57,959 nt of DNA from Herbiconiux sp. (GTDB taxonomy: Bacteria; Actinomycetota; Actinomycetes; Actinomycetales; Microbacteriaceae), in NCBI RefSeq assembly GCF_023264855.1, contig NZ_JAHFUW010000024.1, forward strand, positions 1-57,959. The letters run 5' to 3'. The notes beneath the pieces are model-generated. The model did no database searches. It worked only from the letters and a program-made list of their open reading frames with translations, and was not told the DNA's origin. How positions within the stretch are numbered: the first letter of the stretch is position 1; each line of letters starts with the position of its first letter. Of the stretch, positions 1 to 57,959 are shown one piece after another. The position numbers were made by a program, and so were the translations under genes.

Positions 1-464
1 ACGAGGAAGGTCTCGGGGTCGACGCCGTAGGACACGGCGTTGTAGAGCTTGCCCGAGAAGTTGAGCTTCATACCGTGGGTGAGGTGCCCGCCGTGCGCGA
101 GCTCGAGGCCCAGGATGGTGTCGCCGGGGGTGGCGATGGCGCTCAGCACGGCCGCGTTGGCCGTGGCACCGGAGTGCGGCTGCACGTTCGCGTATTCGGC
201 GCCGAACAGCGACTTGGCGCGGTCGATGGCCAGCTGCTCGGCCACGTCGACGAACTCGCAGCCGCCGTAGTAGCGGCGGCCCGGGTAGCCCTCGGCGTAC
301 TTGTTGGTGAGCACCGAGCCCTGCGACTCGAGCACCGCGCGGGGCACGAAGTTCTCCGAGGCGATCATCTCGAGGGTGCCGCGCTGACGGCCGAGCTCGA
401 GCTTCAGCACTTCGGCGATCTCGGGATCGACCTCGCTCAGCGGCGCATTGAAGGTGTCGGACAT
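1..464 (-). CDS. glyA: Serine hydroxymethyltransferase, N-terminal part (runs off the window)
   Basis: This is the first ~154 codons of a PLP enzyme that interconverts serine plus THF with glycine plus 5,10-methylene-THF. It supplies one-carbon units to purine and thymidylate synthesis in the cytoplasm. The translation was read directly from the minus strand. It begins [16 protein letters not shown] and contains the family hallmarks [28 protein letters not shown] and [11 protein letters not shown]. The ATG at 464 is preceded by AAGGAG at 471-476, six bases away. The rest of the gene lies beyond base 1. A ZTP riboswitch-like leader lies upstream (511-590), so expression should respond to ZMP/ZTP, the signal of 10-formyl-THF shortage. 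Identity is near certain, and nothing in the visible part looks broken. Confidence 0.96.
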
Positions 465-510
465 GACGGGCTCCTTTTCGGCGTGACGGACTACGTGTGT
501 CGGGATCCGT

Positions 511-590
511 ATCGACCCAGGCGCGCGGCCGAATCCCTTGTCCGTCGCTTCCCGATGGTGAACCATCTGAACGCCAGTTGCGACGGGGTC
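511..590 (-). promoter_or_regulatory. ZTP (pfl) riboswitch upstream of glyA
   Basis: Read on the minus strand, this leader carries the conserved pieces of the pfl/ZTP motif in the right order. A first stem (CGTCGC...GCGACG) contains AACTGGCG and a small hairpin GATGG-TTCA-CCATC, followed by GGGAAGCGACG. After a short linker comes GGCCGCGCGCCTGGGT, which matches the conserved CCGCnCGCCUGGG half that forms the ligand site and pseudoknot. The leader ends about 46 bases before the glyA start. ZTP riboswitches are known to control glyA and other one-carbon genes in Actinobacteria. Whether control acts on translation or transcription cannot be told from sequence, as no obvious U-tract terminator follows. 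Confidence 0.85.
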
Positions 591-644
591 AGCCTACCTC
601 AGGAGGGCTGTGCCCGGCGAGCCCGATCGGGCCGCCGAGCCCGG

Positions 645-1913
645 TCAGACCCGCTGCGCCCGGCGGGTGAGCGCCGGGGTCACCGCGAGCAGCACGATGC
701 CGACGGCGAGGGCGCTCAGGTATATCCACGGCAGCGAGGTGAGCCCGAAGGCGTCGAGGAAGAAGCCGCCGACCAGCGCGCCCAGGCCGATGCCCGCGTT
801 GAACGCCGTGGAATAGAAGGCGCTCGAGGTGTCGCGGATGGCCGGTGAGGCCTCGTGCATCAGCTGCGTGGGCAGCAGGGTGGGGATGACGCCGAACGCC
901 ACTCCCCACACGAAGAAGGCCGCGATGGCGATCACGGGGTTGCCCGCGAACAGTGCGAGCGCCAGAACGGATGCTCCGGTCACCCCGAGCGCCACCATCA
1001 GACCGCGGGCCGGCCGCTTGCCGAAGACCGCGCCCGCGGTCAGAACGCCGATTGCGCCGGCGGCGCCGTAGACGAGGAGCAGCAGCCCGATCTGACCCTC
1101 GGGAACCCCCATCTCGCCGATCAGGAACGGCGCGATGTAGGTGTAGAAGGAGTAGTTGCCGATCATGACGACGGCGACCAGGATGCAGATCAGCGCCACC
1201 ACGGGAATGGTCGGGTCCAGCGGCCCGCGACGTCGTTCGGCACGGATCGCCGCCGTGTTCGTCGACACCTCGAGGTGCTTGCGATGGTCGACCCGGGGCA
1301 GCAGCAGGAGGATGAAGACGGCGCCGAGCAGCGCCAGCACGCCGATGCCGATGAACGGCGCGCGCCATCCGAATGCGTGGCCCACGGTCGTGGCCAGCGG
1401 CACGCCCAGCACGAAGGCGAGGGTTCCGCCGCCGGTGGTGATGGCGACGGCGCGGCCGATCTGCTCCTTCGGCACGAGGTGCGCGGAGTAGGCGCCCACA
1501 ACGCCCCAGAACACACCGTGGGCCATGCCGCCCAGCACGCGGGCCACCACCAGCACCTCGAAGTTCGGCGCGAGGCCGCCCACGATGCTCGAGATCGCGA
1601 TCACGACGAGCACCATCATCAGCAGCAGGTGCCTCGGCACCCGGCGGAACAGGAACGTCAGCGGCACGCTGGTGAGCACCACGGCGAAGGCGAAGAAGCT
1701 GATCAGCAGGCCGACCTGCGACTCGGAGACGCCGAGGCCGCTGCTCATCTCCGGCAGCAGGCCGGTGGGGATCATCTCGGCGGTCACCGAGAGGAACACG
1801 GCGGTGGCGAGCACGATGAGCCCACCCCAGGGGAAGCGTTTCACGACGGGGACCGATCCCGTCTCGGACAGGGCTGTGGATTGATTGAGTGTGGTCACGA
1901 GGTTCGCGTCCAT
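645..1913 (-). CDS. MFS transporter, AraJ-like sugar/drug efflux family
   Basis: 422-residue membrane protein with about twelve hydrophobic segments. The N-terminal half carries MFS features such as VARVLGGMAHGVFWGVVGAY and RAVAITTGGGTLAF. These resemble the AraJ / arabinose-efflux-permease group that exports sugars or small drugs by proton exchange. The substrate cannot be inferred. The ATG at 1913 was chosen over a longer in-frame reading to 2090, because the extra 59 residues are arginine-rich and non-hydrophobic and run into the divergent purU promoter region. No clear ribosome site precedes it. The gene is transcribed divergently from purU. The 222 bases between them hold the two promoters and nothing else I recognise. 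Confidence 0.85.
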   Translation of the reverse strand: MDANLVTTLNQSTALSETGSVPVVKRFPWGGLIVLATAVFLSVTAEMIPTGLLPEMSSGLGVSESQVGLLISFFAFAVVLTSVPLTFLFRRVPRHLLLMMVLVVIAISSIVGGLAPNFEVLVVARVLGGMAHGVFWGVVGAYSAHLVPKEQIGRAVAITTGGGTLAFVLGVPLATTVGHAFGWRAPFIGIGVLALLGAVFILLLLPRVDHRKHLEVSTNTAAIRAERRRGPLDPTIPVVALICILVAVVMIGNYSFYTYIAPFLIGEMGVPEGQIGLLLLVYGAAGAIGVLTAGAVFGKRPARGLMVALGVTGASVLALALFAGNPVIAIAAFFVWGVAFGVIPTLLPTQLMHEASPAIRDTSSAFYSTAFNAGIGLGALVGGFFLDAFGLTSLPWIYLSALAVGIVLLAVTPALTRRAQRV

Positions 1914-2135
1914 TCGAAGACAACTCGAAATTCGGCGGACAGAGGAGGCTCGAGTGCCGATCCTGACGACCTGAAGCGCCGGCTCCCCTGCACCGCCTAC
2001 TCGGCTGATGCCTCCCCGTCGATTCACGACGTGACTGGCCCGGCGACGACTTCGTACATGCCCGTGGCCGAACGATGACCGCGCGACCACTGGCTATTCT
2101 AGCAAAGGGGCATCCGCCTGCAAGAGGAGAAGCGA

Positions 2136-2993
2136 ATGACGTTGCCGCGTAATCACTGGGTACTCACCTTCGTCTGCGCCGACCTGCCCGGAATCGTGCA
2201 CGCGGTCAGCGGCGCGGTGGTCGAGTCCGGCGGCAACATCACCGAGAGCCAGCAGTTCTCGTCAGCCGACACCGGCCGCTTCTTCATGCGCCTGCAGGTG
2301 GAGGCGGATGCCGGTCGCGAGGTCTTCGAGGCCGCCCTCGCCCCGGTCGCCGCCCGTTACGACATGCAGTGGAAGGTCGATGTGGTGGGCCGCCCGCTGC
2401 GCACCCTCGTGCTGGCCTCCACGGCCGCGCACTGCCTGAACGACCTGCTGTTCCGCCAGCGCGCCGGGCAGCTGCCCGTGGAGGTGCCGCTGGTGCTCTC
2501 CAACCACGGCACGCTGCGCGACCTCGCGCAGTTCTACGACGTGCCGTTCGAGTCGCTCCCGGTGACGGATGCCGCCTCCAAGGCGGCCTTCGAAGACCGC
2601 GTCGTCCGCGCCGTCGAGGAGCACGACATCGAGCTGGTCGTGCTGGCGCGCTACATGCAGATCATCTCCCCTGAGCTCTGCGAGCGCCTCGCCGGCCGCC
2701 TGATCAACATCCACCACTCCTTCCTGCCCGGTTTCAAGGGAGCGAACCCCTACAAGCAGGCGCACGCCCGCGGCGTGAAGCTGATCGGCGCCACCGCCCA
2801 CTTCGTCACGAGCGACCTCGACGAGGGCCCGATCATCGAGCAGAACGTGGTGCGCGTCGACCACACCCGCACGCCCGCCGAGCTCGTCGCCATCGGTCAA
2901 GACGAGGAGAGCCGCACCCTCACCACGGCGGTGAAGTGGTTCGCCGAAGACCGCGTGCTCCTCGACGGCGCCCGCACCATCATCTTCCGGTAG
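2136..2993 (+). CDS. purU: Formyltetrahydrofolate deformylase
   Basis: 285 residues. The enzyme hydrolyses 10-formyl-THF to formate plus THF and balances the one-carbon pool. An N-terminal ACT regulatory domain spans about residues 8-85. The formyltransferase-fold catalytic domain follows, with RYMQIISPE, the Asn/His pair in INIHHSFLPGFKG (N191, H193) and the Asp of DLDEGPI (D229). Length matches E. coli PurU (about 280). A purine-rich ribosome site (AAGAGGAG) lies just upstream of the ATG. A TATTCT hexamer at 2095-2100 could be the -10 element. The gene stands alone and is convergent with the LuxR/nagB-remnant side. It fits with the glyA, purN and purH genes also in this window. Confidence 0.95.
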   Translation: MTLPRNHWVLTFVCADLPGIVHAVSGAVVESGGNITESQQFSSADTGRFFMRLQVEADAGREVFEAALAPVAARYDMQWKVDVVGRPLRTLVLASTAAHCLNDLLFRQRAGQLPVEVPLVLSNHGTLRDLAQFYDVPFESLPVTDAASKAAFEDRVVRAVEEHDIELVVLARYMQIISPELCERLAGRLINIHHSFLPGFKGANPYKQAHARGVKLIGATAHFVTSDLDEGPIIEQNVVRVDHTRTPAELVAIGQDEESRTLTTAVKWFAEDRVLLDGARTIIFR

Positions 2994-3005
2994 CCGTCGA
3001 CCGGA

Positions 3006-3263
3006 CGGTCAGAGGATGACGGGGTCCCAGGTGGGCTTCTGGGCGAAGGCGTCGCGGTAGTAGCCGCCGCCACCGCGCGCGCCTTGCCGGCGCCGAAGGC
3101 CAGCAGCACGAGGCGCTTCGCCCGCAGGATGGTGCCGAGGCCCTGCGTGATGCAGTGCACCGGCACCTCGTCGACCGAGTCGAAGAAGCGCGCGTTGTCC
3201 TCCCGGGTCTGCCGGGTGAGGGTCTTGACCCGCGTCACCGAGGCGAACGAGGAACCGGGCTCG
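3006..3263 (-). pseudogene. Remnant copy of the 3' end of nagB (glucosamine-6-phosphate deaminase)
   Basis: This stretch repeats the last part of the intact nagB (6016-6382) in the same orientation. Bases 3006-3063 are identical to 6016-6073. Bases 3066-3263 match 6185-6382 with a single difference (A at 3154 against T). Between the two blocks 109 bases are missing, which shifts the frame. Similarity stops abruptly at 3263, where unrelated sequence leads into the LuxR gene. It lacks the first half of the enzyme, including the catalytic Asp and the GTDGHIGFNEPG loop, so it cannot make active protein. Near-identity says the duplication is recent. Confidence 0.93.
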
Positions 3264-3298
3264 GCCGGGTTCAACGCTCATTCTGGCTTGGCGCAATT

Positions 3299-5902
3299 CT
3301 ACCGAGGTGTGGCCCACGAGGCAGACGCGGCGGGTAGCTCCGCACGGCTTCGGATGCCCAGCTTCTGGTAGATCCGCTGCAGGTGGGTCTCTACCGTGCG
3401 GATCGAGAGCACGAGCTCCGCTGCGATCTCCCGGTTGCTGGTTCCCGCCGAGGCGAGGGAGGCGATCTGGCGCTCCCGCCGAGAGAGGATCGCGCCGACC
3501 CGCTCCCGCAGGAACGGGGAGGTGGCGAGCCCGCAGACCGCCATTTGTTCCGCCACACGCCGGGACGAGGCCGCCGCCGCCCGGTCGTCGCCGACCCGCG
3601 AATACTGGGTGAAGGCGTGCGAGAAGGCCTCTGCTGCCAAGAGGTGCAGTCCGGTGACGACCGCCGCGTTACCGGCCTCGTCGAACTCCACAGCCAGGAT
3701 TCCCGCGTCCTCTCCCGTGCTCGCCTCGGCCCGCGCCAGGGCCCGCGTATGCCGGATCTGGACGCCGCAGTAGTCGCCCTCGACTTCGCCGGCGAGAGCC
3801 TCGATGCGGTCGATCACCTCCCGCGCGCCACCGGCTCGGGCCGCTATGGACAACGCCACCACGCTGAGGAGGGCATGGCCGGCACGGTCGTGAGCCTCGG
3901 CGGCCCTCACGAAAGCGTCGACGGCCTCTGGCATCCTGCCGCGGCCGGCCTCCAGCCAGCCGAGCCCTTGAAGTGCCGCACCGGCCACGTAGTAGCCGTC
4001 GTCCGGAGCGTCGAGCACGGGCTGCAGGGCCTCGGACGCCGCCTCGAGCTCGCCGATCAGAACGAGCGACCCGGGGAGCCTGGCTCGGATCATCAAGGCC
4101 GCCTGATCGATCCCCATCGGCTCCAGGATCGCCAACGCGGAACGGAACTCCCGGATCGCTTCATGGGCGCGGCCGGCCACCTGCAGGAACTCGCCGAGCA
4201 GCCAGTCGCCGACCGCTTGGGGCGCCGCTTGGCCGAGCGCAGCCATGGCATCCCGCTGGCGGCGGATCGGTTCGATGTTCTCCTCGATGCGTCCGCCTAG
4301 TCCAGCTGCGAGGGCACGACGCATCTGCAGGCGGGACATGTCCGCCCCCACGGGGGCGAGAACTGCCTCGCCGGCGTCCAGGAGCTCGTGAGCATGGGCA
4401 ATCCGTCCGCACAGCACCTCGTCCCAGGCGGCCTCTGCGAGCCGTTCGCCCTCGAACATCTCAGCGGTCACGTCGGGCAGGTCCTCATCCTGCGGGTGCC
4501 GCTCCAGCGCCTCGCGGGTGGAGTCGATGCGCAGGATGGAGGCCAGGTCGATCGAGTCTGCAACAGCGGGTGAATTCGTCGGGAGATCCCAGGAGCGACC
4601 CGGCGTCTCGATGCGCTCGTGCGCGACCCGCACCAGATCGGACAGCGCCCTTCCCCGGTGTCCGTGCGCATCCCCGTGCCGCTCGAGCCGTTCCAATCGC
4701 TCCAGCGCCTGTGCGGAACGGCCGACCTGCAGTTCGGCGGCTGCAAGAGTCATCTCCGCATCGAACCCTCCGCCGTGCTTCACCGCGGCCGAAGCGAGCT
4801 GAAGGGAGAGTTCGCTGCGCGAGAGCTGTAAAGCGGCCGCCGCGGCCCTGGTGAGTGCCGAGCCGTCGACAGCATGCCCGAGCAGCAGACTGTAGCGGGC
4901 CAGCGCCACGAGCTCACCGCCCGCGAGCTCCGCCAGCGGCACCCGGCTGAGCACCTCGACGATGGCCCGCACGAGACGCTCCCTCCGCAACACCCCGATG
5001 GTCTGCGGCAGCACGAGCTCGATGACCGGATCGTGGATCCGCAGTCGACGCCTTCCCGTGGGCCCGAGCACGTCGACGATCCCCTCCTCGTCGAGTCGTT
5101 CGAGCTCCTCGCTGATGCGCTCGATCCCGTCGTCCTCCGGGTCGTGATCTGGGCCCGCGTGCCGCAACTCCTCGATCACTCCGACGACCCGCGATGGACT
5201 GAGCTCGGGAGCGAGGCAGACCAGGTCCAGGATGAGCGTCGTGCGGGGACTCATCGTGGCGAGCGCCGCGATGCGGGCGTGGACGAGGCGCCGGAAGGCG
5301 TCGCTCGGTGGGATCGCGTCGGTGAGACACCAACCCGCCTCCGTCTCGACGAGGACCCCCTTGGTACGGGCCTCCCGGACGGCTTCTTGCAGTACCACAA
5401 GATCGCCGCCCGCCCGGCGAGGCACGAATGCCGGCACCGTGGCGGGGTCCAGAGCCCCGCCGAGGAAGGTGCGTACCGCTTCGAGGAGAGCTGTGCCGGA
5501 CAGCGGAGGTAACTCTATCCGCCGCACTGTTCCATCCCGGCAGAGTCGGTCGAGCGCGGCGGGGAGCGGTTTCCGCAAGCTGGCCGTGACCACGGGTAGC
5601 GTGGTCCCCGAGGTGACAGCCCGCACCAGACGGCCGGCCTGCTCCTCGTCCAGTCGCTCCGCATCCTCACCCACCCAGATCCGGGCGCGGATGTCCTGAT
5701 CGAGCCCGGCGAGTACGGCACGCAGAAAGTGGGTGCGCCCGGCACCGGGTTCACCGATGACGACGATCCCCGTCCCGACCATGAGCGCCGCCCGGGCACT
5801 CTCGATCTCGGCGCTGCGGTCGTTCGCCGAACCACTCACCGCCGTTTGCCCGCCGCCACGTCCGGCACCCATCCCCTTCGTCGAGAACCCCCAGCGACAC
5901 AC
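3299..5902 (-). CDS. Large ATPase-type LuxR-family transcriptional regulator (LAL-like)
   Basis: 867 residues. The N-terminal NTPase segment has a P-loop-like motif, GEPGAGRT at about residues 50-57, where the usual Lys is Arg. An acidic Walker-B-like stretch near RIWVGEDAERLDEE follows. The long middle is rich in Ala/Leu/Glu helices, as in TPR-type sensor regions of MalT/LAL proteins. The last ~65 residues form a LuxR/GerE helix-turn-helix (LSRRERQIASLASAGTSNREI, RTVETHLQRIYQKLGIRSR). The GTG at 5902 gives the longest frame, and an ATG at 5872 is the alternative. It lies downstream of nagB on the same strand and is bounded on both sides by copies of the nagB 3' end, so it looks like a recent insertion. 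Ligand and targets are unknown, and amino-sugar control is only suggested by location. Confidence 0.85.
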   Translation of the reverse strand: MCRWGFSTKGMGAGRGGGQTAVSGSANDRSAEIESARAALMVGTGIVVIGEPGAGRTHFLRAVLAGLDQDIRARIWVGEDAERLDEEQAGRLVRAVTSGTTLPVVTASLRKPLPAALDRLCRDGTVRRIELPPLSGTALLEAVRTFLGGALDPATVPAFVPRRAGGDLVVLQEAVREARTKGVLVETEAGWCLTDAIPPSDAFRRLVHARIAALATMSPRTTLILDLVCLAPELSPSRVVGVIEELRHAGPDHDPEDDGIERISEELERLDEEGIVDVLGPTGRRRLRIHDPVIELVLPQTIGVLRRERLVRAIVEVLSRVPLAELAGGELVALARYSLLLGHAVDGSALTRAAAAALQLSRSELSLQLASAAVKHGGGFDAEMTLAAAELQVGRSAQALERLERLERHGDAHGHRGRALSDLVRVAHERIETPGRSWDLPTNSPAVADSIDLASILRIDSTREALERHPQDEDLPDVTAEMFEGERLAEAAWDEVLCGRIAHAHELLDAGEAVLAPVGADMSRLQMRRALAAGLGGRIEENIEPIRRQRDAMAALGQAAPQAVGDWLLGEFLQVAGRAHEAIREFRSALAILEPMGIDQAALMIRARLPGSLVLIGELEAASEALQPVLDAPDDGYYVAGAALQGLGWLEAGRGRMPEAVDAFVRAAEAHDRAGHALLSVVALSIAARAGGAREVIDRIEALAGEVEGDYCGVQIRHTRALARAEASTGEDAGILAVEFDEAGNAAVVTGLHLLAAEAFSHAFTQYSRVGDDRAAAASSRRVAEQMAVCGLATSPFLRERVGAILSRRERQIASLASAGTSNREIAAELVLSIRTVETHLQRIYQKLGIRSRAELPAASASWATPR

Positions 5903-5920
5903 GCCCGCCCCGGGTGAACC

Positions 5921-5927
5921 ATGTATA
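5921..5927 (-). promoter_or_regulatory. Possible -10 element of the LuxR-type gene
   Basis: On the minus strand TATACAT lies about 18 bases upstream of the GTG at 5902. It is a near-consensus sigma-70-type -10 hexamer in otherwise GC-rich DNA. A recognisable -35 is not visible (TAGCTT at 17 bases is weak). The transcript would start very close to the GTG. Confidence 0.45.
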
Positions 5928-6015
5928 CCCCGCCGGAGACCGGAAAGCTACACGAATCGGACTCCGCTCCGTCAGTCTCCGGGGCGCGCAGATCCTGTCA
6001 TCGTCCTCGCGGCGC

Positions 6016-6382
6016 CGGTCAGAGGATGACGGGGTCCCAGGTGGGCTTCTGGGCGAAGGCGTCGCGGTAGTAGTCGAGCTCGGTGAGGGCGCCGGCGGCG
6101 GCCTCGTCGATCACGACGGTGGCCCGCGGGTGCAGCTGGATCGCCGAGGCCGGCACGCTCGCCGTGAGCGGGCCCTCCAGGGCAGCCGCCACCGCGCGCG
6201 CCTTGCCGGCGCCGAAGGCCAGCAGCACGAGGCGCTTCGCCCGCAGGATGGTGCCGAGGCCCTGCGTGATGCTGTGCACCGGCACCTCGTCGACCGAGTC
6301 GAAGAAGCGCGCGTTGTCCTCCCGGGTCTGCCGGGTGAGGGTCTTGACCCGCGTCACCGAGGCGAACGAGGAACCGGGCTCG
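6016..6382. repeat. Direct repeat (full copy) of the nagB 3' end, partner of 3006-3263
   Basis: This 367-base segment is the parent copy of the remnant at 3006-3263 and lies inside and just past the intact nagB. The two copies are in the same orientation and flank 3264-6015, which contains only the LuxR-type gene. The second copy has lost 109 bases that correspond to 6074-6184 of this copy, give or take the junction. Homologous recombination between the copies could delete the intervening gene. Confidence 0.9.
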
Positions 6383-6807
6383 TTGAAGCCGATGTGGCCG
6401 TCGGTGCCGATGCCCAGGATCTGCAGGTCGATCCCTCCGGAGGCCAGGATCGCGTCTTCGTACCGCTCCCCCGCCGTCTCGATGCCGAGTTGACGGCCGT
6501 CGGGCACGTGCACGGCGGCCGGATTCAGCCCCAGCGGTCGCACCACCTCGGCGGCGATCACCGAGTGATAGCTCTGCGGATGCCCCACCGGGATGCCCAC
6601 GTACTCGTCCAGCGCGAAGCCGCGCACCGCCGAGAGGTCGAGCCCCCCGCGCACCCGCTCGGCCAGCGCCCGGTACACCGGCAGGGGCGTGTCGCCCGTC
6701 GCGAGGCCGAGCACGGCATCCGGTTTCTGTGCCACGAGCCGCTCGATCGCCTCGGCGACGAGCGCTCCGGCGGCGGCGCGACCGCCCACCACGATGACTT
6801 CAGCCAT
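6019..6807 (-). CDS. nagB: Glucosamine-6-phosphate deaminase
   Basis: 262 residues. Converts glucosamine-6-phosphate to fructose-6-phosphate plus ammonia, the last committed step of amino-sugar catabolism. Visible motifs are the active-site Asp in FALDEYVGI (D67) and the loop GIGTDGHIGFNEPGSSF, with D136, H138 and E143 matching the E. coli D141/H143/E148 set. Length matches the family (about 260). The start overlaps the end of the upstream ROK kinase by 8 bases, so it is translationally coupled as the last gene of the sugar operon. Its 3' 367 bases are duplicated at 3006-3263, beyond the LuxR gene. No terminator is visible in the 116 bases between nagB and that gene. Confidence 0.96.
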   Translation of the reverse strand: MAEVIVVGGRAAAGALVAEAIERLVAQKPDAVLGLATGDTPLPVYRALAERVRGGLDLSAVRGFALDEYVGIPVGHPQSYHSVIAAEVVRPLGLNPAAVHVPDGRQLGIETAGERYEDAILASGGIDLQILGIGTDGHIGFNEPGSSFASVTRVKTLTRQTREDNARFFDSVDEVPVHSITQGLGTILRAKRLVLLAFGAGKARAVAAALEGPLTASVPASAIQLHPRATVVIDEAAAGALTELDYYRDAFAQKPTWDPVIL

Positions 6808-7792
6808 GTCCTACGATCTCCACTGTCTGTCGGGGGGCACCCACCAGGGCGGCGCCGACCGCCGCGGCCGGGAAGCCGGCCGGTACGATCTGCAGGCGGT
6901 CCGGCAGTCCGAGCGAGGCCAGGAAGGGCGACTCCTGCGCCCAGGATGCCAGAACCCGCCGCACGGCGTCGAGCAGCCACTCGCCCAGGTTGCTGAGCCC
7001 GCCGCCGATCATCACGATCTCCACGTCGACGGTCAGCACGAGTACCCGCACGGCGGCGGCCACGTTCTCGACCAGGAGCGAACGGATGGCGGCCGCCGTC
7101 GCGTCGCCGGCCTCGGCCGCCGCCAGCAGCGCCCGCACCGGGATCGGATCCTCCGTGGGCCACTGCCGGGCGATCGCCGAGCCCGAGGCCACGGTTTCGA
7201 GGCAGCCGCGCTGACCGCACGCGCAGAGCACGCCCTGCGGATCCACCGGGATGTGCCCGATCTCCCCGGCCGTGCCGCGGGCACCCCGCCAGAGCGCGCC
7301 GTCGATCACGAGCCCCGCCGCGAGGCCGGTCCCGAGGTTGAGATACGCCATCGAGCGCGCGGTGCGCCCCGGCTGCGCCGTCATCAGGTGGTAGGCGCCG
7401 AGCGCGGCGGCCGTCACGTCGTTCTCCACCTCGACCCGGCGAACGGATGCCACGCCCGCGAAGCCGTGCGCCCCGGCATCCGAGGCCTCGGCGGCCAGTG
7501 CTTCGGACAGCCGGCCGCCCACGTCGAGCTCCTCGAAGCCGAGGTTCACCGCGTGCGAGACATGCCCGCGGTGCGGATCGACCTGGCCGGGGATGCCCAC
7601 GCCGATCGACTCGAACTCCGCCGGCCTCACACCCGTGATGTCGGCGATGCGCCGGATGCCCTCCAGCGCCGTGGCGATCACGGCATCCGCCCCGAAACCC
7701 GTGGCCAGCCGCACGCGCTCGACGACGGTGCCGTCGGAGTCGACCGCCACCGCATCCGTCTTGGTGCCGCCGATGTCCAGTCCCAGCCTCAT
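6800..7792 (-). CDS. ROK-family sugar kinase, probably N-acetylglucosamine kinase
   Basis: 330 residues. Phosphorylates a hexose, probably GlcNAc or glucosamine, with ATP in the cytoplasm. The N-terminal phosphate loop is LGLDIGGTKTD (residues 3-13). The catalytic Asp lies in VENDVTAAALG (D125). The ROK zinc site is EIGH (177-180) followed by CACGQRGC (190-197). There is no N-terminal DNA-binding domain, which separates it from the ROK repressor of the same locus. It overlaps the upstream hydrolase by 4 bases (ATGA) and nagB by 8. Its place between NagZ and NagB points to GlcNAc released from imported disaccharides. Glucokinase activity cannot be excluded. Confidence 0.88.
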   Translation of the reverse strand: MRLGLDIGGTKTDAVAVDSDGTVVERVRLATGFGADAVIATALEGIRRIADITGVRPAEFESIGVGIPGQVDPHRGHVSHAVNLGFEELDVGGRLSEALAAEASDAGAHGFAGVASVRRVEVENDVTAAALGAYHLMTAQPGRTARSMAYLNLGTGLAAGLVIDGALWRGARGTAGEIGHIPVDPQGVLCACGQRGCLETVASGSAIARQWPTEDPIPVRALLAAAEAGDATAAAIRSLLVENVAAAVRVLVLTVDVEIVMIGGGLSNLGEWLLDAVRRVLASWAQESPFLASLGLPDRLQIVPAGFPAAAVGAALVGAPRQTVEIVGHG

Positions 7793-9267
7793 GCGCGCAC
7801 GGTCCTTTCAGCCAGGGCGGCGGCGAGCGCGTCGGCGACCAGAGCCGATGCGCCGTAGGTCGCGATCCCCGAATAGCGCGGGTCGTCGCCCGGCCAGCCG
7901 AGATCCACCGTGACCACCCGCTCGTGGCGGGCGCGCAACGCGTCGATCAGGTGCACGACCACGGGTCGGCGCTGGTTGTCCCGCCCGACCACCAGAACGG
8001 ATGCCGCTGGAGGAATATGATCGATCCGCTCGATCGGCCCGGCCGTGGAGACAGGGAACACCGGCAGATCGACGCCGGCCGCGGCGAGCGCCGGAGAGGG
8101 ATCCCACGGAACCTCGCCGATCGCGTTGTTCGGCTCCGTGTCCACCCGCACGAGCACCCAGCCCGGGCCGCTCAGCGCGAGTGCGGCGGCCGGCTCCATG
8201 GCGAACGAGGCGGCCACGCCGGCCGCATCCGGAACCGGAACCGGAGCCGGAACGGTCTCCGAGCCGACCGCCCGCGAGTCGTCCCACCCGCGCAGCACCT
8301 CGGCGAGCCTGCGCAACCGCACGGTCGCGTCGGCCAGCCGTTCGACCGGCAGCTCGCCCGACCCCAGCGCCTCCGCGATGCGGTCGTGGATCTCCTCGAG
8401 CTGCGCCGCCGTGTTCTTCGTGCCGATGCACAACAGGTCGCACCCCGCGGCGAGCGCACGCACGGCCGCGGTCGGGATGCCGATCGTTCCGCTCGCCCCC
8501 ACCATGTCCAGCGCGTCGCTCACGATGACGCCCCGGAAGCCGAGCTCCCCGCGCAACAGCCCCTGCAGGACGGCCGGCGAGAAGGTGGCGGGCTGCACGG
8601 GGTCGACCTGTGGCAGCAGCACATGGCTGGTCATCACGGTGAGTGCGCCCGCCTCGATCGCCGCGGCGAACGGCTGCAGCTCGCGCGCACGCAGCACCTC
8701 CAGCGGCACGTCGACGCTCGGCAGCGCGAGGTGGGAGTCCTCGGCGGTGTCGCCGTGCCCCGGGAAGTGCTTGAGGTTGGCGGCGACGCCCTGCGACTGG
8801 AGCCCTGCCGTCCAGGCGGCGCCGTGCCGCGACACGAGCCCGGGCGCGGCGCCGAAACTGCGCACGCCGATCACGGGGTTCAGCGGGTTCGAGTTGATGT
8901 CGACATCCGGAGCCAGGTCGAGGTTCACGCCCACGGCGCGCAACTCGGCACCGACCGCGGCCCCCACCGCACGTGTGGCGGCGACGTCGTCGATCCGCCC
9001 GAGCACCGCGTTGCCCGGGAACGGCGCCCCGCGGTCGTAATAGAGGCGGGTGACGTCGCCGCCCTCCTCGTCGATGGCGATCACGGCATCCGGATTCGCG
9101 GCCCGGATGGCGTCGGTCAGCTCGCGCAGCTGCGTGGTGTCGACCACGTTCTCGCCGAACAGGCACACGCCGCCGAGCCCCTCGCGAAGCAGCCCGTCCA
9201 CCCACGCGGGCAAGACCGTCCCCTCGAATCCGGGCAGCAGGGTGCCGAGGATGTCGCGCCGGCTCAT
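7789..9267 (-). CDS. nagZ: Glycoside hydrolase family 3 beta-N-acetylhexosaminidase (NagZ-like)
   Basis: 492 residues with no signal peptide, so cytosolic. GH3 features are IDEEGGDVTRL (65-75), KHFPGHGDTAEDSHLALP (166-183), containing the NagZ His-Asp dyad loop with H179, and VIVSDALDMVG, whose D251 is the expected nucleophile. NagZ enzymes remove beta-1,4-linked GlcNAc from chitobiose or muropeptide fragments. A C-terminal extension beyond the ~340-residue catalytic domain contains a second alpha/beta segment (VLVRVDTEP, VLVVGRDNQRRP). The ATG at 9267 overlaps the permease stop (ATGA). A much longer frame runs upstream but lies entirely inside the permease gene. It sits between transporter and kinase genes, consistent with intracellular cleavage of imported disaccharides. 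Confidence 0.9.
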   Translation of the reverse strand: MSRRDILGTLLPGFEGTVLPAWVDGLLREGLGGVCLFGENVVDTTQLRELTDAIRAANPDAVIAIDEEGGDVTRLYYDRGAPFPGNAVLGRIDDVAATRAVGAAVGAELRAVGVNLDLAPDVDINSNPLNPVIGVRSFGAAPGLVSRHGAAWTAGLQSQGVAANLKHFPGHGDTAEDSHLALPSVDVPLEVLRARELQPFAAAIEAGALTVMTSHVLLPQVDPVQPATFSPAVLQGLLRGELGFRGVIVSDALDMVGASGTIGIPTAAVRALAAGCDLLCIGTKNTAAQLEEIHDRIAEALGSGELPVERLADATVRLRRLAEVLRGWDDSRAVGSETVPAPVPVPDAAGVAASFAMEPAAALALSGPGWVLVRVDTEPNNAIGEVPWDPSPALAAAGVDLPVFPVSTAGPIERIDHIPPAASVLVVGRDNQRRPVVVHLIDALRARHERVVTVDLGWPGDDPRYSGIATYGASALVADALAAALAERTVRA

Positions 9268-10139
9268 CCCTTCACCGCCCCGCTCACGAGGCCGGAGGTC
9301 ATCCGCCCCTGCACGATCAGGAAGAACACGATCACCGGGATGGCCATCAGCGTGGAGCCCGCCATGATGGCGGCCCAGTTCGTGGTGCCGGTGACCTGCT
9401 GGAACGTCCGCAGCCACACCGGCAGCGTCATCATCTCGGGCCGCGAGTTGACGACGAGGGCGAGCAGGAACTCGTTCCAGGCCTGGATGAAGCCGAACAC
9501 GCCGGTGGCCACGAGGCCGGGCGCGAGCAGCGGGAACGTGATGCGCCAGAAGGCCCCGGTGCGCGAGCATCCGTCGATCATCGCCGACTCCTCGAGCTCG
9601 ACGGGCACGCCGTTCACGAAGCCGCGCAGCGTCCAGATGGTGAACGGCAGCACGGTGGCCACGTAGACCAGAGTCAGCCCCGCGATCGTGTTGAGCAGCC
9701 CCCAGCCGTCGAGCACGCGGTAGGTCGACACGATCATCGCCTCGGCCGGGATCATCTGGATGATCAGGATGGCGAAGATGAACGTCTTGCGGCTCTTGAA
9801 GCGGTAGCGCGTGACGGCGAGGGAGGCGAGGAACGCGAACACCAGCGCGATGATCACGGTCGACACGGTCACCATCAGCGAGTTGCCGAGCGCGGGCAGG
9901 AAGGGTGCGCGACCCGGATCGAAGATGACGGTCTCGTAGTTGGCCATCGTGATGCTCTTCGGAATGAAGTTGGGCACGCTGCCGCGGATCTCGTTGTTCG
10001 GCTGCAGGGAGGTGTTCACCATCCAGTAGACGGGGAACACCGAGAACAGGAACACGACGACGGATGCGACGCCCAGCAGGATGCCGGTGGTGCGTTTGCG
10101 GGTCGAGACCCGGCGGTGGGGCGTGGCGATGGCGCTCAC
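9264..10139 (-). CDS. Sugar ABC transporter permease (MalG/DasC type)
   Basis: 291 residues with six predicted membrane spans. The first is VASVVVFLFSVFPVYWMVN, followed by the MalG-family periplasmic loop. The EAA-like cytoplasmic loop near VPVELEESAMIDGCSRTGAFWRI carries the conserved Glu/Ala/Gly positions that dock the ATPase. It pairs with the upstream permease (4-base overlap). No ATPase gene is present in this locus, so a shared MsiK-type ATPase elsewhere is likely, as is usual for actinobacterial sugar importers (inference). The substrate is predicted to be an amino-sugar oligosaccharide from the neighbouring nag genes. Confidence 0.92.
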   Translation of the reverse strand: MSAIATPHRRVSTRKRTTGILLGVASVVVFLFSVFPVYWMVNTSLQPNNEIRGSVPNFIPKSITMANYETVIFDPGRAPFLPALGNSLMVTVSTVIIALVFAFLASLAVTRYRFKSRKTFIFAILIIQMIPAEAMIVSTYRVLDGWGLLNTIAGLTLVYVATVLPFTIWTLRGFVNGVPVELEESAMIDGCSRTGAFWRITFPLLAPGLVATGVFGFIQAWNEFLLALVVNSRPEMMTLPVWLRTFQQVTGTTNWAAIMAGSTLMAIPVIVFFLIVQGRMTSGLVSGAVKG

Positions 10140-11125
10140 GATTCCTCCTCCTTGAGGCTGCGGCGCACGTAGAAGATCGAGATCGCGACCATCATGATCA
10201 CCATGATCACGGCGATCGCGCCGCCCGTGCCGTAATCGCCCTTGCCGAGCGAGGTCTGATAGATGTACACGCCGAGCGTTGAGGTCTGCTCCTTGATGCC
10301 GCCGATCCCCTGCAGGGCGAAGATCTGCGTGAACACGCGCAGATCCCAGATCACCTGCAGGATGATGACGACCACGAAGATCGAGCGCAGGTACGGGAAG
10401 ATGATCAGCCGGAAGCGCTGCCAGGCCCCGGCGCCGTCGAGCTGCGAGGCCTCGAGCACCTCGTCGGGCACCTGTGTGAGGCCCGCGAAGATCGTGAACG
10501 CCACGAACGGCACGGCACCCCAGGTGACGATGATGGTGGCCACCACGAAGAACGAGAACGGGTCGATCAGCCAGGAGTGGTTCGTGAAGTCCTGCCCGCT
10601 CACCGCCTCGAGCAGGTAGTTCACCACGCCGTACTGGGTGTCGAACATCCAGCCCCAGACGATCGTGGCGGTGAGCGCGGGCATCGCCCAGGCCAGCAGC
10701 AGGCCCACGCTCACGAGCACCTTGAAGAACGTGTTCACCCGGTGCATGAGCAGCGCCACGAGGGTGCCGAGCACCATCGCGGTGATCACGTTCGCCAGGC
10801 AGAACAGGATGCTGCGCACCAGCACGGACCAGAACTGCGGGTCGCCGAGAACGCGGCTGTAGTTGTCGAAGCCCACGAACGGGGCGTCGGCGCCGAACAC
10901 CTGCGCGCGGCCGAACTCCTGGAACGACATGACGAACAGCTGGATCAGCGGCCAGCCGATCACCACGGCGAGGATCACCAGCGCCGGCAGCAGCAGAACG
11001 CCGGGTGTGAAGCGGCCCGCCTTGGCGCGCGAGGGGCCGCGCTTCTTCTTGCCGCGAGGCGAGAGCGGAAGCTCTTGAACGCCTCCGGACTCGTGCTCGC
11101 GCACCAGCATCACCGACGAGGTCAT
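10136..11125 (-). CDS. Sugar ABC transporter permease (MalF/DasB type)
   Basis: 329 residues. A basic N-terminus (SPRGKKKRGPSRAK) precedes the first span (GVLLLPALVILAVVIGWPL). The MalF-type EAA loop lies near VPDEVLEASQLDGAGAWQRFRL. Six membrane segments are apparent. The ATG at 11125 was preferred over a GTG at 11140, because GGAGG sits 7 bases upstream of the ATG and overlaps the GTG. The gene follows the binding-protein gene after a 114-base gap that holds a strong hairpin (11191-11222) and a copy of the binding-protein leader motif. It is coupled to the second permease by a 4-base overlap. Confidence 0.92.
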   Translation of the reverse strand: MTSSVMLVREHESGGVQELPLSPRGKKKRGPSRAKAGRFTPGVLLLPALVILAVVIGWPLIQLFVMSFQEFGRAQVFGADAPFVGFDNYSRVLGDPQFWSVLVRSILFCLANVITAMVLGTLVALLMHRVNTFFKVLVSVGLLLAWAMPALTATIVWGWMFDTQYGVVNYLLEAVSGQDFTNHSWLIDPFSFFVVATIIVTWGAVPFVAFTIFAGLTQVPDEVLEASQLDGAGAWQRFRLIIFPYLRSIFVVVIILQVIWDLRVFTQIFALQGIGGIKEQTSTLGVYIYQTSLGKGDYGTGGAIAVIMVIMMVAISIFYVRRSLKEEES

Positions 11126-11164
11126 GCGAGGTCCTCCCACTACGATCGAGGTGTGCTCACCACC

Positions 11165-11179
11165 TTCCTAGGGCGATGG
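11165..11179 (-). repeat. 15-base leader repeat, copy A (before the permease)
   Basis: CCATCGCCCTAGGAA on the minus strand occurs here and again at 12535-12549, directly before the binding-protein gene. In both places it runs into a purine-rich AGGAA(A)GGT ribosome-site-like stretch. At 12535 this serves the binding-protein ATG. Here it is followed by about 40 bases before the permease start. Confidence 0.75.
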
Positions 11180-11190
11180 GCATCTGGGCT

Positions 11191-11222
11191 GACGGTGGCC
11201 GTGTTTGCGCACGGCCACCGTC
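11191..11222 (-). terminator. Intercistronic hairpin between binding protein and permeases (attenuator-like)
   Basis: A perfect 13-base-pair stem (GACGGTGGCCGTG paired with CACGGCCACCGTC) with a six-base loop lies 18 bases after the binding-protein stop. There is no good T-tract on the minus-strand exit side. It may be a partial terminator or an RNA-stabilising structure that keeps the binding protein more abundant than the permeases, an arrangement known from other sugar ABC operons. Confidence 0.7.
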
Positions 11223-11239
11223 ATTTCTTGTCGGGCGCC

Positions 11240-12523
11240 CTACGAGTTGAGGATGCCGTCGATCTTCTCGTCGAGCGCTTTCGCGAGCTGCTCGACGTCG
11301 CCGCCCTGGCCCACGGCCACGAAGAAGTCCTGCAGGGCTCCCGAGGCCTCCACGTCGGCCCACTTGGGTGAGGCGGGCGTGAGCTTCGAGTTGGCCGCGG
11401 CCTCGGCGATCGCCTTGGCGACGTCGTCGGTGCCGAGGGTGCTCGCGAGCGAGATCTTGGCGGGCACGAGGCCGTTCTCGCCGAGGATCGACTGGTAGTC
11501 GTCGCTCAGCATGATCTCCAGCGCGTCGGTGGCGAGGTCAGGATGGGCCGAGTTCGCCGAGACGGCGATGTTCGAGCCGCCCGCGAACACGTGGGCCGCT
11601 CCGCCGTCCATGCCGGGAAGGGCATACACGCCGAGGTTGGCCTCCTGGTCGGGGCAGCCGGGCGCATCCGCGTCGGCCGGAGCCAGGATCGAGCCCTTCA
11701 CCCAGCTGGGTGCGGACAGGTTCGCGACGACGCCCTCGCAGAACGGAACCTGCGGGTCGGTCTCGTTGCCGTCCTTCGCGGCGACGCTCGCCTTGGTCAT
11801 CACTTCCTGCACCTGCTTCAGGCCGGCGATCGACTCGGGGCTCGAGAAGCTCGAGGTCCAGGTGTCACCGTCCTGCGTGGCGATCTCGCCGCCGTTCTCC
11901 CAGATGTAGGGAAGCGCGTTGTACCAGTCCTGGCCCGGGAAGTAGATTCCCGAGACGCCGGGGTTCGCCGCGGCGAGCGCCACTCCGTTCGAGATGTACT
12001 GGTCGAGCGTGGTGGGCACGGTCAGGCCGGCGTTCGCGAGCAGGTCCTTCTTGTAGAACACCAGGCGGGCGCCGGAGTAGTACGGGGCCGCGTAGAACGC
12101 GCCGTCGTACGATCCGGCGTCGACGAAGCCGGGGAGCAGGTCGTCGCCGCCCAGCTCCTCGTACTTGTCGGTCAGGTCCAGGAAGGCGCCGGCCGAGGTG
12201 AAGGCGGCCGCCTGTGTGTTGCCGACCTCCACCACGTCGGGGCTGTCCGACCCCGAGAGGTTCGTGGTCAGCTTGTCGACGAGCCCGGTCCAGGACTGCT
12301 CCTCGATGGTGAGGGTGGAGCCCGGGTGATCGGCCTCGAACGTGGTCTTCAGGTAGTCGCGCGCCGCATCCGGGGTGTCGGTGCCGTTCAGCCAGACCCG
12401 GATGTCGGCCGAGTCGCCGGCCGCGTCGGTGCTGCCGCCCGATCCGGAGCCGCCGGCACAGCCCGCGAGCGCGAGCACGGCCGTGATTCCGAGGGCGGTG
12501 ACAGCGAGTGTCTTCTTCCTCAT
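11240..12523 (-). CDS. Extracellular sugar-binding lipoprotein of the ABC importer
   Basis: 427 residues. A lipoprotein signal (MRKKTLAVTALGITAVLALAGC) gives a lipidated Cys at 22. The mature protein is a family-1 sugar-binding protein, with IRVWLNGTDTPDAARD, a central GNTQAAAF, FKKD-like VFYKKDLLANAGL and PAL-type sugar-site aromatics in AAPYYSGARLVFYKK. The ATG at 12523 has AGGAAAGG upstream at good spacing. A longer frame up to 12952 lies over the repressor gene and is a shadow. It follows the ROK repressor and precedes the permeases. The ligand is predicted to be chitobiose or another GlcNAc-containing sugar, by context only. Confidence 0.93.
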   Translation of the reverse strand: MRKKTLAVTALGITAVLALAGCAGGSGSGGSTDAAGDSADIRVWLNGTDTPDAARDYLKTTFEADHPGSTLTIEEQSWTGLVDKLTTNLSGSDSPDVVEVGNTQAAAFTSAGAFLDLTDKYEELGGDDLLPGFVDAGSYDGAFYAAPYYSGARLVFYKKDLLANAGLTVPTTLDQYISNGVALAAANPGVSGIYFPGQDWYNALPYIWENGGEIATQDGDTWTSSFSSPESIAGLKQVQEVMTKASVAAKDGNETDPQVPFCEGVVANLSAPSWVKGSILAPADADAPGCPDQEANLGVYALPGMDGGAAHVFAGGSNIAVSANSAHPDLATDALEIMLSDDYQSILGENGLVPAKISLASTLGTDDVAKAIAEAAANSKLTPASPKWADVEASGALQDFFVAVGQGGDVEQLAKALDEKIDGILNS

Positions 12524-12534
12524 GGTGTTTACCT

Positions 12535-12549
12535 TTCCTAGGGCGATGG
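12535..12549 (-). repeat. 15-base leader repeat, copy B (before the binding-protein gene)
   Basis: Second copy of CCATCGCCCTAGGAA, ending 12 bases before the binding-protein ATG. It supplies the start of its ribosome site. The partner copy is at 11165-11179. Confidence 0.75.
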
Positions 12550-12615
12550 ATGTGGATGTGGTGCAGGTGATGCGGGGTGGTGCGGCCAGCTGGGCACTGG
12601 CGTCTGGGGCGGGGT

Positions 12616-13746
12616 CTACGAGACCCCGAGTCGGGCGGAGAGCACCATGACGGCGGCGCCGCGCAACACGATGTCCTGCCCGAGCGCGGTCATCCGAAGC
12701 GTCAGTGCGCCGTGGAACTCGGCCATGGTGCGCGCGCGGAGGGTCTCGGCGGTGGCCGCCATCAGCGGGCCGTCGAGCAGATCGGTGGGACCGCTCAGGA
12801 TGACCTCGCCGAGGTCGAGGGCGCCCACCACCGGGGCGAGCGCGATGCCGAGCCGTTCGCCGGCCTCGCGCAGCACGGCCTCCGCGTCGGCCTCCGGCGA
12901 GGCCTCGAGCCGCTCGATCAGGTTCGGGATGCTGAGCCATGTCTCCAGGCACCCCCGCTTGCCACAGGCGCAGACCGCTCCCCCGTCGGTGCCCACGACC
13001 ACGTGGCCGATCTCGCCGGCGGCGAAGCGGCTGCCGAACAGCGGCGTGCCGCCGAGCAGGAGGCCGGCGCCGACACCGTGGCCGATCCGGATCAGCATCG
13101 CGTCGCTGTCGGCCCCGCCGAAGCTGTGCTCGGCGAGCACGGCCGCGTTCGCGTCGTTGGCCACCACGACGGGAACCTCGAAGCGGTCGGTCAGGATGCT
13201 CTGCAGCGCCATCCCGTTCCAGCCGAGGTTAGGAGCACTCAGCACCACGCCACCGAGGTCGACGACACCGGGCGAGCCGACGCCGATGCCGAGCACGGGG
13301 GCGGCGGCCTCGGCGATCAGGCGCTCGGTCAGGGCGACGACCTTCCCCACGGCGTCGGCGCCGGTGGAACCGGCCAGTTCGACCTCGGCGCGGGCGATGA
13401 TCGCGCCGTCGAGGTCGAGCAGGGCGCCGGAGAAGAGGGTGTGCTCGGAGAGGTCGAGCCCCACGATCACGAAGGCGCTGCGATCGAGATCGAGCAGGGT
13501 GGCGGGCTTGCCGGGGCGGGTCTCCTCGCGCTGGCCCAGCTCGACGACCAGCCCGTCGGCGATCAGATCGGCCACGAGGGCGCTCACCGTGACCCGCGTG
13601 AGGCCGGTCTCGCGGGCGATGTCGGCCCGGGAACGGCGGCCGTCACGGTAGAGCGTCTGCAGCACGAGGGAGCGGTTGTGGCCGCGCGCGTGCTCGGGGA
13701 GAACCTTCGCGCTGGGCCTCAGCACTCGTCCCTGGGGGCTGATCAT
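12616..13746 (-). CDS. ROK-family transcriptional repressor (NagC/Mlc type)
   Basis: 376 residues. A winged helix at about residues 22-80 (VLQTLYRDGRRSRADIARE, GLTRVTVSALVADLI) is followed by a ROK sugar-binding domain. This keeps the zinc signature CACGKRGCLE and EIGH, but its phosphate loop reads VGLDLSEHTLFSG instead of DIGGTK, so it should bind sugar without acting as a kinase. It is the first gene of the amino-sugar operon, and a 17-base palindrome overlaps its start, which suggests autorepression lifted by an amino sugar or its phosphate. The ATG at 13746 has no ribosome site and may be leaderless. A GTG at 13725 with AGGGA upstream is an alternative start. Confidence 0.92.
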   Translation of the reverse strand: MISPQGRVLRPSAKVLPEHARGHNRSLVLQTLYRDGRRSRADIARETGLTRVTVSALVADLIADGLVVELGQREETRPGKPATLLDLDRSAFVIVGLDLSEHTLFSGALLDLDGAIIARAEVELAGSTGADAVGKVVALTERLIAEAAAPVLGIGVGSPGVVDLGGVVLSAPNLGWNGMALQSILTDRFEVPVVVANDANAAVLAEHSFGGADSDAMLIRIGHGVGAGLLLGGTPLFGSRFAAGEIGHVVVGTDGGAVCACGKRGCLETWLSIPNLIERLEASPEADAEAVLREAGERLGIALAPVVGALDLGEVILSGPTDLLDGPLMAATAETLRARTMAEFHGALTLRMTALGQDIVLRGAAVMVLSARLGVS

Positions 13747-13751
13747 GTTTG

Positions 13752-13768
13752 TTAGTAAAGCTTACGAA
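13752..13768. promoter_or_regulatory. Predicted operator for the ROK repressor
   Basis: TTAGTAAAGCTTACGAA is a dyad of the form TTnGTAAnnnTTACnAA. It is AT-rich in very GC-rich surroundings and lies only 6 bases from the repressor ATG. It overlaps the expected promoter (TTGCGG about 17 bases upstream of TTTACT on the minus strand). ROK repressors bind sites of this general kind. It could control both the minus-strand operon and, less certainly, the plus-strand DUF2568-nagA pair. Confidence 0.7.
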
Positions 13769-13864
13769 CATATTCACCGCAAGACCCTTCTCGCATTCGC
13801 GCGCGGGCTTTACACATCCGTAACACGGGCTTCACCGACCGGCAGGCCGCCGGCACGCTTTAGC

Positions 13865-14227
13865 ATGGAGGACGTGAACGTAGAGACCCAGCGCACCCGC
13901 TTCGACGTCAACGACGTCATCCGATTCGTGGTGGAGCTGTTCGCGTTCTTCACCTTCGCCTTCTGGGGCTTCGTGGCCTGGCCCTTCCCGTGGAACATCG
14001 CGTTCGGCATCGTCACGCCGCTGTTCGCGATCGTGGTGTGGGCGCTGTTCCGCTCGCCGAAGGCCGTGTTCCACATCGACGCCTTCGGCAAGGCGCTGGT
14101 CGAGATCGTGATCATGGGTTCGGCGGCGCTCGCCTGGCTGATGCTGGGGCAGCCGGTCATCGCGCTGGTGTTCGGCCTGGTCGCGGTGATCAGCGGAGTG
14201 ATCGCGGGGCGTCGGGAGTTCCGGTGA
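13865..14227 (+). CDS. YrdB-family (DUF2568) membrane protein
   Basis: 120 residues with four hydrophobic segments (VVELFAFFTFAFWGFVAWPF, NIAFGIVTPLFAIVVWALF, IVIMGSAALAWLML, VIALVFGLVAVISGVIA). The pattern AFWGFVAWPFPW...FRSPKAVFHIDAFGK is typical of the YrdB/DUF2568 family, whose function is unknown. The ATG at 13865 gives the conserved length. A GTG at 13874 follows TAGCAT by 7 bases and could be a leaderless start. It lies 36 bases before nagA, so the two may be cotranscribed away from the repressor. Confidence 0.75.
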   Translation: MEDVNVETQRTRFDVNDVIRFVVELFAFFTFAFWGFVAWPFPWNIAFGIVTPLFAIVVWALFRSPKAVFHIDAFGKALVEIVIMGSAALAWLMLGQPVIALVFGLVAVISGVIAGRREFR

Positions 14228-14263
14228 GGCTGTCTGTGAGCGATCGCTCGTGAAGGGCGTCCG

Positions 14264-15460
14264 ATGAGCCTCGCGCACACCTCGGTGATCGTGCACTCGG
14301 CGCAGTCCGTCGACGCCGGCGGCATCGTCGACGACGCCTGGCTGCTGGCCTCCGACGACCGCATCGTCGAGACGGGGACGGGCTCCGGATGGCGCGCGCT
14401 CGCCGCCGAGATCGGCATGCACGGCGGGCGGGGCCAGCTCGACCTGGTCGACGGATCGGGGCTCCGCCTGGTGCCGGGCTTCATCGACCTGCACGCGCAC
14501 GGCGGCGGAGGGCACTCCTTCGACGACGGCGCCGCCGAGATCGCGGCGGCCGTCGCCGTGCACCGCGCGCACGGCACCACCCGCTCGGTGATCTCGCTGG
14601 TCGCGAATCCGCTGCCGGCACTCGAGCAGAGCCTCGGCGCGGTCGCTTCGCTGGCCGAAGGCGATCCGCTCGTCCTGGGCGCCCACCTCGAGGGGCCGTT
14701 CCTGGCACCGTCGCGCAAGGGTGCGCACAATCCGTCGTTCCTGATCGCTCCGACCCCGGATGCCGTCTCGCGGCTGATCGAGGCCGGCCGCGGCCACCTG
14801 CGGCAGGTCACCATCGCGCCCGAACTCCCCGGGGGCCTCGACGCCATCGACCGCTTCGTGGCCGCCGGCGTGGTGGTGGCCGTCGGGCACACCGAGGCCA
14901 GTGCGGAGCAGGCCCGGGAGGCCTTCGACCGCGGCGCCACCCTTCTCACGCACGCCTTCAACGCGATGCCCGGCCTCGGCCATCGCGAACCCGGCCCGGT
15001 GGCCGCCGCGCTGGCCGACCCGCGCGTGGTGCTCGAGCTGATCGTCGACGGCGTGCACGTGCATCCGGATGTCGTGCGCCTCGCCTTCGGCGCCGCGCCC
15101 GGCCGCATCGCGCTGATCACCGACGCGATGGCCGCCGCCGGCTCCCGTGACGGCCACTACCGTCTCGGCACGCTCGACGTGGAGGTGGCGGACGGCCGCG
15201 CCGTGCTCGCCGGCACCGCCACGATCGCCGGCTCCACCCTCACGCTCGACGCCGCCCTGCGCGAGGCCACCGCCGCTTCGGGCATCGACGTCGTCGCCGC
15301 GGTCACGGCGCTGACGGCCACCCCCGCGCGCGCGCTCGGTCGCGCCGGCGACCTCGGCCTCCTCCGCCCCGGCCACGCCGCCGACCTCGTGCTGCTCACC
15401 CCCGACGGCCGCCCCCGCCACGTCTTCGCCGCCGGCGCCCGCATCCCCACTCCCGCCTGA
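14264..15460 (+). CDS. nagA: N-acetylglucosamine-6-phosphate deacetylase
   Basis: 398 residues of the amidohydrolase superfamily. Removes acetate from GlcNAc-6-phosphate to give glucosamine-6-phosphate, the NagB substrate. Motifs in order are the metal HxH in FIDLHAHGGGGHSF, the Glu in LEGPFLAPSRKGAHN, the two further His in VAVGHTEASAEQA and LLTHAFNAMPGLGHREPG, and the catalytic Asp in ALITDAMAAAG. The C-terminal beta-barrel strands (DLGLLRPGHAADLVLL) are intact. It is encoded divergently from the rest of the nag operon, with a shared regulatory region near 13750. A strong terminator follows at 15504-15544. Confidence 0.95.
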   Translation: MSLAHTSVIVHSAQSVDAGGIVDDAWLLASDDRIVETGTGSGWRALAAEIGMHGGRGQLDLVDGSGLRLVPGFIDLHAHGGGGHSFDDGAAEIAAAVAVHRAHGTTRSVISLVANPLPALEQSLGAVASLAEGDPLVLGAHLEGPFLAPSRKGAHNPSFLIAPTPDAVSRLIEAGRGHLRQVTIAPELPGGLDAIDRFVAAGVVVAVGHTEASAEQAREAFDRGATLLTHAFNAMPGLGHREPGPVAAALADPRVVLELIVDGVHVHPDVVRLAFGAAPGRIALITDAMAAAGSRDGHYRLGTLDVEVADGRAVLAGTATIAGSTLTLDAALREATAASGIDVVAAVTALTATPARALGRAGDLGLLRPGHAADLVLLTPDGRPRHVFAAGARIPTPA

Positions 15461-15503
15461 CCCGCCCTCCCCCCTCCCACATGCCGTGGCGACGACGGAG
15501 ATG

Positions 15504-15544
15504 ACGAAGGCCCCCGTCCGGCGAACCGGAGCGGGGGCCTTCGT
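15504..15544. terminator. Bidirectional terminator between nagA and icd
   Basis: A perfect 13-base-pair stem (ACGAAGGCCCCCG with CGGGGGCCTTCGT) has a loop that can itself fold (CCGG-CGAA-CCGG). It lies between two convergent genes and is typical of GC-rich bidirectional terminators. Confidence 0.88.
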
Positions 15545-15559
15545 GCGGCGGGCGGGAGC

Positions 15560-16777
15560 CTAGGCGGCCATGCGCGCCTTGAGGTTCTCGTCGAGCGTCG
15601 CGAGGAACTCCTCGGTCGTCTGGTACGGCTGGTCCTTGCTCACCAGCAGCGCCAGGTCTTTCGTCATCTTGCCCGACTCGACGGTCTTGATGACCACGTC
15701 TTCGAGGGTGAGCGAGAAGTCGATCAGGGCCTGGTTGCCGTCGAGCTTGCCGCGGTGGGCGAGCCCACGGGTCCAGGCGTAGATCGAGGCGATCGGGTTG
15801 GTCGACGTGGGCTTGCCGGCCTGGTGCTGGCGATAATGCCGGGTGACCGTACCGTGGGCGGCCTCGGCCTCGACGACCGCGCCATCCGGAGTCGACAGCA
15901 CCGAGGTCATCAGGCCCAGCGAGCCGAAGCCCTGTGCCACGGTGTCGGACTGCACGTCGCCGTCGTAGTTCTTGCAGGCCCAGACGTAGCCGCCCTCCCA
16001 CTTCATGGCCGAAGCGACCATGTCGTCAATGAGACGGTGCTCGTAGGTGAGGCCGGCCGCGTCGAACTGCTCCTTGAACTCGGCTTCGAAGATCTCCTGG
16101 AAGATGTCTTTGAAGCGGCCGTCGTAGGCCTTGAGGATCGTGTTCTTCGTCGAGAGGTACACCGGGTAGTTGCGCGAGAGGCCGTAGTTCAGCGAAGCGC
16201 GCGCGAAGTCGCGGATCGAGGCGTCCTGGTTGTACTGCACCTGCGCGATGCCGTCGTCCGGAGCGTCGTAGACCTCGAACTTCATCGGCTCGGAGCCGTC
16301 TTCGGGGGTGAACTCGACCGTGAGCTTGCCCTTGCCCTTGAACACGAAGTCGGTGGCGCGGTACTGGTCGCCGAAGGCGTGACGGCCGATGATGATCGGC
16401 TTGTTCCAGCCCGGCACCAGGCGGGGGATGTTCGAGATGATGATGGGCTCGCGGAAGATGACGCCGCCCAGGATGTTGCGGATGGTGCCGTTGGGCGACT
16501 TCCACATCTTCTTCAGGCCGAACTCTTCCACACGCGCCTCGTCGGGCGTGATGGTGGCGCACTTGACGCCCACACCGTGCTTCTGGATGGCGTGCGCCGC
16601 GTCGATGGTGACCTGGTCGTCGGTGGCGTCGCGGTGCTCGATGCCGAGGTCGTAGTACTCGAGGTTCACATCGAGGTACGGGTGGATGAGTGTGTCTTTG
16701 ATGGCCTGCCAGATGATTCGAGTCATCTCGTCGCCGTCTAGTTCGACGACCGTGCCTTCAACCTTGATCTTGGACAA
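15560..16777 (-). CDS. icd: Isocitrate dehydrogenase (NADP-dependent, homodimeric type)
   Basis: 405 residues. Oxidatively decarboxylates isocitrate to 2-oxoglutarate in the TCA cycle. It begins [22 protein letters not shown] and carries [13 protein letters not shown] (substrate Ser/Asn/Arg), [37 protein letters not shown] and the NADP region [11 protein letters not shown]. These are all typical of the eukaryote-like IDH family, which is common in Actinobacteria, rather than the monomeric enzyme. Translation starts at a TTG (16777) with GAGGAG a few bases upstream. It is convergent with nagA across a terminator and divergent from the GNAT gene. Confidence 0.96.
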
Positions 16778-16913
16778 TTCAGCTCCTCAACAGCCGCCGG
16801 AAATGGGCCGCTGTTCAGTTTACCCGCTTTGGCAAGTATCTCGACATCGAGATACTTTCTGAGCGTTCCGCCAGGAAACGGGCGGCTCGCTGGCGCCTCC
16901 CCCACGCAGCCGT

Positions 16914-16919
16914 TAGCCT
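16914..16919 (+). promoter_or_regulatory. -10 element of the GNAT operon (leaderless start)
   Basis: TAGCCT ends six bases before the ATG at 16926, and no ribosome site lies between. The likely transcription start therefore coincides with the start codon. Similar TAnnnT hexamers at the same spacing precede several other genes in this window. Confidence 0.55.
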
Positions 16920-16925
16920 GTGTCC

Positions 16926-17378
16926 ATGAGTGAACTGAGGCTCGAAGAGCTGTCGGCGTCCAACATCGTCGCGGCCAACACGCTGACGCTGAAGCCGGGC
17001 CAGGAGCAGTACGTCGCGCCGGTCTCGCACTCCATCGCCGAGGCCTACGTGAACCCCGCCACCGCCTGGCCACGGGTCGTGCTCGAAGACGACGAGGTGG
17101 TCGGCTTCATCATGGGCAACTTCGATCCGGATGCCGAGGAAGACGTGTTCCGCGGCTGCATCTGGCGCATCAACGTGGCCGCCGACGCCCAGGGGCACGG
17201 TGTGGGCCGCTTCGCGGTGCTCGCGCTGGCCGACGAGGCGCGCACGCGCGGCTTCGACCGCATCACCGTCATGTTCGAGGCGGGCGAAGACGGCCCGGCC
17301 GCCTTCTTCGAGCGGATCGGCTTCGTGCCGGTCGGCGAGACGCAGTACGGCGAGACGATCGCCGCCCTGACGCTGTGA
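16926..17378 (+). CDS. GNAT-family N-acetyltransferase
   Basis: 150-residue acetyltransferase. The acetyl-CoA binding motif is VAADAQGHGVGRFAVLALADEA (Q/R-x-x-G-x-G/A form), followed by the C-terminal motif FFERIGFVPVGE. An N-terminal segment reads LRLEELSASNI. The acceptor substrate is not predictable. The ATG at 16926 was chosen over an in-frame GTG two codons earlier, because it fits the leaderless promoter at 16914. The stop overlaps the start of the next gene (GTGA), so at least this gene and the alkyltransferase-like gene are cotranscribed. Confidence 0.88.
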   Translation: MSELRLEELSASNIVAANTLTLKPGQEQYVAPVSHSIAEAYVNPATAWPRVVLEDDEVVGFIMGNFDPDAEEDVFRGCIWRINVAADAQGHGVGRFAVLALADEARTRGFDRITVMFEAGEDGPAAFFERIGFVPVGETQYGETIAALTL

Positions 17379-17749
17379 CGACGGGCCGGGATGCCGGCCC
17401 AGGCACACCCTCGTTCGTCGACGACGTGCTCGAGATCGTCGACTCCATCCCACCCGGTCAGGTGCTGAGCTACGGCGACATAGCCGCGCTGCTCGGCACC
17501 CGCGCCGCCCGGGCCGTCGGCAGCATCCTGCGCCGGTACGGCCACGCGCATCCGTGGTGGCGGGTCGTGCGCGCAGGCGGCCTCCCGCCCCCCGGCCACG
17601 AGGCGCGGGCGCGCGAGCACTACGAGGCCGAGGGCACCCCGCTCCGAGCCATCTCGCGGGAACCGGGGTATGCAGTCAGCTACGCTGTAGCTCGGTGGCA
17701 GCCGCTGCACCCGGATGCCCATCACGAGAGGACCAACACCTGCCGATGA
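17375..17749 (+). CDS. Alkyltransferase-like (ATL) protein, MGMT fold without the reactive Cys
   Basis: 124 residues. It carries the winged-helix DNA-binding domain of O6-alkylguanine transferases (FVDDVLEIVDSIPPGQVLSYG, AALLGTRAARAVGSILRRYG). At the active site, where the transferase has PCHR, it has PWWRVV. ATL proteins with Trp at this place bind alkylated guanine, flip the base and hand the lesion to nucleotide excision repair instead of removing the alkyl group. The GTG start overlaps the GNAT stop (GTGA), and the stop overlaps the next ATG (ATGA). The last ~25 residues read through into the region before the lipoprotein gene. Confidence 0.85.
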   Translation: MTTGRDAGPGTPSFVDDVLEIVDSIPPGQVLSYGDIAALLGTRAARAVGSILRRYGHAHPWWRVVRAGGLPPPGHEARAREHYEAEGTPLRAISREPGYAVSYAVARWQPLHPDAHHERTNTCR

Positions 17750-18159
17750 CAAGACGAGCACTTCTCGCCGGATTGGCGGCGGCAGGCACCGTCGCGATGC
17801 TGTCCGGTTGCACCCTCGCGAGCGCCATCACGCCGCCGGTCGAATCGCAGCTGTACCCGACGATCGCCGACGCCCAGGCCTCCTCGGCGACGATCCAGAT
17901 CCCGAGCTGGGTTCCGGCGGATGCGCAGATGATCCGCATCAAGGAGAACAGCGACACCGGCGACGCCATCATGCAGTTCGGTGTCCCGACGCCCGTGACC
18001 ATCGGCACCGCCTGCGACGCGTCGATCGCCACCAACGTGGCCCCGCTCGACGACACCTGGTGGCCGCAGACCCTTCCGCCGGCCGATCAGATCACCTGCC
18101 AGGACGGCTGGCACATCGCCTTCCTCTACGGCTCCCAGTTCTTCGCCTGGAAGCCGTAG
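17746..18159 (+). CDS. Small predicted lipoprotein of unknown function
   Basis: 137 residues. The signal MTRRALLAGLAAAGTVAMLSGC has a lipobox (LSGC, Cys at 22) and an Arg-Arg pair, so Tat export is possible. The mature part is short and Trp-containing, with no repeats (IPSWVPADAQMIRIKENSDT, DTWWPQTLPP, WHIAFLYGSQFFAW) and two Cys residues that could form a disulfide. I do not recognise the family. It is the third gene in a chain with one-base-step overlaps after the GNAT and ATL genes. It is convergent with the ABC exporter pair, with only 30 bases between. Confidence 0.8.
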   Translation: MTRRALLAGLAAAGTVAMLSGCTLASAITPPVESQLYPTIADAQASSATIQIPSWVPADAQMIRIKENSDTGDAIMQFGVPTPVTIGTACDASIATNVAPLDDTWWPQTLPPADQITCQDGWHIAFLYGSQFFAWKP

Positions 18160-18189
18160 CCCGCTCCGTTCCCGCAGCGGGCTCCGGTC

Positions 18190-20028
18190 TCACACCAGCG
18201 ATTCCCGCCACGAGGCGTGAAGCTGGGCGAAGCGCCCGGTGCCGCCGATCAGCTCGGCCGGCGATCCGTCTTCGATGATCCGCCCGTGCTCCATCACGAG
18301 CACCCGGTCGGCGATCGAGACGGTCGACAGCCGGTGCGCGATGATGACCGCCGTGCGGTCGGCCAACAGGGTCTGCAGCGCATCCTGAACCAGGCGCTCG
18401 CTCGGGATGTCGAGCGAGGCCGTGGCCTCGTCGAGGATGAGCACGGCCGGGTTCGCCAGGAACGCCCGCGCGAACGAGATCAGCTGCCGCTGCCCCGCCG
18501 ACACACGACCGCCTCGCTTGTTCACGTCGGTCTCGTAGCCGTTGGGCAGGCCGCGGATGAACTCGTCCGCCCCGACCGCCCGAGCCGCCTCGATGATCTC
18601 GTCGCGACTCGCCTCGGGCTTGCCGATCGCGATGTTGTCGGCCACCGTGCCGGAGAACAGGTACGCCTCCTGGGTCACCATCACGATGGCGCGACGCAGG
18701 TCTTTCGGATGCAGGTCCCGCAGATCCACGTCGTCGAGCGTGATGCGCCCGTGGCTCGGGTCGTAGAAGCGCGAGATCAGCTTCGCGAGCGTCGACTTGC
18801 CGGCCCCGGTCGACCCGACCAGGGCGATGGTCTGCCCGGCCGGGATCCGCAGGTCGAACGGCGGCAGGATGGGGCGGTCTTCGACGTAGCCGAAGTCGAC
18901 CGCTTCGAAGGCGACCGCTCCGGATGCCGCCCACAGGTCGACGGGGCGCTCCGGGTCGGGCACGCTCGGCCGCTCCTCGAGCACGCCGGAGATCTTCTCC
19001 AGCGCCGCCGTGGCGCTCTGGTAGCCGTTGTAGAACATCGCCATGTCTTCCATGGGGTCGAAGAACCGCCGGGTGTAGAGCACGGCCGCGAGCAGCACGC
19101 CGATCTCCATTCCCCCGTCGATCACCCGGAAACCGCCCACGAGCAGCACCACGGCCACCGCGACGTTGCCGATCAGCACCAGCCCGGGGTCGTAGATGCC
19201 GAACACCTTGATCACGCGCGCGTTGGTCTCGCGGTGGCCCTCCACCAGGCCACCGAACTCGTCTTCGTTGCGCTTCTCGGTGCGGAACGCCTTCACCGCG
19301 CGGATGCCGGTCATCGACTCCACGAACTTCACGATCAGTCGCGCCGAGGCCACTCGGGTGCGCCGGAACAACCGCTGCGAGCGCAGCTGGAACCAGCGCG
19401 TGAGCACGGCCAGCGGCACCAGGGCGCCGAGCAGGATGAAGCCCGACTCGACGTCGAGCAGGAACAGCGCCACCGCGGTGAACACCATGTACAGCACGCC
19501 CTGCACGAGCTGGTTGATGCCCGAGTCGAGCAGCTCGCGGATGGCGTCGAGGTCGCTGGTCTGGCGCGAGATGATGCGGCCCGAGGTGTAGCTCTCGTGG
19601 AACTCGAGGCTGAGGCGCTGCGTGTGCAGGAACACCCGGCGGCGCAGGTCGAACAGGATGGCCTGGCTGATCTGGGCCGAGAGCACGGTGAACCAGGCGA
19701 TCAGGCCCGCGCCCGTGATGCCGGCGAGCAGGTAGGCCAGTCCCGCGAGCGAGACCGGCATCCAGTCGGCGTTCAGCAGGGCGGGGAGCCCGGTGTCGAT
19801 GCCGTACGCGATGATCGAGGGGCCCGCCACCTGCGAGATGGTGCTGATGACCACCACGAAGATGCTGAGCGCGAGCTTCACCCGCATCGGGCGGATCAGC
19901 GAGCCGAGCAGGCGCAGCGAGCGGGCCCGGATCTGCGCGCTCTCGGCCTTGTTGAGGTCGTCGCGCTCCTCGCCCTCGACGCCCTCGACACCGCGGTCGG
20001 CGGCGCCGGGCACGGCGGAGTCGCTCAT
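18190..20028 (-). CDS. ABC exporter, fused membrane and ATPase domains (canonical half of a heterodimer)
   Basis: 612 residues. Six membrane spans occupy about residues 45-330, followed by a nucleotide-binding domain. The latter has Walker [13 protein letters not shown], the divergent signature VSAGQRQL, the canonical Walker B with catalytic Glu [13 protein letters not shown] and the H-loop IIAHRLST. An acidic N-terminus ([17 protein letters not shown]) precedes the first span. It overlaps the upstream ABC gene by 4 bases and surely forms a heterodimer with it. The substrate is unknown. Multidrug or lipid export is the usual role of BmrCD/TM287-288-like pairs. Confidence 0.92.
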
Positions 20029-21851
20029 GAGCGTGCTCCCTTCTGGTCGAGTTCGGTCATCTGCGGCGCCCGCTCGCCCTCCAGGCTGGAGATGACGAAG
20101 CGGTAGTGCTCACTCGTGGCGAGCAGCTCGGAGTGGGTGCCCACCGCGGTCACCCGCCCGTTCTCGAGCAGCGCCACCCGGTCGGCGAGCGCGACCGTCG
20201 AGGGCCGGTGCGCCACGATCAGCGCCGTGGTGCGGGCCAGCACGCGCCGCAGCGCCGCCTCGACGAGCGCCTCGGTGTCGACGTCGAGCGCCGACAACGG
20301 GTCGTCGAGCACCAGGATGCTGGGCCGGGCCGCGATGGCCCGCGCGAGTGCCAGACGTTGCCGCTGCCCACCCGACAGGCTCATCCCCTCTTCGCCGACC
20401 TTGGTGTCCAGACCCTGCGGCAGATCGTCGACGAACGAGGCCTGGGCGATGTCGAGCGCCTCGCGCAGCTCGGCCTCCGTGGCATCCGGTCGCCCGAGCA
20501 GCACGTTCTCGCGCACCGTCGTGCTGAACAGCGTGGCCTCCTCGAAGGCCATCGCGATGCGGGTGCGCAGATCTGCGCGGCTGAGCGAACGGATGTCGGC
20601 GCCGTCGACGCGCACCGCCCCGCCGGTCACGTCGTAGAGCCGCGTGGTGAGGGCCGTGAGCGTCGACTTGCCGGATCCGGTGAGCCCCACCAGTGCCATC
20701 GTCTCGCCGGGACGCACGGTGAGTGACACGCCGTCGATGAGATCGGGGAAGGCGGCGGGCGCATCCTGGTACCGGAAGTGCACGTCGTCGAACACCAGCT
20801 CGCCGGCGCCGCCCTCGATCGTCACCGGGGCGGCCGGATCGGTGATCGTGTTCTCGGAGTCCATCACCTCGAAGAAGCGCAGGGTCGCGGTCTTCGCATC
20901 CAGTGTCATGGCCAAGAAGTACCCCATCGACCAGATCGGGAACAGCAGCACGGTGGCGGTGGCGAAGAACGCCACCAGCTCGCCCACCGACGACTGTCCG
21001 GTGGAGGCGAGCCACACGCCCACCACGAGGCACACGCCGAAGGCCAGGTCCGGAATCAGGGTGAGGTAGAGCCAGATGCCGGCGATGGCCTTGGCCTTCT
21101 CGATCTCGGTGCCGCGCAGCTGCTCGGCCTGGTTCTCGAAGCGCTTGAGGGCGTAGCGGCCGCGGCCGAAGGCCTTGAGCACGCGGATGCCGTGCACCGA
21201 CTCCTCCACGCTGGTGGCGAGGTCGCCGGCCTGGTCTTGACTGCGGCGGGCGACGTCGGAGTACTTGCGCTCGAACGAGAAGCCGTAGGCGATCACCGGC
21301 ACCGCGGCGGCGGCGAAGATGAGCCCGAGCACCCAGTTCAGGGTGACCATGATGATCAGGCCGCCGATCAGGGTCAGCACATTCACGACCAGCAGCACCA
21401 GCCCGAACGCCAGCCAGCGGCGGATCAGGTTGAGGTCGCTGACGGCGCGCGAGAGCAGCTGCCCGCTCGGCCAGCGGTCGTGGAAGGAGACCGGCAGGTC
21501 TTGCAGGTGCGCGAAGAGCGCGTTGCGCATCCGGGCTTCGACGTGAGTGCCCGGAGTGAGCACGAGGGCGCGCCTCAGTCCGATCAGGATGGCTTCGAGC
21601 ACGCCGAGACCGAGCACGATGCCGAAGGCGATCCAGAGCTGGGTCACGTCGCCGTCGGCCAGCGGGCCGTCGACCAGCCACCGAAGAACCTGCGGGATGG
21701 TGAGGGCCACGGCGCTGGCCAGCAGCGTCACCACCATGGCGAGGTAGATGCGCGGGAGGGCTTTCGCGGCGTACGGGCGCAGGCGCGACAGCGTCGCCAC
21801 GGTTCCCGCGGTCGTGGTCTCCGCGACGTCCGGCGTCGACACTTCTGGCAT
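20025..21851 (-). CDS. ABC exporter, fused membrane and ATPase domains (degenerate-site half of a heterodimer)
   Basis: 608 residues. Membrane domain first, then an ATPase domain with Walker [13 protein letters not shown], the consensus signature LSGGQRQR and Walker [13 protein letters not shown], in which the catalytic Glu is replaced by Asp, and H-loop VAHRPST. Together with the VSAGQ signature of its partner this gives one weak and one active ATP site. The ATG at 21851 has GAGGAACAGG upstream. The longer frame to 21944 adds only non-conserved Arg/His-rich residues. A promoter is visible at 21982-22011, so the leader is about 125 bases. Confidence 0.92.
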
Positions 21852-21981
21852 TTCCTGTTCCTCACACCTGTGCGCGTGCTCGTGACACGACGCAGCGCTG
21901 CGCGCTGATTCCCCGATCCTGGTCGTCGGGGCATGCCGAACCACCCCCGTTTCGGGGCGGATGGCGTCGCGGCAGCCTTAC

Positions 21982-22011
21982 AGACTAAGGGCAGTGCCGG
22001 GCAGTCCGCAA
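21982..22011 (-). promoter_or_regulatory. Promoter of the ABC exporter pair
   Basis: On the minus strand TTGCGG (22006-22011) and TAGTCT (21982-21987) are separated by 18 bases, a good sigma-70-type pair. The transcript would have a leader of roughly 125 bases with a short GC hairpin (CCCCG-TTTCGGGG region near 21945). That length leaves room for regulation, but nothing specific is recognised. Confidence 0.55.
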
Positions 22012-22035
22012 GCTCGCCGTGCGCTCAGCAGGGGT

Positions 22036-23241
22036 TCAGCGCACGCGCACCGAGAGGCAGGTCACGCAGCCCTCGAGCTTCTCGAACTCGGAGATGTCGA
22101 CCGAGATGACCCGGTAGCCGAGGCCTTCGATCAGGCGTGCCGACTCGGGCGCCGAGGCGGCGACGAGCACGGTGTCGTCGGCGAGCACGAGCACGTGGGC
22201 GCCGCTGGGTTCGGGCATCTCGAGGAAGCGGTCGAAGATGAACGGGTCGTCCACGAGCGGCCGGTAGCCGATGACGGTGCCGTCGGGCAGGGCGGTGACG
22301 GTGCTCTTCAGATGCAGCGCCTTGGTGACCGGCACGGCGACGACCGAGTAGCCGCGCGGGGCGAGGATCTTGCGCAGCTGCCGGATGCCGTCGGAGTTCG
22401 TGCGATCGCCCCGGCCCACGTACACGGTCGTGCCGATCTTCAGCACGTCTCCGCCGTCGAGGGTGCCGGGCTTCTCGATGCGGGTGACCTCGATGCCGAG
22501 AGCGGTCACGCCGTCTTCGACCTCGGGGATCTCGTCCACGCGGGTCTCTGCCGCCGGATTGCCGAGCACGGCGAGCGCACCGAACATGACCACGGAGTCT
22601 TCGATGAACACCGAGTCGGGCAGGTCGTCGGCCACCGGGATCTCGACCGGAACCCAGCCGGCGCCGGTGAGCGCCGCCACGTAGCTCTCCCACTGATCCT
22701 TGGCGAGCTCGAGATCGACCTCGCTCTTGTCGATGTGGGTGACGATGCCGTCGGCGAGCGACGCGGAGGGCCGGCGCACGAGCACGTACTTCTTGCGCAG
22801 CACCTCCTGCTCCTCGGTGATGGCGATGCGGCCGTGGATGCGACGGCCCAGGGTGACGGATGCCAGCACCGCGGCCAGCACGAAGATGAGGTTGTTGCCC
22901 ACGAGCGTGCCGAACAGCGGCGCGATCATGTCGCCGACGCCCACACCGACCGACAGAGCCCCGAGCCCGGTTCCCACGAGCGTGGCGACGACGCCCGACG
23001 CCAGCCCGGCGATCAGCGCCGTGTACCAGCGCCGATAGGCCCCCACCAGTCCGAAGATCGCCGAGAACAGGAACAGCAGCAGCGTCGCGTTCAGGAAGTA
23101 CACGCTGTACACCGTGAACACCTGGGCGTTCTGGGCGTTGGCCACGAAGTACGCCAGGTCGGCCGCCGCGAGGGCGATCACGGCGATGGCGGCCGCAGCG
23201 GCCGCCGATGCGGTCACAGACCGAAGCCGGAATTGGGACAT
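22036..23241 (-). CDS. Dimethylargininase (DDAH)-like hydrolase fused to an N-terminal membrane domain
   Basis: 401 residues. The first ~135 form four hydrophobic segments (ITASAAAAAAIAVIALAAAD region, VYFLNATLLLFLFSAIFGLV, ALIAGLASGVVATLVGTGLG, NNLIFVLAAVLASVTLG). A cytosolic linker leads into a guanidino-group-modifying domain of about 255 residues. The latter has ALVRRPSASLADGIV-type beginning, FIEDSVVMFG, GTLDGGDVL, the His in KALHLKSTVTALPDG and a C-terminal EGCVTCLSVRVR with the expected nucleophile Cys395. Such enzymes convert dimethylarginine (or arginine) to citrulline plus the amine. Stand-alone DDAHs are about 255 residues, so the membrane part is extra. ATG 23241 is preferred over 23265, because TAAGGT ends 7 bases upstream. 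Confidence 0.85.
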   Translation of the reverse strand: MSQFRLRSVTASAAAAAAIAVIALAAADLAYFVANAQNAQVFTVYSVYFLNATLLLFLFSAIFGLVGAYRRWYTALIAGLASGVVATLVGTGLGALSVGVGVGDMIAPLFGTLVGNNLIFVLAAVLASVTLGRRIHGRIAITEEQEVLRKKYVLVRRPSASLADGIVTHIDKSEVDLELAKDQWESYVAALTGAGWVPVEIPVADDLPDSVFIEDSVVMFGALAVLGNPAAETRVDEIPEVEDGVTALGIEVTRIEKPGTLDGGDVLKIGTTVYVGRGDRTNSDGIRQLRKILAPRGYSVVAVPVTKALHLKSTVTALPDGTVIGYRPLVDDPFIFDRFLEMPEPSGAHVLVLADDTVLVAASAPESARLIEGLGYRVISVDISEFEKLEGCVTCLSVRVR

Positions 23242-23286
23242 AGTGACGACCTTAGAGGATGGCACCTGAGCGGGAGTTGCGGGTGT

Positions 23287-24954
23287 CTAGTGGAAGAAGT
23301 GACGCTCGCCGGTGAAGTACATCGTGGCGCCGGCCGCCTGCGCGGCCTCGATCACCTCGGCGTCCCGCACCGACCCACCGGGCTGCACCACGGCGCGCAC
23401 GCCCGCGGCCAGCAGCACCTCCAGCCCGTCGGCGAACGGGAAGAACGCATCCGACGCGGCAGCCGAGCCCGCAGCCCGCTCCCCCGCCCGGTTCACGGCG
23501 AGGTGGCACGAGTCCACCCGGTTCACCTGTCCCATCCCCACACCGACGGATGCTCCGCCCGAGGCCAGGAGGATGGCGTTCGACTTCACCGAGCGGCACG
23601 CCTTCCAGGCGAACACGAGGTCGGCGAAGGTGGCCTCGTCGGCGGCCTCGCCCGAGACCAGCTGCCAGGTCGACGGGTCGAGGTCGGCGAACCCGTCGGG
23701 GGTCTGCGCCAGGAAGCCGCCGCTGATCTGACGGAGCTCGACGCCCTCGCGGCCGTAGCCCTCGGGCAGGGTGAGGAGACGCAGGTTCTTCTTCGTCTTC
23801 AGCAGTTCGAGCGCCTCGCCCTCGAACGCGGGGGCGATCAGCACCTCGGTGAAGATGTCCTTCACCGTCTCGGCCATCGCGAGCGTCACCGTGCGGTTCG
23901 CGGCGATGACGCCGCCGAAGGCCGAGAGCGGGTCGCAGGCGTGCGCCTTGGCGTGCGCGTTCGCGATCGCCAGCGCGTCGGAGAGCCCCGCATCCGCCAC
24001 GGCGATGCCGCAGGGGTTGGCGTGCTTGATGATGGCGACGGCCGGCTCGGCGAAGTCGTAGGCGGCGCGCACGGCCGCATCCGCGTCGACGTAGTTGTTG
24101 TACGACATCTCCTTGCCGTGCAGCTGCACCGACTGGGCGATGCCGTGGCCGCCGGCGGCGGCGTAGATGGCCGCCTGCTGGTGCGAGTTCTCGCCGTAGC
24201 GCAGGGATGCGGACTTGGCGACCGTGACGGTGAGCTCGTCGGGGAAACCGGCCTCGGCATCCGTCGACGTGCCCGCCACCGGAGCCTCGGTAGCCTCGGC
24301 GGCCGCGAGCGCAGAGCCGCTCCCGCCCAGCTGCTCGGCGAACCAGCCGGCGACGGCGGTGTCGTACGAGGCGGTGTGCGCGAAGGCCTCGGCGGCGAGC
24401 CCGCGCCGCACCTCGAGTCCGGTCCCGCCTGCGCCGAGCGCCGCCACCACGTCGGAGTAGCGCGAGGGCGATACCACGATCGCCACGTTCGCGAAGTTCT
24501 TCGCCGAGGCCCGCACGAGCGCCGGCCCGCCGATGTCGATCTGCTCGATCACGGCATCCGGAGCCGCGCCCGAGGCGACCGTCTCGCGGAACGGGTAGAG
24601 GTTCACCACCACGAGGTCGAAGGGGCGGATGCCCAGCTCCTCGAGCTGGTGCTTGTGCGACTCCAGGCGCAGATCGGCCAGGATGCCGGCGTGCACGCCC
24701 GGGTGAAGCGTCTTGACGCGCCCGTCGAGCGACTCGGGGAATCCGGTGACGGAGGAGACCTCGGTGACGGCGACGCCCGCCTCGGCGATGGTCTTGGCGG
24801 TCGAGCCGGTCGACACGATCTCGACGCCGGCGGCGGAGAGCGCCTGCACGAGCTCGACCAGCCCGGTCTTGTCGCTGACCGAGATCAGCGCCCGGGTGAG
24901 GGGCACCACGTCGCGGTGCGTGTACAGGTTCGGGTCGTGCTGGGGGCCACTCAT
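23287..24954 (-). CDS. purH: Bifunctional AICAR transformylase / IMP cyclohydrolase
   Basis: 555 residues. Catalyses the last two steps of IMP synthesis. The N-terminal MGS-like cyclohydrolase domain ([43 protein letters not shown]) spans residues 1-~200. The transformylase domain carries the [12 protein letters not shown] loop, [15 protein letters not shown] (catalytic Lys-His) and a C-terminal [12 protein letters not shown] / [10 protein letters not shown]. The ATG at 24954 overlaps the purN stop (ATGA). A longer frame to 25836 is an antisense-like extension across purN and is rejected. It forms an operon with perM and purN. Confidence 0.96.
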
Positions 24955-25550
24955 CGTGCTGCTATCTCCTCGAGATCGACTTCTCCGTGGGCGATGTCGA
25001 GCACCGCTGCGACCAGCAGCTCGCGTTCGACGACCTTGATGCGTTCGTGCAGGGCGTGCTCGGTGTCTCCGGGAAGCACCGGCACCGCTTGTTGCACGAT
25101 GACCGGCCCGGTGTCGACGCCTTCGTCGATCACGTGCACGGTGACTCCGGTGGTGTCGACACCCGCGGCCAGGGCGTCGCGCACCGCGTGCGCTCCCGGG
25201 AACGCGGGCAGCAGGGCCGGATGCGTGTTGATGAGTCGGGGCGTGAGCGCCGACACGACGACGGGCGGCAGGATGCGCATGAATCCGGCGCACACCACGA
25301 GGTCGGGCGACCAGCGCTCGATCTGCTCGAGAAGCTCGCGCCCCCACTCGTCCCGCGAGGCGAACGCGCTCGGCACGACGGTGAAGGAGGGGATCTCGAA
25401 CTCCTCGGCGTGGGCCAGGCCCGGGGCGTCGGTGTCGGAGCCGACCGCGATGATCCGCGCGGGATACGCGCCGTCGCGGGAGGCTTCCAGGAGCGCCCGC
25501 AGATTCGAGCCTCCCCCGGAGATCAGCACGAGGAGGGAAAGCACCGTCAC
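24951..25550 (-). CDS. purN: Phosphoribosylglycinamide formyltransferase
   Basis: 199 residues. Transfers the formyl group of 10-formyl-THF to GAR in purine synthesis. Motifs are [16 protein letters not shown] near the N-terminus, the catalytic Asn-Thr-His ([17 protein letters not shown]108/H110) and [10 protein letters not shown] (D146). It starts at a GTG (25550) that overlaps the stop of the upstream DUF6350 gene (GTGA) and ends in an ATGA overlap with purH. The same gene order (perM, purN, purH) is known from Mycobacterium tuberculosis (Rv0955-Rv0957). Confidence 0.95.
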
Positions 25551-26836
25551 AGTGTATCCGGCGCGCGGAACGGCTCCGATCCGCCGGTCGCGCCGGCTCC
25601 CGCCCGGGATGTCGCGCCCGCCACCAGCCCCAGCAGCATCGGGATCGAGAACTCCACGAACGCCCACAGCCACACCCATCCCGCATCCGGACCCACCTCG
25701 GCCAGACGCCCGGGGCCCGCCGCCCCTCCCGACCAGAGCGCCAGCAGGGCCAGGATGCTCGCCCCCACCGCTCCGGCACCGGCGGCCACGAGCACCATCC
25801 GTACGATCCGCCCCTGCCCCTCTCGCCCGCGGACATGCCTGAGGAACACCGGCCGAAGCACCGCCGCCGTGGCGAAGCCCACGACCACCGGCACCAGCAG
25901 TCCCACGAAGCCGAGCGCCGGCGTGCCCTGCGGCAGCGCTCCGAGCACGGGCAGCGCGGGCACGAGGCCGAGTTGCGTGCCGAGCGGGGAGACCGCCGAG
26001 CCGGCGCCGATCGCGAAGCCGGGGCCGACGAACCACGACGCCGTCCAGACGATCATGTTCGGCAGCAGGGCGAGCTGGGCGACGGTGAGCGAGATCCCTC
26101 CCACGAGGCCCGCCTGCAGGCTCTCGTAGAGTGACACGATCGACGAGAAGTTGACCACCAGGATGAGCGCCATGGCCATCGCGGAGAGCGCGATCACGCC
26201 GGCCGCGGCCAGTGCCCCGGCGCGCAGCACCAGGGCCACGAGACCGCGATCGCCCTCGTCGATCTGATCCAGGCGGGCCCGCCAGCGGCGGCGGATGCCC
26301 GAGGAGGGCCCGAGTTCGAGCGCCGGGGCACGCCGGGCCGTCCAGGCCGCACCGACCGCCATCCCGAGGGCGTACACGCCCGCCGGGAACAGGATGCTCT
26401 GCAGCACCGAGGGCAGCGCAGCCTCCTCGCGCGCGCTCAGGCACACCAGCAGCGAGAGCACTCCCATGGCGAAGGTGCCGACCACGGCGGCGGTGACGGG
26501 ATACGTTGTCGCCGTCAGCCGGCGGCCGGCACGCACCCCGAGCAGCACGGTGATCAGGGCGAGTCCGAGCGGTGCGATGCCCACTTCGAACGGCACGCCC
26601 GCGCCCTCCAGCGCGAGTCGGAGCGCGAGATCCGGATCGACCGTCAGCAGCAGGTCGACTCCGTTGCCGAGCAGCCAGAGGTCGGCCGAGGCGCGCCAGA
26701 AGGCGAGCCAGTCGATGGCCAGGCCGAACTGCGTGGCCCAGAGGATGGTGAGCGGAACGAGCGGGATGCCGACACCGATCGCGACGACGATGACCGCGTC
26801 GAGCGCGGCGAGCAGAGCGGTGACTGGGCGATTCAT
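25547..26836 (-). CDS. DUF6350 / PerM-like multispanning membrane protein
   Basis: 429 residues with about ten hydrophobic segments, for example [54 protein letters not shown] and [19 protein letters not shown]. The protein and its position directly before purN match the DUF6350 family, which includes mycobacterial PerM, a cell-division-linked membrane protein. The link to division is known only from mycobacteria and is inference here. The ATG at 26836 follows a TAGGCT hexamer by 9 bases with no ribosome site. The stop overlaps the purN start, so purN translation depends on this gene. Confidence 0.85.
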
Positions 26837-26931
26837 GCTCGGCCGAGCCTACCCTCCGCCGCAGCGACGATCCTGGCGGCACGCAGGGCATCCGGATGCG
26901 GCCGGGAGTATCGCCGCGCCCGTGCGCGGCC

Positions 26932-27453
26932 TCAGTGGAAGGCGGCCTTCAGCAGGATCACGGCGACACCGAGCAATGCGGTCACGAAACCGGCGAACAG
27001 GCACGAGTACCAGCGTGCGCCGCGCTCGGCGAAGGCGAGCAGGCCGAGCACGAACAGCAGCACCACGCCGATCAGCAGGGCGAGGTAGTAGGCGAGGGCC
27101 TCGGAGACGAGGCCGAGCGCGCCGAGCGCGAGCATGCTGATGGGCAGGACGGCGGCGAGCAGCAGCCCCGCGGAGTGCCGCACCGCGTTCGCGAGCGCCT
27201 CGCCGATCGGGATGTCGCGGCCGTCGCGCTTCCCGTGGTTGGCCACGGTGAAGGCGAACACGTGGGCGATCCAGAACACGAAGCTGGTGGCCGCGACGGT
27301 GGCGAGCAGGTCGAAGTCGCTCTCGCCGTCTTCCACGATCACGATCAGGGCGCTCGTGATCAACGTCCCGTAGATCGACTCGGGTGTCACCAGCTCATGC
27401 CGCAGCCGCCGATACAGCCCCTGCGAAGCCTCACTCCTGGTGTCCGTCGTCAC
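26932..27453 (-). CDS. Conserved-looking integral membrane protein, unknown function
   Basis: 173 residues. A charged N-terminus (EASQGLYRRLRHELVTPESIYG) is followed by four hydrophobic segments (LITSALIVIVED, LLATVAATSFVFWIAHVFAFTVA, SAGLLLAAVLPISMLALGALGLV with ALAYYLALLIGVVLLFVLGLLAF, and CLFAGFVTALLGVAVILLKAAF). A His/Lys/Asp-rich loop (NHGKRDGRDIP) lies between the second and third. I do not recognise the family. It starts at a GTG (27453) and is a separate unit 95 bases before DUF6350 on the same strand. Confidence 0.78.
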   Translation of the reverse strand: MTTDTRSEASQGLYRRLRHELVTPESIYGTLITSALIVIVEDGESDFDLLATVAATSFVFWIAHVFAFTVANHGKRDGRDIPIGEALANAVRHSAGLLLAAVLPISMLALGALGLVSEALAYYLALLIGVVLLFVLGLLAFAERGARWYSCLFAGFVTALLGVAVILLKAAFH

Positions 27454-27503
27454 CCCACCATTCTGGCAGCAGAGCGCAGTCGCACCGCACGCACATCATC
27501 CGC

Positions 27504-27552
27504 AATCCAAAGCCAGTAATCCAAAGCCAATGGGATCCGTGATCCATAGCCA
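27504..27552. repeat. Short triplicated repeat, AT-richer than surroundings
   Basis: AATCCAAAGCCA occurs at 27504-27515 and again at 27518-27529. A variant, GATCCATAGCCA, is at 27541-27552. It lies in the 253-base gene-free gap between the membrane protein and sucD. The bases are much less GC-rich than the rest of the window. No function is recognised. Confidence 0.7.
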
Positions 27553-27576
27553 ACGGGCCGTACTCGACGACCCGAG

Positions 27577-27633
27577 GTGAGCGTGTGGTCGGAGGATGCG
27601 ACCGCAGGCCGCGTCCTCCGACCGCGCGCTCAC
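27577..27633. terminator. Long imperfect hairpin downstream of sucD
   Basis: Outer arms GTGAGCG / CGCTCAC and inner arms GGTCGGAGGA / TCCTCCGACC form a ~57-base inverted repeat in the gap after sucD. A second perfect 10-base-pair hairpin (GTCGCGCCGG / CCGGCGCGAC) lies at 27641-27667, nearer sucD. Neither has a T-tract. Together they probably end sucCD transcription, but they could also be a structured RNA element. Confidence 0.55.
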
Positions 27634-27706
27634 ATGTCGCGTCGCGCCGGGCAGGGACCGGCGCGACCTGGGCGCGCCGAGCGTAGCCCGGCGCTCCCAG
27701 CAACAA

Positions 27707-28594
27707 TCACAGCGCGGCGTAGACCTCGCGCAGCAGCGCTGCGGTCTCGCTCGGGGTCTTGCCGACGCGCACGCCAGCGGCCTCGAGGGCCTCCTTCTTG
27801 GCCTGAGCGGTACCGGCCGAGCCGGAGACGATGGCGCCGGCGTGGCCCATCGTCTTGCCCTCGGGAGCGGTGAAGCCGGCGACGTAGCCGACGACCGGCT
27901 TGGTGACGTTAGCCTTGATGAACTCGGCCGCGCGCTCTTCGGCGTCGCCGCCGATCTCGCCGATCATCACGATCGCCTTCGTCTCGGGGTCGGCCTCGAA
28001 CGCGGCGAGCGCGTCGATGTGGGTGGTGCCCACGATCGGGTCGCCGCCGATGCCGATGGCCGTCGAGAAGCCGAGGTCACGCAGCTCGTACATCATCTGG
28101 TAGGTCAGGGTGCCCGACTTCGACACGAGGCCGATCGGGCCCTTGCCGGTGATGTTGTTGGGCGTGATGCCCACCAGCGACTCACCGGGCGTGATGATGC
28201 CGGGGCAGTTCGGGCCGATGATGCGGGTCTTGTTGCCCTTGGCCTTGGCGTAGGCCCAGGCCTCGGCCGAGTCCTGCACGGGGATGCCCTCGGTGATGAC
28301 GACCAGCAGCGGGATCTCGGCGTCGATGGCCTCGATGATCGCGTCCTTCGAGAAGGCGGGGGGCACGAAGGCGATCGACACGTCGGCGCCGGTCTTCTCG
28401 ATGGCCTCGGCGACCGTGCCGAAGACGGGCAGCTCGACGTCGCCATGTGTGACGGTGGTGCCGGCCTTGCGGGCGTTGACGCCGCCGACGACCTGGGTAC
28501 CCGCGGCGAGCATCAGGCCGGTGTGCTTGGTGCCCTCACCGCCGGTGATGCCCTGGACGATGACCTTGGAGTCCTTGTTCAGAAAAATCGACAT
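27707..28594 (-). CDS. sucD: Succinyl-CoA synthetase alpha subunit
   Basis: 295 residues. With SucC it makes succinate plus ATP/GTP from succinyl-CoA in the TCA cycle. Features are the CoA-binding Rossmann part ([21 protein letters not shown]), [36 protein letters not shown] and the phospho-His loop [19 protein letters not shown]. Length fits the family. It follows sucC by 16 bases on the same strand. The gene is complete, and the next gene downstream is 253 bases away across a structured gap. Confidence 0.97.
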
Positions 28595-28610
28595 GTCTCT
28601 CGTCCTCTAC

Positions 28611-29780
28611 TTACTTCGCCGCGGCGGCGAGCTCGGCGGCCTTGTCGGCGCCGTCGTCCATCGTCAGGGCCAGGGTCACGAGCGGGTGGGCGGCCTTCTC
28701 CAGGATGGCGCGCCCCTCCTCGACCTTGTTGCCGTCCAGCCGCACGACCAGCGGCTTGGTGGCGGTGTCGCCGAGCACCTCGAGGGCGCCGACGATGCCG
28801 TTCGCCACGGCGTCGCAGGCGGTGATGCCGCCGAAGACGTTGACGAAGACCGACTTCACCTGTGGGTCGCCGAGGATGACGTCGAGGCCGTTGGCCATCA
28901 CCTGAGCGGATGCTCCGCCGCCGATGTCGAGGAAGTTGGCCGGCTTCACACCGTCGTGCTTCTCACCGGCGTAGGAGACCACGTCGAGCGTCGACATCAC
29001 GAGCCCGGCACCGTTGCCGATGATGCCGACCTCGCCGTCGAGCTTCACGTAGTTGAGGTCGTTCTTCTTGGCCTTGGCCTCGAGCGGGTCGGCCGCTTCG
29101 GCATCTTCGAGCGCCTCGTGGTTCGGGTGGCGGAAGCCGGCGTTCTCGTCGAGCGACACCTTGCCGTCGAGGGCGACGATCTCGCCCTCCTCGGTGAGCA
29201 CGAGCGGGTTGACCTCGACCAGGGTCGCGTCCTCGCCCTTGTAGACCTCCCACAGCTTCACGAACACGGGAGCGACCTTGTCGACCAGCTCGGCCGGGAA
29301 CTTCGCGTCCACGGCGATCTGCTTCGCGGTCTCGAGGTCGATGCCCTTGATCGGGTCGACCTCGATGCGGGCGAGGGCCTCGGGGCGCTCGACGGCGAGC
29401 TGCTCGATCTCCATGCCGCCCTCGTAGCTGGTGAGCGAGAGGTAGGAGCGGTTGGCGCGGTCCAGCAGCACCGAGAAGTAGAACTCCTCGGCGATCCGGG
29501 CGCCGCCGGCGACCATGACGCGCTTGACGACGTGGCCCTTGATGTCGAGGCCGAGGATGGACTGGGCGGCCTCGTAGGCGGCCTCCGGGTTCTTTGCGAC
29601 CTTCACGCCGCCGGCTTTGCCGCGGCCTCCGACCTTGACCTGGGCCTTCACCACGGTGACGCCGCCGAGCTTCTCGGCCGCTGCTTTCACCTCGTCGGGG
29701 GTATCGGCGATGATGCCCGGAAGCACGGGAACCCCGTAGCTTTCAAAGAGGTCTCGGGCCTGGTACTCGAATAGATCCAC
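28611..29780 (-). CDS. sucC: Succinyl-CoA synthetase beta subunit
   Basis: 389 residues of ATP-grasp fold. It begins with the family-standard [21 protein letters not shown], so the GTG at 29780 is the start rather than the upstream ATG at 29804. Further motifs are [37 protein letters not shown] and [17 protein letters not shown] lies 7 bases before the GTG. It is the first gene of sucCD, with a ~225-base region to the divergent surface-protein gene, which must hold its promoter. TAGAGT near 29893 on the minus strand is a candidate -10. Confidence 0.97.
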
Positions 29781-30007
29781 GCTGGTCTTCCAATCCGCTT
29801 TCAACTCGTCGTCCTGCAGGGGATTTCGCAGGGCGTGACTGACGGCGCGACAAAAGGAGTGTCCCCTCCATCGCTCCGGACACCATCTAGCACTCTACCC
29901 CCGTGGCGGAGGGCCGCTCGTCGTCCACAGGCGGGGCTCCGGCCGGATCCATCCACAGATCCGCCCTCGACGCGCCGAGCGGCGCGCCTTTCGCCGACGC
30001 TGAGGGC

Positions 30008-32011
30008 ATGAAACGACCATTCCTCGTGCTCCTCGCCGCCACCGCCGCCGCGCTCCTGGCGCTGCCCGCCGCCGCTCTCGGCACCGCCCTTCCCGCCTTC
30101 GCCGTTCAGGCCGTCGCCCACGGCCAGGGGGTGTTCTGGGCGAAAGACCACACCTCGTGGATCGGGGACTACGCGCTCGACGACGGCCGCTCGGGCTACT
30201 GCATCGATGTCGAGAAGCCGCCGCCTACCGGTGCCGGCATCGACTACGCCGACGGCTCGGAGAGCGGATGGTTCTCCGCCGACGACTCCGCGCGCCTCGC
30301 CTATCTCTCCCGCCACTGGGGCTCCCCCGGCGATCCGCTCACGGCCGCCGCGGGGCAGCTGGCCACCTGGACGGTGACGGGGCTGGCCGGTCACGACCAG
30401 GCGTACTTCGCGCAGCGGGCCAACGCCGATGCCGATCTGGTGCTGGGGGCCGCGAATCACATGCTCGCGTTGGCGAACGGCACGAACGGCGCCTCGCGCG
30501 GAGCCTCGGTGGCGATCGCGCTCACGCTCGACGGCGCCTCCGGCAGCGCGCGTCCCGACCTCACGGTCGACTACCTGTCCGGCCCGGTCGTGCTGCCGAT
30601 CTACTCGTACCCCGGCACGATGACGCTGCACGGCGCCACCTTCGCCAACGGGAGCCGCAGTGCCAAGGTCGCGAACGGCGCGACGGCGTACTTCACAGCC
30701 GACCAGAAGGGGGCCACCGAGTCGGTCACCGTCGAGGTCGGTTACCCGAATCTGCCCTACGGAGACGACTTCCGGCTGGGCCGCAACACGGGCGGAAGCC
30801 AGAACCTGCTCGTCTCCCAGCCGTACGAGATGGAGGTGCGGGCCTCGGCGACCGCGTCCGGGCCGAGCGCGCTGCCGTTCCGGCCCCGGGTGCAGACGAA
30901 CACGAGCGCCCAGGTCGCCGAACCCGGGTCGACGCTGACGGACGATCTGCACCTCGAGGTGCACCCCTCCTCGCCGACCGGCGCACAGTGGGGCGTCTAC
31001 CGCGCGCGTGACGGCTCGATGGATCCGATCCCCGTCGTCATCCAGAGCGTGCTGTACGGCCCGTTCGTCGTGCGGCCCGGCGAGAGCGCCGAGGTGCCGG
31101 ATGGCGCCCCCGAGGTGTGCCGGGTGGAGCTGACGGTCGAGGGCGGGCCGGGCGACTACCGGTCGAACCCGTGCGTCGTCCCGGCGGCCGGGTACTACGT
31201 CTGGACCGACTTGATCGATCCGGTGCGCACTCCGACCGACCGGGGCGGAGGGCGGCTCCAGGGCTGGCGCTCCGCGTTCGGCGTGGCCTCGGAGACGACC
31301 GTCGTACCGGCTGCTCCGCGCATCGAGACCGTCGCCTCCGCACACGATCTGAGTGCTGCGGGCTGCGTGTCCGACTCGCTGTCGGTCAGCGGCTTCCCCA
31401 CCGGGGCGCCCGGCATCACCGTCGTCTCCACTCTGCTCGGCCCGCTGCCGGAGGCCCCCACTCCCGAGAGCATCCCGTCGGGCTGGGAGAGCTTCCCGGT
31501 CGCCGGCCGGGTGAGCACGCTCGTCGACCACGACGGCATCCATCACAGCGACTGTGTCCCCGTGCGCGAACCGGGCCACTACTACTTCGTGTACTCCTCC
31601 CGGGGCAGCGGCCCCACCGTGCCGAAGGTCGCCGCCGGTTCGGCGGCTGACGACCACGGCGAGGCCGGAACAGTGGCGGAGCCGGAAGCCGGCGCCTCGC
31701 TCGTGGCACTCGCGCTGATCCCGCCGTTCTCCGACGCGGTGGTGCACGACGCGGAGTCGGTGTCCCTCACCGCGCCGACGCCGCCGACGTCGACTCCCCC
31801 GCCGCCGGCGCCCCCGACGAGCACGCCGCCGACCCCTACGGCCTCGCCGATGCCGCCCTCGCCGCCCGCCGGCAGCACGCCGGCTCCGGTCGCCGCTCTG
31901 GCGAGCACCGGCCGCAGCATCGGCCCATCGGCCCTCGCCACCGCGTGGTCGGTGCTGGGGGTCATCGCCGGGCTCGCCGGCCTCGGTCTCACCGCCAGAC
32001 GCTGGCGCTGA
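30008..32011 (+). CDS. Cell-wall-anchored surface protein with a predicted thioester (TQXA-type) domain
   Basis: 667 residues. A Sec signal (MKRPFLVLLAATAAALLALPAAALG) is followed by a domain with YCIDVEKPPPTG (Cys65) and AAAGQLATW (Gln117). This is the Cys/Gln pattern of thioester adhesin domains that bond covalently to host or surface amines. Two or more beta-rich repeats follow, with motifs such as GSTLTDDLHLEV, CRVELTVEGGPGDYR and HYYFVYSSRGSGP. Next come a Pro/Thr-rich stalk (about 590-625), LASTG at 631-635, a membrane helix and an ARRWR tail. That tail is a class-E sortase signal of the LAxTG form. The ATG at 30008 was chosen because the signal peptide begins there. No sortase gene is nearby. 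Confidence 0.8.
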   Translation: MKRPFLVLLAATAAALLALPAAALGTALPAFAVQAVAHGQGVFWAKDHTSWIGDYALDDGRSGYCIDVEKPPPTGAGIDYADGSESGWFSADDSARLAYLSRHWGSPGDPLTAAAGQLATWTVTGLAGHDQAYFAQRANADADLVLGAANHMLALANGTNGASRGASVAIALTLDGASGSARPDLTVDYLSGPVVLPIYSYPGTMTLHGATFANGSRSAKVANGATAYFTADQKGATESVTVEVGYPNLPYGDDFRLGRNTGGSQNLLVSQPYEMEVRASATASGPSALPFRPRVQTNTSAQVAEPGSTLTDDLHLEVHPSSPTGAQWGVYRARDGSMDPIPVVIQSVLYGPFVVRPGESAEVPDGAPEVCRVELTVEGGPGDYRSNPCVVPAAGYYVWTDLIDPVRTPTDRGGGRLQGWRSAFGVASETTVVPAAPRIETVASAHDLSAAGCVSDSLSVSGFPTGAPGITVVSTLLGPLPEAPTPESIPSGWESFPVAGRVSTLVDHDGIHHSDCVPVREPGHYYFVYSSRGSGPTVPKVAAGSAADDHGEAGTVAEPEAGASLVALALIPPFSDAVVHDAESVSLTAPTPPTSTPPPPAPPTSTPPTPTASPMPPSPPAGSTPAPVAALASTGRSIGPSALATAWSVLGVIAGLAGLGLTARRWR

Positions 32012-32029
32012 GGATGACAGCTCGCCGGT

Positions 32030-32077
32030 TTGCGAGTTCGGGCTCTATTTCCGCAGGAATAGAGCCCGAACTCGCAA
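32030..32077. terminator. Bidirectional terminator between the surface protein and pcrA
   Basis: A perfect 20-base-pair stem (TTGCGAGTTCGGGCTCTATT with its exact complement) and an eight-base loop lie between convergent genes. It is one of the strongest hairpins in the window. Confidence 0.88.
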
Positions 32078-32091
32078 GTCGACCGGGTCGG

Positions 32092-34530
32092 TCAGACCTT
32101 CTCGATCGGGGCGATCTTGATCAGCAGCTTCTTGGGCCCGGCGGCGTCGAACTGCACGTGGGCCACCCGCTTCGAGCCTTCGCCTGTGACCTGGTTCACC
32201 CGCCCCTCGCCGAAGTCGACGTGCTTGATGCGGTCACCGGGCTGCAGCTCGAGGTCGCCGTTGTCGCGCACCTGCCCGGTGACCCGGTTCGCCCACTCGG
32301 TCTTGGGGCGGGGCGGTGCAGGGGGCAGGCCGAAGTTCGAGTCGCTGTTCCAGCGCGAACCGCCTCCGGATCGGCCGCCGTACGAGCCGCCGCGCGAGGC
32401 GTTGAGCGCACGCGGCTCCGAGCCACCGCGCGAGGTCGCCATCCCGGGCGACTGGATCCAGTCCATCAGCTCGGCGGGAATCTCCTGCAGATACCGGCTC
32501 GGCATCGCCACGGCGGTCTCGCCGAACTGCGCCCGGGTCATCGCGAGCGAGATGTACAGCCTCTTGCGCGCGCGGGTGATGCCCACGTAGAACAACCGGC
32601 GCTCCTCGGCCGGCCCACCGGGTTCGCCCGCCGACATCCGGTGCGGCAGCAGGTCTTCTTCCACCCCGGTCAGGAACACGGCGTCGTACTCCAGGCCCTT
32701 GGCCGTGTGCAGCGTCATCAGCGAGACCGTGCCGCTGGTGTCGTCGAGGTCGTCGACCGCGGCCACCAGCGAGACCTCTGTGAGGAAGTCGATCAACGTG
32801 CCGTCGGGATTGTTGCGGTTGAACTCCTTGGTGACGGCCAGAAGCTCTTCCACGTTCTCGGCGCGGGCCTCGTCTTGCGGATCGCGGCTGGCCCGCAGCG
32901 CAGTCACGTACCCGCTCTTCTCCATCAGCAGCGTCAGCACCTCGCTCACCGGGGCTTCTCCCCCGGTGCGCTCCGGATCGAGCAGCTCGGTCGCCTCGTC
33001 GAGCAGAGCCGCGAGCTGCAGGATGGCGCCGGTCACCTTGGGGCCGAGCGAGAGCTCGGTCGCCCGGCGCATCGACTCGCGGTAGCTGACCTCCTCGCGC
33101 TCGGCGAACGAGGCGAGCGCGGTCTCGGTGGCCGGCCCGATGCCGCGCTTGGGGGTGTTCAGGATGCGCCGCAGCGCCAGCCCGTCGAACGGGTTCGCCA
33201 CCGCGGTGAGGTAGGCCATCACGTCTTTGATCTCGGCGCGCTCGTAGAACTTCGTGCCGCCCAGCACCCGGTACGGCAGCGCCGAGCGGATGAAGATCTC
33301 TTCCAGCGCTCTGGTCTGCGAGTTGGTGCGGTAGAACACGGCGATCTGGTTGTACGCCATGCCCTCCTCGTGCAGCTTCTGGATCTGGTCGGCCACGAAC
33401 TGCGCCTCGTCGTGCCCCGAGTAGCCCGTGAAGCCGATGATCTTCTCGCCGTCGCCCACGGCCGTCCAGAGCTTCTTGTCTTTGCGGTCGAAGTTGTTCG
33501 AGATGACCGCGTTGGCCGCGGAGAGGATGTTCTGCGTGGAGCGGTAGTTCTGCTCGAGCAGCACCACCGTGGCGCCCGGGAAGTCGCGCTCGAACTCCAC
33601 GATGTTGCGGATGTCGGCGCCGCGGAAGGCGTAGATCGACTGGTCGGAGTCGCCCACCACGGTGAGCGAGGCCCCTCCGCCGGCGAACGCGGCCATGCCG
33701 GAGAGCTCGTTCGACTGGGGCGGGCGGGTGAGCTCGCGGATGAGGGCGTACTGGGCGTGGTTGGTGTCTTGGTACTCGTCCACGAGGATGTGCCGGAACC
33801 GGCGCTGGTACTTCTCCGCCACCTGCGGGAAGGCCCGGAACAAGAACACCGTCTGGCTGATCAGATCGTCGAAGTCGAAGGCGTTCGCGTCGCGGAGCGC
33901 CCGCGTGTACGCGCGGAACATCTCGACGAAGATCGCATCCTGCGGGTCGGAGAAGTTCGCCTGCCGGGCGTAGCTGTCGGCATCCGAGAGCTCGTTCTTG
34001 AGCTTGGAGATCTTGCCCTGCACCGAGGAGACGGTGAAGCCGAAGGTGTCGGCCTGCAGGTCTTTGATGATGCGTTTGATCAGAGCCCGCGAATCGGCCG
34101 AGTCGTAGATCGTGAAGCTCTTGGTGAACCCGAAGTTCTCGGCCTCGCGGCGCAGGATGCGCACGCACGCGGAGTGGAAGGTCGAGATCCACATCCCCTC
34201 GGCCACGCCCCCGAGCAGGGCCCCGACGCGCTCGCGCATCTCGGCGGCGGCCTTGTTCGTGAACGTGATGGCGAGGATCTGGCTCGGCCAGGCCTCGCCG
34301 CCCTTGATCAGGCTCGCGATGCGGTGGGTGAGCACGCGCGTCTTCCCACTGCCGGCACCGGCCACGATGAGCAGTGCCGGCCCGCGGTAGACCACGGCTT
34401 CGCGCTGCTCCGGGTTCAGCCCGTCGAGCAGTTCGTCTTCGACACCGTCAGGGCCGGTGCCGGTGCCGGAGCCGGGGCCGCCGACCACGATGGGACGGAC
34501 GCTGGGTGTCGATTCGGTGGTTTCGCTCAT
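32092..34530 (-). CDS. pcrA: UvrD/PcrA-type ATP-dependent DNA helicase
   Basis: 812 residues. 3'-5' superfamily-1A helicase acting in repair and in removing roadblocks. Motif I IVAGAGSGKTRVLTHRIA (P-loop 58-64), motif II DEYQDTNHAQY, motif III GDSDQSIYAFRGAD, motif IV LEQNYRST, motif V LHTAKGLEYDAVFLTGVEEDLLPH and motif VI YVGITRARKRLY are present in order. The C-terminal basic and Gly/Ser-rich region ends in a Tudor-like segment (GDRIKHVDFGEGRVNQVTGEG), as in PcrA, which binds RNA polymerase. TAAACT lies 9 bases before the ATG. The gene directly follows the glycerophosphodiesterase gene on the same strand, with a 12-base gap. Confidence 0.96.
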   Translation of the reverse strand: MSETTESTPSVRPIVVGGPGSGTGTGPDGVEDELLDGLNPEQREAVVYRGPALLIVAGAGSGKTRVLTHRIASLIKGGEAWPSQILAITFTNKAAAEMRERVGALLGGVAEGMWISTFHSACVRILRREAENFGFTKSFTIYDSADSRALIKRIIKDLQADTFGFTVSSVQGKISKLKNELSDADSYARQANFSDPQDAIFVEMFRAYTRALRDANAFDFDDLISQTVFLFRAFPQVAEKYQRRFRHILVDEYQDTNHAQYALIRELTRPPQSNELSGMAAFAGGGASLTVVGDSDQSIYAFRGADIRNIVEFERDFPGATVVLLEQNYRSTQNILSAANAVISNNFDRKDKKLWTAVGDGEKIIGFTGYSGHDEAQFVADQIQKLHEEGMAYNQIAVFYRTNSQTRALEEIFIRSALPYRVLGGTKFYERAEIKDVMAYLTAVANPFDGLALRRILNTPKRGIGPATETALASFAEREEVSYRESMRRATELSLGPKVTGAILQLAALLDEATELLDPERTGGEAPVSEVLTLLMEKSGYVTALRASRDPQDEARAENVEELLAVTKEFNRNNPDGTLIDFLTEVSLVAAVDDLDDTSGTVSLMTLHTAKGLEYDAVFLTGVEEDLLPHRMSAGEPGGPAEERRLFYVGITRARKRLYISLAMTRAQFGETAVAMPSRYLQEIPAELMDWIQSPGMATSRGGSEPRALNASRGGSYGGRSGGGSRWNSDSNFGLPPAPPRPKTEWANRVTGQVRDNGDLELQPGDRIKHVDFGEGRVNQVTGEGSKRVAHVQFDAAGPKKLLIKIAPIEKV

Positions 34531-34542
34531 GCTGAGGCAAGT

Positions 34543-35595
34543 TTACGGCGCACCACCGACGCTGCCGCATGCGGCCAGGGCCAGATCGGGCTGGTCGGCG
34601 AACACGCCGTCCACCCCGCTCGCGAGGATGGCCCGGAACTCGTCCTCCCAGCGCCCGAACGCGCCCGCAGCCTTGCCGATGCGGTAGTTCTTCGGCAGAA
34701 AACGGTTCTCGGCCCGCAGTGTCCAGGTGAACACGTCCAACCCGGCGGCGTGAGCCCGATCGACCAGGTCGGATGCCCGGTGCGCCGCTCCGGCGGCATC
34801 GCGCGGGAGGATCATCGCCTTGTCCACGCTGATGCCGTCGACGAGGCCGGCCAGAGCACGCAACCCCTCGTCCGTGAGCTCCTCGGCGTACGTCGGAGCC
34901 TTCGAGCCGTGCCGCGCGACGGCATCGAATGCGCTCCCCGAGCCCTCGACCAGATACGTGTAGTGCGCGGGGAGGCCCGTGCCCCTCAGAGCGAGCAACG
35001 GCGTCTTCTCGAACGACTCGATCACCAGCCGCCCTCCTCGATCCGACCAGCCGGATGAAGCCAGCTCGCCGGCCACGAGTTCGGCCAACGGCATCCCGAT
35101 CGACTCGAAATAGGTCGCGTGCTTGAGCTCGACGACCACCTTCTTCCCGGCCGCCGGGGTCGAGGAGGAGAAAGAGGCTGACGACGCCTCGTCCGCGATC
35201 CGCAGCACGTCGGCCAGCCGCAGCAGTCCGAAGCGCCCGTCGAAGCTCGCGCTCGAGGGCCGGACGGCCGGCAGCCTCTCCACGGCGCGGAGGGTCTGCA
35301 GCTCGGCCCAGGTGAAGTCCTCGGTGAACCAGCCGGTGAGCGAGGCGCCGTCGATGCGCTTCGTGGTGCGGCGCGCGGCGAACTCGGGCCGCGACGCGAC
35401 ATCCGTGGTGCCGGAGATCTCGTTCTCGTGCCGCACCACCGCCACGCCGTCGCGGGAGAGCACGATGTCGGGCTCGACCGCATCCGCTCCCAGGGCGAAG
35501 GCGAGCTCGTACGCCGAGGCGGTATGTTCCGGGCGGTAGCCGCTGGCTCCGCGGTGTCCGATCACGAGGGGGCGGGCATCCGCAAGTCGTCTCAC
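34543..35595 (-). CDS. Glycerophosphodiester phosphodiesterase family protein
   Basis: 350 residues. Hydrolyses glycerophosphodiesters to glycerol-3-phosphate plus an alcohol. The GDPD motifs are VIGHRGASGYRPEHTASAYELAF near the N-terminus (catalytic His), ADAVEPDIVLSRDGVAVVRHEN, VVELKHATYFESIG, LVIESFEK and the C-terminal VFTWTLRAEN / GVDGVFADQPDLA. There is no signal peptide, unlike secreted GlpQ, so it may be cytosolic. glpD later in the window would use the glycerol-3-phosphate product. The start is a GTG at 35595, and it ends 12 bases before pcrA, so cotranscription is likely. Confidence 0.9.
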   Translation of the reverse strand: MRRLADARPLVIGHRGASGYRPEHTASAYELAFALGADAVEPDIVLSRDGVAVVRHENEISGTTDVASRPEFAARRTTKRIDGASLTGWFTEDFTWAELQTLRAVERLPAVRPSSASFDGRFGLLRLADVLRIADEASSASFSSSTPAAGKKVVVELKHATYFESIGMPLAELVAGELASSGWSDRGGRLVIESFEKTPLLALRGTGLPAHYTYLVEGSGSAFDAVARHGSKAPTYAEELTDEGLRALAGLVDGISVDKAMILPRDAAGAAHRASDLVDRAHAAGLDVFTWTLRAENRFLPKNYRIGKAAGAFGRWEDEFRAILASGVDGVFADQPDLALAACGSVGGAP

Positions 35596-35682
35596 ATTCC
35601 GAGGCTACGCCGAGGTGGGTGCACTACCCTGGGAAGACTCGATCACCTTTCCGAGTCCACCATCCAAGACAGAGAGACTGAC

Positions 35683-36501
35683 ATGGCCACCCCGTCTTCC
35701 AGCAATCCGGCGTTCTCCCGCAACCCCGTCTTCAACGGCAAAGAGGTGCAGAACATCTCCGCCGAGGGTCTGCAGTCGATGTACGAGCAGCCCTCCGCCA
35801 CCACCTCCGACACGCAGCGGATGAGCTACGACGGCGTCATCCTGAAGACGGCCGGCATGTTCGTGGTGCTGCTGGCCACGGCGGCCATCGGCTTCATCGC
35901 CATGTTCCCCACCCCCACGGTGCTCGGCCTCGGCCTGATGATCGGCGGCGTGGTGGGCGGCCTCATCCTGGGCCTGGTGAACGCGTTCAAGCGGGAGCCC
36001 TCCGTTCCGCTGATCCTGCTCTACGCGGCCTTCGAGGGCCTCGCGGTCGGCGCGATCTCGGGCATCTTCGAGGCGCGCTGGTCGGGCATCGTGCTGCAGG
36101 CCGTGCTCGCCACCTTCGCGGTGTTCGGCGTCACGCTGGCGCTCTTCGCGAGCGGCAAGATCCGTGCCTCCAAGCGCGCGACGAAGATCTTCCTGATCGC
36201 GATGGTCGGCTACGGCGTCTTCTCGCTGCTCAACTTCATCCTGATGGTCACCGGCGCCGTCACCGACCCGTGGGGCCTGCGCGGCGCCACGATCGGCGGC
36301 TTCCCGATCGGCATCATCATCGGCCTGCTGGCCGTGCTGCTGGCCGCCTACTCGCTGGTGCTCGACTTCGACTCCATCCAGCGCGGCGTCAAGGCCGGTG
36401 CACCCCGCAAGTACGAGTGGTCGGGCGCCTTCGGCCTCGTGCTCACGCTGGTCTGGCTCTACCTCGAGCTGCTGCGCATCATCGCGATCTTCCGCAACTA
36501 G
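35683..36501 (+). CDS. Bax inhibitor-1/YccA-like (DUF4870-type arrangement) membrane protein
   Basis: 272 residues. A soluble N-terminus (NPVFNGKEVQNISAEGLQSMYEQPSATTSDTQRMSYDGV) precedes seven hydrophobic segments, the first being LKTAGMFVVLLATAAIGFIAM. The late segments include the family's charged tail helix (LVLDFDSIQRGVKAGAPRKYEWSGAFGLVLTLVWLYLELLRI), typical of bacterial Bax-inhibitor-1-like proteins. Their role in bacteria is unsettled, and calcium leak has been proposed for relatives. The ATG at 35683 is the conserved start. The gene is followed by a near-perfect terminator. Confidence 0.88.
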   Translation: MATPSSSNPAFSRNPVFNGKEVQNISAEGLQSMYEQPSATTSDTQRMSYDGVILKTAGMFVVLLATAAIGFIAMFPTPTVLGLGLMIGGVVGGLILGLVNAFKREPSVPLILLYAAFEGLAVGAISGIFEARWSGIVLQAVLATFAVFGVTLALFASGKIRASKRATKIFLIAMVGYGVFSLLNFILMVTGAVTDPWGLRGATIGGFPIGIIIGLLAVLLAAYSLVLDFDSIQRGVKAGAPRKYEWSGAFGLVLTLVWLYLELLRIIAIFRN

Positions 36502-36528
36502 CGCCGGGCCCGCGAGGGCCCGTGCAGC

Positions 36529-36574
36529 GCAACGAAGAAGGCCCCGTCCGAATGGACGGGGCCTTCTTCGTTGC
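36529..36574. terminator. Bidirectional terminator between the Bax-inhibitor-like gene and guaA
   Basis: A perfect 21-base-pair stem (GCAACGAAGAAGGCCCCGTCC with its complement) closes on a four-base loop GAAT. It separates two convergent genes. The long, fully paired arms make it very likely to work in both directions. Confidence 0.92.
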
Positions 36575-36594
36575 CGCCGATCAGCAGCGGAGCA

Positions 36595-38229
36595 TCACTC
36601 CCACTCGATCGTTCCCGGCGGCTTCGACGTCACGTCGAGCACGACCCGGTTGACGCCGGAGACCTCGTTCGTGATGCGGTTCGAGATGCGCGCCAGCACG
36701 TCGTACGGCACGCGCGTCCAGTCGGCGGTCATCGCGTCTTCGCTGGAGACGGGGCGCAGCACGATGGGGTGCCCGTAGGTGCGCCCGTCGCCCTGCACGC
36801 CTACCGAGCGCACGTCGGCGAGCAGCACCACGGGGCACTGCCAGATCTCGGCGTCGAGCCCGGCGGCGCTCAGCTCGGCGCGCACGATGGCGTCGGCCTG
36901 GCGCAGCAGCTCGAGGCGCTCGAAGGTGACCTCGCCGACGATCCGGATGCCGAGACCGGGGCCGGGGAACGGCTGGCGCCCCACGATCACCTCGGGCAGT
37001 CCGAGCTCGCGGCCGATGGCCCGTACCTCGTCCTTGAACAGGGCCCGCAGCGGCTCGACGAGTTCGAACTGCAGGTCTTCGGGCAGACCGCCCACGTTGT
37101 GGTGGCTCTTGATGTTCGCGGTGCCGCTGCCGCCGCCGGATTCCACGACGTCGGGGTACAGGGTGCCCTGCACCAGGAAGCGGATCGGATCGCCGTCGGC
37201 CTCCGCCTCGGCCAGCAGATCGGCCTGGGCCTGCTCGAAGGTGCGGATGAACTCGCGCCCGATGATCTTGCGCTTCTGCTCGGGGTCGCTGACGCCGGCG
37301 AGAGCGTTCAGGAACTGCTCGCGTGCATCGATGGTGACCAGGCGCACGCCGGTGGAGGCCACATAGTCCTCTTCCACCTGGCGGCGCTCGCCTTCGCGCA
37401 GCAGACCGTGGTCGACGAACACGCACACCAGCTGGTCTCCAACGGCCTCGTGCACGAGGGCGCCGGCCACGGCCGAGTCGACCCCGCCGGAGAGCGCGCA
37501 GATGACCCGGCCGCTGCCGACCTGGGCGCGGATGGCGGCCACCTGGTCGGCGATCACGTTGCCCGGGTTCCACTCGGCCGGGATGCCGGCCGCGCGGTGC
37601 AAGAAGTTCTCGATCACGTTCTGGCCGAACGGCGAGTGCTTCACCTCGGGGTGCCACTGCACGCCATAGAGCCCGCGCGACGAGTCGGCGAACGCGGCCA
37701 CCGGGGTCGACGAGGTGCTGGCGAGCACCTCGAAGCCCTCGGGCGCCTGCACCACCGAGTCGCCGTGGCTCATCCACACGGTCTGCGCCGCGGGCTGCTC
37801 GCCGAGCAGCGTCGACGACGGTGCGGTGGCGGCATCCAGAGCCACGTCGGTGGAGCCGTACTCACGGGCGCCGGTCTTCGCGACCTCGCCGCCGAGGGCC
37901 TTGGCCATCACCTGGAAGCCGTAGCAGATGCCCATCACGGGAACGCCGAGTTCGAGGATCTCAGGGTCGAGCGCCGGAGCGCCCTCTTCGTACACGCTCG
38001 ACGGGCCGCCCGACAGCACGATGCCCACCGGGTTCTTCGCGGCCACCTCGGCGGCGGTGATCGAGTGCGGCACGATCTCGGAGTACACGCTGGCCTCGCG
38101 CACGCGCCGGGCGATCAGCTGCGCGTACTGCGCGCCGAAGTCGACGACCAGAACGGGCCGGGTCAGCTCGTTCGCCGGTGCTGTCTCGGCAGGGCTCTGC
38201 GCCTCGGCAGGGGACTCTGATCCGCTAAT
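36595..38229 (-). CDS. guaA: GMP synthase (glutamine-hydrolysing); probable ATT start
   Basis: 544 residues from the ATT at 38229. Amidates XMP to GMP using glutamine. The class-I amidotransferase domain carries [32 protein letters not shown] and nucleophile Cys in [16 protein letters not shown]. The ATP-pyrophosphatase domain carries [19 protein letters not shown], and the dimerisation domain ends KPPGTIEWE. No ATG/GTG/TTG lies in frame between the stop of the upstream DUF3817 gene and the conserved domain. GGAGG sits 6 bases before this ATT, which overlaps the DUF3817 stop (ATTAG). The only standard alternative, GTG at 38271, has no ribosome site and would lie inside DUF3817. Confidence 0.93.
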
Positions 38230-38674
38230 GGGATGCCTCCACGGGTTCGGGGGTTGCGGCGCCGGCCTCACGCTGGGCGAGGTAGGCCTTGACCTCGCGC
38301 GCGATCCGCGCTTCGAGGAAGAAGGAGAGGAACGGGATGACGCCTCCGAGGGCGATCAGAACGAACCGCAGGAACGGCCAGCGCATGAGGCTCCACAGCC
38401 GGAAGTCGGAGAACAGGTACACCACGTAGAACCAGCCGTGGGCGATCAGGATGCCCGTGCTCAGGTTGACGGCGACGGTGGTTCCCTCGGGCACGAAGGC
38501 CAGCAGGCCGCGCGGCCCGCCGAGCTCGAGCTCGACGCCGATGGGGGTGTACTTCAGCAGCATCTCCACGCAGAGCAGCAGCAGCATCACGCCCGTGATC
38601 ACGGAGGCGACCTGGTAGAACTTCAGCGCTCCGCGGATGCGCGGGAAGTCCTTCGGTTTGGGTTGCAGGGCCAT
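38225..38674 (-). CDS. DUF3817 integral membrane protein
   Basis: 149 residues with four hydrophobic segments ([67 protein letters not shown]). The DUF3817 family pattern includes the [16 protein letters not shown] and PFLRF segments. Function is unknown. Members often sit beside guaA in Actinobacteria. The ATG at 38674 follows TATCCT by exactly six bases, so translation is probably leaderless. The last codons overlap the guaA ATT start. Confidence 0.88.
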
Positions 38675-38678
38675 GGAT

Positions 38679-39554
38679 CTAGGATACCCGCGCATCCGGA
38701 GCGCTGTCGGCGGCCCCGGAGGCCCCGGACGCCTCGGACGCCTCGGCGGCCTCCTCGAGCTCGCGCTCCCAGGCGTCGCGCACGAGCCGGTACCAGAAGT
38801 AGATCGCGAAGCCCGCGAACACCACCCATTCGGCGGCGTAGAAGATGTTCAGCCAGTTCAGCTGCACCGAGCGGTCGGGCTCGGGCGAGGCGATCGCGGT
38901 GAGGCCGGGCGGAGCATCCTGCAGCACCAGGTAGCCGCCGTACACATCCGCCGCCCCGTCGAACTCGCTCCAGCGGTTGATCAGCGAGGCCACGGCCATC
39001 GAGGTCTCCAGCGGCTGGCCGTCGAGCGTCGAGGGTGTGGTGATCGGCTTCTCGATATCGCTGGCGGCCGGCGCCTCGGTGGGCAGGTACCGGCCGGTGA
39101 CCTCTTCGGAGACCGCACCGGCGCCCTCCGACAAGGCTAGAGCGCTCGCCCTCGCCGCCTCCCCGTCGGCCGTCCAGCCCAGGGCCACGGCGAGGTACGT
39201 GTCGGCCGGCTCGTCGACCTCGAACTGCCCGATCACCCAGTATCCGGGCGTTCCCTCATCGAGCCGGTCGGCGAGGATGCCGTAGCCCGAGGCCACGAAA
39301 TGCCCCGACACGGTGACCCGCTGAGCGGCCTGAGACTCGAGCACCGGCGTCTGCGGGGTCGTGACGTCGGCGAGCGGGCGCACGGTCTCGGTCTCGGAGT
39401 AGATGTCGGCACCGTTGCTCACGGCGCGGCCCAGTTGCCACTGCCCGAGCGCGGCGAAGATACCCGCCACGACGAGGGCGAGCACGAGCACGCCGATCCA
39501 GCGGGGGCGTCGCATGACGCTGAAGACGGTGATGCTGCCGGCGGGCGAACTCAA
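38679..39554 (-). CDS. SURF1-family protein (cytochrome oxidase assembly)
   Basis: 291 residues. An N-terminal membrane helix (WIGVLVLALVVAGIFAALGQWQLGRA) starts the protein, a large external domain (VTVSGHFVASGYGILADRL, GTPGYWVIGQFEV, YLAVALGWTADG) follows, and a second helix sits near the C-terminus (LNIFYAAEWVVFAGFAIYFWYRLVRD). SURF1 proteins insert haem A into cytochrome c oxidase. A Glu/Ala/Ser-rich tail ends it. The TTG at 39554 overlaps the antiporter stop (TTGA). An in-frame ATG at 39515 just before the helix is an alternative start. Confidence 0.88.
   Translation of the reverse strand: MSSPAGSITVFSVMRRPRWIGVLVLALVVAGIFAALGQWQLGRAVSNGADIYSETETVRPLADVTTPQTPVLESQAAQRVTVSGHFVASGYGILADRLDEGTPGYWVIGQFEVDEPADTYLAVALGWTADGEAARASALALSEGAGAVSEEVTGRYLPTEAPAASDIEKPITTPSTLDGQPLETSMAVASLINRWSEFDGAADVYGGYLVLQDAPPGLTAIASPEPDRSVQLNWLNIFYAAEWVVFAGFAIYFWYRLVRDAWERELEEAAEASEASGASGAADSAPDARVS
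38681..38710 (-). promoter_or_regulatory. Promoter of the DUF3817-guaA unit
   Basis: CCGACA (38705-38710) and TATCCT (38681-38686) on the minus strand are separated by 18 bases. TATCCT ends six bases before the DUF3817 ATG, giving a leaderless transcript. The promoter lies inside the last codons of the SURF1 gene. Confidence 0.55.
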
Positions 39555-41038
39555 TACTCGCTGTCCCTTGCCTTGGTGTCGTATTCGTCGTATTCGTCAT
39601 AGCCGTCGGACTGCTGCATCGCCTGCTCGATCAGGCGGTCGGCTTCCGACCGAACGGGGGTCGCGGAGGTTCCGGATGCGTCTGCGGCGGTGTCGCGGTC
39701 GGATCCGGTTCGGCCACCGCGCTGCTCGCCGTCCCCGTCACCGTCCGCCGCCTCCATGAGCGCGATCGCCTCGTCGGCCGACAGGTCGCCGTCGGAACCG
39801 CCCCGGCCGACCACGCCGCCCGATGCACCCGACGACGCCGCCGCAGCCGCCAGCGCCGCCGCCTTCTTGCGTTTCGTGCCGAGCACGACCGCGCCGATCC
39901 GCTCGGAGTTGACGGCGAGCACCGGCCCGATGATGGCCATGATCAGCACGTACAGCCCGGCGAACGGCTGGATGCGCGAATCCAGCCCCGCCGCCAGCGC
40001 GAGCGTGGCGAGGATGAGCGCGAACTCGCCCCGGTTCTGCAGGATGGCGGTCGTGTTGATGCCCGCCTGCGGCCCGAGCCCGTTTAGCCTCGCCACGAAC
40101 TGCCCCGCGACGATGTTCAACCCGATGGTCATCGCCACGGCGATCGCCACGGGCCCGATCACCTCGGGGAACTTCGAGGGATCCAGGCCCAGCCCGAAGT
40201 TCAAGAAGAAGAAGGCGCCGAACACGTCGCGCAGCGGGATCGCGATCTGCTCGATCCGGTTGCGGTAGCGGGTGGCGCCCAGCACGAGACCGATCAGGAA
40301 CGCGCCGATCGCATCCGTCACCCCGAGGATCTCGCCGAGCCCGCCGAACATGATCGCCAGCCCGAAGAACAGGATGGTGAACAGCTCGGTGTCCTTCGTG
40401 CGGAACAGCCGCGAGACGAACTTCCCGCCCCAGCGCGCCACCGCGAACATCAGCACCAGGAACAGGAACGAGATGCCGAGTTTGCCGATCACCGGCCACA
40501 CCTCGGTCTCGCCCGAGAGCACCACCGAGACGATCGCGAGGTAGATGGCGATGAAGAGGTCTTCGACCACGGTGACGCCCAGGATCATCGGCGTCTCGCG
40601 ATTGGCCAGCCGGTTCAGCTCGATCAGCAGCTTCGTCACGATCGCACTCGAGGAGGTGGCCGTGATGCCCGCGATGATCAGCGTCTCACGGGTTCCCCAG
40701 CCCACCATGAAGCCGAAGGCGAGCCCCACCAGCATGTTGATGGCGATGTACGAGCCACCGGAGATGACGAGCTTGCCCGCATTGGAGAAGAACTCGTCCT
40801 GATCGAACTCGAGACCGAGGTTGAACAGCAGCAGGATCAGCCCGAAGACCGCGATCAGCTCGATGTAGTCGGTGTGCTCGTAAGAGAGCGGGAACCAGCC
40901 GAAGTGCGGGCTCGCCAAGAGCCCCACGACCATGTAGATCGGGATGGCCGGGAGGCCGATGGACTTGCCCAGTCGCCCCAGCACGTAGGCCAGGACGAAG
41001 AGGATTCCGAGGATGAGGAGGTCGGGCCCTAGGTGCAT
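39551..41038 (-). CDS. Cation/proton antiporter, CPA2 (KhtU/KefB-like)
   Basis: 495 residues. Twelve or so membrane spans fill the first ~385 residues, for example LLILGILFVLAYVLGRLGKSIGLPAIPIYMVVGLLAS and GLGLDPSKFPEVIGPVAIAVAMTIG. The CPA2 core has ELIAVFGLILLLFNLGLEFDQ. The remaining ~100 residues are a hydrophilic, Ala/Ser/Gly- then Asp-rich tail (EAADGDGDGEQRGG, YDEYDEYDTKARDSEY). The family exchanges K+ or Na+ for H+. The gene immediately follows the TrkA-C regulator (9-base gap), which is the KhtT/KhtU arrangement of potassium/proton antiporters. Confidence 0.9.
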   Translation of the reverse strand: MHLGPDLLILGILFVLAYVLGRLGKSIGLPAIPIYMVVGLLASPHFGWFPLSYEHTDYIELIAVFGLILLLFNLGLEFDQDEFFSNAGKLVISGGSYIAINMLVGLAFGFMVGWGTRETLIIAGITATSSSAIVTKLLIELNRLANRETPMILGVTVVEDLFIAIYLAIVSVVLSGETEVWPVIGKLGISFLFLVLMFAVARWGGKFVSRLFRTKDTELFTILFFGLAIMFGGLGEILGVTDAIGAFLIGLVLGATRYRNRIEQIAIPLRDVFGAFFFLNFGLGLDPSKFPEVIGPVAIAVAMTIGLNIVAGQFVARLNGLGPQAGINTTAILQNRGEFALILATLALAAGLDSRIQPFAGLYVLIMAIIGPVLAVNSERIGAVVLGTKRKKAAALAAAAASSGASGGVVGRGGSDGDLSADEAIALMEAADGDGDGEQRGGRTGSDRDTAADASGTSATPVRSEADRLIEQAMQQSDGYDEYDEYDTKARDSEY

Positions 41039-41047
41039 ACGGCCGGC

Positions 41048-41581
41048 TCAGCTTCCGGGCGGACCGTCGAGGGCTCCTGCTTTCGCCTTCATCTCGCCGG
41101 TGCGGAAGAAGGTGAAGGCCTTGGCGACCTTCTCCGGCGAACCGGCCACCACGAGGGTGTCACCGGGGAAGACCTTGAAGTCGGGCGCCGGGGCCGGGTT
41201 CGCGGAGTCGCCGCGCACCACGGCCACGACCGTGAGGCCGGCGATGCCGCGCTCGGCGGGCGAGCCGAGGGGCTGGCCGGCGATGTGGTCTTCGTAGTCG
41301 ACCGTGAACCAGTCGATCGAGAGCCCGGGAATCTGGTCGAGCGCCGTCAGCGACTCGGTGATCTGGGTGCCGCCGAGCAGCTCGGCGAGCGTGTGGGCCT
41401 CGTCTTCGGAGAGCCGGAGCGAGACCTTCGTGGCATCCGAACCGTCTTCGTCGTCGGCGAAGGTGATGAGGTCGCTGTGGCCCGAGCGGTGCGCGATCAC
41501 GCCCACCTTGCCGCCGTCGGAGGTGTAGAAGGTGTGCAGTACCCCGACTCCGGGAAGCTTCACGCGCCGCACGTCGACCAT
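41048..41581 (-). CDS. TrkA-C domain regulator of the antiporter (KhtT-like)
   Basis: 177 residues. The N-terminal part is KhtT-like (VKLPGVGVLHTFYTSDGGKVGVIAHRSG), and the C-terminal RCK_C/TrkA-C domain (VVAVVRGDSANPAPAPDFKVFPGDTLVVAGSPEKVAKAFTFF) binds cyclic nucleotides or other ligands in known members. KhtT gates KhtU in Bacillus. A GGAGGAG ribosome site precedes the ATG. It ends 9 bases before the antiporter start, so the pair is cotranscribed. Confidence 0.9.
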   Translation of the reverse strand: MVDVRRVKLPGVGVLHTFYTSDGGKVGVIAHRSGHSDLITFADDEDGSDATKVSLRLSEDEAHTLAELLGGTQITESLTALDQIPGLSIDWFTVDYEDHIAGQPLGSPAERGIAGLTVVAVVRGDSANPAPAPDFKVFPGDTLVVAGSPEKVAKAFTFFRTGEMKAKAGALDGPPGS

Positions 41582-41666
41582 GGCCGTCTCCTCCAGCTGT
41601 CACCGCGATGCTTCGGATGGGCTCGATCCGAATGGCGGTGTCATCAGTTTAGCCGAGCGCAGGAGA

Positions 41667-41686
41667 GCCCCCGCCGGAGCGGGGGC
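41667..41686 (-). terminator. Hairpin downstream of glpD
   Basis: GCCCCCGC and GCGGGGGC flank a four-base CGGA loop, 25 bases past the glpD stop. It lies in the gap before the KhtT gene. The minus strand continues TCTCCTG with no long T-tract, so it is a GC-stem type terminator. Confidence 0.7.
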
Positions 41687-41710
41687 CCTGTTCGCGCTGA
41701 GCGTGCGAGG

Positions 41711-43444
41711 TCAGTTGGTCGGGACGATGTCAGGGGCCTCGAGGCGGATGCGCTCGGCCGACTCGTCGTCGGGCTGCTCCTGGCTCGCACGTTCCGCGGT
41801 GACGCGCTCGAGATAGACCGCGACCTCGTGGTCGATGGTCTCCTGGTCCCAGCCGAGCACTCCGCCCATCAGGGCGGCGGCGACGGGAGCGGCCGAGACG
41901 CCGCGGTCCCAGGCCTCGATCGAGATGCGGGTGCGCCGGGCGAGTACGTCGTCCAGGTGCAGCGCGCTCTCGTGCGAGGCCGCGTAGACCACCTCGGCGC
42001 CGATGTAGTCGTCGGCACCCGGCAGCGGCTCGGCGAGCGTCGGGTCGGCGAGGATGAGGTCGAGCAGCTCATCCGTCAGCGTTCCGTAGCGGTTCAGCAG
42101 GTGCTCGATGCGCACGGTGTGCACACCGAACTTGCGCGCGATCTTCGAGCGCTTGTTCCAGGCGGCCTGGTAGCCCTCGGCGCCGAGCAGCCCGATGTCC
42201 TGGGTCACCGAGGGCGAGATCTTGCCGTCGAGCGCCGAGACGGCGGCGTCGATGGCATCCTTCGCCATGATGCGATAGGTCGTCCACTTGCCGCCCGCGA
42301 TCACCACGAGGCCGGGAACCGAGTGCGCCACCAGGTGCTCGCGCGAGAGCTTCGAGGTCTGCTCGCTCTCGCCGGCCAGTAGCGGCCGCAGGCCCGCGTA
42401 CACGCCCTCGACGTCTTCGCGCGTGAGCGGAACCGCGAGCACCTTGTTCACGTGCGCGAGCAAGTAGTCGATGTCGGCGGCGGTGGCGGCCGGATGCGCC
42501 TTGTCGAGGTGCCAGTCGGTGTCGGTGGTGCCGATCAGCCAGTGGCGACCCCACGGGATGACGAAGAGCACGCTCTTCTCGGTGCGCAGGATGAGACCCG
42601 ACTTGCCCTGGAACCGATCGCGCGGCACGACGAGGTGGATGCCCTTGGAGGCGCGCACCTTGAACTGCCCGCGCTCGCCCACCATGGCCTGGGTGTCGTC
42701 GGTCCACACACCGGTCGCGTTCACGACCTGCTTCGCCTTGATCTCGAACTTCTCACCGGTCTCGAGGTCGTGCGCTTTCACGCCGACGACCCGCTGGCCG
42801 ACCTTGAGGAAGCCCTCGACCTGCACCCGGCTGGCGACGTGCGCGCCGTAGGAGGCGGCGGTGCGGGCGAGGCTCGCCACGTAACGGGCGTCGTCGACCT
42901 GGGCGTCGTAGTAGGTGATCCCGCCGATCAGGGCGTCTTTGGCCAGGCTCGGCATGAGCTGCTGAACCTGCTTGCGCGACAGGTGGCGGTGATGCGGGAC
43001 CCCGGGAGGGCGGCCCCCCGAGTAGCTGAAGATGTCGTACAGCAGCATCCCGGCGCCGATGTAGACGCGCTCGAACACGCGCTTGTTCAGCGGGTAGAGG
43101 AACCGTACGGGCTTCACCAGGTGCGGCGCGATGCGCTGCAGCAGCAGGCCGCGCTCGGTGAGCGCTTCGCGCACCAGCCGGAAGTCGAGCTGCTCGAGGT
43201 ACCGGATGCCGCCGTGCACGAGCTTCGACGAGCGGCTCGAGGTGCCGGAGGCCCAGTCCCGCGCCTCCACCATGCCGACGCGCAGGCCCCGGGTCGCCGC
43301 ATCCAGAGCGCTGCCGGTGCCGACGATGCCGCCGCCGACCACGAGGATGTCGAGCTCTTTGGTCTTGAGCGTCTCGATGGCGGCCGCGCGCTCTTCCGGA
43401 CCGATCTTGGTCGGATGCGAAACCGAGGTGGGGCTGGTGGCCAT
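41711..43444 (-). CDS. glpD: Aerobic glycerol-3-phosphate dehydrogenase
   Basis: 577 residues. FAD enzyme that oxidises glycerol-3-phosphate to dihydroxyacetone phosphate at the membrane. FAD motif DILVVGGGIVGTGSALDAATRGLRVGMVEARDWASGTSSRSSKLVHGGIRYLEQLDF is typical of GlpD, with further IPWGRHWLIGTTDTDW and GKWTTYRIMAKDAID, and a C-terminal cap domain. The ribosome site GAAGGAG precedes the ATG. It stands alone. glyceride-degrading functions such as the phosphodiesterase at 34543 could feed it. Confidence 0.95.
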   Translation of the reverse strand: MATSPTSVSHPTKIGPEERAAAIETLKTKELDILVVGGGIVGTGSALDAATRGLRVGMVEARDWASGTSSRSSKLVHGGIRYLEQLDFRLVREALTERGLLLQRIAPHLVKPVRFLYPLNKRVFERVYIGAGMLLYDIFSYSGGRPPGVPHHRHLSRKQVQQLMPSLAKDALIGGITYYDAQVDDARYVASLARTAASYGAHVASRVQVEGFLKVGQRVVGVKAHDLETGEKFEIKAKQVVNATGVWTDDTQAMVGERGQFKVRASKGIHLVVPRDRFQGKSGLILRTEKSVLFVIPWGRHWLIGTTDTDWHLDKAHPAATAADIDYLLAHVNKVLAVPLTREDVEGVYAGLRPLLAGESEQTSKLSREHLVAHSVPGLVVIAGGKWTTYRIMAKDAIDAAVSALDGKISPSVTQDIGLLGAEGYQAAWNKRSKIARKFGVHTVRIEHLLNRYGTLTDELLDLILADPTLAEPLPGADDYIGAEVVYAASHESALHLDDVLARRTRISIEAWDRGVSAAPVAAALMGGVLGWDQETIDHEVAVYLERVTAERASQEQPDDESAERIRLEAPDIVPTN

Positions 43445-43499
43445 GAGACTCTCCTTCGTTGGTGAGCTAGCTGCGTGCCCTCTCCACGCTAGTCATGCT

Positions 43500-44621
43500 C
43501 TAGTCGACCCGGTAGGGGGCGACCACGACTTCGATCCGCTGGAACTCCTTGAGGTCGGAGTAGCCGGTGGTCGCCATCGAGCGGCGCAGGGCGCCGATCA
43601 AGTTGGCGGTGCCGTCGGCGACGGGCGAGGGGCCGTAGAGGATCTGCTCGAGCGGGGCGACCTGGCCCACGTGCACGCGGTTGCCGCGGGGCAGCTGCGA
43701 GTGGTGCGCCTCGGGGCCCCAGTGGTAGCCGCCGCCGGGAGCATCCGTCGCCCGGGCGAGCGCGGTGCCGAGCATGACGGCGTCGGCGCCGACCGAGATG
43801 GCCTTCACGATGTCGCCGGAGGTGCCGAGGCCGCCGTCGGCGATGACGTGCACGTAGCGGCCGCCGGACTCGTCCATGTAGTCGCGGCGGGCGCCGGCCA
43901 CGTCGGCGACGGCGGTGGCCATCGGGGCGTGGATGCCGAGGGTGGCGCGGGTGGTGGAGGCGGCTCCCCCGCCGAAGCCCACGAGCACACCGGCGGCGCC
44001 CGTGCGCATGAGGTGCAGGGCCGCGGTGTAGGTGGCGGCGCCGCCCACGATCACGGGAACGTCGAGCTCGTAGATGAACTTCTTGAGGTTCAGCGGTTCG
44101 ACGGTCTTCGACACGTGCTCGGCCGAGACGGTGGTGCCGCGGATGACGAACAGGTCGACGCCGGCGGCGACCACGGTCTCGTACAGCTCCTGGGTGCGCT
44201 GGGGCGAGAGCGCTCCGGCGACGGTGACTCCGGATGCCCGGATCTCGGCCAGGCGGGCGGTGACCAGCTCGGGCTTGATCGGCTCGGAGTAGATCTGCTG
44301 CATCCGCTCGGTCGCCTGGCCCTCCGGCAGGTCGCGGATCTCGGCCAGCAGCGGCTCGGGGTCCTCGTAACGCGTCCACAGCCCCTCGAGGTCGAGCACG
44401 CCCAGGCCGCCGAGCTGCCCGATCATGATGGCGGTCTGCGGCGAGACGACGGAGTCCATCGGGGCGGCGAGCACCGGGATGTCGAACTGGTAGGCGTCGA
44501 TCGACCAGTTCACCGACACGTCTTGCGGGTCGCGGGTGCGCCGCGAGGGCACGACCGCGATGTCGTCGAAGGAGTAGACGCGGCGCCCACGCTTGGCCCG
44601 GCCGATTTCAATTTCCATCAC
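43500..44621 (-). CDS. guaB3: GuaB3-family IMP dehydrogenase-like protein (proposed GMP reductase type)
   Basis: 373 residues of TIM-barrel IMPDH/GMPR fold without CBS domains. Compared with GuaB in this window, the motif GSICTTR is GAASTTR (Ser222 in the place of the catalytic Cys). The rest is recognisable (VLAAPMDSVVS, PVIVGGAATYTAALHLM, VIADGGLGTSGDIVKAISVGADAVMLGTAL, NLIGALRRSMATTGYSDLKEFQ). GuaB3 proteins are common in Actinobacteria. Work in cyanobacteria points to GMP reductase activity. Whether this Ser-bearing form reduces GMP is not known to me. The minus-strand gene lies upstream of glpD with a 55-base gap and downstream of the small membrane gene's promoter. Confidence 0.9.
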   Translation of the reverse strand: MMEIEIGRAKRGRRVYSFDDIAVVPSRRTRDPQDVSVNWSIDAYQFDIPVLAAPMDSVVSPQTAIMIGQLGGLGVLDLEGLWTRYEDPEPLLAEIRDLPEGQATERMQQIYSEPIKPELVTARLAEIRASGVTVAGALSPQRTQELYETVVAAGVDLFVIRGTTVSAEHVSKTVEPLNLKKFIYELDVPVIVGGAATYTAALHLMRTGAAGVLVGFGGGAASTTRATLGIHAPMATAVADVAGARRDYMDESGGRYVHVIADGGLGTSGDIVKAISVGADAVMLGTALARATDAPGGGYHWGPEAHHSQLPRGNRVHVGQVAPLEQILYGPSPVADGTANLIGALRRSMATTGYSDLKEFQRIEVVVAPYRVD

Positions 44622-44673
44622 GCCTCATCCTATCGGGCGGGCGCGATCCCGCCCGGATCCGACAGCCATGACC

Positions 44674-44679
44674 TAGTAT
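44674..44679 (+). promoter_or_regulatory. -10 element of the small membrane-protein gene
   Basis: TAGTAT ends five bases before the ATG at 44685, and there is no ribosome site. The transcript is probably leaderless. No convincing -35 is seen. Confidence 0.5.
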
Positions 44680-44684
44680 GAGCT

Positions 44685-45029
44685 ATGCTCACTTCACCTC
44701 CTCCCCCCACCACCGGGACGCGTCCGGTCGCTCGCCTCATCGTGGCCGCCTACGCGGCGCCCGTCGTGATCGGCGTGATCACGCTTCTGCTCGCGGCGTC
44801 CGTACCGGACGATTCCGGCGCAATCCTGAGCTGGGGCCCTTTTTCGATGCTTCCCGCAGGGCAATCCATGATCGCTGCGCTGACGATCGCTGGCATTGCG
44901 TCGGGGTCAGTCGCGATGGCGCGAGCGCAGCCCCGGCACATCTGGATTCCTGCGGTCGCCATCTGGCTCAACTCTGCGGCCCTCATCGTCTGGTTCATTC
45001 CGGGAGTGATCGAGATCTTCCCCGCCTGA
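44685..45029 (+). CDS. Small membrane protein of unknown function
   Basis: 114 residues. A Pro/Thr-rich N-terminus (LTSPPPPTTGTRPVAR) is followed by three or four hydrophobic segments (LIVAAYAAPVVIGVITLLLAA, QSMIAALTIAGIASGSVAMA, IWIPAVAIWLNSAALIVWFIPGVIEIF). No family is recognised. The start codon is supported by the TAGTAT hexamer 5 bases upstream. It is divergent from guaB3. An inverted repeat follows 12 bases after its stop. Confidence 0.65.
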   Translation: MLTSPPPPTTGTRPVARLIVAAYAAPVVIGVITLLLAASVPDDSGAILSWGPFSMLPAGQSMIAALTIAGIASGSVAMARAQPRHIWIPAVAIWLNSAALIVWFIPGVIEIFPA

Positions 45030-45040
45030 AGGGTGGGCAT

Positions 45041-45115
45041 GGTTCACTCCAGCGAGTCTGAGCGCCACCTCGTGCACTATGGCGGAGGTCGGGCTCACAA
45101 TCGCTGGAGTGAACC
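45041..45115. repeat. Inverted repeat with 15-base perfect arms
   Basis: GGTTCACTCCAGCGA (45041-45055) and its exact complement TCGCTGGAGTGAACC (45101-45115) enclose 45 bases that can fold further (ACCTC / GAGGT and CGCCA / TGGCG). It lies between the small membrane gene and the tetR gene, both on the plus strand. It may be a terminator or a regulator site, but it lacks a T-tract. Confidence 0.75.
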
Positions 45116-45200
45116 GCACTTCGCCCGCCAGTACCTGGATTCGCGTCTCGGCAGGCTGATCGGAGGGCGCGGGCGGTAGGTTCGGCGGGGAGGAGGCCGC

Positions 45201-47326
<2,126 letters not shown>

Positions 47327-47392
47327 CTAGGTCAATCGTAACCGTTAGGAACTGCGCGGTATTCCGTGTAGAAATGACGACAGCCGAAAGAG

Positions 47393-47418
47393 GTGTCCAC
47401 TCGAAACACCGTGGACAC
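47393..47418. promoter_or_regulatory. Inverted repeat in the liv leader region
   Basis: GTGTCCAC and GTGGACAC with a 10-base spacer lie in the 203-base gap between guaB and livH. It could be an operator for the transporter operon. Downstream candidates such as TATGGT (near 47427) may be its -10 element. I cannot assign the promoter with confidence. Confidence 0.4.
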
Positions 47419-47508
47419 ATTTCGACTGTATGGTCTAGCAAAGTCGCTACGACCATAGCCACGGAGAAGCCCGCTGCACCCGGGTTTCTCCCACCAGGAG
47501 GTGCTGAC

Positions 47509-48852
47509 TTGATCGCAGGAATCCGCATCGGACCAGGAGTCCGACTCGTCACGATGATCCTCACAGCCCTAGCGCTGTGTCTGGGTGTCGTGCTCGGATC
47601 AGGGGCGCTGACCGCGAACGCGGCCACCACCCCGGTGCCCACTCCCGCCCCGACACAATCGGGTGATTTCACCAACACGTACACGATCACCGGCATCCTG
47701 CGCGACGGCGACACCCTCGTCACCGGCGCCGAGATCACGGTGGAGGGCGGCGGCTTCAGCGAGGTCGCCACCACCGACGACACCGGCCGCTGGTCGGTCG
47801 TCGTGCCCGAGAAGGGCGAGTACACCGTCACCCTCGACGTCGACACGCTCCCCGAGGGGGTGGCCCTGCGCGACGCCGACAAGTCGACCGCCACGGTGGC
47901 CGCCGACGAGTGGCAGGTGAACACGATCACCCGCTCGTTCCCCTTGGGTGCGGACACCCGGCAGACGACGGGCTTCTTCGAGCAGTTCCTGCAGCGCCTC
48001 GCGGCCGGCCTCAACTTCGGCCTGCTGATCGCCCTGGCGGCCATCGGCATCACGCTGATCTTCGGCACCACCGGTCTCAACAACTTCGCGCACGGCGAGA
48101 TGGTGACCTTCGGCGCCATCGTCGCCTGGGTGTTCGCGGTGCTGCTCGGCCTCAACATCTTCGTGGCGATGGTCATCGCGCTCGTGCTCGGCGGCGTCTT
48201 CGGCTACCTCAACGACTGGTTGCTCTGGAGACCCTTGAGGCGAAAGGGGGTGAAGCTCGTCCAGGCGATGATCGTGTCGATCGGTCTGGCCATCGCAGTT
48301 CGCTACCTCTACCTCTTCAACATCGGCGGCGACACCAAGACGATGAGCGTCGGGCTGTCGGATGTCGTGGTGCTGGGCCCCGTGCGCATCACCACCGGCT
48401 CCATCATCAGCATGGTGATCTCCATCGTGGCGCTGCTGCTGGTGGGCCTGTTCCTCACCCGCACCCGCATCGGCAAGGCGACCCGGGCGGTGAGCGACAA
48501 CCCGTCGCTGGCGGCCGCATCCGGAATCGACGTCGACCGCATCATCCGCATCGTCTGGGTTCTCGCCGGCGCCCTGGCCGCCCTCGCCGGCGTGATGCTG
48601 GCGCTGTACCGCCAGGTGTCGTGGGACATGGGCTTCCAGGTGCTGCTGCTGATGTTCGCGGCCGTCACCCTCGGCGGACTCGGATCGGCCTACGGCGCGC
48701 TCGTCGGCTCGATCGTGGTGGGACTCTTCGTCGAACTCTCGACGCTGTTCATCCCCGCCGACCTCAAGTACGCGGCAGCCCTCGTGGTGCTGATCGTGGT
48801 GCTGCTCGTACGGCCCCAGGGCATCCTCGGCCGCAAAGAACGAATCGGTTAA
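47509..48852 (+). CDS. livH: LivH-type ABC permease with an N-terminal extracytoplasmic beta domain
   Basis: 447 residues from the TTG at 47509, which has a perfect AGGAGG 7 bases upstream. A longer reading from 47374 is rejected because of this site. A signal/anchor (VTMILTALALCLGVVLGSGALTANA) leads to an external domain of about 110 residues (about 40-150). This looks like a carboxypeptidase-regulatory/SdrD-B-like Ig fold (YTITGILRDGDTLVTGAEITVEGGG, TTDDTGRWSVVVPEKGEYTVTLDVDTLP). The LivH permease core follows from ~155 (LNNFAHGEMVTFGAIVAW, VFLTRTRIGKATRAVSDNPSLA). This fused domain is not in E. coli LivH. Confidence 0.85.
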   Translation: MIAGIRIGPGVRLVTMILTALALCLGVVLGSGALTANAATTPVPTPAPTQSGDFTNTYTITGILRDGDTLVTGAEITVEGGGFSEVATTDDTGRWSVVVPEKGEYTVTLDVDTLPEGVALRDADKSTATVAADEWQVNTITRSFPLGADTRQTTGFFEQFLQRLAAGLNFGLLIALAAIGITLIFGTTGLNNFAHGEMVTFGAIVAWVFAVLLGLNIFVAMVIALVLGGVFGYLNDWLLWRPLRRKGVKLVQAMIVSIGLAIAVRYLYLFNIGGDTKTMSVGLSDVVVLGPVRITTGSIISMVISIVALLLVGLFLTRTRIGKATRAVSDNPSLAAASGIDVDRIIRIVWVLAGALAALAGVMLALYRQVSWDMGFQVLLLMFAAVTLGGLGSAYGALVGSIVVGLFVELSTLFIPADLKYAAALVVLIVVLLVRPQGILGRKERIG

Positions 48853-48866
48853 GGGAGGAGAGACTC

Positions 48867-49844
48867 ATGGACTGGGGAAACATCTTCGGAAACGCCGTCG
48901 GCGAGATCATCTCACCGACCACCGCGGCCTACGCCCTCGCGGCCATCGGCCTGGGCGTGCACTTCGGCTACACCGGCCTGCTGAACTTCGGCCAGGCGGC
49001 CTTCCTCCTGATCGGTGCGTACGCGTTCGCGATCCCGACGCTGGCCGGGGCGCCGATCATCGTCGCCGTGCTCAGCGCCATCATCTGCTCGGTGATCTTC
49101 GCGTTCATCCTGGGCATCCCGACACTGCGACTGCGGGCCGACTATCTGGCGATCGTCACCATCGCCTCCGCCGAGGTGGTGCGGTACATCGTCACCACGA
49201 CGGGGCTGACCGACTTCACGGGTGCGGCCAACGGCCTTTCCGGCTTCAAGGGCACCTTCGCGGCGATCAACCCGATCCCGCAGGGCACCTACGGCTTCGG
49301 TCCGTTCACCTACAACGAGTACGACTGGTGGGTGCGGATCGTCGGCTGGGCGCTCGTCATCCTCGCCAGCGTGCTGGTGTTCCTCTTGATGCGCAGCCCC
49401 TGGGGCCGTGTGGTCAAGGGAATCCGGGAAGACGAGGATGCCGTGCGCAGCCTCGGCAAGAACGTCTACTCCTACAAGATGCAGGCGCTCGTCATCGGTG
49501 GTGTCATGGGCTCCGTGGCCGGCATCGTATTCATCCTGCCGAGGGCGGTGCAGCCGGCGAACTACACCACCGGCCTCACCTTCTTCATCTGGACGATCAT
49601 GCTGCTGGGCGGCGCGGCCACGATCTTCGGGCCCATCGTCGGCTCGATGATCTTCTGGGTCGTGCTCTCGCTCACCCAGGGCATCCTGTACGGCGCCATC
49701 GAGTCGGGGGCGCTGACCTTCATCTCCACCACCCAGGCCGGGCAGATCCGCTTCATCCTCGTCGGTGTCGCGCTGATGCTCCTGGTCATCTTCAGGCCGC
49801 AAGGCATCTTCGGAAACAAGAAGGAGCTGTCCTTCAGTGTCTAA
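48867..49844 (+). CDS. livM: LivM-type ABC permease
   Basis: 325 residues, about ten membrane segments. Family motifs are YTGLLNFGQAAFLLIGAYAFA, LRLRADYLAIVTIASAEVVRYI and RSPWGRVVKGIREDEDAVRSLGKNVYSYK (cytoplasmic loop that docks the ATPase). It is coupled with livH by a 14-base gap, with a GGAGGAG ribosome site. It overlaps livG by 8 bases. It imports branched-chain amino acids or related compounds with LivH, and the true substrate is not determined by sequence. Confidence 0.92.
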   Translation: MDWGNIFGNAVGEIISPTTAAYALAAIGLGVHFGYTGLLNFGQAAFLLIGAYAFAIPTLAGAPIIVAVLSAIICSVIFAFILGIPTLRLRADYLAIVTIASAEVVRYIVTTTGLTDFTGAANGLSGFKGTFAAINPIPQGTYGFGPFTYNEYDWWVRIVGWALVILASVLVFLLMRSPWGRVVKGIREDEDAVRSLGKNVYSYKMQALVIGGVMGSVAGIVFILPRAVQPANYTTGLTFFIWTIMLLGGAATIFGPIVGSMIFWVVLSLTQGILYGAIESGALTFISTTQAGQIRFILVGVALMLLVIFRPQGIFGNKKELSFSV

Positions 49845-50838
49845 CCTCCCCTCTTCCCAGACCGCCGTCCCGCAGACCCATCCGCTCGTCAAAGGCGAGG
49901 TCGGCCCCGGATGCGCCAAGACCGATCCGATCGTCATCGCCGACAGCGTCACCCGTCAGTTCGGTGGCCTCAAGGCCGTCGACGTGGCGCACCTGGAGAT
50001 TCCGCGCGGCAAGATCACGGCCCTGATCGGCCCGAACGGCGCCGGCAAGACCACCATGTTCAACCTGCTCACCGGCTTCGACAAGCCGAACACCGGAACG
50101 TGGGAGTTCGACGGCAAGTCGCTCGCCGGCGTTCCGGCGTTCAAGGTGGCGCGGGCCGGCATGGTGCGCACCTTCCAGCTCACCAAGTCGCTGGGCCGCC
50201 TCTCCGTGCTGCAGAACATGCTGCTCGGTGCCACCGGGCAGCGCGGCGAGGGCCTGTTCAGCTCGCTGGTCAAGCCGCTCTGGCGCAAGCAGGAGGAAGA
50301 GAACACGGCACGCGCCGACGACCTGCTCGCCCGATTCAAGCTCGACGCCAAGCGCGAGGACTACGCGGCCTCGCTCTCGGGAGGCCAGCGCAAGCTGCTC
50401 GAGATGGCGCGCGCGCTGATGTCGAACCCCGAGCTGATCATGCTCGACGAGCCGATGGCGGGCGTGAACCCCGCGCTCACGCAGTCGCTGCTCGGGCACA
50501 TCAAGAACCTCAAGGACGACGGCACCTCGGTGCTGTTCGTCGAACACGACATGCACATGGTCATGCACATCTCCGACTGGGTGATCGTGATGGCCGAGGG
50601 CCGCGTGGTGGCCGAGGGGCCGCCGGAGACCGTCATGAAGGATCCCGCCGTGATCGACGCCTACCTGGGCGCCCACCACGACGAAGACCTCGGCGATCTG
50701 ATGGAGGACGGGCCCAACCCGGTGCTGGAGGCCGAGCGCAAGGCGCGCGAGGCACATCCGGAGATCGAGGCCGAGCACGAGGCGGCCGGCTATGCCGAGC
50801 CCGTCACGCCCGCCAGCCGCGAGGAGGAGCAGCGATGA
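49837..50838 (+). CDS. livG: LivG-type ABC transporter ATP-binding protein
   Basis: 333 residues. Walker A LIGPNGAGKTTMFNLLTG (65-73), signature ASLSGGQRKLLEMARALMSNPELI, Walker B LIMLDEPMAGVNP and H-loop LFVEHDMHMVM. The C-terminus is extended by ~45 residues of acidic linker. It starts at a GTG that overlaps the livM stop by 8 bases, and ends in an ATGA overlap with livF. It energises the LivH-LivM pair from the cytoplasmic face. Confidence 0.93.
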   Translation: MSNLPSSQTAVPQTHPLVKGEVGPGCAKTDPIVIADSVTRQFGGLKAVDVAHLEIPRGKITALIGPNGAGKTTMFNLLTGFDKPNTGTWEFDGKSLAGVPAFKVARAGMVRTFQLTKSLGRLSVLQNMLLGATGQRGEGLFSSLVKPLWRKQEEENTARADDLLARFKLDAKREDYAASLSGGQRKLLEMARALMSNPELIMLDEPMAGVNPALTQSLLGHIKNLKDDGTSVLFVEHDMHMVMHISDWVIVMAEGRVVAEGPPETVMKDPAVIDAYLGAHHDEDLGDLMEDGPNPVLEAERKAREAHPEIEAEHEAAGYAEPVTPASREEEQR

Positions 50839-51659
50839 GCAGCATCGACCCCAACGAGATGAACGCCGAGACCAATACGCTGGCCGAGGAGGGTTCGAGT
50901 GCACACACGCTCGCCCCCACCGACCGCGGCGGGGCGGTGCTGAAGACCGAGAACCTGGTCGGCGGCTACCTGCCCGGCGTCAACATCCTGAACGGCTGCA
51001 CGATCGAGGCCTACCCGGGCGAGCTGATCGGCATCATCGGCCCGAACGGCGCCGGCAAGTCGACGGTGCTGAAGGCGATCTTCGGCCAGATCAAGATCCG
51101 AAGCGGCCGGGTCATCCTGAAGGGCGAGGACATCACGGGTCTCCGCGCGAACAAGCTGGTCACCAAGGGTGTCGGCATGGTTCCGCAGAACAACAACGTG
51201 TTCCCGAGCCTGACGATCGAGGAGAACCTCGAGATGGGCCTGTTCCAGAAGCCGTCGATCTTCGCCGAGCGATTCGACTTCGTCACCACGCTGTTCCCGG
51301 AGCTCGGCAAGCGCCGCAAGCAGCGCGCCGGCTCGCTCTCGGGCGGTGAGCGCCAGATGGTGGCGATGGGCCGTGCGCTCATGATGGAGCCCTCGGTGCT
51401 GCTGCTCGACGAGCCCTCGGCGGGCCTCTCGCCGGTTCGCCAGGACGAGACCTTCATGCGGGTGCACCAGATCAACCGAGCCGGCGTCTCGGTGATCATG
51501 GTGGAGCAGAACGCCCGCCGCTGCCTGCAGATCTGCGACCGCGCGTATGTGCTCGACCAGGGCCGCGACGCCTACACGGGCACCGGCCGCGAGCTGATGA
51601 AAGACCCGAAGGTCATCGAGCTCTACCTCGGCACCCTGGCGGCCGACCAGGGCCACTAG
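50835..51659 (+). CDS. livF: LivF-type ABC transporter ATP-binding protein
   Basis: 274 residues with an unusual ~35-residue polar N-terminal extension (NEMNAETNTLAEEGSSAHTLAPTDRGG). Walker A IIGPNGAGKSTVLKAIFGQ (69-77), signature GSLSGGERQMVAMGRALMMEPSVLLLDEPSAGLSP (LSGGE form) and H-loop IMVEQNARRC. It is translationally coupled to livG by an ATGA overlap. It is the last gene of the liv operon, followed by the leaderless gene at 51728. Confidence 0.93.
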   Translation: MSSIDPNEMNAETNTLAEEGSSAHTLAPTDRGGAVLKTENLVGGYLPGVNILNGCTIEAYPGELIGIIGPNGAGKSTVLKAIFGQIKIRSGRVILKGEDITGLRANKLVTKGVGMVPQNNNVFPSLTIEENLEMGLFQKPSIFAERFDFVTTLFPELGKRRKQRAGSLSGGERQMVAMGRALMMEPSVLLLDEPSAGLSPVRQDETFMRVHQINRAGVSVIMVEQNARRCLQICDRAYVLDQGRDAYTGTGRELMKDPKVIELYLGTLAADQGH

Positions 51660-51689
51660 GTTCTCCCGCCGAAATAGGTAGCAACTGCT

Positions 51690-51742
51690 CAGAAGGGTGG
51701 TCGCCTCCGCGGACATAGTCTCGCGAGGTGACCACCCTTCTG
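51690..51742. promoter_or_regulatory. Inverted repeat around the promoter and start codon of the 51728 gene
   Basis: CAGAAGGGTGGTC (51690-51702) and its exact complement GACCACCCTTCTG (51730-51742) are separated by 27 bases. The -10-like TAGTCT (51716-51721) and the GTG start at 51728 lie between or in the arms. It could act as an operator or as an RNA hairpin that also ends livF transcription. Confidence 0.55.
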
Positions 51743-52204
51743 GCGTTCTCCCCCGACATCGCACCCCTCACCCTCTCCGGCCCCCGTGAAGCCCGTCTGC
51801 GGGCATTTGCGGCACGGAACGGGTTCGTCTACGACCGTGGCGCCCCGGGCCCGCCTGCGGCGGCCGGGCTGTTCGGGGTCGGCCACCGAGGTCGCACGCT
51901 GCGGCGGTTCCGGGGCGGCCACGACGGCCGTCGCCTCGAGATCGGCAACTTCGCATGCCGCACCCGCTATTCGTGTCCCTGGTCGCGGGTGCTGACCGGC
52001 TACCTCATCCTGGGGCCGGTTCCGGATGCCGCATCCGCTCCCCCGGGCTGGGCGCGCCGCCCGGCCCCGGCCGCCGAGCCCACGGCCCACGTCGAGGCGG
52101 GTGGAGGCTCAGTCCTCGTGCACACCCTCGAGCCCTTCGCCTTCGATCACGCCGCCACCTGGGATCGCATCGCCCTGCTCGTCGGCCACGCCTCCCGGCT
52201 CTAG
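51728..52204 (+). CDS. Hypothetical protein (158 aa)
   Basis: 158 residues, no signal peptide, no obvious membrane span. The middle has the pattern AAGLFGVGHRGRTLRRFRGGHDGRRLEIGNF and ends with VLVHTLEPFAFDHAATWDRIALLV. The motif combination recalls soluble regulatory or nuclease-accessory proteins, but I do not recognise it. GTG start with TAGTCT six bases before, so it is probably leaderless. The gene follows livF and precedes a strong terminator. Its codon use resembles the neighbours. Confidence 0.65.
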   Translation: MTTLLAFSPDIAPLTLSGPREARLRAFAARNGFVYDRGAPGPPAAAGLFGVGHRGRTLRRFRGGHDGRRLEIGNFACRTRYSCPWSRVLTGYLILGPVPDAASAPPGWARRPAPAAEPTAHVEAGGGSVLVHTLEPFAFDHAATWDRIALLVGHASRL

Positions 52205-52214
52205 CACCGCAGAC

Positions 52215-52260
52215 GCAGAAAGGCCCGGCACCCTCCGAAGAGGGGCCGGGCCTTCCGCTG
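52215..52260. terminator. Bidirectional terminator between 51728 gene and the binding-protein gene
   Basis: AAGGCCCGGC (52220-52229) pairs with GCCGGGCCTT (52245-52254), and flanking CAGA/CGCTG bases extend the stem. It lies between two convergent genes. Confidence 0.8.
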
Positions 52261-52270
52261 TTCGGGAGGA

Positions 52271-53629
52271 CTACTCCGCGAGCGAACCGAACTCGACGTT
52301 CAGCGGCGCGTAGGTGTTGTCCTGGCCGTACTGGTAGATACCGATGTAGGCCTCGGTCGGGTCGCCGTTGTCATCGAAGGTGATGGGTCCGGAGACGCCG
52401 TCATAGTCGATGTCGGTGCCCGCCGCCAGCAGGTCGGCGCACTCGGAGAAGGTGGTGCACTTGGTGCCCCCCTCCGAGACGGCCTGCATGTTGGCCTGGA
52501 TGACCGGACCGGTCGCCGAGCCACCCGCGATGGCCGCGAGGGCCATCAGGTTGACCGCGTCGTACGACTCAGCGGCGTAGCTGAAGTCGTTCAGGTCGGG
52601 GTTCACACCGAGCAGCTTGGCCTTGAACGCGTCGTCGGCGAGAACGCCGGGGAGCGTGCCCTTGGCGCAGTTCAGGGTTCCGGCGTCGAAGTCCTCGTCG
52701 TAGTTCGACAGGTTGCCGTCCACGAAGTAGACCTTGCTGCCGTCGAAGCCCTTGGTTCCGACGAGCTCGGGGATGATGACCTTGGTCTGGTCGAAGGCGA
52801 TCACCGCGATGGCGTCGGGGTCTTCGGCCACGACCGCGTCGATCTGCGACGAGAACTGGCTGTCGCCCTCGTTGAAGGCCTCAGCGGCGACGACGGTTCC
52901 ACCGGCGGCCTCGACGGCCTTGGAGACGTTCTCTTCGAGACCGGATCCGTAAGCGTCGTTGAGGTAGATGATGCCGATGTTGGTGTTGCCGTCGTTGACC
53001 ATCAGGTTGCCGAGCACGCGGCCCTGCAGCACGTCGGAGGGAGCGGTACGGAAGTAGTACCCGCCGTCGGCGTAGGTCGAGAAGTCGGGCGAGGTGTTCG
53101 CCGGCGAGATCTGGACGACCTGGGCACCGGTCACCTGGTCGATGAAGGTGAACGAGACACCCGACGAGGCGGCACCGACGATGCCGGAGACGCCCTGGCT
53201 GAGCAGGTCGGTCGCCGACTGGGTCGCGATGTCGGTCGTGGTGTCACCGGAGTCGCGGTGGATGACCTCGACGTTGCCGCCGAGCACGCCGGCGGTCGAC
53301 GCGTTGATCTCGTCGACGGCGAGGTCGACACCCGCGATCTCGGGCGGGCCGAGGAAGGCCAGGCTGCCGGTGGTCGGCAGGATCGAGCCGAGCTTGAGGC
53401 TGGTGGCACGGTCGATCTTCGCGGCCGGTGCCTCAGCGGTGATGTCGGCCGCTGCGGTGGCCGCATCCGGGCCACAGATGGCTGCTGCCGCCGTGGTCTC
53501 TCCGCCGTCGGTGCTCGGCGACGATGCGCACGATGCCAGCAGCAGAGCGCCGGCACTGAACGCGGCAACGCCCGCAACGATGGAGAGGGGCTTCGAGCGC
53601 GAGACCTTGGCCTTCGCAAATACGCTCAT
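52271..53629 (-). CDS. Branched-chain-type amino acid ABC transporter substrate-binding lipoprotein
   Basis: 452 residues. Lipoprotein signal with lipobox LLASC (Cys34) followed by a Ser/Thr/Glu-rich linker. The Peripla_BP_6-type fold starts at LKLGSILPTTGSLAFLGPPEIAGVDLAVDEIN and shows GIVGAASSGVSFTFIDQ, NTNIGIIYLNDAYGSGL, DAVNLMALAAIAGG and IDYDGVSGPITFDDNGDPTEAYIGIYQY. This is presumably the receptor for the LivHMGF transporter, although encoded on the opposite strand beyond the hypothetical gene. GGAGCACC lies before the ATG at 53629. Longer forms upstream are not supported. Confidence 0.9.
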   Translation of the reverse strand: MSVFAKAKVSRSKPLSIVAGVAAFSAGALLLASCASSPSTDGGETTAAAAICGPDAATAAADITAEAPAAKIDRATSLKLGSILPTTGSLAFLGPPEIAGVDLAVDEINASTAGVLGGNVEVIHRDSGDTTTDIATQSATDLLSQGVSGIVGAASSGVSFTFIDQVTGAQVVQISPANTSPDFSTYADGGYYFRTAPSDVLQGRVLGNLMVNDGNTNIGIIYLNDAYGSGLEENVSKAVEAAGGTVVAAEAFNEGDSQFSSQIDAVVAEDPDAIAVIAFDQTKVIIPELVGTKGFDGSKVYFVDGNLSNYDEDFDAGTLNCAKGTLPGVLADDAFKAKLLGVNPDLNDFSYAAESYDAVNLMALAAIAGGSATGPVIQANMQAVSEGGTKCTTFSECADLLAAGTDIDYDGVSGPITFDDNGDPTEAYIGIYQYGQDNTYAPLNVEFGSLAE

Positions 53630-53726
53630 GGTGCTCCTTATGTGATTGTGTGCAGATTCTCGGCGGATTCGTGGAATCGACCGTGGATTCACGTTATGCG
53701 GCATTGGGTGCCCAGACAATACATCG

Positions 53727-53746
53727 GTGTTACAGCCGTGTAACAC
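53727..53746. promoter_or_regulatory. Perfect palindrome upstream of the binding-protein gene
   Basis: GTGTTACA and TGTAACAC flank a four-base centre. Read on the minus strand it contains GTTAC-N6-GTAAC, a form close to the actinobacterial GlnR box (GTnAC-N6-GnAAC). It overlaps the -35 region of a possible promoter with TATTGT as -10, about 90 bases before the binding-protein ATG. It also lies 10 bases past the stop of the mini gene, so a terminator role is an alternative. Confidence 0.5.
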
Positions 53747-53756
53747 GGCCGAATCG

Positions 53757-54569
53757 TTACCTCCCGGTGACCTGCGCGATCCCGAGGGTTCCGGAGACGC
53801 CGGAGTAGCGGATGCCGGTCTGTGCGCCGAGCGCATCCAGGCAGGCGCCGTAGCTCGAGCAGGCCACGCTGCCCGAGGTCACGGCGGGGAGGAACTGGGC
53901 GATGGAGGCCGGGCCGTCGTCGCCCGCCATCGTCGCCGCCAAGGCGATCATCACAGCGGCGTCGTAGCTCTCCGCCCCGAACCGGGTGTCGGAGAGGGTG
54001 GGATCGGCCGAGCGCAGCCGGGCGGCGAACGACTCGTCGACAGCGACCGGCTCCCCGACCGCGCTCAGGCCCGGCAGCCCGGCGGCGACCGCGGCGTCCG
54101 CGAACGGCGCCTGCAGGCCGGGTCGGCTCGGCCCCACCAGAGCATCGGCGCCCCGCCCGATCAGTGCCGCGACCCCGTCGGCCGTCTGCGTCGTGCTCGT
54201 GTCGCCGGCATCCGCGTGCAGCACGAGCACGCTCCCGCCGCCGAAACCACCCGCCTCGCCGATGTCGCGCGCGGCGAGCTGCACTCCGGCGAGCTCGGCC
54301 GCGCCGAACGAGCCCTCCGCGCCCGTCAGCGGCACCACGGCCCCGATCACGAGGGTGCCGTCGCCGCTCGGCATGGGCTGCGCCATGGTCGCGATCGGCG
54401 CGGGCGCAGCAGAGTCGTTCGCGGCGTCGGAGCCGCCGGCGAAGCATCCGCTCAGCACCAGCAGCGATGCGATTCCGAGTGCACCGGCGATCACACCGCG
54501 CGGCACGGCGAACCGGTCGGCTGCAGCGGATGCCGGGCGGGGCGGGCCCGGGGCGAACGGGGTAGTCAT
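53757..54569 (-). CDS. Shortened amino acid-binding lipoprotein (one lobe missing)
   Basis: 270 residues. A long N-terminal stretch precedes a lipoprotein signal (GVIAGALGIASLLVLSGC, Cys42). The start of the binding fold is present (GTLVIGAVVPLTGAEGSFGAAELAGVQLAARDI and GADALVGPSRPGLQAPFADAAVAAGLPGLSAVG). It then jumps straight to the region equivalent to residues ~329-362 of the neighbouring receptor (DESFAARLRSADPTLSDTRFGAESYDAAVM). About 148 residues of the middle lobe are absent, but the frame is intact and the C-terminus (SSYGACLDALGAQTGIRYSGVSGTLGI) is kept. It is 127 bases upstream of the full receptor gene. The role is unknown; it could bind a different ligand or regulate the transporter. 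Confidence 0.75.
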   Translation of the reverse strand: MTTPFAPGPPRPASAAADRFAVPRGVIAGALGIASLLVLSGCFAGGSDAANDSAAPAPIATMAQPMPSGDGTLVIGAVVPLTGAEGSFGAAELAGVQLAARDIGEAGGFGGGSVLVLHADAGDTSTTQTADGVAALIGRGADALVGPSRPGLQAPFADAAVAAGLPGLSAVGEPVAVDESFAARLRSADPTLSDTRFGAESYDAAVMIALAATMAGDDGPASIAQFLPAVTSGSVACSSYGACLDALGAQTGIRYSGVSGTLGIAQVTGR

Positions 54570-54589
54570 ACTCCGATCACTGTATCGCC

Positions 54590-55570
54590 CTAGACCGGGT
54601 CGATCTCCGGGCCGCTCGACGCCTCCGCCGCACCCGCGTCCCGCGTGCGACGCGAGGCCCGCACGCCGTCGATCACCAGGATGACCAGCGCGGCCCATAC
54701 GATCACGAACCCGGCGAGCCGCTCCGGCGGCATCGGCTCGTGCAGCACCAGCACTCCGGCCAGGAACATCAGCAGCGGCGCGATGTACTGCACGAGCCCG
54801 AGGTACACCAGCGGAAGGCGCCGGGCCGCCGACGCGAACAGCAGCAAGGGCACCACGGTGGCGATGCCCGACGAGGCCAGGATGAGGGCGTGCCCGGCGC
54901 CGAGGGTGCCGAACACGAGCCCCGGCCCCAGCGCCACGACGATCAGCTGCACGGTCGCGACCGGTGCGAGCCAGGCGGTCTCCAGCGTCAGTCCGCTGAC
55001 CGCGTCCACCCGCGGCCCGACCTTCTTCTTCACCAGCCCGTAGGCGCCGAACGTGCCGGCCAGGATCAGCGCGATCCACGGCACCGCTCCGTAGCCGACG
55101 GCCAGCACGAGCACGGCGACGGCACTCACCGCGATGGCCAGCCACTGCATCCAGCGCAGGCGCTCGCGCAGCACCACCACACCGAGCAGCACCGTCACCA
55201 GCGGGTTGATGAAGTACCCGAGCGAACTCTCCACCACATGGTCGGAGAGGGTGGCGATGATGTACACCGACCAGTTGACGTAGATCAGCGCCCCGGCGAG
55301 GCCCATGACCAGCAGCAGCCGAGGCTGACGGGCGATGGCCAGAAAGGGCTTCCACCCGCGGGTCACCGTGAGCAGTACGGCGCAGAACACCAGCGAGAAC
55401 AGGATGCGCCAGCCGATCACCTCGAAGGCTCCGGCCGGCCGCATCAGCAAGAAGTAGAGCGGGAACAGGCCCCAGAGCACGTAGGCGCCGAGAGCCCGGA
55501 TCAGCCCCGATCGGCGGCGCTCGGCTTCGGATCCCCCGATGTCGAGTCGGTTCGGGGATCGCGGGGGCAC
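54590..55570 (-). CDS. rarD: RarD-type EamA transporter
   Basis: 326 residues with ten membrane helices, e.g. LIRALGAYVLWGLFPLYFLLMRPAGAFEVIGWRIL and ALIYVNWSVYIIATLSDHVVESSLGYFINPLVTVLLG. The pattern LGYFINPLVTVLLGVVVLRERLRWMQWLA is characteristic of the RarD subfamily, whose members are thought to carry metabolites (chloramphenicol-sensitivity protein). Starts at a GTG (55570) six bases after TAGAGT. It ends 20 bases before the mini receptor gene. Confidence 0.92.
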   Translation of the reverse strand: MPPRSPNRLDIGGSEAERRRSGLIRALGAYVLWGLFPLYFLLMRPAGAFEVIGWRILFSLVFCAVLLTVTRGWKPFLAIARQPRLLLVMGLAGALIYVNWSVYIIATLSDHVVESSLGYFINPLVTVLLGVVVLRERLRWMQWLAIAVSAVAVLVLAVGYGAVPWIALILAGTFGAYGLVKKKVGPRVDAVSGLTLETAWLAPVATVQLIVVALGPGLVFGTLGAGHALILASSGIATVVPLLLFASAARRLPLVYLGLVQYIAPLLMFLAGVLVLHEPMPPERLAGFVIVWAALVILVIDGVRASRRTRDAGAAEASSGPEIDPV

Positions 55571-55576
55571 CGCGTC

Positions 55577-55582
55577 ACTCTA
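55577..55582 (-). promoter_or_regulatory. -10 element of rarD (leaderless start)
   Basis: TAGAGT on the minus strand ends six bases before the GTG at 55570. No ribosome site lies between. Same spacing as at 16914, 38681, 51716 and 56088. Confidence 0.55.
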
Positions 55583-55608
55583 CTCGCGGGCGGCGCCCCG
55601 GAAACGCA

Positions 55609-55642
55609 CAGAACCCGGATGGCCGAAGCCACCCGGGTTCTG
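55609..55642 (-). terminator. Terminator downstream of groES
   Basis: CAGAACCCGG and CCGGGTTCTG form a 10-base-pair stem with a 14-base loop, 16 bases past the groES stop on the minus strand. Confidence 0.75.
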
Positions 55643-55657
55643 AATCGAACGCTGGAC

Positions 55658-55954
55658 TCAGCGGACGACGACGGCGAGCACGTCGCGCGCGGAGAGGACC
55701 AGGAAGTCCTCACCGGCGTACTTGACCTCGGTTCCGCCGTACTTGGAGTAGATGACCTTGTCGCCGACGGCGACGTCGAGCGGAACGCGGTTGCCGTTGT
55801 CGTCGATGCGGCCGGGGCCGACGGCGACGACTTCGCCTTCCTGAGGCTTCTCTTTCGCGGTGTCAGGGATGACCAGACCGGAAGCCGTGGTCTGCTCGGC
55901 TTCGACCTGCTTGATGACGATGCGATCCTCGAGCGGCTTGATGGAGACCGACAC
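55658..55954 (-). CDS. groES: Co-chaperonin GroES
   Basis: 98 residues, GroES lid for GroEL folding chambers. Contains [42 protein letters not shown], the mobile loop region and the C-terminal [29 protein letters not shown] start with AGAGG six bases upstream. No groEL follows: the next gene on this strand is rarD. Two CIRCE operators and a promoter lie upstream. Confidence 0.96.
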
Positions 55955-55991
55955 GGTTGACCTCTTCTTTCTCAGTTACAAAAACGTCTGG

Positions 55992-56018
55992 TTAGCACCC
56001 TCACTCCGAGAGTGCTAA
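55992..56018. promoter_or_regulatory. CIRCE operator 1 (HrcA site)
   Basis: TTAGCACCC-N9-GAGTGCTAA, the standard CIRCE palindrome (TTAGCACTC-N9-GAGTGCTAA) with one difference in the left arm. It lies just downstream of the groES promoter, so HrcA binding would block transcription. Confidence 0.9.
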
Positions 56019-56022
56019 GTCG

Positions 56023-56052
56023 AGTTTAGAGGCAGCGCTGGCACTCGCGCAA
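56023..56052 (-). promoter_or_regulatory. groES promoter between the two CIRCE sites
   Basis: TTGCGC (56047-56052) and TAAACT (56023-56028) on the minus strand with an 18-base spacer. The -35 lies in the spacer of the second CIRCE and the -10 abuts the first, a tight repression architecture. Confidence 0.75.
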
Positions 56053-56064
56053 CGTGAGTGCCAG
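56038..56064. promoter_or_regulatory. CIRCE operator 2 (HrcA site)
   Basis: CTGGCACTC-N9-GAGTGCCAG. The inner seven bases of each arm match the CIRCE consensus in GCACTC/GAGTGC, and the arms are perfectly symmetrical, with CTG/CAG replacing TTA/TAA at the ends. It overlaps the -35 of the groES promoter. Confidence 0.8.
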
Positions 56065-56087
56065 ACAATGACGCACCCCGTGCTTGC

Positions 56088-56093
56088 TACGGT
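56088..56093 (+). promoter_or_regulatory. -10 element of the methyltransferase gene (leaderless start)
   Basis: TACGGT ends six bases before the ATG at 56100. No ribosome site precedes the ATG, so the mRNA is probably leaderless. Its upstream region overlaps the groES operators, so HrcA could affect it. Confidence 0.5.
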
Positions 56094-56099
56094 TGCCGG

Positions 56100-57290
56100 A
56101 TGGACTCCGCCGAGCTCACGCTCCTGTTCACCGCCGAGGGCCTACGCCTGCTCGACTCGCTCCCGCCCTATTCGGCGAAGGATGCGGTGGGCCAGGTCAG
56201 CGCCCTCAGAAAGGCCGGCCACTCCCCCGAGCTGGTCGCCGCCGTTCTCACCCAGTCGCGCCTGCGCGAGAAGGCGAAGGCCAAGTTCGGCGGCTTCGCC
56301 GACCGTCTGCTCTACACCCAGGCCGGCCTCGAGCAGGCCACCCGTCTGCGCGTCTCGGCGCTGCACGCCGGCCGCTTCCGCGACGCCGGCGTCACCAAGG
56401 TGGCCGACCTGGGCTGCGGCATCGGTGCCGACGCCCTCTCGCTGGCCGCCCTGGGCATCCCCGTGGTCGGCGTCGAGCGCGACGAGGTGACCGCCGCCGT
56501 CGCCGCCTACAACCTGGCCGGCTTCGAGGGCGCCGACGTGCGCCTGGCGGATGCCGAGTCGTTCGACCTCGACGGGTTCGACGGCGTCTACCTCGATCCG
56601 GCCCGCCGCACCTCCGGAACCGGCGAGACCAGCCGGCTCACGGATGCCGCCGACTACTCGCCCTCGATCGGGTTCGCGTTCGGTCTCGCCGAACGCCTGC
56701 CCACGGGCATCAAACTGGGCCCGGGCTTCGATCGCTCGCTGATCCCGGCCTCGATGGAGGCCCAGTGGGTCTCGGTCGACGGCCAGCTGGTCGAGATGGG
56801 CCTGTGGTCGGGGTCACTCGCCCGGCCCGGCATCCGTCGTTCGGCCTTGGTGCTGCACGCGAGCGGCACCGATGAGCTGACGGCCGGCGCCGACAGTGCC
56901 GATGCCGAGGTGCGCGAGCTCGGCGCGTACGTCTACGAGCCCGACGGCGCCGTCATCCGTTCTCGCCTGATCGGCGACCTGGCCGGGCGGCTGAACGCTG
57001 GGATGCTGTCGGCCGGCATCGCGTACCTCACCGGCGACGAGCGCGTCGACTCGCCCTTCGCCGCCGCGTTCCGGGTTCGCGAGCGCCTGCCCGCCGGCGA
57101 GGCGGCCCTCAAGAAGGCCCTGCGCGAGCGCCGGATCGGCACGCTCGAGATCAAGAAGCGCGGCATCGACGTGGATCCGGCCGCGCTGCGCACCCGGCTC
57201 GGCCTCAAGGGCCCCGAGTCGGCGACGCTCATCCTCACCCGCGTCGCCGGCGCGCACGAGGCCCTCCTGGTCGACCGCGTGCGGGAATGA
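56100..57290 (+). CDS. Class I SAM-dependent methyltransferase with THUMP-like C-terminal domain
   Basis: 396 residues. N-terminal helical part, then the Rossmann SAM-binding motif VADLGCGIGADALSLAALGIPVVGVERD and an Asp-Pro motif YLDPARRTSG (DPAR, in place of DPPY). The C-terminal part (LAGRLNAGMLSAGIAYLTGDERVDSPFAAAFRVRERL, GTLEIKKRGIDVDPAALRTRLGLKGP) resembles the THUMP-like region of conserved actinobacterial methyltransferases. Substrate is unknown, rRNA or tRNA being likely by family. Translation starts at ATG 56100, six bases after TACGGT. Confidence 0.88.
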   Translation: MDSAELTLLFTAEGLRLLDSLPPYSAKDAVGQVSALRKAGHSPELVAAVLTQSRLREKAKAKFGGFADRLLYTQAGLEQATRLRVSALHAGRFRDAGVTKVADLGCGIGADALSLAALGIPVVGVERDEVTAAVAAYNLAGFEGADVRLADAESFDLDGFDGVYLDPARRTSGTGETSRLTDAADYSPSIGFAFGLAERLPTGIKLGPGFDRSLIPASMEAQWVSVDGQLVEMGLWSGSLARPGIRRSALVLHASGTDELTAGADSADAEVRELGAYVYEPDGAVIRSRLIGDLAGRLNAGMLSAGIAYLTGDERVDSPFAAAFRVRERLPAGEAALKKALRERRIGTLEIKKRGIDVDPAALRTRLGLKGPESATLILTRVAGAHEALLVDRVRE

Positions 57291-57294
57291 CGAA

Positions 57295-57325
57295 CGCGGC
57301 GCCCCTCCGAGGAGGGAGCGCCGCG
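57295..57325. terminator. Bidirectional terminator between the methyltransferase and DUF4190 genes
   Basis: CGCGGCGC pairs with GCGCCGCG, and CCTCC with GGAGG, in a hairpin with a two-base loop and one C-A mismatch. It lies between convergent genes. Confidence 0.75.
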
Positions 57326-57348
57326 CTCTCGGTCGTGCGATCAACCGT

Positions 57349-57921
57349 TCAATACGAGTAGTACCCGCTCGTCCCGGCGGCCGCGACCACCAGCACGATC
57401 ACGACGATGTAGATGATGATGCCGATCACCCAAAGACCGGTGAACACGTACGACAGGATCAAGCCCGCCTTCGCGAGCCCCCGGCCCTGCTCTCCCGTGC
57501 GGTCGATCTGCTTGAGCGAGATGTGCCCCGTCACGATGCCGGCGATCGAGAACACGAAGGCCAGGATGATCGTGATGATGGCCAGGGTGTTGTACGGCGC
57601 GGCGGCGGGCTGCTGGTAGCCGTAGTACTGCTGCGCGGGAGGCTGGTAGCCAGGAGGCGGCGTCTGGTACCCGCCGGCCGGGGGCTGCTGCTGCGCCTGC
57701 TGGTAGGCCGGAGCGGGCTGCCCGTAGGCCGGAGCGGCCGGCTGCTGCGGGTAGCTCGGTGCCCCGTAGGAGGGCGCGGGCGGCGCCGGCGGAGCGCTCG
57801 GCGGAACAGGGGCCGCCGGCGGGGTGGGCGCGGCGGGCGGGGTCGAAGCCGGCTCCGACGGGGTGACCGGGGGAACCGGCGGCTCTCCGGCGGAGGGTGT
57901 GGGGTTGTTCGTGTCGCTCAC
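57349..57921 (-). CDS. Proline-rich DUF4190 membrane protein
   Basis: 190 residues. First ~110 residues are a low-complexity Pro/Ala/Gln/Tyr-rich tail (PPAPPAPSYGAPSYPQQPAAP, QQPPAGGYQTPPPGYQPPAQQYYGYQQ). Two membrane helices follow (NTLAIITIILAFVFSIAGIVTGHISL and GLILSYVFTGLWVIGIIIYIVVIVLVV) with the DUF4190 linker HISLKQIDRTGEQGRGLAKAGLIL. Proteins of this shape are common and uncharacterised in Actinobacteria. GTG start at 57921 with AGAAGGGCG upstream. Confidence 0.85.
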   Translation of the reverse strand: MSDTNNPTPSAGEPPVPPVTPSEPASTPPAAPTPPAAPVPPSAPPAPPAPSYGAPSYPQQPAAPAYGQPAPAYQQAQQQPPAGGYQTPPPGYQPPAQQYYGYQQPAAAPYNTLAIITIILAFVFSIAGIVTGHISLKQIDRTGEQGRGLAKAGLILSYVFTGLWVIGIIIYIVVIVLVVAAAGTSGYYSY

Positions 57922-57959
57922 GGTGGGCGCCCTTCTTGTCGTCGGCCGCTGGCCGGCCT

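Follow-up and report, generated by a model that had tools for sequence, protein, structure and literature searches.

Insertion with long target duplication, reportedly described by Nobusato et al. in 2000 (Gene 259:99), is the described pattern closest to the locus analyzed here. The relevant sections of three published studies (PMC3031569, PMC1643837, PMC2749054) document it mainly for restriction-modification genes. A second body of work, represented by the part of PMC2884548 that deals with small variable segments, attributes such segments to illegitimate or homology-assisted recombination, and homology-independent duplication is taken up in the discussion of PMC4432121.

The locus lies in the window, by which we mean the whole stretch of DNA analyzed, an entire contig of 57,959 bp from a Herbiconiux assembly of 97 contigs and 4.37 Mb; the feature is located 3 kb from the contig end. 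It resembles insertion with long target duplication in having a gene-sized insert, no recognised transposition genes (neither transposase nor integrase), a long direct target duplication (367 bp, one copy of which is now 258 bp), and an empty site in relatives. The known cases mainly concern restriction-modification genes that differ between Helicobacter pylori strains, whereas here a LuxR-type regulator differs between Herbiconiux species; restriction-modification cargo is an association of the pattern rather than its definition. The locus also recalls the segments treated in PMC2884548, which, in the part concerned with them, are short variable DNA without mobile-element genes, some with terminal direct repeats; those repeats are mostly shorter than 30 bp, and segments of 20 to 500 bp receive most of the attention, in contrast to the whole gene and 367-bp duplication found here. 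The nagB insertion adds a good new example to a known kind of event, outside the restriction-modification genes.

A repeat search of window positions 2000 to 8000 found the 3′ end of nagB a second time, in direct orientation, beside the stop codon of purU (Table 1). Exact comparison resolved the repeat into two blocks, one identical at 58 of 58 positions (3006-3063 and 6016-6073) and one at 197 of 198 (3066-3263 and 6185-6382), with an A in the remnant and a T in the intact copy at the single mismatch. Between the blocks, alignment of the two copies gives the remnant a net loss of 109 bp, and the letters are compatible either with a 109-bp deletion and one substitution or with a 112-bp deletion and a gained CCG triplet. 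The longest exact run common to both tails is also 109 bp. Chance is excluded by the BLAST comparison of flank against flank, in which the two blocks give E = 2e-100 and 2e-25. The direct duplication of the nagB tail is real, and the preliminary description, which had claimed near-identical direct repeats and a 109-base loss, was exact to the base, coordinates included.

Table 1. Features of the purU-nagB locus (positions in the window)
Feature	Coordinates	Strand	Basis
purU, formyltetrahydrofolate deformylase	2136..2993	+	ORF; NCBIfam TIGR00655 above cut-off
Remnant, original nagB 3′ end beside purU	3006..3263	-	Direct repeat of 6016-6382
Junction of net 109-bp loss within remnant	3063..3066		Alignment of the two copies
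Sole substitution of the 198-bp block	3154..3154		A here, T at 6273
Inserted segment between the nagB tails, 2,752 bp	3264..6015		Repeat coordinates; absent from the purU-nagB interval in 14 of 14 relatives
LuxR-type regulator, 867 aa	3299..5902	-	ORF; PF00196; family alignment
luxR leader within the insert, 113 bp	5903..6015	-	No genus DNA match inside
Second copy of the 367-bp target, now the working nagB 3′ end	6016..6382	-	Direct repeat
nagB, glucosamine-6-phosphate deaminase, intact, 262 aa	6019..6807	-	ORF; NF001684 above cut-off

The flanking genes are those named in the preliminary description. The NagB protein scores 228.0 bits against TIGR00502, slightly under the cut-off of 236.9, and has full-length matches in 14 relatives, with one more match cut by a contig end. 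A ROK-family gene lies upstream of nagB, and the purU stop codon is 15 bp from the nagB stop codon of the remnant. The segment between the two tails, earlier described as 2.75 kb with a lone LuxR regulator, carries one convincing open reading frame in the ORF list, the LuxR-type gene. No transposase or integrase gene was found in it, either in the ORF list or in a Pfam scan, which was run on the LuxR reading frame. The luxR leader has no DNA match anywhere in the genus, and a promoter and terminator scan of positions 2900 to 6500 returned no promoter-like site (no sigma-70-like site) and no terminator-like one.

LAL-type (large ATP-binding) LuxR regulators, such as MalT, are large proteins with an N-terminal ATPase and a C-terminal LuxR helix-turn-helix (HTH). 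The inserted gene is similar in its size and layout, consisting of an N-terminal P-loop-like motif, a long middle region, and a C-terminal HTH of the GerE/LuxR type (PF00196, 60.1 bits against a cut-off of 23.5; E = 1.6e-16). It departs from that class in that ATPase models stay under their cut-offs (AAA_22, 20.4 bits against 27), and NCBIfam and PDB matches cover the C-terminal part alone. In addition, the conserved GxxGxGR motif has an arginine, in at least 20 of 21 aligned copies, at the position where a Walker A motif is expected to have lysine. From this architecture, the product is a putative nucleotide-binding, signal-sensing transcription regulator. A role in defence was considered and set aside, as the PADLOC matches in three family members cover only the HTH.

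We compared the purU-nagB junction in 15 Herbiconiux relatives, one genome per species. The two genes lie on one contig in 14 of them and on two contigs in the remaining genome (G009); in the 14 comparable relatives they are 84 to 87% identical to the window. Four of the 14 have an empty junction, with stop-to-stop spacings of 9 bp (G007), 24 bp (G014), 42 bp (G008), and 119 bp (G006). In BLAST, window positions 2901 to 3062, which run from the end of purU into the end of nagB, align unbroken to G007, G008, and G014. Together with the empty junctions, this unbroken alignment from purU into the remnant identifies the remnant as the nagB tail that stood there from the start; the added DNA is the LuxR gene plus a second nagB tail that completes nagB. 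The other 10 relatives carry different cargo between the two genes, 1.7 to 17 kb in length. Far from being common to all relatives, a possibility that the preliminary description had raised, the arrangement is confined to the window in this comparison: neither a LuxR match (E = 1e-5) nor a copied nagB tail is present in any of the 14 intervals. Two of the intervals (G001 and G005) contain a second NagB that is 56% identical, and two short matches in the intervals, of 29 bp and 48 bp, involve the other end of nagB.

The insertion is recent, as had been proposed. Of 256 aligned bases, a single one distinguishes the two nagB tails of the window, versus a difference of 13 to 17% between the 367-bp tail and the tails of the 15 relatives, and the empty junctions point the same way. 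The 109-bp stretch that the remnant lacks is present in all 15 relatives, which on this comparison places its loss certainly in the purU-side copy. The substitution probably happened in that copy as well: 13 of 15 relatives carry the T of the intact copy, while G010 and G011 carry the A of the remnant, in a codon that is altered elsewhere too. Decay thus appears to have affected mainly or wholly the remnant, as expected of a leftover copy. The event could be older than it looks if gene conversion has acted between the copies.

Homologues of the inserted gene are found beside many other genes, as the preliminary description led one to look for. A protein search recovered the family in all 16 genus genomes (E ≤ 1e-30), with 23 matches that represent 22 copies, the G006 copy having been matched as two pieces of one open frame, which led us to abandon the idea of a broken gene there. 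These copies occupy about 15 neighbourhoods when neighbour genes are grouped at 50% identity and supplemented by our own tally, for which 13 is the safer floor, since two pairs have single neighbours in common or lie a few kb apart. The genome of the window has one copy at this threshold, the one between purU and nagB. Beyond the genus, the family was found in at least 2 of 292 sampled genomes of the bacterial family (G040 and G204; E ≤ 1e-25) and, at the same threshold, in none of 395 further genomes sampled from the phylum; about three candidates were scored per genome in the former search, which covered 299 genomes including 7 of the genus, and about two in the latter, so relatives may be missed in both. 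In a tree of 21 rows, which includes the G040 sequence and leaves aside those of G014 and G006, the window's gene sits unresolved inside a 13-row group; its nearest copy by identity is G005a (47%). When the flanks were inspected by eye for all genus copies but that of G006 (21 of 22), no common terminal sequence was detected. Up to 4 kb on each side of the 22 other LuxR loci (21 of the genus plus G040), no flanking duplication comparable to that at nagB was found, the flank matches there being short (29 to 48 bp at 77 to 87% identity), some of them inverted. Either such long duplications do not last, or this one is peculiar to the nagB event. A narrow search of the open-access literature returned one editorial for LuxR in Herbiconiux and no report of LAL-family LuxR genes and horizontal gene transfer in actinobacteria.

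The reading that we favor, with moderate confidence, is a recent single-gene insertion of luxR and its leader at the convergent purU-nagB junction, in which the 367-bp nagB 3′ end was duplicated as the target in one step of fragment capture. A DNA fragment carrying a single gene would have been captured at a chromosome break, and the long duplication would have arisen at once if the chromosome ends, or sister chromosomes, were joined with an offset of 367 bp. The joining could have proceeded by end joining or by homology-assisted illegitimate repair; end joining is possible because Ku is encoded in 15 of the 16 genus genomes, including that of the window. Such an insertion would have been tolerated because the duplicated tail left nagB whole, and the outer copy would have been free to decay. 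The repair step is one that we infer, and the absence of a comparable duplication from the 22 other LuxR loci compared speaks against this reading, as does the presence of the remnant's base in 2 of 15 relatives.

The same structure is also predicted by Campbell-type integration, in which a circle carrying luxR and a 367-bp nagB 3′ fragment of the same species would have recombined once with the chromosomal nagB, leaving exactly two direct copies around the insert in the observed order. We regard this route as possible but doubtful. It requires a prior event that joined luxR to nagB DNA of the same species, the 2,752-bp insert has no recognised vector or replication gene, and candidate carriers are wanting in the collections searched: no plasmid record has a place that covers 80% of the LuxR protein (the best covers 33%), and the phage collection yielded no match to it. 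Of the two mechanisms named in the preliminary description, we prefer duplicative insertion to a single crossover, as a preference and not as a proven case.

The remaining explanations fare less well than fragment capture and Campbell integration. An origin in two steps, with a tandem duplication of the nagB tail followed by entry of luxR between the copies, draws on homology-independent tandem duplications of the kind that the pertinent section of PMC4432121 reports for bacteria; it would nevertheless need two events in quick succession, with luxR landing precisely between the copies, and no tandem nagB tail is seen among the 14 relatives whose interval is intact, so that we consider it unlikely. 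Many genomic islands complete the 3′ end of a gene, and usual attachment-site cores are far shorter than 367 bp. An integrase-type island at the nagB 3′ end, reduced to one gene and with attachment sites as its repeats, would share the first property, as the insert does complete a gene 3′ end, but the insert contains no integrase reading frame, its core would be too long for a usual attachment site, and inspection of 21 LuxR copies by eye showed no shared ends; this origin is very unlikely. Least probable of all is an assembly artefact, which a draft in many contigs and a feature near a contig end might invite, since the copies differ by the 109-bp loss and a substitution, have no exact run longer than 109 bp in common, and lone luxR inserts also occur in assemblies of 2 to 4 contigs (G003, G012, and G013).

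Direct repeats offer a route by which the insert could be lost again, and the expectation that recombination might remove the gene holds in part. In silico, recombination within the 58-bp block recovers the 262-aa NagB together with the 15-bp spacing; within the 198-bp block, it yields a NagB in which a frameshifted tail takes the place of the last 53 residues. Of the two blocks, only the shorter one gives back an intact nagB, owing to the 109-bp loss in the remnant. Decay of a repeat can in this way leave an insert partly locked in, as recombination in the longer block now leads to a broken nagB.

LuxR genes also stand as lone inserts at five further sites, relative to genomes in which the flanks lie close together. 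Site B (L060) is filled in 3 genomes and empty in 12 of 16, with flanks 6 to 55 bp apart and the window's genome among the empties, a count made without a call for G009. Site A (L084) is filled in 5 genomes and empty, with spacings of about 66 to 151 bp, in G000, G001, G004, G008, and G013; four others (G005, G006, G011, and G015) have 0.95 to 2.2 kb of other DNA there, G002 is rearranged, and the G009 copy lies on the other side of the neighbouring gene. At the G013 site, the flanks are 11 bp apart in G003, 38 bp in G004, and no more than 198 bp in 11 of the 15 relatives, with 0.8 to 2.2 kb in three relatives and a split in G009. The spacing at the G004 site is 22 bp in G013, 18 bp in G003, and up to 368 bp in the 9 relatives that could be decided, the other 6 being without a call. 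The G008 site has 51 to 130 bp in 13 of 15 relatives and about 10 kb in the window's genome, with no call for G009. The inserts measure about 2.6 to 2.8 kb, with 3.1 kb in G007, and the G001 insert, at about 4.6 kb, includes about 2 kb of other DNA. The G002a site has no clear syntenic empty junction, and the comparison leaves aside G015a, G010a, G002b, G005b, G006, and the site shared by G012b and G015b. No LuxR scraps were detected (E = 1e-4) in the relatives' stretches at five sites (L090-L125). Since copies at the same site tend to group in the tree, the filled and empty states of sites A and B may be due not to gain alone but also to loss, or to exchange mediated by the homologous flanks.

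Closely related species differ in both the site and the sequence of their LuxR genes. Three genomes that are 91 to 94% identical in purU and nagB (G003, G004, and G013) have four LuxR copies at four sites, with amino acid identities of only 33 to 40%, which means that these copies are not one recently moved gene. G007 and G014 are closer still, at 95.5% in purU and nagB, and the site-A LuxR of G007 is 41% identical to that of G014. A broken scrap beside the G007 gene matches the N-terminal part of the G014 LuxR gene at 91% over 130 bp and is, judged from this match, the scar of a replaced older LuxR copy. A BLAST hint that the G007 LuxR gene is itself chimeric was not upheld, as alignment at the base level revealed HTH conservation only.

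Collectively, these observations lead us to propose, tentatively, a genus-restricted "wandering gene" family with one or two LuxR copies per genome, the address and allele of which would turn over between close species through the capture of lone gene-sized fragments, with no transposase involved. That a lone regulator should turn over genus-wide in both address and allele is what a specialist would find surprising. If the proposal is true, such turnover would be consistent with diversifying selection on the regulator, through conflict, recognition, or the sensing of a niche, and the copy at nagB would be one caught just after landing. The locus offers a young and readable example of single-gene gain without mobile-element machinery. 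Should the pattern hold across the genus, close relatives would allow tests of how single genes are turned over and of the selection that drives this.

The interval between purU and nagB, where the window carries its LuxR-type regulator gene, is a variable slot across the genus Herbiconiux (stretches L021-L036). It is empty in 4 of the 14 relatives and holds differing cargo of 1.7 to 17 kb in the other 10, including a second NagB, 56% identical, within the interval of G001 and G005. The N-terminal part of the regulator itself contains a Walker A-like motif with an arginine at the usual lysine position, and this replacement is shared by at least 20 of the 21 aligned members of the LuxR family.

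Coordinates of the features described at LuxR genes and insertion sites
Feature	Location
Walker A-like motif, window regulator	window 5700-5800
DNA at the position of the G008 LuxR insert, window's own genome	G000:C91:30933-40900
Putative superoxide dismutase gene, site B	L060:6580-7192
LuxR scrap, site A of G007	L084:9311-9643

The counterpart of the lone LuxR insertion site of G008 consists of short gaps in 13 relatives; the window's own genome has about 10 kb of DNA at this position. Several genomes carry a second, near-identical copy (90 to 96% over ∼610 bp) of the gene adjoining LuxR site B, which was assigned by eye as a putative superoxide dismutase, and four contigs of the window's genome (C13, C62, C63, and C65) terminate within this gene.

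At site A, the LuxR gene lies on the opposite side of the neighboring gene in G009 (L077) relative to five relatives (L081, L083, and L084 compared). Next to the intact LuxR of G007 lies a broken scrap of a different LuxR, one of the G014 type, and this scrap is the scar of a gene replacement.
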